DNA from: Candidatus Wildermuthbacteria bacterium RIFCSPHIGHO2_01_FULL_48_25
GTDB lineage: Bacteria > Patescibacteriota > Minisyncoccia > Minisyncoccales > UBA10102
Length of the DNA stretch: 36,400 bases
Reading direction: 5' to 3'
NCBI GenBank assembly: GCA_001823155.1
Contig: MHTR01000014.1
Location: 1 to 36,400, forward strand
A program made the position numbers and the translations under genes. The number at the start of each line of letters is the position of its first letter. Within the stretch, counting starts at the first letter, position 1. Below, piece after piece: positions 1 to 36,400 of this stretch. The notes under the pieces were generated by a model. The model saw only the letters and a list, made by a program, of their open reading frames with translations, was not told the DNA's origin and ran no database searches.

Positions 1-60
1 TTACAGTAAAGTATAGGAGGTCGCCTTACACGAAGTATATAGTAATTAATTGCACACACT

Positions 61-348
61 ATGGAAAAGAAATTGTACGTAGGAGGTCTTCCTTACAGCA
101 CAACCGAAGACGAGCTTCGGGAATTGTTTGCTCAAGCTGGCACTGTTGAGTCTGCAACGATCATTCAGGATCGCACAACCGGACGCTCAAAAGGCTTCGG
201 ATTTGTGGAAATGGCAACTCCGGAAGAAGCACAGAAAGCAGTTGAGATGTGGAACGGGAAGGAGGTAGGAGGTAGAACTCTTACCGTAAACCCTGCACGC
301 CCTATGGAGCCTCGCGCTCCTCGCGGCAACTGGCAGGACAGGAGATAA
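61..348 (+). CDS. RRM-domain RNA-binding protein
   Basis: KLYVGGLPYSTTEDELRELF and KGFGFVEM match RNP2/RNP1 motifs of the RRM fold. Confidence 0.95.
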   Translation: MEKKLYVGGLPYSTTEDELRELFAQAGTVESATIIQDRTTGRSKGFGFVEMATPEEAQKAVEMWNGKEVGGRTLTVNPARPMEPRAPRGNWQDRR

Positions 349-363
349 TTCTCCGATAAAACG

Positions 364-396
364 AAAACCGGCGCAGCAATGCTCCGGTTTTTGTTT
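364..396 (+). terminator. Intrinsic terminator of the RRM gene
   Basis: AAAACCGG...CCGGTTTTTGTTT hairpin plus T-tract just after the stop. Confidence 0.8.
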
Positions 397-1831
397 AGCG
401 TGTCAAAAGCTTCTGCAAAACCTTCTTTGCCACTTCCGGGCTCGCGGTTCCCTTGGTCTTTGCCATCATCTGGCCAATGAGAAATTGCAAAGCGGTTTTC
501 TTGCCTTTCTTGTAGTCCTCAACCGCTTTTGCGTTCGCGAGAATGATGTCTTTCGCAATCTCTTCAATTGCCTTAGTATCCGTGACTTGCGAAAGCTCCT
601 TTTCTTTAATAATGCGCTCTGGGTCTTTTCCGGTCGCAACCATTTCTCTTAATACTTGTTTTGCTATGGCGCTTGAAATTACTCCCTTGTGAATGAGATG
701 CATGAGCTTGGCAAAGTCAGCAGGGACAACCAAGAAATCCTCGAGCGCGACAGATTTGCCCTCCAAAAGGCCCAATAAATCCGAAAGGATGTAGTTTGAG
801 GCAAGCTTCACTGCTTTGGCATCGTTGAGTTTCTCAGCAACCTGCTCAAAGTATTGGCCCAGTTCCTTTTGCTGCACAAACACCTCTGCTTCGCTCTCCG
901 AAAGTTTGTATGACTTCATAAAGCGCGTTCTCCGCTCCTGAGGCAGTTCGGGAATCTGTTTTTTCAATTCCCCTATCTCTTTTTTGGAAAAGCGGAACGG
1001 CGGCAAGTCGGGTTCCGGGAAATACCGGTAGTCGTGAGCTTCTTCTTTCTCGCGCTGGGAAACTGTTATGTTCTTTGCGTCATCCCATCCCCTGGTTTCC
1101 TGGCTTATGCTTCCGCCCGACTCCAAAACTTCTGTCTGCCTTTTTATTTCAAACTCAATGGCGCTTTCCACGGCCTTGAACGAATTGAGGTTCTTCACCT
1201 CTACTTTGGTTCCCAATTCCTTCTTACTCTCCGGGCGCACAGACACGTTTGCCTCAACCCGCATCTGCCCCTTTTCCATATCCGCGCTCGATACATCAAG
1301 GTAGCGCAGTATGGTTTGCAGCTCTCTCGCAAACGCGCTTGCTTCTTTTGAGGAAGTTATGTCGGGTTCAGTCACGAGCTCCATCAAAGGAACCCCTGCC
1401 CGGTTAAAATCCACCAGCGAGTGGTTCATCTTTTCAGGATGCACCAAACGAGCCGTATCTTCTTCCAAATGCACCCTGGTGATTCCTACCTTTTTCCCAA
1501 GAATCTCAAGGTGCCCTTGTTTGCAGAGCGGCATGTCATACTGCGAAATCTGGTACCCTTTGGGAAGGTCGGGGTAAAAGTAGTTCTTTCGGTCGAACTT
1601 GGTGAATTCGGGAATAGAGCAGTTGAGCGCCAAGCCGATCTTCAAAACCTTTTGAATGGCTTCTTTGTTCGCAACAGGCAAGGTACCGGGATGCCCCATG
1701 CACACCGGGCACACGTTCACGTTCGGCCGCGTTTCCAAAGAATCATTTTTACTATCGCAAAACATCTTGCTCTTTGTTTTGAGCTCGGCATGAATTTCCA
1801 AACCAATAGTGGGAATGTAGTTCATATCCAT
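395..1831 (-). CDS. gatB: Asp-tRNA(Asn)/Glu-tRNA(Gln) amidotransferase subunit B
   Basis: IGLEIHAELKTKSKMFC, FYPDLPKGYQISQYD, RVEANVSVRP; full length. Confidence 0.97.
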   Translation of the reverse strand: MDMNYIPTIGLEIHAELKTKSKMFCDSKNDSLETRPNVNVCPVCMGHPGTLPVANKEAIQKVLKIGLALNCSIPEFTKFDRKNYFYPDLPKGYQISQYDMPLCKQGHLEILGKKVGITRVHLEEDTARLVHPEKMNHSLVDFNRAGVPLMELVTEPDITSSKEASAFARELQTILRYLDVSSADMEKGQMRVEANVSVRPESKKELGTKVEVKNLNSFKAVESAIEFEIKRQTEVLESGGSISQETRGWDDAKNITVSQREKEEAHDYRYFPEPDLPPFRFSKKEIGELKKQIPELPQERRTRFMKSYKLSESEAEVFVQQKELGQYFEQVAEKLNDAKAVKLASNYILSDLLGLLEGKSVALEDFLVVPADFAKLMHLIHKGVISSAIAKQVLREMVATGKDPERIIKEKELSQVTDTKAIEEIAKDIILANAKAVEDYKKGKKTALQFLIGQMMAKTKGTASPEVAKKVLQKLLTR

Positions 1832-2346
1832 TACTTCAAAACATTATATTCCAATAACAGTGTCTGCTCTCCCAACTTCTTAGTTCCAACGAGTTCTAGT
1901 TTTATATCAAGTTCTTTATTGAACAGCGTCATGCCCTGGCCAAAGAGTATTGGTTCAATAGTTAGATACAGTTTATCTACCACTCCTGCCTCCATGAACA
2001 TGGTGTATATGGTTTGCCCCCCGCAAATCGCAACCTCCCCATACCCTCTTTCTGCGATTTCCTGTATGAGGGAAATGGGATCTTTCTGCGTAACTTCCCA
2101 CCCTTCAAATTCCTGCCACTGCGGGAGCTCTTCCTTGCCCTTAGCGTAGATGATGTTTAGACGCTCTGGCATGGGCCGCCTTGAGGTTTTAGCCGTATTG
2201 AGACCCATAACCACCACCCGGGCCTCTCTTGTCCTTGAAATGAAAAACTGCCTATCTCCTTGACTCCTCCAGCTTAAGGACGAATGGCTTGGATTTTTTG
2301 CGATAAACCCGTCCCCGCTCAGAGCTGCTATAATAAAGGTTGTCAT
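1831..2346 (-). CDS. Dihydrofolate reductase / RibD C-terminal-like reductase
   Basis: TTFIIAALSGDGFIAK and AICGGQTIYTMFMEAGVVDKLYLTIEP; internal ATG at 2346 preferred over 2388. Confidence 0.8.
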   Translation of the reverse strand: MTTFIIAALSGDGFIAKNPSHSSLSWRSQGDRQFFISRTREARVVVMGLNTAKTSRRPMPERLNIIYAKGKEELPQWQEFEGWEVTQKDPISLIQEIAERGYGEVAICGGQTIYTMFMEAGVVDKLYLTIEPILFGQGMTLFNKELDIKLELVGTKKLGEQTLLLEYNVLK

Positions 2347-2393
2347 CAAGATATTGCCTACTTTTATCCGTGTATGGTATAGTACCACAATCT

Positions 2394-2933
2394 ATGAAAG
2401 CACTCAAAAATCGCATCATTCTCGACTACCAAGAACTCCAGCGGATCGTTGAAGCCCATAAAGTTATTGGGCATAGGATTGTGTGTACCATTGGCTCCTG
2501 GGACATGCTCCACGTGGGCCACCTTCGCTACCTTATACGGGCAAAAGAGCACGGGGACGTGCTGGTGGTAGGCGCAGACAGTGACCGGGGAATCAAGATT
2601 TACAAGAAAAACGATCTGCGGCCAGTCATCCCCCAAGAAGAGCGCATGGAAATGCTCCAATACCAGGAATGCGTTGACTATGTGACGCTCGTGGACGATA
2701 TTAATGAGGAAGGGAAATGGCAGTATGGACTGGCGCAAATACTCAGACCCCATATATTCATAACCACTCCCGAAAGCTATCCTCCGGAACAGATAGAAGA
2801 CATTAAGCAGTTCGCGGAACAGGTTGTTGTTCTGCCTCGCCAGGCGGAAAAAACCTCGTCTACCGGCATTATCGAGCATACGGTAAAAAAGCATCTCGAC
2901 GCTCTGCTCGCGCAGCTCGTGAAGAAAGGATGA
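2394..2933 (+). CDS. Cytidylyltransferase-family nucleotidyltransferase (RfaE domain II-like)
   Basis: GSWDMLHVGHLRYLIRAKEHGD HxGH motif; ATG at 2394 follows TGGTATAGT. Confidence 0.8.
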   Translation: MKALKNRIILDYQELQRIVEAHKVIGHRIVCTIGSWDMLHVGHLRYLIRAKEHGDVLVVGADSDRGIKIYKKNDLRPVIPQEERMEMLQYQECVDYVTLVDDINEEGKWQYGLAQILRPHIFITTPESYPPEQIEDIKQFAEQVVVLPRQAEKTSSTGIIEHTVKKHLDALLAQLVKKG

Positions 2934-3373
2934 GAAAATCGGTTGTCAGCGTCAAGAACGCGAGGAAGGGAGAATACAAAAAGGTAATCAAAGAAATTCA
3001 TCAGAAGGGAAAGTGCCCTTTTTGCCCCGAAAACTTCCTTTACCACAAAAACCCCATTCTCAAGAAAGGAAAACTTTGGTTTCTTACGAAAGATAGCTGG
3101 CCCTACAAGCACACCAAGCACCATTTCCTCATTATTGGGACAAAGCACAAGGAAAAGTTCTCTCAGCTTAAGCAAGAGGACTTCAAAGAAGTTGCCGAAC
3201 TGGCGAATTTTGCCATTGCGAAATACAAGATACAAGGCGGCGCGGTTGCCGTAAGATTCGGAGATACGAACTTCACGGGAGCGTCTGTTGCCCATCTTCA
3301 TTTCCATATCATCACTCCCCTTCTGAAAACAAAAAACCGCACTCAAACAGTACAGTTCCCTATCGGCGGCTAA
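2930..3373 (+). CDS. HIT-family protein
   Basis: CPFCPENF and VAHLHFHII (HxHxH-type motif). Confidence 0.8.
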   Translation: MRKSVVSVKNARKGEYKKVIKEIHQKGKCPFCPENFLYHKNPILKKGKLWFLTKDSWPYKHTKHHFLIIGTKHKEKFSQLKQEDFKEVAELANFAIAKYKIQGGAVAVRFGDTNFTGASVAHLHFHIITPLLKTKNRTQTVQFPIGG

Positions 3374-3375
3374 GT

Positions 3376-4197
3376 TCACACCCCTACCGGAGCCTTAATC
3401 GAAGGATGAGGGTCATACCCAATAAGCTCAAAGTCATCGAAATCAAAGTCATCGATGTTTTTTATTTCCGGATTCAACTTCATTATGGGCAAGGGCTTTG
3501 GTTCCCGTGTCAGCTGGAGTTTTGCCTGGTCTAAGTGATTTAAATACAAATGGGTATCTGACAAGGTATGCACGAATTCGTGCGCTTTCAAACCCGTTGC
3601 TTGCGCCGCCATCATCAAAAGCAACGAGTAAGAAGCGATGTTATACGGAACGCCCAAAAACACGTCTGCGCTTCTTTGGAAAAGGTGAAGTGACAGCTTC
3701 CCCTGCGCTACAAAGAATTTAAAGAAGCAGTGGCAAGGAGCAACAAACACCTTATCAACGTCTTCTGGGTCCCACGAATTGACTATCAAGCGCCTTGAGC
3801 TTGGGTTTTTCTTAATATCCTCGATTGCCTGGCCCAGTTGGTCTATAACTCCCCCGCTTCTTTTCTCCCAGCGCCTCCACTTTTCCCCGTAAATAGGTCC
3901 CAACTCTCCGGGCGCGTGCCCGTACTTTGCAGACATTTCAGGGGTTGCCCACTCGTCCCATATGGAGACACCGTGGTCTTGCAGATATTTCACGTTCGTG
4001 TCTCCTTTAATGAACCATAACAGTTCATAGGCGATAGACTTGAACGAGAGCTTCTTGGTGGTGAGCAAAGGGAACCCGTCATCCATTTTAAACCTCATCT
4101 GATAGCCCAACACCGCAATATTCCCCACTCCCTGGGGGTCTCCTTTCTTCTCCCCATTCTCAAGTACGTGAGAAAGAAGGTCGAGATACTGTTTCAT
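3376..4197 (-). CDS. thyA: Thymidylate synthase
   Basis: [42 protein letters not shown]; start chosen at 4197. Confidence 0.97.
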
Positions 4198-4215
4198 GTA
4201 CGTTTTATACCACAC

Positions 4216-4250
4216 GAATAAAAAATGAGCTAGCGCATGCGTTAGCTCAT
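4216..4250 (-). terminator. Intrinsic terminator of the 4273-4728 gene
   Basis: ATGAGCTAACGCATGCGCTAGCTCAT followed by TTTTTTATT on the minus strand. Confidence 0.85.
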
Positions 4251-4272
4251 ATTGCTTTGGCTGAAACTCTTG

Positions 4273-4728
4273 TCATCCTATTGCGAAGTTGACTGGAACT
4301 TCCGCGCCGCCCTCCGCGTTGGCCTTGGGCACGATGAGGTGGAAATGCAGGTGATACAACGTAACTCCGCCAAGTACATTTTCACGCATCGCCAGACCGA
4401 ATCCAGTAGTAAGAAACGGGAATTCAGTAGTGGCAATGCGCAATATCTCTGGCCACTGTTCCCATTCCCAAGAAGTGAGATCTAAAGAAGTGATGACGTG
4501 GCGTTTTGGAAGTACAAGCAGGTGAACATCTGATCCCCTGTATGGAAATTGACTCGAAGCGATGGTCCAACTTGTTGTTTCGCCAACAATTTGGAATCCT
4601 TCGCTCTTGAGACCTTCTGGACAAAATGGACATCTGCCGCTTTCCTCAATCCGCCTATTCTTTTCGACAAGTTCGGGTCTTTCCCTGTAATACCGCAGAA
4701 CATTCTTCATGCACACGATCTGTGGCAT
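4273..4728 (-). CDS. HIT-family protein
   Basis: CPFCPEGL, HLLVLPKRHV, YHLHFHLIVPK. Confidence 0.8.
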   Translation of the reverse strand: MPQIVCMKNVLRYYRERPELVEKNRRIEESGRCPFCPEGLKSEGFQIVGETTSWTIASSQFPYRGSDVHLLVLPKRHVITSLDLTSWEWEQWPEILRIATTEFPFLTTGFGLAMRENVLGGVTLYHLHFHLIVPKANAEGGAEVPVNFAIG

Positions 4729-4798
4729 TGCCGCTTCCCCTTAATCCGTTGCAACCCGTGCTACCCGCAAGGATACGCTAAAATACCGAAAAGTCAAA

Positions 4799-5626
4799 CT
4801 ACGCGGGAACGTGCACGAGAGTAATGCCCGCAGATTCCATTACTTGTTTTCCGTCGAGCGTGGAAGCTCCTTCCCTGAAATACAGGCGACTGATGCCAGA
4901 ACACGCGACTGTTTTCGCGCACACTGCGCACGGAAAGTGGGTAACGTAAAGAGAAGCTCCCTTAAGCGCTATCCCCTCTTTTGCGGCATTTCCAATGAGC
5001 CTGGGTTCGGCATGAATGGTATTAGAGAGTTCCTGTTTTTCTCCTGCTTTATAGAGATCGCGAACCATTCCTGCTTGATAGGGCGTGTGGTCTGAAGGCA
5101 TGCCTTGGTTACATGCGCGCAAGATAACCTTTCCATCCTTCACCAGAACCGCGCCAACCTGTCTCCACCAGTCCCCGCTTTTCTGTGCTTCCTTCAACGC
5201 TTCCCCAAACATCTCAATATCAAAAGGCTCGTGCGATACTTCAACTCCTTCAAGCGGCATAATTGCCTCAACAGTGCTCTTGTCCCAACGAAGAAACACT
5301 GAAGCCCATTCTACGGGCTGATCTTTGAAATACCGTTCATAGAGGTTGCGCGAAATCTCGTCGTTCACCAGTAAAAGCGTCTTTCTTTTTGTTTCCCCAA
5401 CATTCTCTTTGGTAAGTATTGAAACGTTCTCAAAACCAAGACTCTGTAAAAGGGTTTTTGCGGCCTCCGTATCTAATGACGCGATATCTGGTTTGAATTC
5501 AGTAAGCTCACTAAGAAAATCACTGCAAAGGATATATACATGGGAAACGCTTTTCCGATTCTTCCTCAAAAAGTCCAAATACCCCTTGTGGATGACGGGG
5601 ATATGTAGGATGAGCACTTTTTCCAT
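4799..5626 (-). CDS. dCMP/cytidine deaminase-family protein with extra N-terminal domain
   Basis: HAEPRLIGNAAKEG and PCAVCAKTVACSGI zinc motifs; about 140 aa N-terminal extension; ATG at 5626 preferred. Confidence 0.8.
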   Translation of the reverse strand: MEKVLILHIPVIHKGYLDFLRKNRKSVSHVYILCSDFLSELTEFKPDIASLDTEAAKTLLQSLGFENVSILTKENVGETKRKTLLLVNDEISRNLYERYFKDQPVEWASVFLRWDKSTVEAIMPLEGVEVSHEPFDIEMFGEALKEAQKSGDWWRQVGAVLVKDGKVILRACNQGMPSDHTPYQAGMVRDLYKAGEKQELSNTIHAEPRLIGNAAKEGIALKGASLYVTHFPCAVCAKTVACSGISRLYFREGASTLDGKQVMESAGITLVHVPA

Positions 5627-5705
5627 ATCGCCCACTCTACCCTATTTCACAAAACTTTTCAAAAGAAAAATCCTCCGCGGCAACAATGCTTTGGAGGACT
5701 GAATT

Positions 5706-6068
5706 TCACTTCTTGCCGAACTCCACGAATTCGGCAGGCGAGAGGAGGATCCAGACATAGCCAGTCAGTCCTAGTGGCAGTGCTTCCTTAACTGCCGCAG
5801 CCACTTGAGCCGTGGCAACCTTGAGCCGTGCCCTGCGTGGCTCAAAGTCGGTTGCGTGAATGACGATCGCCACATCCTGCGCCTGGACATCAAATCCACC
5901 AGTCGTGTTCACCCACACCTCGATATCCCCTGGCACGAGATGTGCATCGGAATGTTCCTCGATATGGAGAGCCTTGGCGACCTCGAGAGGCAGAACATTC
6001 CTTACGAGATTTCTGATGTGACCCCCGGATACACGGTCTCCCTTATACCGAACCTCTACTAACGGCAT
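5706..6068 (-). CDS. Uncharacterised small protein, possibly tautomerase-superfamily-like
   Basis: MPLVEV start (potential catalytic Pro after Met removal), YVWILLSP near C-terminus; upstream aaggagg. Confidence 0.5.
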   Translation of the reverse strand: MPLVEVRYKGDRVSGGHIRNLVRNVLPLEVAKALHIEEHSDAHLVPGDIEVWVNTTGGFDVQAQDVAIVIHATDFEPRRARLKVATAQVAAAVKEALPLGLTGYVWILLSPAEFVEFGKK

Positions 6069-6229
6069 CTGTTCCTCCTTAAACTAACTAAGCTCTTTGT
6101 ACCAGTGGAATTCAGTTCTTCCGAACTGGACGCACTGTACTAAATATCGCTCAAACTGTCAAACTCTTTAAAAGTCAACATCCTAAACCAGGTTAAGGTG
6201 TGGATAACTAAGCGAAGCTTAGTTTGAAA

Positions 6230-6271
6230 TAAAAAAGAGGGCGGGAGTAGCGGATGCTACTTCACCGCCCA
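6230..6271 (-). terminator. Intrinsic terminator of the response-regulator gene
   Basis: GGGCGG...AGTAGC-ATCC-GCTACT-CCCGCCC then TTTTTTATTT on the minus strand. Confidence 0.85.
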
Positions 6272-6274
6272 GGA

Positions 6275-7015
6275 TTAACTGGCGGAACTGGTACTCGCCA
6301 ATACGTCAGCGTGCTGGTTGCCGATTGCGGGAGCAAATTGATACCCGACGCCGGGCGCATTGAGGATGTGCCGAGGCACGCGTGCGTTGGGTTCGATCTT
6401 GCGGCGAAGGTTGTACACGTAGGCGCGCAGGTACTCCCGCTCTTCCGTGTACGCGCTACCCCACACCTCTTCCAGTACGTAGCGATGCGTGAGCATCTTT
6501 CCTGCGTTGCGTACAAACACAGACAGTAATGCAAGCTCTGTGGGCGTGAGCATTACTTCCTTGCCCCGACTTGTCACGCGTCTCCTGCCGAGGTCAACCG
6601 AAAGTTCGTCAAATTCATACTTGCCGTTCCCGATATCCCGACTCTCCTCCGTACGACGTAACACCGCACGCACTCTTGCTTGGAACTCACCCATACCAAA
6701 GGGCTTCGTGAGATAATTATCAACTCCTAGTTCGAGCGCCGTGACTTTGTCTGATTCCTTCGCGCGTGAGGACAGAACGATGAGCGGAACATCAGAAAAT
6801 GCCCGAAGGCGTTTGCAAAACACAAACCCTTCGTCTCCCGGCATGTCAACATCCACAATGACCAAATCCGGCTGAGCTTCAGTGAAGACATTACGAGCTT
6901 CTGGCACGTCAGAAGCGGTCAGAACCTCGTAGTCGACTCCAAGATGCAGGCTCATGAGCCTCCGGCTATGGGGCAAGGAAGCAATGACCAGGATTACGGA
7001 TTTTTGCCGTCTCAT
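6275..7015 (-). CDS. OmpR/KdpE-type response regulator (receiver + winged helix)
   Basis: DLVIVDVDMPGDEG, LSSRA, LTKPFG, and C-terminal LTPTELALLSVFVRNAG...RAYVYNLRRKIEP. Confidence 0.88.
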   Translation of the reverse strand: MRRQKSVILVIASLPHSRRLMSLHLGVDYEVLTASDVPEARNVFTEAQPDLVIVDVDMPGDEGFVFCKRLRAFSDVPLIVLSSRAKESDKVTALELGVDNYLTKPFGMGEFQARVRAVLRRTEESRDIGNGKYEFDELSVDLGRRRVTSRGKEVMLTPTELALLSVFVRNAGKMLTHRYVLEEVWGSAYTEEREYLRAYVYNLRRKIEPNARVPRHILNAPGVGYQFAPAIGNQHADVLASTSSAS

Positions 7016-7080
7016 GGTATGACTACCCCTCCAAAAAGAACTACTACAAACTATGTGCGCTACACTATCACAACCGTTTC

Positions 7081-7117
7081 AAAAAGCAAAACCCCCTGTC
7101 GAATGACGGGGGGCTTT
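7081..7117 (-). terminator. Intrinsic terminator of the secE-nusG-rplK transcript
   Basis: AAAGCCCCCCGTCATTCGACAGGGGGTTTTGCTTTT on the minus strand. Confidence 0.8.
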
Positions 7118-7126
7118 GCGGTTGAA

Positions 7127-7213
7127 CTACACTCCTTCGGTAGGCACAGAAGGCGTTTCGCCTTCTGTACCGGCTCCTTCTTCAGGAGTGACTTTTGTTT
7201 CCAATTCGTCCAT
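7127..7213 (-). CDS. Possible 28-aa acidic ORF (MDELETKVTPEEGAGTEGETPSVPTEGV)
   Basis: Hand-translated ORF between rplK and the operon terminator; no strong SD; overlaps two hairpins so may be RNA structure instead. Confidence 0.35.
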   Translation of the reverse strand: MDELETKVTPEEGAGTEGETPSVPTEGV

Positions 7214-7288
7214 AGTAATTATTTTCTTCTGGGTTTATATCCCGACCTTTTCAGTATTTCAATCGGAATTCAAAGAAAGAATGAACCG

Positions 7289-7711
7289 TCACTCAACCGT
7301 AATACCCATATTCTTCGCGGTTCCTTCAATAATCCTGCTTGCCGCGTCCATACTGTCTGCGTTCAAGTCTGCCATTTTCTGTTTCGCTATCTCCTGCAGC
7401 TGGGCCCGGGTTATTTTCCCCACTTTTGTCTTGTTGGGAACTCCAGAACCCTTTTCAATACCAGCTGCCTTGCGGAGTAATGCAGAAGCCGGAGGCTCAT
7501 GCACTCGGAACTCGTAACTCCTGTCTTCATAAATAATGACGTCAACAGGCAGTTTGAATCCTGTTTTTGCCTTGGTCGCGTCGTTGAAGTTCTTGCAGAA
7601 CTCCCCGATGTTCAATCCATACTGCGCCAGCACCGGGCCTACCGGAGGCGCGGGAGTCGCTGCTCCTGCCGCGATGTGCAATCTCACTTCTTTTTTTATC
7701 TTTTTTGCCAT
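7289..7711 (-). CDS. rplK: Ribosomal protein L11
   Basis: [29 protein letters not shown]. Confidence 0.98.
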
Positions 7712-7715
7712 GGTA

Positions 7716-8261
7716 TTACAGTTTCTTTATCTGGAGAGAATCCAGTTCCACTGGAGTGTCTCTTCCGAACATGTTCACCAACACTTTCACCTTTCCGCGC
7801 TCTGAATCAATATCCGAAACCTTGCCTTCCAAATCCTTGAACGGGCCGTCTATAATACGCACCGCGTCATTCAGCGCCACCAAAATCTCGTACTGCGGTG
7901 CTTCCACGCCCATTCTCTTTTTCAAAGAATCGATCTCAGTACTCTCAACGGCAATGGGTACTGTACCAGAACCAACGAATCCTGTCACATTGGGAGTGTT
8001 TCTCACAACGTACCATGAGTCGTCAGTCACGATCATTTCCACCAGCACGTACCCCGGGTACACCTTCTCTTCCACTACCTTTCGCTTCCCGTTCTTTATC
8101 TTTATCTTCTTTTCCTTGGGAACGAGCACGTTGAAAATCTTGTCTTGCATGCCCAAAGACTCAATCCTCTGCTTGAGGTTTCGAGCAACGGCATCCTCGT
8201 ATCCAGAATACGTGTGGATGACGTACCAGCTTCGCTCTGTTGAGATTTGCTGCTTTGGCAT
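7716..8261 (-). CDS. nusG: Transcription termination/antitermination protein NusG
   Basis: [35 protein letters not shown]-like [12 protein letters not shown]. Confidence 0.97.
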
Positions 8262-8262
8262 G

Positions 8263-8451
8263 TTACGAAATGAAGAAACGCTCCAACACCTGAGTGAACA
8301 AAAAGTCGAACGCGCCCAGGAAAAGCGCCACCGCGACGGTAAATCCCAGCACCACCAAGGTGTTTTTAATGGTTTCCTGGCGCGAGGGCCAGTTCACTCT
8401 CCTGGCTTCCACGCGTACCTCTTTCAGGAATGGAATAATATTCTGAAACAT
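8263..8451 (-). CDS. secE: Preprotein translocase subunit SecE
   Basis: FLKEVRVEARRVNWPSRQETIKNTLVVLGF; next to nusG. Confidence 0.95.
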   Translation of the reverse strand: MFQNIIPFLKEVRVEARRVNWPSRQETIKNTLVVLGFTVAVALFLGAFDFLFTQVLERFFIS

Positions 8452-8463
8452 ATGTGGTATTTA

Positions 8464-8482
8464 AAAAGGCCCCAAGGCCTTC
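8464..8482 (-). terminator. Terminator-like hairpin between gyrB and secE
   Basis: AAGGCCTTGGGGCCTTTTTAA on the minus strand. Confidence 0.7.
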
Positions 8483-8491
8483 CTGTGGCCT

Positions 8492-8519
8492 AGTATACAC
8501 GAATGAGTTTAAATGTCAA
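8492..8519 (-). promoter_or_regulatory. Putative sigma70-type promoter for secE-nusG-rplK
   Basis: TTGACA-16-TATACT; the -35 lies in the last codons of gyrB. Confidence 0.7.
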
Positions 8520-10443
8520 GATTACGCACCGATTTGGCGTAGGTTTGGATGAACTTCTTCCTGGGCATGACTTCGTCGCCCATTAGGATGTCAAAGATGC
8601 GGTCAGCAGCAGCTGCGTCATCAATGGTTACCCTCAAGAGCACCCGGTTCCTGGGGTTCATGGTGGTTTCCCATAACTCTGAAGGATTCATCTCTCCCAA
8701 GCCTTTATAGCGCTGAATGTTCATGCTTCCCGCTTTTTCCTTCTTGAGCTGCGCCACCACCTTGTCTTTCTGCTCTTCTGCATAGGCATACTCAATATGC
8801 TTGCCCTGCTGGATTTTATACAAAGGCGGTTGCGCGATATAGAGGTACCCTGCCTCAATAATGGGTTTGAAATAGCGGTAGAACAGCGTTAAGAGCAAGG
8901 TTCGAATGTGCGAGCCGTCAACATCGGCGTCTGTCGCGATGATAATCCGGTGGTAACGAAGCTTGGTGATGTCAAAATCCTGGGCAATGGCTGTTCCCAA
9001 GGCAATAACCAAGGCCTTGATTTCAGCTGAGTCGAGCATGCGGTCAAGCCGCGCGCGCTCCACGTTCAGAATCTTTCCGCGCAAGGGCAGAATTGCCTGG
9101 AATTTCCGGTCTCGGGCGTTCTTTGAAGAGCCGCCCGCGCTCTCTCCTTCCACAAGATAGAGCTCTGACTGTTCAGGGTCTTTCAAATAGCAGTCTGCGA
9201 GTTTTCCGGGAAGCGCCAAGCCTTCGAGGATTCCTCTTCGCAACACGGTCTGGCGTGCAGCTTTTGCGGCTTTGCGTGCTTTTGCTGCCAGGAAGCATTT
9301 CTCGATGACGAGTCTGGCATCCTGGGGATTCCGTTCAAGGAAATCTTTCAATCCTTCCGCGACCACAGCTTCCACCGCGTTCTTTGCCTCGGGATTCCCA
9401 AGCTTTGCCTTGGTCTGGCCCTCAAACTGCGGCTCCTTTATTTTCACCGAAACAACAGAAGTCAACCCTTCCCGCACGTCTTCTCCAGTCAAGCCCTCGT
9501 TTTCGCCCTTAATAAGGTTATGCTGTTTCGCGTAGTCGTTAATAACCCTGGTGAACGCGGTTCGAAAGCCGGTCAAGTGCGTTCCTCCTTCGGGAGTGTT
9601 GATGTTGTTCGCGAAACTCTCTTCCAAGGTTTCAAACTCTTCGGTGTAGCGGAACGCGGCCTCCACCAAAATCTCATCACGCTCCCCTTTGGCGTAGAAA
9701 ATGTTCTCATGGTGCGCCTTTCTTCCATGTGTGAGGTATCGAACGTACGAAGCCAATCCTCCTTCAAAATAGAAGGTGTAGGGCATTTTGCCTTTTTCAC
9801 GCTGATCTTCTACCGTGATGCGCACTCCTGATGTCAGATAGGCCTGCTGTCGCAAGTGGCTGAGAATGCGCTTTTCCTCAAAGTTGATAGTTGGGAAAAT
9901 GGTGGGATCCGGGTCGAACTCAATGGTGGTTCCCCGTTCCCTGCACGCTCCCACTTTCTTTAACTTCGTTTTCGCCTTGCCCTGGCTGTATTCCTGCTCG
10001 TATCTCACCCCTTCCCTGCACACAGTTGCTTTCATATACGTAGAGAGCGCGTTCACCACAGAAGCACCCACGCCGTGCAATCCTCCTGAAACCTGGTATG
10101 CCTTGCCGCCGAACTTGGCTCCCGCGTGGAGCGTGGTGAGCACGGTTTCCAAGGCAGACTTCTTGGTCTGGGGGTGCGTGTCTACCGGAATCCCTCTTCC
10201 GTCATCCTGCACCCGAACCTTGTTGTCGGGAAACAACGTAAGATGAATGTTCTTCGCGTGCCCGACAATGGCCTCATCCAAAGAGTTGTCAACGATTTCC
10301 CACACCAAATGGTGCAAGCCATCAAGCCCGGTTGAACCAATATACATGCCGGGGCGCTTTCGCACCGGGTCGAGCCCTTCCAGAACATAAATGTCTTTTG
10401 CCGTGTACTCCGCTGTTTTTGCCGCTGCTTTTTCTTTTGCCAT
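8509..10443 (-). CDS. gyrB: DNA gyrase subunit B
   Basis: VRKRPGMYIGSTG, QVSGGLHGVGASVVNALS, LVEGESAGGSSKNARDR, MLMGDEVMPRKKFI-type end. Confidence 0.97.
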   Translation of the reverse strand: MAKEKAAAKTAEYTAKDIYVLEGLDPVRKRPGMYIGSTGLDGLHHLVWEIVDNSLDEAIVGHAKNIHLTLFPDNKVRVQDDGRGIPVDTHPQTKKSALETVLTTLHAGAKFGGKAYQVSGGLHGVGASVVNALSTYMKATVCREGVRYEQEYSQGKAKTKLKKVGACRERGTTIEFDPDPTIFPTINFEEKRILSHLRQQAYLTSGVRITVEDQREKGKMPYTFYFEGGLASYVRYLTHGRKAHHENIFYAKGERDEILVEAAFRYTEEFETLEESFANNINTPEGGTHLTGFRTAFTRVINDYAKQHNLIKGENEGLTGEDVREGLTSVVSVKIKEPQFEGQTKAKLGNPEAKNAVEAVVAEGLKDFLERNPQDARLVIEKCFLAAKARKAAKAARQTVLRRGILEGLALPGKLADCYLKDPEQSELYLVEGESAGGSSKNARDRKFQAILPLRGKILNVERARLDRMLDSAEIKALVIALGTAIAQDFDITKLRYHRIIIATDADVDGSHIRTLLLTLFYRYFKPIIEAGYLYIAQPPLYKIQQGKHIEYAYAEEQKDKVVAQLKKEKAGSMNIQRYKGLGEMNPSELWETTMNPRNRVLLRVTIDDAAAADRIFDILMGDEVMPRKKFIQTYAKSVRNLDI

Positions 10444-10446
10444 AGA

Positions 10447-12489
10447 TTACCTTACTTCCCAGCCCGGATTCGTTTCCAGGGCTGTTACTATTTTTCTTTG
10501 GAACCGTTCGACTTCTTCGTTGGTTAATGTCCGGTCTTCTGCCTGGTACACGACATGGAATGCCAAACTCTTTTTTCCCTCGGGCAATCCCTGGCCCTCG
10601 AATATGTCGAACACATCAATGTCCGCCACCTCTTCTCCTCCTGCTGTTTCCATAACATTCATGATATCCACCACTCGTGTTTCCAAAGGAACCATCACCG
10701 CGATATCCCGCAACGCGGGAGGAAAACGGGAAGCTGGCCTGTATTCCCGCTCTTCCAGAGCATGCTCTAAAAGCTGCTTCAGATTGATTTCAAAAGCGAC
10801 AACAGGCCGGGATATGCCAAGATTCTTAGATACCTCTGGATTTATCTGTCCCAAAAATCCTATCTCTGTATTCTTTCCAATCTTTATCTCAGCGCTCCTG
10901 CCTTGGGTCCACAACGACTGCCGTCCCTCGTCTGGCTGTGGTTCAAACTCGTCATACCAGCTGTCTGTGACGCCAAGGGTTGAAAACAGCAGGTCAGCAA
11001 TGCCTTTCATTTCATAAAACGCTTGCGAAGGCGTGCGAGAGGAACTCAAAACACCTGCAACCCTGCCCTGTTCCACTGGCTGCTTTATCCCTTGAGAAAA
11101 CACATTGCCCAGTTCGAACAGTTGAATGGATTTGCCTTGCATGGGTTTGTCATTCAAAGCAACGCTCTTGAGTAGATTATCCAGCAGGTTCATTCTCAAA
11201 TATCGATAGTCGGCGCTGATGGGATTTTGCACCTCAACCAGGTTTTCTTTGTCTTTTGAAGAATACTCCAGAAGCAACACGTCTTTCTCTCCCACAAAGG
11301 AGTAGGAGTAGGTTTCCGTGAAGCCAGCTTCTTGAAATGCGTCGCGGAGCTGCTCCTGCCAAACCTGATTCTGGTTTTCTTGAGGAGGAGCAATCCGCTC
11401 CTTGGGAAATGTTGCCAGAATAGCGTGAAAACCGTGCATTCTCCCCACTTCCTCAACCAAATCTTCAACAATAGCTACATCGTCACGCCATGTTGGAACC
11501 TGCACTCCTTTTGTCGTTACTTTGAAACCCAGGCGCTTCAGCGTGTCATCGGATTCTTTTTGCGGAATCTTTGTTCCCAACAGCTTTTCCGTGGCGTCTT
11601 TGGGAAACAGTACCAGAGAAGGTTTTTTTGGCTTCTGATATAAATCAACAACCTGCACGATTTTCCCTCCCCCGTATTTTGCCAGCAAGAACGCGGCGCG
11701 CTCCAGAGCAGTCATTGTAAGGTTAGGGTCAATGCCGTGGCTGTAGAGGTCTGCGGCTGTGGTTCGGTAGTTAATGAGTTTTTTGGTTTGGTAGATCTTC
11801 TTTCTATCGAACACCGCAGCCTGCAATACGATATTCCTGGTTGTTTTTCCAATACTGCTCACCTTTCCTCCTTTGATTCCTGCCAAATCAACAATACGGC
11901 TTGCGTCTTCAATAATGAGCGTTCCTTTGGGAAGCTGCATGTCTGTGTCATCAAGCAAAACGAGCTTCTCTCCTTTTTTTGCGCCCCTGATATGCATGGC
12001 GTTTCCCTGGATTTTGTTGAAATCAAAGGCGTGCAAGGGTTGGCCCAGCTCCAGCATGACGTAGTTGGTAATATCAACCACGTTGTTAATGGAGTTTATT
12101 CCCAACGCCTCCAAACGCTGCTGCATCCACTGAGGAGAAGCGGAGAGCGAAACTCCTTGAACTACAAGAGCAGAATACCTAGGAACCAATATGCGGTCTT
12201 CTACAGAAACCTTTAAAACAGGAAGCTCTCCTTCTTGCGCTTTTAATGCCAACCCCTCTGGCTCCACAAGTTCTTTTTTCTCAATCGCGGCTATTTCTCT
12301 AGCCAAACCCATGTGTGAAAGACAATCTGAGCGCTGGGGAAGAATGGAAACATCCAAGAGAACGTCGCTCCCCTGTTTCTCCATGCTTTCCACCTCAAAC
12401 ACATGCAATGCCAAATCATCACGCAGCTTTTCTGCTTTGGGAAGAGGCGTTTTCAGGAATTCTTGGAGCCAGTTGTAGGAAAATATCAT
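10447..12489 (-). CDS. pheT: Phenylalanyl-tRNA synthetase beta subunit (short form)
   Basis: PQRSDCLSHMGLAREIAAI, NNVVDITNYVMLELGQPLHAFD, RFPPALRDIAVMV; lacks the usual N-terminal EMAP-like insert. Confidence 0.96.
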   Translation of the reverse strand: MIFSYNWLQEFLKTPLPKAEKLRDDLALHVFEVESMEKQGSDVLLDVSILPQRSDCLSHMGLAREIAAIEKKELVEPEGLALKAQEGELPVLKVSVEDRILVPRYSALVVQGVSLSASPQWMQQRLEALGINSINNVVDITNYVMLELGQPLHAFDFNKIQGNAMHIRGAKKGEKLVLLDDTDMQLPKGTLIIEDASRIVDLAGIKGGKVSSIGKTTRNIVLQAAVFDRKKIYQTKKLINYRTTAADLYSHGIDPNLTMTALERAAFLLAKYGGGKIVQVVDLYQKPKKPSLVLFPKDATEKLLGTKIPQKESDDTLKRLGFKVTTKGVQVPTWRDDVAIVEDLVEEVGRMHGFHAILATFPKERIAPPQENQNQVWQEQLRDAFQEAGFTETYSYSFVGEKDVLLLEYSSKDKENLVEVQNPISADYRYLRMNLLDNLLKSVALNDKPMQGKSIQLFELGNVFSQGIKQPVEQGRVAGVLSSSRTPSQAFYEMKGIADLLFSTLGVTDSWYDEFEPQPDEGRQSLWTQGRSAEIKIGKNTEIGFLGQINPEVSKNLGISRPVVAFEINLKQLLEHALEEREYRPASRFPPALRDIAVMVPLETRVVDIMNVMETAGGEEVADIDVFDIFEGQGLPEGKKSLAFHVVYQAEDRTLTNEEVERFQRKIVTALETNPGWEVR

Positions 12490-12490
12490 A

Positions 12491-13519
12491 CTAGAATTGC
12501 TGAAGGAATTTCAGGTCACCGCCAAAAAACAGCCGAATGTCATTGACCCTGTACTTAAGCATAGCTAACCTTTCAATGCCTACCCCAAAGGCAAACCCAG
12601 TCCAATCTTTTGGGTTATATCCTACTGCTTTTAACACATTGGGATGCACCATACCTGCTCCCATGAGTTCCAGCCATCCATCCCCCCCGCACACAGAACA
12701 TCCTTTCGCCTGGCAGATAACACAGCTTGCATCTACTTCAAAAGAGGGTTCCGTAAACGGGAAATACGTGGGGCGCAAGCGCACGGTAACGGGCTTGGCG
12801 AACAATCTTGTCAAAAACTCCTGAATGACAGCTTTGAAATTGCTCGCGGTAACGTCTTTCCCCACCATAAGACCTTCCAGCTGGTAGAAGTTGAACTCAT
12901 GACTCGCGTCTGTTGCCTCGTAGCGAAAACACCTCCCCGGGCTGATGATCCGCAAGGGCGGCTCATGGCTCTCCATATACCTAATCTGCACCGGGCTCGT
13001 GTGCGTTCGTAAAAGCAGACGCTCTCTTTGATTTTGGGGTTTTAACCAAAACGTGTCCCACATATCTCTCGCAGGATGGTCTTTCGCTATATTCAACGCG
13101 TCAAAGTTGTACCACTCGGTTTCGATCTCAGGGCCCTGGGCTATCTCAAAACCCATGGAGCGGAAAATGTTCTCAGCTCTTCTCTGCACCAAGGTAATGG
13201 GGTGCAAATGCCCTCTTTCTATTCTGGTTCCAGGCGCAGTTACGTCAAAAGGTTCTTGCCCTTTTTGGGCACTCCCCTTTTGCAGCTTCTTTTTCTGCTC
13301 TTCGAAAACAATCGAAAGCGTGGCCTTTGCCTCGTTTGCCGCCTTTCCCGCGGATTTGCGCTTTGCCTTGGGAAGTTTAGCCAGAGAGCGCAAAAACAGG
13401 GTCAACTCCCCTTTTGAGCCCAAATACTGCTTGAAAACACCTTCCAATTGCTCGAGATCTTGCGCTTCCAAAAGCGTCTTTTTCGCCCTATTTTCCAGTG
13501 TTTTTACATTCAAAGCCAT
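12491..13519 (-). CDS. pheS: Phenylalanyl-tRNA synthetase alpha subunit
   Basis: RTHTSPVQIRYM, SPGRCFRYEATDASHEFNFYQLEGL, YFPFTEPSFEVD. Confidence 0.97.
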   Translation of the reverse strand: MALNVKTLENRAKKTLLEAQDLEQLEGVFKQYLGSKGELTLFLRSLAKLPKAKRKSAGKAANEAKATLSIVFEEQKKKLQKGSAQKGQEPFDVTAPGTRIERGHLHPITLVQRRAENIFRSMGFEIAQGPEIETEWYNFDALNIAKDHPARDMWDTFWLKPQNQRERLLLRTHTSPVQIRYMESHEPPLRIISPGRCFRYEATDASHEFNFYQLEGLMVGKDVTASNFKAVIQEFLTRLFAKPVTVRLRPTYFPFTEPSFEVDASCVICQAKGCSVCGGDGWLELMGAGMVHPNVLKAVGYNPKDWTGFAFGVGIERLAMLKYRVNDIRLFFGGDLKFLQQF

Positions 13520-13525
13520 ATAGGT

Positions 13526-13554
13526 ATTTTAGCTTAAAATAAAGGGAAAATCAA
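13526..13554 (-). promoter_or_regulatory. Putative promoter of pheS-pheT-gyrB (leaderless spacing)
   Basis: TTGATT-17-TAAAAT-6 nt-ATG. Confidence 0.7.
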
Positions 13555-13612
13555 CCTCGTCCACCCAAGTTATCCACACCTAGGCTTCGCCTAGTTTTAA
13601 GCTCATTTTAAA

Positions 13613-13653
13613 AGAAAAAAGCCGCGGGGGTTAGCCGGCGGCTGACTTGCGGG
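13613..13653 (-). terminator. Intrinsic terminator of the PRTase gene, overlapping its stop codon
   Basis: AGCCGC...GCGGCTTTTTTCTTTT on the minus strand with the TAA in the loop. Confidence 0.75.
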
Positions 13654-14284
13654 CCAGGAATTCTTTGCCATGGCCCAGGTCGGTGTTGATGGGAACGCCT
13701 TCCTCGCAAAGTGGACACGGCAAAGGAAAGCCGAAAGGAAGGTACGAAACGAGCTTGTGCTTAATCGGTGCGTAGAGGAATGGAACGAGTAAGTCAGAAG
13801 GCGTAAGATCGCCTCTGTTCCACACAACTGAAACACCTGCAATCGTTCCGCGGATTCCACGCACTATTTGGAGTACTCGCCGCACAGTGGTTCCATGGTG
13901 AAGAACGTCATCAACAATCAGCACCGATCTTCGTTCTACGCGCGAAACATCTTCAGGCCGAATGGCGAGAAGATTATCTTTAGTTTTTTCCAGTAGGACA
14001 AACGGGATTTTCCTGCCAAGCAATTCGCTTAAATACTCTGCCACGCACTTCCCAATCGCAGTTCCGCCACTTGGCGCACTTACGACAACCTCCACGCCAT
14101 CTGCAGAAAATCTCGCCATTGCGTGACAAAGTTCCACTAACTCGTCTGGGAGCTCCGCAGACTCAGTTTTTCCCTTGCTGAGTGCTACGTAGAATTCTCC
14201 ATGGGAAGAATCCGCATAGACATAATGGCCTTTACGAATCATTCCAAGATTTTGAAGCATCACGATCGGCTCGCGTACCGTTAC
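13631..14284 (-). CDS. Phosphoribosyltransferase, orotate PRTase-like
   Basis: SVLIVDDVLHHGTTVRRVL PRPP-binding motif; VVSAPSGGTAIGKCVAEYL; SD ggagg before ATG at 14284. Confidence 0.75.
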   Translation of the reverse strand, partial: VTVREPIVMLQNLGMIRKGHYVYADSSHGEFYVALSKGKTESAELPDELVELCHAMARFSADGVEVVVSAPSGGTAIGKCVAEYLSELLGRKIPFVLLEKTKDNLLAIRPEDVSRVERRSVLIVDDVLHHGTTVRRVLQIVRGIRGTIAGVSVVWNRGDLTPSDLLVPFLYAPIKHKLVSYLPFGFPLPCPLCEEGVPINTDLGHGKEFLARKSAAG

Positions 14285-14362
14285 CATTTTGCAGAATCCT
14301 CCAGCCGTCCTATTCGCGTTAAAATGTACCATCTTTCATGTATCAAAGTTTTTCGCTTTTGT

Positions 14363-14392
14363 AAATAAAAAAGGCTGGGTGGATTACCCAGC
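14363..14392 (-). terminator. Intrinsic terminator containing the stop codon of 14384-14707
   Basis: GCTGGGT-AATCC-ACCCAGC then CTTTTTTATTT on the minus strand. Confidence 0.8.
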
Positions 14393-14707
14393 TTGGGCTT
14401 CGACTTCTTGGCGCTTGCCGCCGTCTGACAACGCGATATGCACTCCATTCTTATTCAACTGCCTGACTATATCGATTACGTGTTGGACTGCGGGTATCTT
14501 TTTTGCGTCCTCACGAACATAGACAAAGCAGACACCGGTTGAATCGACATGGCCAAGAAGTCTTCCGGTACGGTCGCGTACGGGCCGCAATCCGCCGGAG
14601 CCCTCGTGGTCGTGCTCAACGGTGAACATCTCGAACTCGAGTTGAGATAAAAATCTCTGGAGCCTACTCTCACGGTGCAACTTCAATTTTCTCGGCCAGA
14701 GTCGCAT
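14384..14707 (-). CDS. Hypothetical protein
   Basis: Open frame with upstream TATAAT and aaggagacgagg SD, terminator at stop; no family recognised. Confidence 0.6.
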   Translation of the reverse strand: MRLWPRKLKLHRESRLQRFLSQLEFEMFTVEHDHEGSGGLRPVRDRTGRLLGHVDSTGVCFVYVREDAKKIPAVQHVIDIVRQLNKNGVHIALSDGGKRQEVEAQAG

Positions 14708-14787
14708 TTCCTCGTCTCCTTCGCTACCGCCATTATATCATATCTTTTGGAAAATAAAAAGCCTCATTAGAGATGCAATGTATTACG

Positions 14788-14865
14788 TGGCGCGGGCGAC
14801 CGGATTTGAACCGGCGATCTTCTGACTGACAATCAGACGCTTTGAGCCAGCTAAGCTACGCCCGC
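14788..14865 (-). tRNA. tRNA-Asp (GTC)
   Basis: Full cloverleaf by eye; loop TTGTCAG; CCA end is encoded. Confidence 0.95.
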
Positions 14866-14953
14866 ACACAATTTCCTTTAAATCACGACGTACAAGCTTA
14901 CGCTTTCTTACAACGCGTTTGGAAATTGCAAATTTACCTTTGGGTAAATTCTG

Positions 14954-15026
14954 TGCCGGTGGAGGGATTCGAACCCCCGACCAATGGATTATGATTCCAG
15001 CGCTCTAACCGCTGAGCTACACCGGC
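14954..15026 (-). tRNA. tRNA with CAT anticodon (elongator Met or Ile2)
   Basis: GCCGGTG/CACCGGC acceptor, loop ATCATAA, T-loop TTCGAAT; CCA not encoded. Confidence 0.9.
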
Positions 15027-15122
15027 AATATTAATTATATGGTATCGCTTCACTGCGTTCAGCGACTTCGTCGCCTTTATATACTAAGGCCGAAGGCACT
15101 GAGGAGCGGTAGCGACGAAGTG

Positions 15123-15194
15123 TTGCGGAGCCGGGAGTTGAACCCGAATCCCAAGGTTATGGGCCTCGGATGGTTACCGAACCACTTCTCCGCG
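15123..15194 (-). tRNA. tRNA with CAT anticodon, probable initiator (fMet), atypical
   Basis: C1:A72 mismatch typical of bacterial initiators; loop CCCATAA; T-loop TTCAACT. Confidence 0.85.
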
Positions 15195-15226
15195 TAGTTA
15201 CGATACCAGAGAAATTAGATGAAAGC

Positions 15227-15248
15227 AAGTTCTCGCAAGCGAGAACTT
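15227..15248. repeat. Perfect hairpin AAGTTCTCGC-AA-GCGAGAACTT overlapping the stop of 15247-15780
   Basis: 10-bp arms read directly. Confidence 0.9.
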
Positions 15249-15780
15249 AGATTAAATCAAGCTCGGTGAGAGATTGCTGGTACACGCCCATTGCTCTTCT
15301 GGCTTGATCCATGCTCAAAAGAAAATTGGGGTCATGCACGATATTGTTGCGCAAACGATGAGCGTCTTTGAGTTCCTGAAGATTGGTGAACACGAGAGGA
15401 GAGATGTTCTGCAAGCGCTCCTCCATGGTTTGGCCGCCAAACCCCAAACGTTTCAAGGCTTCGTCAACCATGGCGTCTGCTTCAATAATGGCGAGCTTGT
15501 ACTCTGCCTCGTTCGCGGTTTCCAAACGGCCTATCGCCTGCTGCCACCTCGAAGCCATTCTCCTCAAGCCAAAGGCGCGAAACGTGAACCATTCTTTTGC
15601 GTCAACCAGAACGAGGTAATAGAACCAGCTGCTTTTGAATGAAGCGAAAATGATGAAAAACAGGAAGAAGAGCCCAAGAGGCATCAACACCAATTTGGGT
15701 AAAAACAGCATCTCCTGAATGCGGGGGCTGTTCACCCACGAAGACAGTATTCCAAAAATTACTACTCCTGGATCTTGCAT
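15247..15780 (-). CDS. Hypothetical membrane-associated protein
   Basis: Hydrophobic segment PLGLFFLFFIIFASFKSSWFYYLVLV; contiguous with gatA. Confidence 0.7.
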   Translation of the reverse strand: MQDPGVVIFGILSSWVNSPRIQEMLFLPKLVLMPLGLFFLFFIIFASFKSSWFYYLVLVDAKEWFTFRAFGLRRMASRWQQAIGRLETANEAEYKLAIIEADAMVDEALKRLGFGGQTMEERLQNISPLVFTNLQELKDAHRLRNNIVHDPNFLLSMDQARRAMGVYQQSLTELDLI

Positions 15781-15783
15781 ATG

Positions 15784-17217
15784 TTACTTCAACGCTTCCA
15801 CCACGCTTCCCGCTTTGAATAAGAGGTTTTCCTGGAACGCGGGAGCCATTAACTGCAAGCCCACTGGCAAATTCTCTGCCTTGCCCGCAGGCACCGAGAG
15901 GCTGGGAAGCGCTGTTAGGTTCGCGCTCACGGTGTAAATATCAACCAGATACATTGCCAAGGGATCTTGCATTTTTTCTCCTATCTTGAAGGGCAGGAAC
16001 GGGCTCACGGGCCCCGCAATCACATCAACCTCTTCGAACGCCTTCTCAAAATCCTGCTTCAACAGGGTGCGCACTTTCTGGGCCTTGATATAGTATGCAT
16101 CATAATACCCCGCAGATAAAGCATAGGTGCCCAGCATGATCCTTCGTTTCACCTCTGTCCCGAACGCCTCTCCCCTGCTTTCGAGATACGTTTCCAGAAG
16201 CGTGTTCCCTGCTTTTGAAAAACCATAGCGTATGCCGTCATACCTCGCAAGATTGGCAGACGCTTCAGACGTATTGATAATGTAATACGCGGCAAGCGCA
16301 TACTGAACATGGGGAATGCTTACCTCCACGAGCTTTGCTCCCGCGTCTTCGAGCTTCTTAAGTGTATTTTTGATAACATCCCCTACTACTGGATCAAGTC
16401 CTTCTCCAAAGTATTCTTTGGGAACTCCGATACGCAGGTTTTGGATTTTGAAATTTGGATCTTGGACTTGCGCGTCAACACTCGTTGCGTCGAGCGGATC
16501 CTTTCCTCGAATTACGTCAAAAACAATCTCGCAATCCTCTACCGTACGCGCGAACGGCCCCACCTGGTCAAGCGAAGAAGCCAAGGCAATGATGCCGTTC
16601 CGGGAAACAGCGCCGTATGTTGGCTTCAAACCAACCAGCCCGCAAAAAGAAGCAGGCAAGCGAATGGAGCCGCCTGTGTCTTCGCCCAGCGCGATTACCG
16701 CTTCTCCTGCTGCCACACTTGCTGCACTCCCTCCTGAACTTCCTCCAGGAACCCGTTCTTCGTCTAATGGATTTCGTGTCACTCCGAACGCGGAGTTCTC
16801 GGTGGAAGCTCCCATGCCAAACTCATCCATGTTCGTTTTCCCGACCAGCAGTGCGTCGGCTCCTTTCAGTTTTTCGACGACAGTCGCGTCATAGGGCGCG
16901 GTGTAGTTTTCAAGCATGCGGGAACCCGCAGTTGCCCTCACGCCTTTGACCAGAATGGCGTCTTTGAGCGCAGAGGGCACTCCTGCCAATGCTCCCAGCT
17001 TTTCTTTGTTCGCGACTTTTTTATCCACGGCTGCTGCCTGCTCGAGCGCGAGATTTTCAGTCACCTCCAAAAAGGCGTGTATCTTGGGGTCTTTTTCGCG
17101 AATAGCGGAAAATGAAGCTTCTGCGAGTTCTGTTGCGGAAAATGTCTTCTTCTGCAGCCCTTCTTGTATGTCTTTTATTCCAAGTGTTCCCAGTTCCATG
17201 TTATTTGTCATTTCCAA
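15784..17217 (-). CDS. gatA: Asp/Glu-tRNA amidotransferase subunit A
   Basis: Amidase signature GGSSGGSAASVAAGEAVIALGEDTGGSIRLPASFCG. Confidence 0.98.
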   Translation of the reverse strand: MEMTNNMELGTLGIKDIQEGLQKKTFSATELAEASFSAIREKDPKIHAFLEVTENLALEQAAAVDKKVANKEKLGALAGVPSALKDAILVKGVRATAGSRMLENYTAPYDATVVEKLKGADALLVGKTNMDEFGMGASTENSAFGVTRNPLDEERVPGGSSGGSAASVAAGEAVIALGEDTGGSIRLPASFCGLVGLKPTYGAVSRNGIIALASSLDQVGPFARTVEDCEIVFDVIRGKDPLDATSVDAQVQDPNFKIQNLRIGVPKEYFGEGLDPVVGDVIKNTLKKLEDAGAKLVEVSIPHVQYALAAYYIINTSEASANLARYDGIRYGFSKAGNTLLETYLESRGEAFGTEVKRRIMLGTYALSAGYYDAYYIKAQKVRTLLKQDFEKAFEEVDVIAGPVSPFLPFKIGEKMQDPLAMYLVDIYTVSANLTALPSLSVPAGKAENLPVGLQLMAPAFQENLLFKAGSVVEALK

Positions 17218-17500
17218 ATACTTCTTTTACCTGCAAGAACCCTTGGTCTTGGCTTGGAGCCATATCAACGAGCTCTTGGGAGAACGCAGGATCCGCTTCT
17301 CGCTCAACATCCTCACGCTCCACGTTTTCTGCCGCAACCGAGTGAGTCAGAGGTTCCACGTTCTTAGTATCCAAGGATTGCAAAATGCCAAAATAATCCA
17401 GAATGGAAGAAAAGTCTTTTTGGAACTTCACTATTTCCTCTTCCGTGAGTTTCAAGCGCGCCAATTTCGCTATATGTACTACCTGTTCTTTGGTAATCAT
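17201..17500 (-). CDS. gatC: Asp/Glu-tRNA amidotransferase subunit C
   Basis: VVHIAKLARLKLTEEEI...DYFGILQSLDT; overlaps gatA. Confidence 0.95.
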   Translation of the reverse strand: MITKEQVVHIAKLARLKLTEEEIVKFQKDFSSILDYFGILQSLDTKNVEPLTHSVAAENVEREDVEREADPAFSQELVDMAPSQDQGFLQVKEVFGNDK

Positions 17501-18561
17501 CGGGGCGGTTCCAGATCTTCTGTTTCTACCAACACTTCGTTCAATTCGTCGAGATTCTCCAGCACCAGGCCTGCTCCCCGCACCATAGCGGTCAAGGGAT
17601 CTTCCACCACCTTGGTAGGAATTTTGGTCTCCCTGGTAATTAAGATGTCTAAACCGCGAAGCAAAGCTCCTCCTCCTGAGAGATAAATGCCAGTGGACAT
17701 AATGTCTGCTAAGAGCTCAGGCGGCGTTTCTTCAACCGCTTCCTTAACAGTGTTCACTATTTGGCGCACACTTTTCTCCATGGCTTTTCGAATATCCTCG
17801 TCAGACACCATAATTTCTTCTGGAAGCCCGGTCACAAGGTTCCTTCCTCTCAACGCGGTTTCTTTCCTTTCTTTCAAAGGGTAAGCTGACCCAATGCCTA
17901 TTTTCACTGTTTCCGCGGTCCGCTCGCCAATAAGCAGTTTATACTCCTCTTGTGCGAACTGAATAATATCCTCGTTCAGTTTATCTCCCGCTATCCTCAA
18001 GGACTTAGCCAGCACAATGCCGCCCAAAGAGATAATGGCAACCTCGGTGGTTCCTCCTCCAATATCCACCACAAAATGGCCTCCTGCTTCCTGCACGGTC
18101 AATCGCGCGCCTATGGCAGCTGCCATAGGTTCTTCAATGAGGTATACTTCCCTTCCTCCCGCGCTTAGGGTTGCGTCTCGCACTGCTTTCTTCTCAACCT
18201 CGGTGACTCCGAACGGAATGCCCACGATAACCCGGGGGCCCAGATGCAGAGGCAACCTGCTTTGGGAAACCTTTTCAATGAAATAGCGGAGCATTTGCTC
18301 GGTCACCTCAAAGTCGGAAATGACGCCTTTCCTCAAGGGTCTTGTTGCCACAATGTGGCCGGGAGTTCTGCCCACCATGCGCTTTGCTTCTTCCCCTATA
18401 GCCAGGATCTGCCCAGTCTTCTGGTTTAAAGCAACCACCGAGGGCTCTTGAATGACAATTCCTCTGCCGCGCACGTACACAACGGAGTTCGCGGTTCCCA
18501 AGTCAATCGCAATGTCTTGTCCCAGGAACGATACGAGTTTTCTGAAAAAGCGGTTCATCAT
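17497..18561 (-). CDS. mreB: Rod shape-determining protein MreB (copy 1)
   Basis: DIAIDLGTANSVVYVRGRGIVIQEPSVVA, VVDIGGGTTEVAIISLGGIV. Confidence 0.96.
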   Translation of the reverse strand: MMNRFFRKLVSFLGQDIAIDLGTANSVVYVRGRGIVIQEPSVVALNQKTGQILAIGEEAKRMVGRTPGHIVATRPLRKGVISDFEVTEQMLRYFIEKVSQSRLPLHLGPRVIVGIPFGVTEVEKKAVRDATLSAGGREVYLIEEPMAAAIGARLTVQEAGGHFVVDIGGGTTEVAIISLGGIVLAKSLRIAGDKLNEDIIQFAQEEYKLLIGERTAETVKIGIGSAYPLKERKETALRGRNLVTGLPEEIMVSDEDIRKAMEKSVRQIVNTVKEAVEETPPELLADIMSTGIYLSGGGALLRGLDILITRETKIPTKVVEDPLTAMVRGAGLVLENLDELNEVLVETEDLEPPR

Positions 18562-19799
18562 ACTCCAAGCGTCTTTTCCAGTTCTCCAAAAGAGATAAGG
18601 GTTGCTGTTTCTTCGCTTCGCTTCTTGAGTTCCACCTTTTTCTGTTCAGTTGTTTTCTTACTCGCTACAACCCTCAAGGGAATTCCCATAAGGTCTGCGT
18701 CGGCAAGCTTCTCTCCTGGGCTTGCCTCTTTTCTATCATCATACAGCACCTCCACGTTCTTCTTGGAAAATTCTTCGTAGAGTTTCTCTGCGTCTTTCTC
18801 TCCACCTTCCAATGAAACCATATGGAGCGCGAAGGGAGAGATGGTTTCGGGCCACACCACGCCCTTTTCGTCATGGAACACTTCAATAATCGTTCCCATG
18901 ACTCTGGCAGGGCCAATACCGTAACTTCCCATGATAACCGGCTGTTTTGCTCCTTTTTCGTCGGTAAACTCGAGCTTCAGGGCCTCGGAAAACCTCGTGC
19001 CCAAGCTGAAAATGTTGCCAACCTCAATTGCCTTCTCTTCCTGGAGTTCTGTATTCTTGCATTCAGGGCATGCGTTCACCTCTTTCACAATCTCCCTGTT
19101 CACCGCGACATTGCACTTCTTGCAAAGGAAAATAATGTCTTCGCCTGCGCTGCAGAGCGTCTGGAACTCGTGGGAATACTTGGAAAAGCTTCCTCCTGAA
19201 GCAAACGTAAGAACCGTGTGCTTTTTAAGACCCACTCGTTCAAAAACATTGAAATATGCCTGCTTTGCTTTTTCATAAAACTCATTATGCTCTTCCTGAG
19301 AGCGCGAAAACGAATACAGGTCTTTCATGACAAACTCGCGCGTCCGCAATAAACCGCCCTTGGCCCGCAATTCATTCCTGAACTTTGTCTGAAACTGGTA
19401 TGGGAATACGGGAAGGTCTTTGTACGAAGAAACATGGTTCTTCATGAGCTCGGTCAAAGGTTCTTCATGAGTGTTGGCAAGCCCGACTTCTCCCCCGCTC
19501 TTGAGCGTAGTCTTGAACCAGATGTCCACGACCTTGTCATCCCAGCGCTTGGACTTTTTCCAGAGCTCTGGATTCTGAAGCGAGCTCAAGAACACTTCCT
19601 GGCCGCCAATTGCGTTCATTTCTTCCCGGATAATGCCAATGATATTGTTCAAAACGCGCAACCCCAAAGGAAGGAACGAATACGCGCCTGCCAGTTCTTT
19701 GTGCACGAATCCCGCGCGTATCAAAAGCTGAGCGTTCACGCTCTCTTCGTCTCCTGGAACCTCTTTTCTTGTTTTGGTGAACAGTTGGCTCAACCTCAT
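18558..19799 (-). CDS. proS: Prolyl-tRNA synthetase (short form)
   Basis: RLSQLFTKTRKEVP, TKFRNELRAKGGLLRTREFVMKD, GSYGIGPARVMG; ATGA overlap with rseP. Confidence 0.96.
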   Translation of the reverse strand: MRLSQLFTKTRKEVPGDEESVNAQLLIRAGFVHKELAGAYSFLPLGLRVLNNIIGIIREEMNAIGGQEVFLSSLQNPELWKKSKRWDDKVVDIWFKTTLKSGGEVGLANTHEEPLTELMKNHVSSYKDLPVFPYQFQTKFRNELRAKGGLLRTREFVMKDLYSFSRSQEEHNEFYEKAKQAYFNVFERVGLKKHTVLTFASGGSFSKYSHEFQTLCSAGEDIIFLCKKCNVAVNREIVKEVNACPECKNTELQEEKAIEVGNIFSLGTRFSEALKLEFTDEKGAKQPVIMGSYGIGPARVMGTIIEVFHDEKGVVWPETISPFALHMVSLEGGEKDAEKLYEEFSKKNVEVLYDDRKEASPGEKLADADLMGIPLRVVASKKTTEQKKVELKKRSEETATLISFGELEKTLGV

Positions 19800-20851
19800 A
19801 GCAAATTGGTAATATCTTTTATGGTAATCCACAAGAATAGCACCAAAAGCACCCCAAAGGAAACCATGATAATGCGCTTTTCCAGTGCTTCCTCCAAGGG
19901 CTTCTTTCGCAAGAACTCAAGCCCCAGGAAGAGCAGCCGTCCTCCGTCTACAGCGGGAATGGGAAGAACGTTGAAAATGGCGAGATACACAGCCAGAACC
20001 GCGAGGAATGAAAAGAAATGCGGCAAGCCAAAGTTCAACGCGTTGTTGAGTAAGGCAACAATACCAATGGGCCCGGTGAGCTGAACTCCTTCAGGAAGGC
20101 CCTTGCCTGCCACTAAACTCTGCAAGAACCCAACCAACTCCTGCACTATTTGCATTGTCATCCTGCCAGTAATGATAACTCCCTCTAAAGGCGCCCTGTA
20201 CCAGGGATACTGCACCTGCGCTATTCGTGTTAACGAAACGCCCAAAGGCCCTTGGCCTGCGGGCGGGTTTTCCCTGGGAACAAGCGTCACGTTCATAACC
20301 TCCTTACCTCTTTGGATATCCAGGGAAAGCTCTTTACCTTGAGAACTCCTACTTGCCTCCTGTACCTCTGAAACCTTTGTCATTCCCAGAATAACATCAC
20401 CTGGTTTGATGCCAGCTTCCTGGGCTGGACTCTGAGAAGCAACTCCCAGAACCTGCACTTGGGGATTCACGGCATCTGCCTCGTCTGCAACTGCCATAGG
20501 AATGCCCGACGTTGCTCCCAGAACCGTAAACACGACTGCCGCGATGAGCCAGAACGCGACCACGCCTCCCGCGACAATAAGCATGCGCTGGAACAACGAG
20601 CGCGAGCTGAAGCTTCTCGGGTCTTCACTCCTTTGTTCCTCTCCGGTCAATCGCACGAACGCGCCAAATGGGAGGATGTTCAAGGAATACAGCGTTTCCC
20701 CTATCCGCTTTCCCAGGAACCTTGGAGGAAGCCCTATGCCGAATTCCTCCACGCGCACCCCAAACTTCTTTGCAAAGAAAAAGTGGCCCAGTTCATGCAG
20801 GGCAACCAGCACGAGTATGCTAAAAATAGCTACGAGAAGAGTGAGAGACAT
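19796..20851 (-). CDS. rseP: Site-2 metalloprotease RseP (M50) with PDZ domain
   Basis: VALHELGHFFFAKKFGVRVEEFGIG (HExxH), PIPAVDGGRLLF. Confidence 0.95.
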   Translation of the reverse strand: MSLTLLVAIFSILVLVALHELGHFFFAKKFGVRVEEFGIGLPPRFLGKRIGETLYSLNILPFGAFVRLTGEEQRSEDPRSFSSRSLFQRMLIVAGGVVAFWLIAAVVFTVLGATSGIPMAVADEADAVNPQVQVLGVASQSPAQEAGIKPGDVILGMTKVSEVQEASRSSQGKELSLDIQRGKEVMNVTLVPRENPPAGQGPLGVSLTRIAQVQYPWYRAPLEGVIITGRMTMQIVQELVGFLQSLVAGKGLPEGVQLTGPIGIVALLNNALNFGLPHFFSFLAVLAVYLAIFNVLPIPAVDGGRLLFLGLEFLRKKPLEEALEKRIIMVSFGVLLVLFLWITIKDITNLL

Positions 20852-20854
20852 TGG

Positions 20855-21412
20855 TTAGACTTCTTGAATTTCTCTTGTTTTTGCCGCCACCAGCGCGTCG
20901 AGTTTTCCCTGGTACTCGTCAATGATCTTCTGGAGCTCGTCTTTGCCTTTGAATTTTTCGTCTTCTCCTGCTTTTCCTTCCCGCACAAGGAGCTGAATCT
21001 CGCTCCATGCCTGGTCACGCCACTTTCGCATGCTTTCTCTCGTTTGTTCTGTCTTTTCGGAAAGAACTTTCAAGAATGACTGGCGGTACTCCTGGGTCAT
21101 TTGGGGAAGCGTAATGCGAATACCTTCTTTCTCCACTGTTGGGCTCGCACCCAAAGAACCCGATTGCAAGGCTCTCGCAATGGGCTCCATATAGGAAGCG
21201 TCCCAGGGCTGAATGAAGATCTGCTTTCGCTCAGGGCACGAAATGGCAGCCAGCTGTTTTAGAGGCATTTTCTGGCCAAATGTCTCCACTACGACATCTT
21301 CAACCAAGGAAGGAGATGCCTGGCCGGTGCGGATCTTGCCGATCTCCTTCTTGAAAAAATCCAGAGCTTTGTCGAGTTCTGGCCGAATCTTTTGAGTCTC
21401 TTCTTTGTACAT
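20855..21412 (-). CDS. frr: Ribosome recycling factor
   Basis: IRTGQASPSLVEDVVVE, IRITLPQMTQEYRQSFLKVL; ATG at 21412. Confidence 0.96.
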   Translation of the reverse strand: MYKEETQKIRPELDKALDFFKKEIGKIRTGQASPSLVEDVVVETFGQKMPLKQLAAISCPERKQIFIQPWDASYMEPIARALQSGSLGASPTVEKEGIRITLPQMTQEYRQSFLKVLSEKTEQTRESMRKWRDQAWSEIQLLVREGKAGEDEKFKGKDELQKIIDEYQGKLDALVAAKTREIQEV

Positions 21413-21451
21413 ATGTAAAGAATACCAAACCTCCCCCCATTTGTCGAGGAA

Positions 21452-21492
21452 TAAAAAAAGCCCTAGGCGAGTAGCGTATAACACACCTAGGG
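21452..21492 (-). terminator. Intrinsic terminator of 21502-22113
   Basis: CCCTAGG...CCTAGGG followed by CTTTTTTTATT on the minus strand. Confidence 0.85.
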
Positions 21493-21501
21493 ACCAACGC
21501 A

Positions 21502-22113
21502 CTACCTGGGCTGTACGAAAACCCAGCGGCGCGAAAGAGCATCGTAAGACCTCGCATCAGGGTGAATGCCGTCAAGCCACAGGATGGAATCCTTATCACA
21601 TCCCATTTCATATACCCATTCCTCGTCGCGGCGTGAGCCAGCGACAACTACAGGATTCATGGCGATGCGGAGACGGTCATCCCGCGGTTGATCCAGATAC
21701 TGCAAACGGAGTTGCGGACCAACTTCGGCTGGGCAGAGTTCCAATCCCCACTCCAAGGCCCGTCTCCAGATATCTTCGTATCTTGGTACAACCTTGAAGC
21801 CGAGCTCGGTAGTCGTTAATACCACAAGCTCAACTTCGACCACAGTAACCGCAAAGGAGACAGTGTTAAAGCTGACAAGAACATCTTGAAGGATGCGAAT
21901 TCTTCTAGCATCGAAGTCCAGAGCCCTATGCTCCATGCCGAGCTTTATTGTCTTCCAGACTGTGAACTTCGGCCACGGTTCCTCTTTGCGGAGAAACCGT
22001 TTGAATGCTCCCAGCCACTGAGTCCCGCGGGATCCTCCGAGCCTCTCTGCAAAGTCCTTGAGCGGTCCGGCTACTTCAGCCAGAGCGCTAGTACCGAGCA
22101 TGTCTTGAGACAT
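21502..22113 (-). CDS. Uncharacterised conserved-looking protein
   Basis: KFTVWKTIKLGM and GLELCPAEVGPQLRLQYLDQPRDDRLRIAMNPVV; resembles a recurring CPR family from memory, function unknown. Confidence 0.7.
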   Translation of the reverse strand: MSQDMLGTSALAEVAGPLKDFAERLGGSRGTQWLGAFKRFLRKEEPWPKFTVWKTIKLGMEHRALDFDARRIRILQDVLVSFNTVSFAVTVVEVELVVLTTTELGFKVVPRYEDIWRRALEWGLELCPAEVGPQLRLQYLDQPRDDRLRIAMNPVVVAGSRRDEEWVYEMGCDKDSILWLDGIHPDARSYDALSRRWVFVQPR

Positions 22114-22209
22114 GGTCAGTCTCCTATCCGCCTGAGGCGGATTGTAGGTACGTACGCAGCACTCCGCCGCGTATGCCTTCTTAAATCATAGCTACTCAGA
22201 AAAGTCAAG

Positions 22210-22245
22210 CAAGAAATGATTATGTTATAGCAATAATATTTCTTG
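22210..22245. promoter_or_regulatory. Dyad element, variant operator-like site 3
   Basis: CAAGAAAT-5-TGTTATAGCA-5-ATTTCTTG; outer arms are perfect inverted repeats. Confidence 0.5.
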
Positions 22246-22362
22246 AACATGTGGGAGTACAATAATCTTACAATTATTAGAAAAGTGTACTTGGGAATAG
22301 AGTGGGAATATTCTTGCGATAGCAGTTATTTTACCGCGCTTTAACCGAGTTAAGGCAAGAAA

Positions 22363-22387
22363 TTGTGCTAAACTTAGTTTAGCACAA
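22363..22387. repeat. Perfect dyad TTGTGCTAAAC-TTA-GTTTAGCACAA
   Basis: 11-bp arms, 3-nt centre. Confidence 0.9.
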
Positions 22388-22430
22388 ATGCTGAAAGAAA
22401 AAGCCAGGCGCGCGTGGCGGCTGGCAAGGG

Positions 22431-22451
22431 TGTTAGACGCCGAGCGTCTAA
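22431..22451 (-). terminator. Hairpin GTTAGACGC-CGA-GCGTCTAAC after the small gene 22471-22659
   Basis: 9-bp arms; no T-tract so termination is uncertain. Confidence 0.4.
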
Positions 22452-22470
22452 CAATCTTTTTCACACAGTA

Positions 22471-22659
22471 CTACCTGCAGGCGTTCGGGTCTGTTCTGAT
22501 TACTTCAGCACTCCTGGCAGCGTACACCATTTCCCAAGCTACATTTGCACTTTCGATAGCGCGCTTCGCATCTCCTTCACCAAGACCCACATCTTCGAGG
22601 ACCTGTATGAGTTTTGCTGCTGTCTTGGCAGATAACACAGCCTTCGTCTTGGTCGCCAT
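22471..22659 (-). CDS. Small protein, paralog of 27302-27493
   Basis: MATKTKAVLSAKTAAKLIQVLEDVGLGEGDAKRAIESANVAWEMVYAARSAE; SD aaggaggt before ATG at 22659. Confidence 0.75.
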   Translation of the reverse strand: MATKTKAVLSAKTAAKLIQVLEDVGLGEGDAKRAIESANVAWEMVYAARSAEVIRTDPNACR

Positions 22660-22715
22660 GAAAACCTCCTTGGCTTCTGCTATATCAATAGTACCTATTT
22701 CTGCCCGACCGTCAA

Positions 22716-23396
22716 TCACAAAGCCAAAAGGACGCGCTCGGCGGCGAGGCGGGGGTTGACGTTCGTGGTTTGCAAAAGAACGATGGTTTCCTCAACCAGA
22801 CGCAGGGTGCGGGAAAATAACACTGCTTTCTGCATATCCTCTTTCACGATCTTAGAAACAAAAAGGTGGCGCAAACGCAAAAGCCAGTCTTGTAAGGTCA
22901 AAAGCACCTCTTCAGACTCCGCAAGCTCTTTGGCGTAATCGAAACGCTCTTTCAAAGAAGCAGGAACTTTGAAGGGTTTGCCTTCTTCTAAAGGAAACTT
23001 CCAGAAGCGGAGTTCCTGCGCTCTCGAGCGCAGCGTGGGAAGCAGTAAAAACGGATACGCTGTGAGCAAGAAAAAAAGAGTGTCACCTTTTGGTTCTTCC
23101 AAAAGCTTAAGCAGCGCTGATTGCGCTTCTTCGCTTGCCTTGTGCACATTCTTAAGAATCGCAACCTTGAAAGGAGACGCCCACGCGCCAAGGCTCAAAC
23201 GATCGCGCAAGTCTCGCACCTGCTCAATCGCAGTGAGTTCTTGGGAAACAATATCTGCCTCGTTTGTTTTTAAAAGGTCCGCAACAAAAAGAGCCGCGGC
23301 AATCTGCGCCTCTGTGTCGTTCCCCGAGAACAGGTAGGCATGGGAAAGCTTTTCCGCTTTTACGGTTGCTTTGAGGAATTCTAAAGGAGTGTCCAT
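22716..23396 (-). CDS. holB: DNA polymerase III delta-prime-like subunit
   Basis: LSHAYLFSGNDTEAQ, KVAILKNVHKASEEAQSALLKLLEEP. Confidence 0.85.
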   Translation of the reverse strand: MDTPLEFLKATVKAEKLSHAYLFSGNDTEAQIAAALFVADLLKTNEADIVSQELTAIEQVRDLRDRLSLGAWASPFKVAILKNVHKASEEAQSALLKLLEEPKGDTLFFLLTAYPFLLLPTLRSRAQELRFWKFPLEEGKPFKVPASLKERFDYAKELAESEEVLLTLQDWLLRLRHLFVSKIVKEDMQKAVLFSRTLRLVEETIVLLQTTNVNPRLAAERVLLAL

Positions 23397-23407
23397 ATAC
23401 TTGCTGT

Positions 23408-23453
23408 ATCCTTGGTCGGGCCAAGTTGTGGATAACTTGGCCCGACCAAGGAT
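23408..23453. repeat. Perfect 20-bp-arm inverted repeat with a DnaA-box-like centre
   Basis: ATCCTTGGTCGGGCCAAGTT-GTGGAT-AACTTGGCCCGACCAAGGAT. Confidence 0.95.
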
Positions 23454-23454
23454 G

Positions 23455-24474
23455 TCATGTTCCGCGCTTTGACATCAAGCTTGCCTTGTATGCTTCGAGG
23501 TTTTCTAAAACAGCACCAGTTCCTCGCGCAACGCAGGTCAAGGGATCTTCCGCGGCAAAGCACGGCACCCCAATAGATTCCGTGATGAGTTGGTCGAGGT
23601 TACGCAGCAATCCCCCGCCTCCTGACAAAATAATGCCTTTATCCATAATATCCGCAGACAGTTCTGGTGGAGTTTCTCGCAGCAAAAGCCGCACGGTTCT
23701 CACAATTTCCTCCAGGGGCTCTTGCAGGGCTTCGGTAATCTCCTTTCCCGTTATCTTTATGGTTTTGGGAAGTCCCTGCACCAAGTCTCTGCCTTTGATC
23801 TCAAGCGTCACATCATCTTTATCCGCCACCGCGGCTCCTATTTTCATTTTGATTTCTTCTGCCGTGTTCTCCCCCACCGCGAGATTGTATTTCTTCTTCA
23901 AATAGTTGGAAATGGCTTCATCGAGCTTGTCACCCGCGACTCTCAAGGAGGTTGATTCCACGATCCCTCCCAAAGAAATAACTGCTGCTTCGGTTGTGCC
24001 ACCGCCAATGTCTACTATCATATGGCCCGAAGAGGAATGAATGGGAATGCCTGCTCCAATTGCTGCTAAGATAGGTTCTTTTGCAACATACGCGGCTTTA
24101 GCTCCGGCGCCAACCGCTGCTTCCACCACTGCTCTCCGTTCGGTAGACGTGATGCCGGCTGGCACCGCGACCAACACCTCGGGCTTCAAAAATTGGTAGC
24201 GCGGAACCACTTTCTTCAAAAAGTAGCGGATCATGGCTAAGGTAACCCTGAAGTCTGCAATAACGCCTTCACGCAAAGGCCGGTACACCCGAATAGTGTC
24301 TGGCGTGCGGCCAGTCATTTCTTTTGCTTGCTGGCCCACTGCCAGAATAGAGTTGTTATACAAAGAAACAGCAACCACCGAGGGCTCTCTCACCACCACT
24401 CCTTTTCCCGGCACAAACACAAGGGAGTTGCAGGTTCCCAAATCAATCCCTATTTTCGTGACAAACATGCTCAT
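23455..24474 (-). CDS. MreB/Mbl-like actin homolog (copy 2)
   Basis: KIGIDLGTCNSLVFVPGKGVVVREPSVVA, IVDIGGGTTEAAVISLGGIV. Confidence 0.95.
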   Translation of the reverse strand: MSMFVTKIGIDLGTCNSLVFVPGKGVVVREPSVVAVSLYNNSILAVGQQAKEMTGRTPDTIRVYRPLREGVIADFRVTLAMIRYFLKKVVPRYQFLKPEVLVAVPAGITSTERRAVVEAAVGAGAKAAYVAKEPILAAIGAGIPIHSSSGHMIVDIGGGTTEAAVISLGGIVESTSLRVAGDKLDEAISNYLKKKYNLAVGENTAEEIKMKIGAAVADKDDVTLEIKGRDLVQGLPKTIKITGKEITEALQEPLEEIVRTVRLLLRETPPELSADIMDKGIILSGGGGLLRNLDQLITESIGVPCFAAEDPLTCVARGTGAVLENLEAYKASLMSKRGT

Positions 24475-25751
24475 GAGGTTTTGCGCGTAATGTCGGCTCC
24501 GAGTTTTTGCAGCCGTTCTTCTATTTTCTCGTATCCCCTGTCTACCTGGTAAATATTGCTAATCGTGGTTTGGCCTTTTGCAATAAGCCCCGCGATAATG
24601 AGAGCTGCTCCGCCCCTGAGGTCAAAGCTTCCCAAGTCGGTTCCCCGCAGTTTCGTGGGGCCATTGATAATGGCTCGATGCGGATCTGTGAGATACACTT
24701 CCGCTCCCATTTTTGACAACTCCTCCAAATACTTCAACCTTCCTTCATACAGCGGGTCATGCAGGAGCGTGGAACCTTTTGTTTGTGTTGCCAAAACGCC
24801 CAGCGGGCTTTGCAAATCCGAGTGTACTCCAGGATAAATGAAACTCTGGACTTTATCAATGACTAAAGACTGCGGTCCCGCAATTGTAATATGTGCCAAT
24901 CCTCTGGCCTTGGGGGTTATGGTAAACTGGGCGCCAAAATCCTTGAGCTTCTTCAAGAACAGCTCCAAAAACCTCACCTCAACGTTTTTCACCGTTATCT
25001 CTCCCTTGGAAAGCAGGCCCAGAATAATAAACGTTCCTGCTTCAATGGGGTCATACATCAAGCTGTGCTTAAATCCTTTCAGAGTCTTCTTCCCTGAAAC
25101 CGAAACCGCGTGCGCTCCCACCAAAGAAACCCTTGCCCCCATTTTCGACAATACCCTGCTTAATTCCTGCATTTGGTAGTCCTGGTCTGCGATTTTCACG
25201 ACAACATTTCCCGGAATTCCCGCGGCGAACAGCAGCATGTTTTGGGTCGCGGTAACCGAAAACTCATTGAGCACCACTTCGCGCACCTTCAGTTCGCCAG
25301 AAAACTCCAAGCGAAACACCTGCTTTGGTTTCTTGGTTATCCGTACTCCCAGCTGGGAAAACGCGTCCAAGTGCGTGTCTATGGGCCGGGCTCCAATAAT
25401 ACAGCCGCCAGGCTGGGGAAGTTCAACCTTGCCGAACCGCGAGAGCAACGGGCCAAAAAAAAGAATGGCTCCGCGAAAACGCAGCACCAGATCTTTGTTT
25501 ATCTTCAACGGATTAATATTCCTCGTGTTGACAAGCACCTCTCGCTTCCCTATCCATTCCACCTTTGCTCCCATGCTTTGAAGCAGTTCAATGGTGCGAA
25601 ACACGTCTTCAATCAAAGGAAGATTCTTGATAACGCAATCTTGTTTCGTGAGTATGGTTGCCGCTAACAACGGGAACGCCGCGTTCTTTGCTCCGTATGT
25701 TTCAATGCTTCCCTTGAGGGGTTTGTGCCCTTGAATGACGAACTTTTCCAT
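24471..25751 (-). CDS. murA: UDP-N-acetylglucosamine 1-carboxyvinyltransferase
   Basis: GSIETYGAKNAAFPLLAATILT, GGCIIGARPIDTHLDAFSQLG, DLRGGAALIIAGLIA. Confidence 0.97.
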   Translation of the reverse strand: MEKFVIQGHKPLKGSIETYGAKNAAFPLLAATILTKQDCVIKNLPLIEDVFRTIELLQSMGAKVEWIGKREVLVNTRNINPLKINKDLVLRFRGAILFFGPLLSRFGKVELPQPGGCIIGARPIDTHLDAFSQLGVRITKKPKQVFRLEFSGELKVREVVLNEFSVTATQNMLLFAAGIPGNVVVKIADQDYQMQELSRVLSKMGARVSLVGAHAVSVSGKKTLKGFKHSLMYDPIEAGTFIILGLLSKGEITVKNVEVRFLELFLKKLKDFGAQFTITPKARGLAHITIAGPQSLVIDKVQSFIYPGVHSDLQSPLGVLATQTKGSTLLHDPLYEGRLKYLEELSKMGAEVYLTDPHRAIINGPTKLRGTDLGSFDLRGGAALIIAGLIAKGQTTISNIYQVDRGYEKIEERLQKLGADITRKTS

Positions 25752-25757
25752 AGCGAT

Positions 25758-25786
25758 ACTCTAACAAAAAAGAACAGGCGCTGCAA
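25758..25786 (-). promoter_or_regulatory. Putative murA promoter (leaderless spacing)
   Basis: TTGCAG-17-TAGAGT-6 nt-ATG. Confidence 0.65.
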
Positions 25787-25810
25787 TGCGCCCGCGCAAC
25801 CGGGTTTGGG

Positions 25811-25839
25811 TTTACAAGGTGTGCAAAATACGATAGAAT
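25811..25839 (+). promoter_or_regulatory. Putative promoter of the PEGA protein (leaderless spacing)
   Basis: TTTACA-17-TAGAAT-7 nt-ATG (25847). Confidence 0.65.
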
Positions 25840-25846
25840 AGTGCGT

Positions 25847-27223
25847 ATGACAAAACGTCAGCGAACATTCCTTTTTTTGGCAGCTACAGTCTTGTTTCTT
25901 CTCGCAACCCCGGCTGTCATTCTCTACTCCCAGGGGCTCCGCATTGACTGGAAAAACCGCACGCTTACCCACACGGGCGGCATTTTTTTGAAAGCCGTGC
26001 CTTCACGTGCCACTATTTCTTTGGACGGCAGCTTTGTGAAGCGAACCGACTTTTTCTTTGACTCAGCCCTGCTCACCAATCTGTTGCCCGGAAACTATGA
26101 CGTGGTCGTTGAAAAAGAAGGATACATCCCCTGGAAGAAAACCCTTCCGGTTCAAAAAGCGCAGGTAACAGAAGAAAAACACGTCATTTTGTTTTCCCAG
26201 GATATCAGCTTCCAGACGCTTTTTTCAAACGTACTCAACTTCTGGCCAAGCCCAGACGGAAGTTTGTTCGTGTTCCAAAAGAAGCTCGACTCCAGAACCT
26301 GGCAGTTAACATCATGGAATCCGCAGGATGGCAGGGAAATCGTACTCTGGGAAGCTCCGCTTTCAAACCAAGTGGAAGACATTATATGGTCCCCTGATTC
26401 TAACGCCATAGCGCTGCGGCTGGCCGCGTTGGAACGAGAGCGGTATTTACTCTGGAACCTAAAAGGCCAAACCCAAGACGCCTGCGTTCTCACCCCCTGT
26501 TCTCTGGACTTCCTGGGACTCTCGAGTAATGAAGTGGCGTTCTCTTCTGAAAACTCCCAGCACGTGCTCTTCACCGTGTTCCAAGTAGGCTCTGTTTCTT
26601 TGAAGCGCGCCAACTACGTGACAAAAGCAATCCCTGAAACCCTGGCGAAAGACATTCTCGCCTTTTCGAGCGAAGGCAGAAATGTCTGGTGGCTGGATGA
26701 AAAGGGCATTCTCTGGGAAAAGAACCTCGCGAGCCAGGATGTTCCGGTTTCCCTGAACAAAGAACCCTACCTCGTGCGGCCCGAAACAAAGTACACTATC
26801 TCTGGAAACGGTTCCATTCTCCTATTTCAAGAAACGAACGGTGAGCTGTTCGAAGTACAACGGCAAGGCGAAATTACAAAACTCTCTACAGAGGTCACCT
26901 CGTTTTTGAGAAGCCCGGATAAACAAAAAGTAGTGCTTGTGAAAGGTAACCAGCTCGCGGTTCTGTTCCTCGACAAAAAAAAGGAGCTGGTTTTGGAAAC
27001 CTTTGCCAAGACGCCCAAAAACCTCGTGTGGCTGAACTCAAACTACCTGTTCGCAACCATCAACGAAAAAGCTGTGATCATTGAAATAGATGAGTTTGGC
27101 ATGCCCAATATCGTTGACCTGGGAACATTCAAGAAACCAAAGCTTGGTTGGAACAGCCAAACCCAGAGCCTATTCCTCCAAAGCGAAACGACCTTCCTCT
27201 CTTCAGAAAAACTGCTTCCTTAG
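25847..27223 (+). CDS. Membrane-anchored PEGA-domain protein
   Basis: N-terminal TM, then AVPSRATISLDGSFVKRTDFFFDSALLTNLLPGNYDVVVEKEGYIPWKKTL; repeat-rich C-terminal part. Confidence 0.8.
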   Translation: MTKRQRTFLFLAATVLFLLATPAVILYSQGLRIDWKNRTLTHTGGIFLKAVPSRATISLDGSFVKRTDFFFDSALLTNLLPGNYDVVVEKEGYIPWKKTLPVQKAQVTEEKHVILFSQDISFQTLFSNVLNFWPSPDGSLFVFQKKLDSRTWQLTSWNPQDGREIVLWEAPLSNQVEDIIWSPDSNAIALRLAALERERYLLWNLKGQTQDACVLTPCSLDFLGLSSNEVAFSSENSQHVLFTVFQVGSVSLKRANYVTKAIPETLAKDILAFSSEGRNVWWLDEKGILWEKNLASQDVPVSLNKEPYLVRPETKYTISGNGSILLFQETNGELFEVQRQGEITKLSTEVTSFLRSPDKQKVVLVKGNQLAVLFLDKKKELVLETFAKTPKNLVWLNSNYLFATINEKAVIIEIDEFGMPNIVDLGTFKKPKLGWNSQTQSLFLQSETTFLSSEKLLP

Positions 27224-27236
27224 CCAGGCTAAGGAA

Positions 27237-27275
27237 ATAAAAAGACTCCTGCCCGTGAAAAGGGCAAAGAGCCAG
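27237..27275 (-). terminator. Probable terminator of 27302-27493
   Basis: CTCTTTGCCC...GGGCAGGAGTCTTTTTATTT on the minus strand. Confidence 0.6.
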
Positions 27276-27301
27276 AAGAAAGAGCAGACTGTTCTTGGGA
27301 A

Positions 27302-27493
27302 CTAGATGCAGAGACTTGAATGGTACTGCCGCTCCGCCGAGGCCGTTCGGGCGGTGTCCACAACCTCTCTTGCTACTCGCCAGTTCTTGATAATCCGGTA
27401 TGCGTCTCCCGAGGTCAACCCGGCGTTTTGGAGTACCCTCACCAATCTTGCCCCTGTCTCGAACGACAGTTTTTGATCTGTCTTCGTTACCAT
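27302..27493 (-). CDS. Small protein, paralog of 22471-22659
   Basis: MVTKTDQKLSFETGARLVRVLQNAGLTSGDAYRIIKNWRVAREVVDTARTA; SD gaggagg. Confidence 0.75.
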   Translation of the reverse strand: MVTKTDQKLSFETGARLVRVLQNAGLTSGDAYRIIKNWRVAREVVDTARTASAERQYHSSLCI

Positions 27494-27542
27494 TCAAAGC
27501 CTCCTCTTGTGTATATAAGCATACACGATATAAGAAAAAAGT

Positions 27543-27580
27543 CACTATACTATAACTGCTATAGCACTTTCAGTATAGTG
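27543..27580. promoter_or_regulatory. Nested dyad operator candidate (site 1) over the 27302-27493 promoter
   Basis: CACTATACT-5-TGCTATAGCA-5-AGTATAGTG; core sits in the spacer of TGAAAG-17-TATAGT. Confidence 0.75.
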
Positions 27581-27599
27581 AAAAGCTTTACTATATAAT

Positions 27600-28193
27600 T
27601 CAGGGAAGGTATCTCACAAGTAATTTGGAAAAATGATGCGCAACACTTGAAGGGACTTTTGTGTTCTCGATCGTAAAACAATAGACATATTCTTGAACCT
27701 CAAATAGCGAGGTTAAAACATCTACCTCGTCCTCGCATGGAAAGGGATAAATAAATACGCTGTCCTGCACCCTATAAAAACCAAGGTGCTTGAGAAAATC
27801 CCTCAAAGCTTCGCGAGCACGCTTCTTTTGTTCAGGGATATCAAATACCAAGAGGCGCCATTTACCGTCCCAAGTTTTGGGGATAGAAATTCTTAACTTT
27901 GTAATTGAATCTTGAAGTTGATATTCTTTCTGCCTCATCTTTCCTTCTTCGGTCACTTCTAAGATAATGTTCCCTCTAACTTCTCTAATTCTCACGAATT
28001 TCTTGCGCACAAGAGTTTTATATGTTTTCCAGAGGGATTGCTGGGAAATTTTTTTACCTGAAAGAAAAGGTCTAAACGCAAGCAAAACACCTGGCATAGT
28101 AACCGCAACTCCAAGAATAATTCCTCCGGCACACGCAGCTAAAACCTGTTTCATCAGCTCCCCTTTTTGAAATGCCGTATGCTTTTCTTGCAT
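27600..28193 (-). CDS. PaaX-like transcriptional regulator (Cas2-like ferredoxin-fold C-terminus)
   Basis: WDGKWRLLVFDIPEQKKRAREALRDFLKHLGFYRVQDSVFIYPFPCEDEVDVL; winged-helix-like segment before it. Confidence 0.75.
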   Translation of the reverse strand: MQEKHTAFQKGELMKQVLAACAGGIILGVAVTMPGVLLAFRPFLSGKKISQQSLWKTYKTLVRKKFVRIREVRGNIILEVTEEGKMRQKEYQLQDSITKLRISIPKTWDGKWRLLVFDIPEQKKRAREALRDFLKHLGFYRVQDSVFIYPFPCEDEVDVLTSLFEVQEYVYCFTIENTKVPSSVAHHFSKLLVRYLP

Positions 28194-28199
28194 ACTTTT

Positions 28200-28228
28200 A
28201 TTATACCATAGTTGCTATAGCATTTATA
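28200..28228 (-). promoter_or_regulatory. Promoter of the PaaX-like gene with operator candidate (site 2) in the spacer
   Basis: TATAAA-17-TATAAT-6 nt-ATG; TGCTATAGCA at 28213-28222. Confidence 0.7.
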
Positions 28229-28303
28229 GGAAAGTTACAAAACGTTAAAACACGAAGAAATAAAAAGCGCGATTCTTCCAGAGGAAGAAAAGCGCCGTTT
28301 TGA

Positions 28304-29152
28304 CTAGGAGGCGCGACTTTGAGTGATCTGATACACCGTTCCCGCTACCTCCCTCATGAAGACTTCGGGAGGAAGGTCGGGAGCAGCATGTCCGAACGTC
28401 TCAACTCCGATGCCGTGTACAACGAGAAGCCTCCAAAGGGCTTCGCCCTGAGCCATCCCATACGGCGCTCCGGAAGAGAGCAAGATGTTAGTTGATACTG
28501 GCTTACTCTTAAGCCATTCTTGCACTGTGTCCTCGGTATTCGGCCTCACTGGCTGGCCGCCAGGAGTTGCCGGGGGCTTCATGGGCGCGTCGACAAATAC
28601 CACGCGCGTATCCTGCAGGCCAGGCGGGAGCATGCAATTCGCCCACAACCAACGCATCATATCGAGTTCGGTTTCGCCCAGAGGCCTAGACGTTGCAGGG
28701 TAGTAGTACCTCCCCATCAACGCAATTGCGGCCTGCGTGGTTTCCTTGTCCTGCTGGAGCGGCCGCTTCCCGCCCAAGACTATAGTCTCTTTCCACCGCA
28801 CGCCGCTCTCCCATGCATCGGCAAGGTCAATGAGACGGGCTACGGCACGAACGAGCAAGGCGCCTGGCCATGCTGCGTACGTATAGTCCCAGTTTTGAGG
28901 TATGGTTGCGTCGGCAAACCCGCACAACTTCAAATGTCGCAGAAAACGAGCGGGAGGGCATGAAACCTTCACCGCCCCCAGCTCCCAACGCTCCAAGGGC
29001 TCGTTGGTCCCAGGTTTCTTCTGGAAAAAACGTTGCTGGAGCGCCGCGTTGATTTCCGCGAGATTGTCGCCAGGAATACCCACGTCATTAAGGAACTTTT
29101 GAAATCGATGTGCTGGAACGTGATACGTAAAGAGCAGTTCTGACCGTCGCAC
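28304..29152 (-). CDS. Hypothetical protein, weak resemblance to DUF218/SanA-like fold
   Basis: ETIVLGGKRPLQ, NTEDTVQEWL, ILLSSGAPYGMAQGEALWRLL; GTG start with ggagga SD. Confidence 0.55.
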   Translation of the reverse strand: MRRSELLFTYHVPAHRFQKFLNDVGIPGDNLAEINAALQQRFFQKKPGTNEPLERWELGAVKVSCPPARFLRHLKLCGFADATIPQNWDYTYAAWPGALLVRAVARLIDLADAWESGVRWKETIVLGGKRPLQQDKETTQAAIALMGRYYYPATSRPLGETELDMMRWLWANCMLPPGLQDTRVVFVDAPMKPPATPGGQPVRPNTEDTVQEWLKSKPVSTNILLSSGAPYGMAQGEALWRLLVVHGIGVETFGHAAPDLPPEVFMREVAGTVYQITQSRAS

Positions 29153-29236
29153 GAGCTTCCTCCTTCACGTCTGATTTTCAGAGTAGTATTACTCTATACT
29201 CTTTCTATATTTCTGTCAATTTCTGGCGGAAAATAA

Positions 29237-29261
29237 ACTGAGTCCCTTTTGGGGACTCAGT
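29237..29261 (-). terminator. Terminator of the ribosomal protein operon
   Basis: ACTGAGTCCC-CAAAA-GGGACTCAGT then TTATTTT on the minus strand. Confidence 0.8.
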
Positions 29262-29263
29262 CT

Positions 29264-29674
29264 CTACCTCTTGCTCCACTGCGGAGCGCGGCGGGCTCGG
29301 CGAAGGCCGAACTTCTTTCGCTCTCTCATACGAGGGTCTCTCTTTAAGTATCCAAACTTGCCCAGCATGGGCCGCAATTCAGGGTTCCACTCCACCAGAG
29401 CTCTTGCCAATCCATGGCGCACCGCTTCAGCCTGGCTTGAAAGCCCGGCTCCTGAAACCATGACGGTTATGGCGAACTTGGGAAGGTCTGAAATCTTCTG
29501 GAAAACCTCCTGGCACGTTACCCGGTGCTCCGGAATTTGGAAGTAGGACTCGAGCGGCTTTTCGTTCACGGAAAACGCGGAGGCGCCAGGCGTAATACGC
29601 ACCCTCGCAACAGCTGTTTTCCTTCTTCCTATCGCCTCGATATATTTTGTTTCTCCTGTTTTTGTTTTTGGCAT
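29264..29674 (-). CDS. rpsI: Ribosomal protein S9
   Basis: IEAIGRRKTAVARVRI and RDPRMRERKKFGLRRARRAPQWSKR. Confidence 0.98.
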   Translation of the reverse strand: MPKTKTGETKYIEAIGRRKTAVARVRITPGASAFSVNEKPLESYFQIPEHRVTCQEVFQKISDLPKFAITVMVSGAGLSSQAEAVRHGLARALVEWNPELRPMLGKFGYLKRDPRMRERKKFGLRRARRAPQWSKR

Positions 29675-29690
29675 AGTGAGTGTAATCGAA

Positions 29691-30038
29691 CTATTCAAAG
29701 CGAAGTCGCTGTATCTGAATTCTTCGCAGCTTATTGGGCGGAAGCATTCCGTACACCGCTTTTCTCAATACTTCCTGCGGATTTTCCGCCATGAGTTTTT
29801 TCATGGGAATCGTGCGCAGCCCACCTGGAAATCCTGAATGGCGGTAGTAATTTTTCTGCTCTATCTTGTTTCCGGTAACTCTCATTAACTTGATGTTTTT
29901 TACCACAACCACGCCTCCGTCGTCTTTGTAAGGCACAAAGGTTGGTTTTTCTTTTCCGCGCAGCAACACGGCTATTTTGGTAGCCATTCTTCCCAAACTC
30001 TGGTTTGCCGCGTCTATGGTGTGGGTATCTCGTTCCAT
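29691..30038 (-). CDS. rplM: Ribosomal protein L13
   Basis: IDAANQSLGRMATKIAVLLRGK, AVYGMLPPNKL. Confidence 0.97.
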   Translation of the reverse strand: MERDTHTIDAANQSLGRMATKIAVLLRGKEKPTFVPYKDDGGVVVVKNIKLMRVTGNKIEQKNYYRHSGFPGGLRTIPMKKLMAENPQEVLRKAVYGMLPPNKLRRIQIQRLRFE

Positions 30039-30039
30039 G

Positions 30040-30390
30040 TTATTTCACAAACTCAAGAATCGCCATTTCGGCGCTGTTTTCCTTGTTCTTTCCCAGTTTT
30101 ATTACTCTCGTGTATCCCCCTTTCCTTTGTTCGAACGAAGGAACGATTGTCCCCATCATTTTCTTTCCCAGCTCTTGCCCAAGCACCCGCGCTATCTCTC
30201 TCCTTGCCGCAACATCACCTTTTTTGGCGCGCGTCACGAGTTTATCAACCAAAGGAGACACTGCCTTTGCTTTGGCCAGCGTTGTTCTCACCTTTTCCCG
30301 TTCCACGAGCGCTCTTGCAACGCTTTGAAGCAAAGCCTTTCTCTGGCTTCGTTCGCGGGAATGCTTTTTTCCTTTGTTTCGCTTTAACAT
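30040..30390 (-). CDS. rplQ: Ribosomal protein L17
   Basis: HSRERSQRKALLQSVARALVEREKVRTTLAKAKAVSPLVDKLVTRAKKGD. Confidence 0.97.
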   Translation of the reverse strand: MLKRNKGKKHSRERSQRKALLQSVARALVEREKVRTTLAKAKAVSPLVDKLVTRAKKGDVAARREIARVLGQELGKKMMGTIVPSFEQRKGGYTRVIKLGKNKENSAEMAILEFVK

Positions 30391-30394
30391 GGTA

Positions 30395-31174
30395 TCACTT
30401 TTTCTTTGCTGTCTTTTTCTTTGCGGGAGCTTTTTTTGCTACCGCTTTCTTTGCCGGCTTCTCTTTTGGCATCTCAATCGGTTTTATTGTGGGCTCAATC
30501 CCCTCTGCCACAATATCAAACTGGGAACGGAGAACGGACGCGGCTTGGAACAGCGCTTCTTCCGGGCTTATGGAGCCATCGGTTTCCACCTCCAGGGCGA
30601 GTTTATCAAAATCGGTTCGCTCTCCCACGCGCATGTGCTCGGTCTTGAAGCTCACGTTCTTAATGGGGGTGAAAATGGCGTCAAGATACATCATGCCAAT
30701 GTCTTGCTTCCCCTTCTTCATGTCTTCTGCTCGAACATACCCAGTGCCCTGTTCAACCTGAATTTCCAACTCCAGCTCAGCTCCTCTCTGGGTCAAGGTC
30801 GCCACTTTCGCGTCCTTGTTGATAAGCTGAAGCTGGCTCGGAAGCTCGAAATCTCCCCCAGTCACCTCTTTTTCCCCTTTCACTTTCAGGGTTGCTTTCT
30901 GGGGTTCTTCGCCGAACATCTTGAAACGCAAAAGCTTGAGGTTCAAGAGTATGGTTACAACGTCTTCCAAAACACCGGGAATGGTTGAGAACTCGTGCGA
31001 GGTGCCCTTGATCTTTACCTGGGTAATGGCTGCACCTCCCAAAGAAGAAAACAGCACCCTTCTCAAAGAGTTTCCCACGGTCACTCCGTAGCCCGGATAC
31101 AACGAATCAATTTCAAACACGGCTTTGTTGCCTTTCTTTTCCAATACGATTGGTTTTGAAGATAATGGAATCAT
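30395..31174 (-). CDS. rpoA: RNA polymerase alpha subunit lacking a recognisable alpha-CTD
   Basis: PGYGVTVGNSLRRVLFSSLGGAAITQVKI; ends KPIEMPKEKPAKKAVAKKAPAKKKTAKKK. Confidence 0.97.
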   Translation of the reverse strand: MIPLSSKPIVLEKKGNKAVFEIDSLYPGYGVTVGNSLRRVLFSSLGGAAITQVKIKGTSHEFSTIPGVLEDVVTILLNLKLLRFKMFGEEPQKATLKVKGEKEVTGGDFELPSQLQLINKDAKVATLTQRGAELELEIQVEQGTGYVRAEDMKKGKQDIGMMYLDAIFTPIKNVSFKTEHMRVGERTDFDKLALEVETDGSISPEEALFQAASVLRSQFDIVAEGIEPTIKPIEMPKEKPAKKAVAKKAPAKKKTAKKK

Positions 31175-31181
31175 GTAGGTT

Positions 31182-31709
31182 TTATCGTGAATAGAACTCG
31201 AACACCAGCGGAAGGTCGACGGTAAGGGTTACTTCGCCTGGTGAGGGAACATTTGTTATCGACCCTGATAACGCTTCTTTATCCAAAGAAATCCATGAAG
31301 GCGGAACGTATGATTTAATGTTCGTGGGCAGATTCTTAAAAAAGGTGTTTTTCAAGGAAGTTGGCTTAATACTCACCGCGTCTCCTTTCTTTACTTCCAT
31401 GGAAGGAACGTTAACCAGTTTTCCGTTGACAAAGATGTGGCCGTGCGAAACCAGCTGGCGGCTGCCCGCTCTCGTGGGAGAAAATCCCATACGGAACACC
31501 ACGTTATCCAGGCGCATTTCAAGCTTTCTGAGCAGGAGCTCTGCCTTGTCCCCCTCTTTACTCTTTGCTTTAAGGATCTCCTGAACATACCGCTTGAACT
31601 TGCGCTCGCGCAACAAATACTCATTCCTCAGTTCCTGCTTGGTCTGAAGCTGTCTTCCGTATTCTGACGGCTGCGATGGCGGCCTTTTTCGAACGACTGC
31701 TTTTTGCAT
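31182..31709 (-). CDS. rpsD: Ribosomal protein S4
   Basis: LEMRLDNVVFRMGFSPTRAGSRQLVSHGHIFVNGKLVNVPS. Confidence 0.97.
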   Translation of the reverse strand: MQKAVVRKRPPSQPSEYGRQLQTKQELRNEYLLRERKFKRYVQEILKAKSKEGDKAELLLRKLEMRLDNVVFRMGFSPTRAGSRQLVSHGHIFVNGKLVNVPSMEVKKGDAVSIKPTSLKNTFFKNLPTNIKSYVPPSWISLDKEALSGSITNVPSPGEVTLTVDLPLVFEFYSR

Positions 31710-31713
31710 GGTA

Positions 31714-32142
31714 TTACACCCTTCTTACTTTTCTCGGCCGGGGCCCGTTGTGAGGCACCGGGGTTAAGTCTCTAATGGAAATAATTTCCAGATCCTTTGC
31801 GCCAAAGGCGCGCAACGCGGAATCCCTTCCGGTTCCCACTCCCTTGACGAGCAACTCTATCTTTTTCATGCCCCGCGCCTTTGCGGCGTTGTACAGGGTT
31901 TCCGCGACTCTCGAAGCCGCGAACGGGGTGGACTTCTTGGTTCCCTTGAACCCAATGCCTCCCGCGCTCGCTTGAGCCAGGGTGTTCCCCCGCTCATCGG
32001 TCAACGACATAATGGTGTTGTTGTAGGAAGAGAAAATGTAAACGCGGCCCTGCTCCACGACTCTTGAGGGCTTGACTGCCTTTGCTGTTTCCTTGAGGGT
32101 TTCTTCCCCTCCTCCTTTTTGTGCGACTCGTTTCTTTCCCAT
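31714..32142 (-). CDS. rpsK: Ribosomal protein S11
   Basis: VYIFSSYNNTIMSLTDERGNTLAQASAGGIGFKGTKKSTPFAA. Confidence 0.98.
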   Translation of the reverse strand: MGKKRVAQKGGGEETLKETAKAVKPSRVVEQGRVYIFSSYNNTIMSLTDERGNTLAQASAGGIGFKGTKKSTPFAASRVAETLYNAAKARGMKKIELLVKGVGTGRDSALRAFGAKDLEIISIRDLTPVPHNGPRPRKVRRV

Positions 32143-32151
32143 AGGTCAAGA

Positions 32152-32541
32152 TTATGTGGGTGAAGCTGCGGGTTTTCTGCCCGAGCCCATGGTTTTTCGT
32201 ACGTTCCCTTTCACGGTCCTCATATTCGTCTTGGTACGCTGGCCTCGCACCGGAAGTTTCTTCATGTGGCGCATGCCTCTCCAAGTGCCAATGTCACGCA
32301 AACGCTTGACGTTCGCCAGAATGTCACGCTTCAGCTCTCCTTCCACGCGGTATTCCTTTTCAATGATATCCTTGATGCGGTTCAGCTCTTCCGCTTTCAA
32401 CGCGGAGGCGCGGACTTTGGGGTCTACCTTTGCTTTTTCTATTATTTTCAAACTCAAAGCAGGGCCTATTCCAAAGATGTAGGTTAATGAGATCACGATA
32501 TTCTTGTTGTCTGGAATGGTTGTTCCTGCGATTCTGGGCAT
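32152..32541 (-). CDS. rpsM: Ribosomal protein S13
   Basis: MPRIAGTTIPDNKNIVISLTYIFGIG, RDIGTWRGMRHMKKLPVRGQRTKTN. Confidence 0.98.
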   Translation of the reverse strand: MPRIAGTTIPDNKNIVISLTYIFGIGPALSLKIIEKAKVDPKVRASALKAEELNRIKDIIEKEYRVEGELKRDILANVKRLRDIGTWRGMRHMKKLPVRGQRTKTNMRTVKGNVRKTMGSGRKPAASPT

Positions 32542-32544
32542 AGG

Positions 32545-32658
32545 TTATCCTTGTCGCTGCTTGTGCTTGGGATTCGTGCAAATGACGTAGAGTTTGCGCT
32601 CTCGCTTTACGATCTTGCAGTTCTTGCACACGCGTTTTATTGCTGCTCGTATCTTCAT
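32545..32658 (-). CDS. rpmJ: Ribosomal protein L36 (not in the ORF track)
   Basis: Hand translation [37 protein letters not shown]. Confidence 0.95.
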
Positions 32659-32776
32659 CCCGTTAGAGGCAGGTCGCGGTCGTGACTGCGACTACTACCC
32701 TGTTATATTGTTTAAACATATCTTTCATTGTGGTACATTTCCCGTTGAGACATACGCGACCGCGGCCTCTAACGGG
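32659..32776. promoter_or_regulatory. Long inverted repeat between infA and rpmJ, candidate cis-regulatory RNA
   Basis: CCCGTTAGAGGC (32659-32670) / GCCTCTAACGGG (32765-32776) plus GGTCGCG (32672-32678) / CGCGACC (32755-32761). Confidence 0.8.
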
Positions 32777-32783
32777 ATTCATA

Positions 32784-33011
32784 TTATTGCTTGTTTCGGT
32801 AAATGATCCTGCCCTTAGTCTCGTCGTATGGGCTCATCTCCACGGTGACCTTGTCACCCGGTAAAATGCGGATACGGTGGATAACGAGCTTCCCCGACAA
32901 ATAGGCGAGGATTTCCTTGCCGTCGTCCAGGCGCACTTTGAACTTCAGGGAAGGCAAGTTCTCGCGCACTTCACCCTGTTTTACCAGGGCTGCGTTTTTG
33001 GGCTCTTTCAT
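32784..33011 (-). CDS. infA: Translation initiation factor IF-1
   Basis: [54 protein letters not shown]. Confidence 0.97.
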
Positions 33012-33059
33012 TCCTGTATGTTGCTAACTTTTCAATAGTACCAAAAAGAGAGAAATCGG

Positions 33060-34295
33060 TCAATCCCCCGGCAGCACAAGCTCAATTTCGAGCCTTGAGC
33101 TCGCTTGAGGAATCGTTTGCTTCCAGAACGGGAAGAAGGAAAACTCAAACCGCTCAATCTCGGGGTAGTCGAGCAGCTGCTGCTGAGCCGATGCCTTATT
33201 CTTCCCAAGAAGCTTGAGCGCAACCTCTCCTCTGTCTATAGTATGATACACATTCCCCGATATCGCAAGCTCAAGGGCTGCTTTCTGGGTTGAGGCGGAG
33301 AATGAGGCGCTGTCACGCGTTACCTCCACGGTCCGTTCGTCAAGTAGCTCCTTTGACTCCTTGGTAAGAGCTACCAGCTCTTTGGCAAGACTCCTCAAGT
33401 CGTCTTCTGAAAACGCCAGGCCCCTCACCTTCACGGTTCCCGTAACATTGAACTGCGAAACACCTGCCCCTTTTTCAACCGAAGAAGACATTTTCACCAC
33501 TTCTTCACGCACGCTCTCTTCAAGGAGCGTGAGGGGTTTTGTGGCGCTCTTCAGTTCTTCTTTTGCCGTACTCACGAGCTCCGCGGTGTACGCCTCTTTT
33601 GCTTCTCGTATGTCATCCTCGCTCACTACTGTGACCTCGCTCTTCAAACCTCCCTGCATGGCACTGAACGACTTTCCATACACCACCGTATAGAGCGTAC
33701 TTCCTAAAAGCCCGGGAAGCGAGAAGTTTGATGTACCGATATTGTATTCAACCCCGGCTTCAGCAGCCACCACGCCAACATCCGTGTAGCCGTTTGGCGC
33801 AACAGTGATGCGCGAGGTTGAACGGAACAGCTTCCCTTCTTCGGAAATAAACCTCGTGGTGGTAACCAATATTTGGGTTTTTGCCTGGTTGTTGTACACC
33901 CGTATGGTTCCGGTTGCTTTTGTTTCCTGGGTTTGCTTCCCAGTGGCTGCAAAAAACTTGGTGCCAGACTTTTCCTGTTCTTTCATGGTGCCGGGAATAG
34001 CTTTTATGTCTGGAGAAACAACTCCAAGATCAGGGTCTGCAATAATCGTCTCGTGAAGCGTAACTTCTCTCGAAACAGGTTCAAGAGATACCTTTGCCGA
34101 AGCCAAAAAGGTTTGCAAAGCGAAAAACAGCGCCACGATAAAAAGCCCGGTGCTCAGCCACAGGAGTTTTTTGGAACTCAACCTCATTCTCCGTCTTGCA
34201 GGAGAAACTCTGCGGAGCTTTTGAGATTCCTGTTTTGGTTCCTCCTTTCGCTTGGTTCGCGGAGGCGCTATGTCAAAGAGTTTTTTGCTGGGCAT
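33060..34295 (-). CDS. Baseplate-J-like domain membrane protein
   Basis: TM segment LLWLSTGLFIVALFFAL; FISEEGKLFRSTSRITVAPNGYTDVGVVAAEAGVEYNIG. Confidence 0.65.
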   Translation of the reverse strand: MPSKKLFDIAPPRTKRKEEPKQESQKLRRVSPARRRMRLSSKKLLWLSTGLFIVALFFALQTFLASAKVSLEPVSREVTLHETIIADPDLGVVSPDIKAIPGTMKEQEKSGTKFFAATGKQTQETKATGTIRVYNNQAKTQILVTTTRFISEEGKLFRSTSRITVAPNGYTDVGVVAAEAGVEYNIGTSNFSLPGLLGSTLYTVVYGKSFSAMQGGLKSEVTVVSEDDIREAKEAYTAELVSTAKEELKSATKPLTLLEESVREEVVKMSSSVEKGAGVSQFNVTGTVKVRGLAFSEDDLRSLAKELVALTKESKELLDERTVEVTRDSASFSASTQKAALELAISGNVYHTIDRGEVALKLLGKNKASAQQQLLDYPEIERFEFSFFPFWKQTIPQASSRLEIELVLPGD

Positions 34296-35373
34296 GGTAC
34301 AGTTCCAACACAAGAGGCGTATACTGCGCGTTCATACTGGCGGGAAAGTTTTCCAGGGGAAGAACATCTTTGGGAAGCAGTAAGGAAATGCTGCGATTCT
34401 CTTCTTCCAGGCTTTCCTTCACTTCGGCCAGCAGCGCTCCCCCGCCAAACAGGAACACTGGGCAAGAAATGTTCAATCCGGCGTTCTTCAGCCGCTCTTC
34501 TATCAGTGTACTGAAATTTTTGGCTTCGGGCAAGAAAAGCTCCCGCATGCGAGAACGCAAATCCTCGGAAAGCTCCCCCTGCACATACTTTTCTTTGAAC
34601 TCTCTGGCAATGTTTTGCTTCATTCCCAAGGTACGGGCGAGAACGCCGGTAAAATTGTCTCCGCCCGAGGGAATCTCGTCTGTAAATACGAGTTTTTCAG
34701 ACATGACGAGGGTGAGGGAAGTTTTGCTGTCTCCTATGTCTACGAACACCCCGTCTATTTTCTTTTCCTTCGCGAAAAGAAAGACGGATTCTGTCGTGTG
34801 TGACAAGAGCGGAATGCCCAGCTTGTACTGGCTCCTCATGTAGTTGAGCATGTCTTTGTGGGAACGCAGCAAAAACACTCCCAACCCCTGAAACTCGACA
34901 ACGCGGCCTTTGTACCCTTCCAACACAGGCACTGGGTACCCGTCTATCTTTCGCTCCAAAACAGAGAACCGCTCCAAAAGCACATCCTCTTTGCGAATGC
35001 CCGATTGCGGCTCAAGCGCCTCCAGACTGTTTTCAACCAGCCGCTTCTCAAACTCTTTGGTAAGCGCGTTTGCCTCGTCTTTCGTTATTTCTGTTTGGGG
35101 CGCGGTGCGCTCGAGCGCCTGGTTTGCCTTGCGCGCTTTCAAGAAACTCGGAGAAAATCCCAGTACCACTGTTCCTTCTTCCTTTTCTTTCCAAGAAAGG
35201 AATGAATCCTGCACCAATTCCCACAAGTGCTCCATGGGCCGTCTCCAGAAAATGACGTTCAATTCTTCCTTTCCCCAGAGAACAGCCCGGTTGTTTTCCA
35301 CGAACAAAAACTTGAGGTAGAGGTCTCCCAAATCAATCGCGAATATTCTGTTAGATCGTTTCAAACTCGTCAT
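34273..35373 (-). CDS. PilM/FtsA-like actin-fold ATPase
   Basis: RIFAIDLGDLYLKFLFVE, GVFVDIGDSKTSLTLV, FLFGGGALLAEVKESL. Confidence 0.7.
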   Translation of the reverse strand: MTSLKRSNRIFAIDLGDLYLKFLFVENNRAVLWGKEELNVIFWRRPMEHLWELVQDSFLSWKEKEEGTVVLGFSPSFLKARKANQALERTAPQTEITKDEANALTKEFEKRLVENSLEALEPQSGIRKEDVLLERFSVLERKIDGYPVPVLEGYKGRVVEFQGLGVFLLRSHKDMLNYMRSQYKLGIPLLSHTTESVFLFAKEKKIDGVFVDIGDSKTSLTLVMSEKLVFTDEIPSGGDNFTGVLARTLGMKQNIAREFKEKYVQGELSEDLRSRMRELFLPEAKNFSTLIEERLKNAGLNISCPVFLFGGGALLAEVKESLEEENRSISLLLPKDVLPLENFPASMNAQYTPLVLELYHAQQKTL

Positions 35374-35391
35374 AGTAACAAACCCTGCTCC

Positions 35392-35437
35392 ATCCTTAGT
35401 GACACTAAGGATTTAATCCTTAGTGTCACTAAGGATT
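35392..35437. repeat. Tandem palindromes spanning the alaS stop codon
   Basis: ATCCTTAGTG-A-CACTAAGGAT then AATCCTTAGTG-T-CACTAAGGATT. Confidence 0.95.
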
Positions 35438-36400
35438 GCGCGGATGCGGCGCACGCCAGCTTGCACTGCTTCTTCTTTTTGAATAGAGAATGTTCCCAAT
35501 TCGCTCGTATTTTTCACGTGCGGCCCGCCGCAAAACTCTTTGCTAAAGATATTCCCTTTTGCGTCCTGCGCTATGTATACAGAAACAATATCACCATACT
35601 TCACTCCAAACTCCATTTCAGCTCCCAATTCCAGGGCTTCTGTTTTTGGCATTTCTTTTCTCAGCATATCCAACCCTTTATGTATCTTCTCGTTCACCAA
35701 ATCCTCAACCTGCTTCAACTGCTCGGGAGTAACCTTTTGAGGATGAGAAAAATCAATACGCAGCCGCTCTGCCGTAATATTGCTCCCCCGTTGATGCACA
35801 TGGTCGCCCAAAACCTGACGCAAGGCAGCCAGCAACAAATGGTGGGCTGTGTGTAGCCGCACTGTTTCTTCTTTTGTATCTGCTAATCCTCCTTTGAACT
35901 TTCCCGCGGCAGAAGTTCTCGAAACCTCCTGGTGTTTTTTGAACTCTTCATCAAATCCTTTTTCATCAAAAACAAACCCACGCTCTTTTGCTAAGTCCTT
36001 TATTACGTCTTTTGGGAGACCATGACTTTGGTACAAGTTAAATGCATTTTTTGCCGTGAAATTTGTTTGATCCAAAGAAACAAGACGCCCTTTCCCGAGT
36101 GCTACGCGGAATTTCTCCTCCTCCTTTTCAATACTCTCCATAATGTTCTTTTTCTGTTCTAACAACTCTGGGTATGCATTTTCATATATCCCAACAACCG
36201 GTTCTGCCAACTGGGAAAAAAGACCTGGCTCCAGTCCTACTATGCCTGCGTGATGTACTGCGCGGCGGATCAAGCGGCGAACAAAATATCCACGCTCAGT
36301 GTTCGAGGGCATCACTCCGTCTCCAATCATAAACACAATCGCTCGAATGTGGTCTGCAATGACTCGGAATGACTTTTGGAACTTCTCATCGTGATACGAC
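35413..36400 (-). CDS. alaS: Alanyl-tRNA synthetase, partial (5' end outside the window), short C-terminus
   Basis: RGYFVRRLIRRAVHHAG, HTAHHLLLAALRQVLGDHV, EFCGGPHVKNTSELG; frame stays open to 36400. Confidence 0.95.
   Translation of the reverse strand, partial: SYHDEKFQKSFRVIADHIRAIVFMIGDGVMPSNTERGYFVRRLIRRAVHHAGIVGLEPGLFSQLAEPVVGIYENAYPELLEQKKNIMESIEKEEEKFRVALGKGRLVSLDQTNFTAKNAFNLYQSHGLPKDVIKDLAKERGFVFDEKGFDEEFKKHQEVSRTSAAGKFKGGLADTKEETVRLHTAHHLLLAALRQVLGDHVHQRGSNITAERLRIDFSHPQKVTPEQLKQVEDLVNEKIHKGLDMLRKEMPKTEALELGAEMEFGVKYGDIVSVYIAQDAKGNIFSKEFCGGPHVKNTSELGTFSIQKEEAVQAGVRRIRAILSDTKD

What the first reader, a model, noticed from the sequence alone, without database searches (positions are those of the whole stretch)
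27543..28228. PaaX/Cas2-fold regulator with the same palindromic operator in its own promoter and its neighbour's
Seen directly: TGCTATAGCA occurs at 28213-28222 and 27557-27566. In both promoters it begins right after the -35 and fills the first 10 nt of a 17-nt spacer: TATAAA-TGCTATAGCAACTATGG-TATAAT (regulator) and TGAAAG-TGCTATAGCAGTTATAG-TATAGT (small gene). Site 1 is also flanked by perfect 9-bp inverted arms, CACTATACT/AGTATAGTG, each exactly 5 nt from the core. Established knowledge: PaaX-type repressors bind palindromic DNA, and their Cas2-like C-terminal domain often attracts Cas2 annotations. Inference: an autoregulated two-gene switch controlling an unknown small protein.
Basis: partly seen in the sequence, partly recalled or inferred. 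Interest (0 to 1): 0.78.

Follow-up and report, generated by a model that had tools for sequence, protein, structure and literature searches.

The report
Gene bracketed by its own palindromes
In ultra-small bacteria (Patescibacteria), a family of PaaX/Cas2-like DNA-binding genes is bracketed on both sides by two copies of a gene-specific ~38-base palindrome, and the whole unit comes and goes between genomes like a minimal selfish or mobile element, which points to an undescribed kind of self-contained gene unit.

Summary
The sequence observation is right: TGCTATAGCA lies at 28213-28222 and 27557-27566, inside ~38-nt palindromes on either side of a PaaX/Cas2-fold gene (27600-28193, -). The 'autoregulated two-gene switch' reading is only partly supported. 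The downstream small gene is an ORFan found only in this genome.

The real pattern is wider. In two independent sets from Patescibacteria, 53/70 and 39/54 such genes share one gene-specific palindrome between their upstream and downstream flanks, above the 99th percentile of mispaired flanks. In a near-complete genome, the gene ranks first of 247 ORFs for this trait. The upstream copy holds the promoter -10 (33/41); the downstream copy, 8-55 nt after the stop, mostly does not (7/41). It is present whatever the neighbour's orientation.

Units are patchy (28/60 relatives, 0-12 copies). Unrelated units occupy the same gene junctions that are empty in sister species. Unit homology often ends at palindrome edges, and some genomes hold dispersed or tandem solo copies (18 in one).

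Best explanation: a self-contained unit whose protein binds both palindromes, auto-represses through the first, and probably spreads as a mobile element. Binding is inferred; mobility is unproven: there are no target-site duplications and no HUH/Tyr motif. Main rival: an autoregulator with a packaged auxiliary operator.

The parts
27600..28193 (-). PaaX/Cas2-fold winged-helix protein gene, 197 aa (P0001)
   Evidence: ORF; PaaX_M E 3.9e-24; best fold match E. coli PaaX 8A39; invariant D118, R127 and near-invariant Q143, S145 across 77 homologs
28199..28236 (.). Upstream (U) palindrome, core TGCTATAGCA at 28213-28222, between putative -35 and -10
   Evidence: sequence; U/D alignment 27/36
28200..28205 (-). 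-10 box TATAAT (extended -10, TGgTATAAT) of the PaaX-like gene, overlapping the right arm of U
   Evidence: sequence; a -10 is found in 33/41 upstream sites of the family
27543..27580 (.). Downstream (D) palindrome CACTATACT-n5-TGCTATAGCA-n5-AGTATAGTG, 20-57 nt after the stop codon
   Evidence: sequence; family-wide position 8-55 nt after the stop
27544..27549 (-). -10-like TATAGT overlapping the D palindrome (atypical for D sites of the family)
   Evidence: sequence; only 7/41 D sites have a -10 of 5/6 or better
27302..27493 (-). Small ORFan gene, 63 aa (P0002), downstream of D; not a conserved partner
   Evidence: 0 of 60 relatives have a homolog; one paralog in this window

Best explanation
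The feature is a self-contained unit, palindrome - PaaX/Cas2-fold gene - palindrome, about 640 bp between palindrome centres. The gene product, a winged-helix/Cas2-fold (probably dimeric) protein, recognises both copies of its own ~38-bp palindrome. Binding to the upstream copy, which overlaps the -10, represses its own gene. The downstream copy is not an operator of a neighbour but the other end of the unit. The unit probably spreads as a minimal selfish/mobile element using the two palindromes as ends: it is gained, lost and re-inserted at favoured gene junctions, and sometimes leaves solo or tandem palindromes. SHOWN: two-sided palindromes, gene-specific sequence, promoter only in the upstream copy, patchy presence, independent occupation of the same junctions, homology ending at palindrome edges in several pairs, dispersed copies in some genomes. 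INFERRED: protein binding, autorepression, and active movement by this protein.
For: Shared palindrome between both flanks in 53/70 and in an independent 39/54 genes, above the 99th percentile of mispaired flanks; rank 1 of 247 ORFs in near-complete genome G118; same layout in other classes of the phylum. U has a -10 in 33/41, D in 7/41. Patchy: 28/60 relatives, 0-12 copies, some with stops; 90/287 across the phylum, 1-11 copies. Filled versus empty conserved junctions: ArgRS-IleRS, MetAP-next gene and TyrRS-PBP. Units at one junction fall in different clades. G035: two 88% copies in one genome, homology ending at the D edge, and 18 palindrome sites with 0 for the control. Unit 88-96% versus flanking gene 62-78% between two families (L036/L060). 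Homology ends at the D outer edge in L116/L117, L036/L060, L259/L260 and L056/L114. Own-locus extra cognate sites: 15 versus 0.8 expected. Tandem palindromes at 64-66 bp on both sides of L257/L258. Orthologs G083/G118 keep Cas2 domain and flanks but have different winged-helix domain and different U and D together.
Against: No target-site duplication. No HUH/Tyr or other known transposase motif; the fold is a regulator's. Most units have only two cognate sites, e.g. the window's own, and most copies in a genome are old and divergent. Inserts at junctions are larger than the palindrome-bounded unit and can include other ORFan genes. Only one clear recent intragenomic copy was seen.
Confidence: 0.48

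Rival explanations
1. An autoregulated PaaX-type repressor with a main operator in its promoter and an auxiliary operator packaged at its 3' end (lac O2-like). A tetramer or paired dimers bridge the two sites and tighten autorepression. Genes are gained and lost by ordinary transfer and recombination; solo sites are a small regulon.
For: U overlaps the -10 in 33/41; PaaX fold; concerted change of winged helix and both sites in G083/G118; most units have exactly two cognate sites; no target-site duplications.
Against: No helical phasing of U-D distance (R 0.07, p 0.69 at 10.5 bp; a weak test at ~640 bp). Dispersed and tandem palindromes. Homology breakpoints at the palindrome edge. A regulator whose sites are mainly its own two ends has no obvious cellular role.
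Confidence: 0.35
2. One reading: a two-gene switch in which the PaaX-like protein represses itself and the 63-aa gene through operators in both promoters.
For: In this window D carries a -10-like TATAGT ahead of the small gene; the D of ortholog L059 also has TATACT.
Against: Small gene absent from 60 relatives; its one paralog (22474-22659) lacks the W-type palindrome; family D sites mostly lack promoters and occur next to convergent genes.
Confidence: 0.1
3. REP-like dispersed palindromes in which the gene is only a passenger; palindromes serve as nucleoid, termination or mRNA-stability signals.
For: 18 sites in G035, some soon after stop codons; tandem arrays.
Against: In most genomes cognate palindromes are confined to the gene's two flanks; the upstream copy sits in the promoter and is gene-specific.
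Confidence: 0.05

Closest known systems
PaaX family repressors (E. coli PaaX, TIGR02277, PDB 8A39)
   Same: Winged helix followed by a Cas2-like domain; palindromic operator in a promoter; PaaX_M domain 3.9e-24; best fold match
   Different: ~200 aa instead of ~300, no match outside the Cas2-like domain to the PaaX model, far below the equivalog cut-off (28.7 vs 264.55 bits), no phenylacetate genes identified nearby, a second palindrome after the gene, many patchy paralogs
REPtrons (tnpA-REP/RAYT with REP palindromes)
   Same: Gene physically associated with its own palindromes, which can be dispersed and tandem elsewhere in the genome
   Different: No HUH or catalytic tyrosine, no GTAG tag, loopless ~38-bp duplex palindromes, low dispersal (2-18 copies), promoter built into the upstream copy
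Cas2 / VapD-type proteins
   Same: Cas2 fold with the invariant first-strand Asp (FDI, D118)
   Different: Only residues ~112-149 match Cas2 models; an N-terminal winged helix is added; copies are scattered single genes
Insertion sequences with terminal inverted repeats
   Same: Single-gene unit bounded by repeats, patchy, multi-copy, with decayed copies
   Different: No target-site duplication, no known transposase, each copy has its own palindrome, full palindromes rather than inverted half-sites

Membership tests
PaaX family (PaaX_M domain proteins) | PaaX_M central Cas2-like domain above the Pfam cut-off | tested here: met
   85 bits vs cut-off 24; 35/35 homologs
PaaX family (PaaX_M domain proteins) | PaaX equivalog model TIGR02277 over its cut-off | tested here: not met
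   28.7 bits vs 264.55
PaaX family (PaaX_M domain proteins) | Fold: winged helix plus Cas2-like domain | tested here: met
   best PDB match 8A39 PaaX, E 5.7e-5; model pLDDT 74.5, N-terminal part weak
PaaX family (PaaX_M domain proteins) | Represses by binding an operator palindrome; ligand-released | not testable with these tools
   needs EMSA/footprint and ligand screen
Cas2 (CRISPR adaptation) | Cas2 domain match | tested here: inconclusive
   TIGR01573 35.6 bits over cut-off 24.5, but residues 112-148 only
Cas2 (CRISPR adaptation) | Cas1 partner and CRISPR array | not tested
   no genome search for Cas1 or arrays was made; gene found as scattered single copies
REPtron (RAYT/tnpA-REP) | HUH motif and catalytic Tyr | tested here: not met
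   no invariant or near-invariant His or Tyr in homolog alignments
REPtron (RAYT/tnpA-REP) | Conserved GTAG tetranucleotide beside the palindrome (PMC8266576) | tested here: not met
   position profiles show no conserved tetranucleotide outside the palindrome; feature definition
REPtron (RAYT/tnpA-REP) | Gene flanked by, and genome dotted with, cognate palindromes | tested here: inconclusive
   flanking yes; dispersal in some genomes only: 18 in G035, 6 for the C13 type, 2 for the window type
Insertion sequence with TIRs | Target-site duplication | tested here: not met
   outer flanks share no more than shuffled pairs, n=72
Insertion sequence with TIRs | Homology between copies ends at the terminal repeats | tested here: inconclusive
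   ends at the D outer edge in four pairs; left edge less exact

The most novel reading that the evidence does not exclude
A new class of minimal mobile element of Patescibacteria: a winged-helix/Cas2-fold protein mobilises a ~640-bp unit by acting on two loopless ~38-bp palindromes, with no known transposase chemistry, and diversifies its DNA specificity together with both ends, which would make it a Cas2-fold counterpart of REPtrons.
Probability: 0.3. Interest if true: 0.87.

Novelty: new variant of a known kind. Interest (0 to 1): 0.63.

Why it matters
Many Patescibacteria genomes carry several PaaX/Cas2-like genes that automatic annotation may call 'Cas2' or 'transcriptional regulator'. 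The finding gives them a common, testable architecture: two cognate palindromes per gene, with a promoter in one. If the units move, this is a transposition-like system built on a Cas2 fold, which bears on how Cas2-type proteins came to work with repeats and DNA integration. Even if they do not, it is a phylum-wide family of protein/operator pairs with changing specificity, useful for studying how DNA recognition evolves and how paralogs stay insulated.

Tried and rejected
Target-site duplications: none. Helical phasing of U-D distance as a sign of looping: none. Mantel-type test that palindrome similarity follows the winged helix more than the Cas2 domain: weak and not specific (partial r 0.08 vs 0.17); the single-pair comparison G083/G118 is more telling. 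Test that asymmetric positions are shared between U and D (0.56 against a null mean of 0.41, null maximum 0.60): suggestive only. A first alignment was too divergent for the genome scan; a narrower one worked. Viral contigs gave one relative. No solved structure by sequence profile. No paper found on PaaX with Patescibacteria, with Cas2-like, or with palindromes plus Cas2, nor on Patescibacteria with repetitive extragenic palindromes. Empty site for G035's dnaE-rnhB copy in G028 could not be shown (rnhB not found beside dnaE). Treating the small gene as a conserved partner was rejected.

Full report
WHAT IS THERE. Both TGCTATAGCA copies exist as described. They are the cores of two ~38-nt palindromes, U (28199-28236) and D (27543-27580), on either side of a 197-aa gene (27600-28193, minus strand). 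The protein has a PaaX_M domain (3.9e-24) and partial Cas2 matches; its best fold match is E. coli PaaX. In the 514-kb genome the 10-mer occurs at six places, against one for the reversed pattern. Two of the extra places flank a second PaaX-like gene on contig 13. A third gene, on contig 1, is likewise flanked by a different palindrome (TACTTAACTA...TAGTTAAGTA) on each side. That moved the question from one operator pair to a general layout.

THE LAYOUT IS GENERAL. From 60 relatives (28 with hits, 0-12 copies each, some with internal stops) I compared each gene's upstream flank with its own downstream flank. 53 of 70 exceed the 99th percentile of mispaired flanks. An independent set from named genomes (Nealson-, Wildermuth-, Staskawicz-, Moran-, Wolfebacteria and other Patescibacteria) gives 39 of 54, against 17 of 309 other ORFs, about ten of which are PaaX genes already in the first set. 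In near-complete genome G118 the PaaX-like gene ranks first of 247 ORFs. More distant classes of the phylum show the same layout, one with U and D identical over 36 nt. PaaX_M genes occur in 90 of 287 phylum genomes, 1-11 copies.

ANATOMY. In 41 well-resolved units the palindrome has C and G at -3/+3, cores of the type CNRYNG (CTATAG, CGATCG, CCATGG, CAATTG, CGGCCG, CTGCAG, CATATG), a less symmetric spacer and outer arms to about +/-19. U carries a -10 of at least 5/6 in 33 of 41; D in 7 of 41. D lies 8-55 nt after the stop in nearly all. D is present when the downstream neighbour is convergent, so as a rule it is not a neighbour's operator. The window is one of the minority whose D has a -10. 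The U-D distance has a median of 639 bp with no helical phasing.

BEHAVIOUR. Conserved junctions differ by a unit-sized insert. ArgRS-IleRS has ~768 bp with the unit in G023 and from overlapping genes up to ~65 bp in G022, G018, G002, G003, G004, G016 and G006; MetAP-next gene has 765 bp in G023 and 0-15 bp or overlapping genes in most others. G021 and G016 share 89% identical flanks and differ by an insert holding the unit plus another ORFan. Units at the same junction in different genera fall in different clades. The dnaE-rnhB junction, as close as 23-32 bp in some genomes, holds unrelated units in G035 and G056. Between families, L036 and L060 share the unit at 88-96% while the upstream gene is 62-78%. 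Homology stops at the outer edge of D in L036/L060, L116/L117, L259/L260 and L056/L114. G035 holds two copies 88% alike at unrelated loci and 18 dispersed palindrome sites. In the dnaE-rnhB gap, four palindromes separate three genes. In this genome the contig-13 palindrome type has four extra copies, one in the window at 22300-22339, whereas the window's own type has only U and D. Near other units, 15 extra cognate sites were found against 0.8 expected. L257 and L258 have tandem palindromes at 64-66 bp on both sides. There is no target-site duplication.

COEVOLUTION. In G083 and G118 (same genus, same junction) the flanking genes and the Cas2-like half of the protein align well, but the winged-helix half, U and D are all different, and U still matches D in each. 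The natural reading is that the winged helix recognises both palindromes; this is inference. Family-wide correlations are weak.

INTERPRETATION. Shown: a two-ended, gene-specific palindrome unit, patchy and recurrent at junctions. Inferred: the protein binds both ends and represses its own promoter. Most likely, about even odds: the unit is a minimal selfish/mobile element whose ends are the palindromes. The invariant Asp of the Cas2 fold (D118, 77/77) leaves room for nuclease chemistry, but nothing here shows it. The main rival is an autoregulator with an auxiliary operator carried along at its 3' end. It differs from REPtrons in lacking HUH/Tyr and GTAG, and from classical PaaX in length, model score and the second palindrome. 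The two-gene switch is not a conserved system: the small protein is an ORFan with one paralog, also in this window.

LIMITS. Relatives are mostly draft MAGs and the genomes were read in stretches. Palindrome pairs were chosen by best match, so the fine anatomy numbers come from selected sites; the flank-sharing tests do not depend on that choice. The structure model is good for the Cas2 domain and poor for the N-terminus. Literature searching covered only the held open-access library.

Noticed in passing
window 22300-22339 (-): Solo copy of the contig-13-type palindrome (5-7 of 40 differences from contig-22 and contig-13 copies), with no PaaX gene beside it.
   Followed up: partly
window 22210-22245: Another palindrome, CAAGAAATATTATTGCTATAACATAATCATTTCTTG, with different arms and no known cognate gene in the genome.
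   Followed up: no
window 22474-22659 (-) and 27302-27493 (-): Two paralogs (47% identical) of a small ORFan protein found in none of 60 relatives, both near palindromes.
   Followed up: partly
window 22365 and G000 contig 22:3559: The only two copies of TTGTGCTAAACTTAGTTTAGCACAA in the sequence held, each beside a solo palindrome of the same type; may be a small composite repeat.
   Followed up: no
L168 and L184 (G035 C9), L056 (G035 C15): Cognate palindromes alternate with small ORFan genes in cassette-like arrays, two of them 16 nt past a stop codon.
   Followed up: partly
L257:5780-6790, L258:5771-6660: Tandem palindromes at a 64-66 bp period on both sides of the PaaX-like gene.
   Followed up: partly
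L001 near 1505 (G000 C9:8145): Solo contig-13-type palindrome 58 nt upstream of a gene that looks like a RelE/HigB-type toxin (own reading, not searched).
   Followed up: no
L144 (G002, MetAP junction): A junction that holds a PaaX unit in G023 holds two other small ORFans in G002, so these junctions are general hot spots.
   Followed up: no
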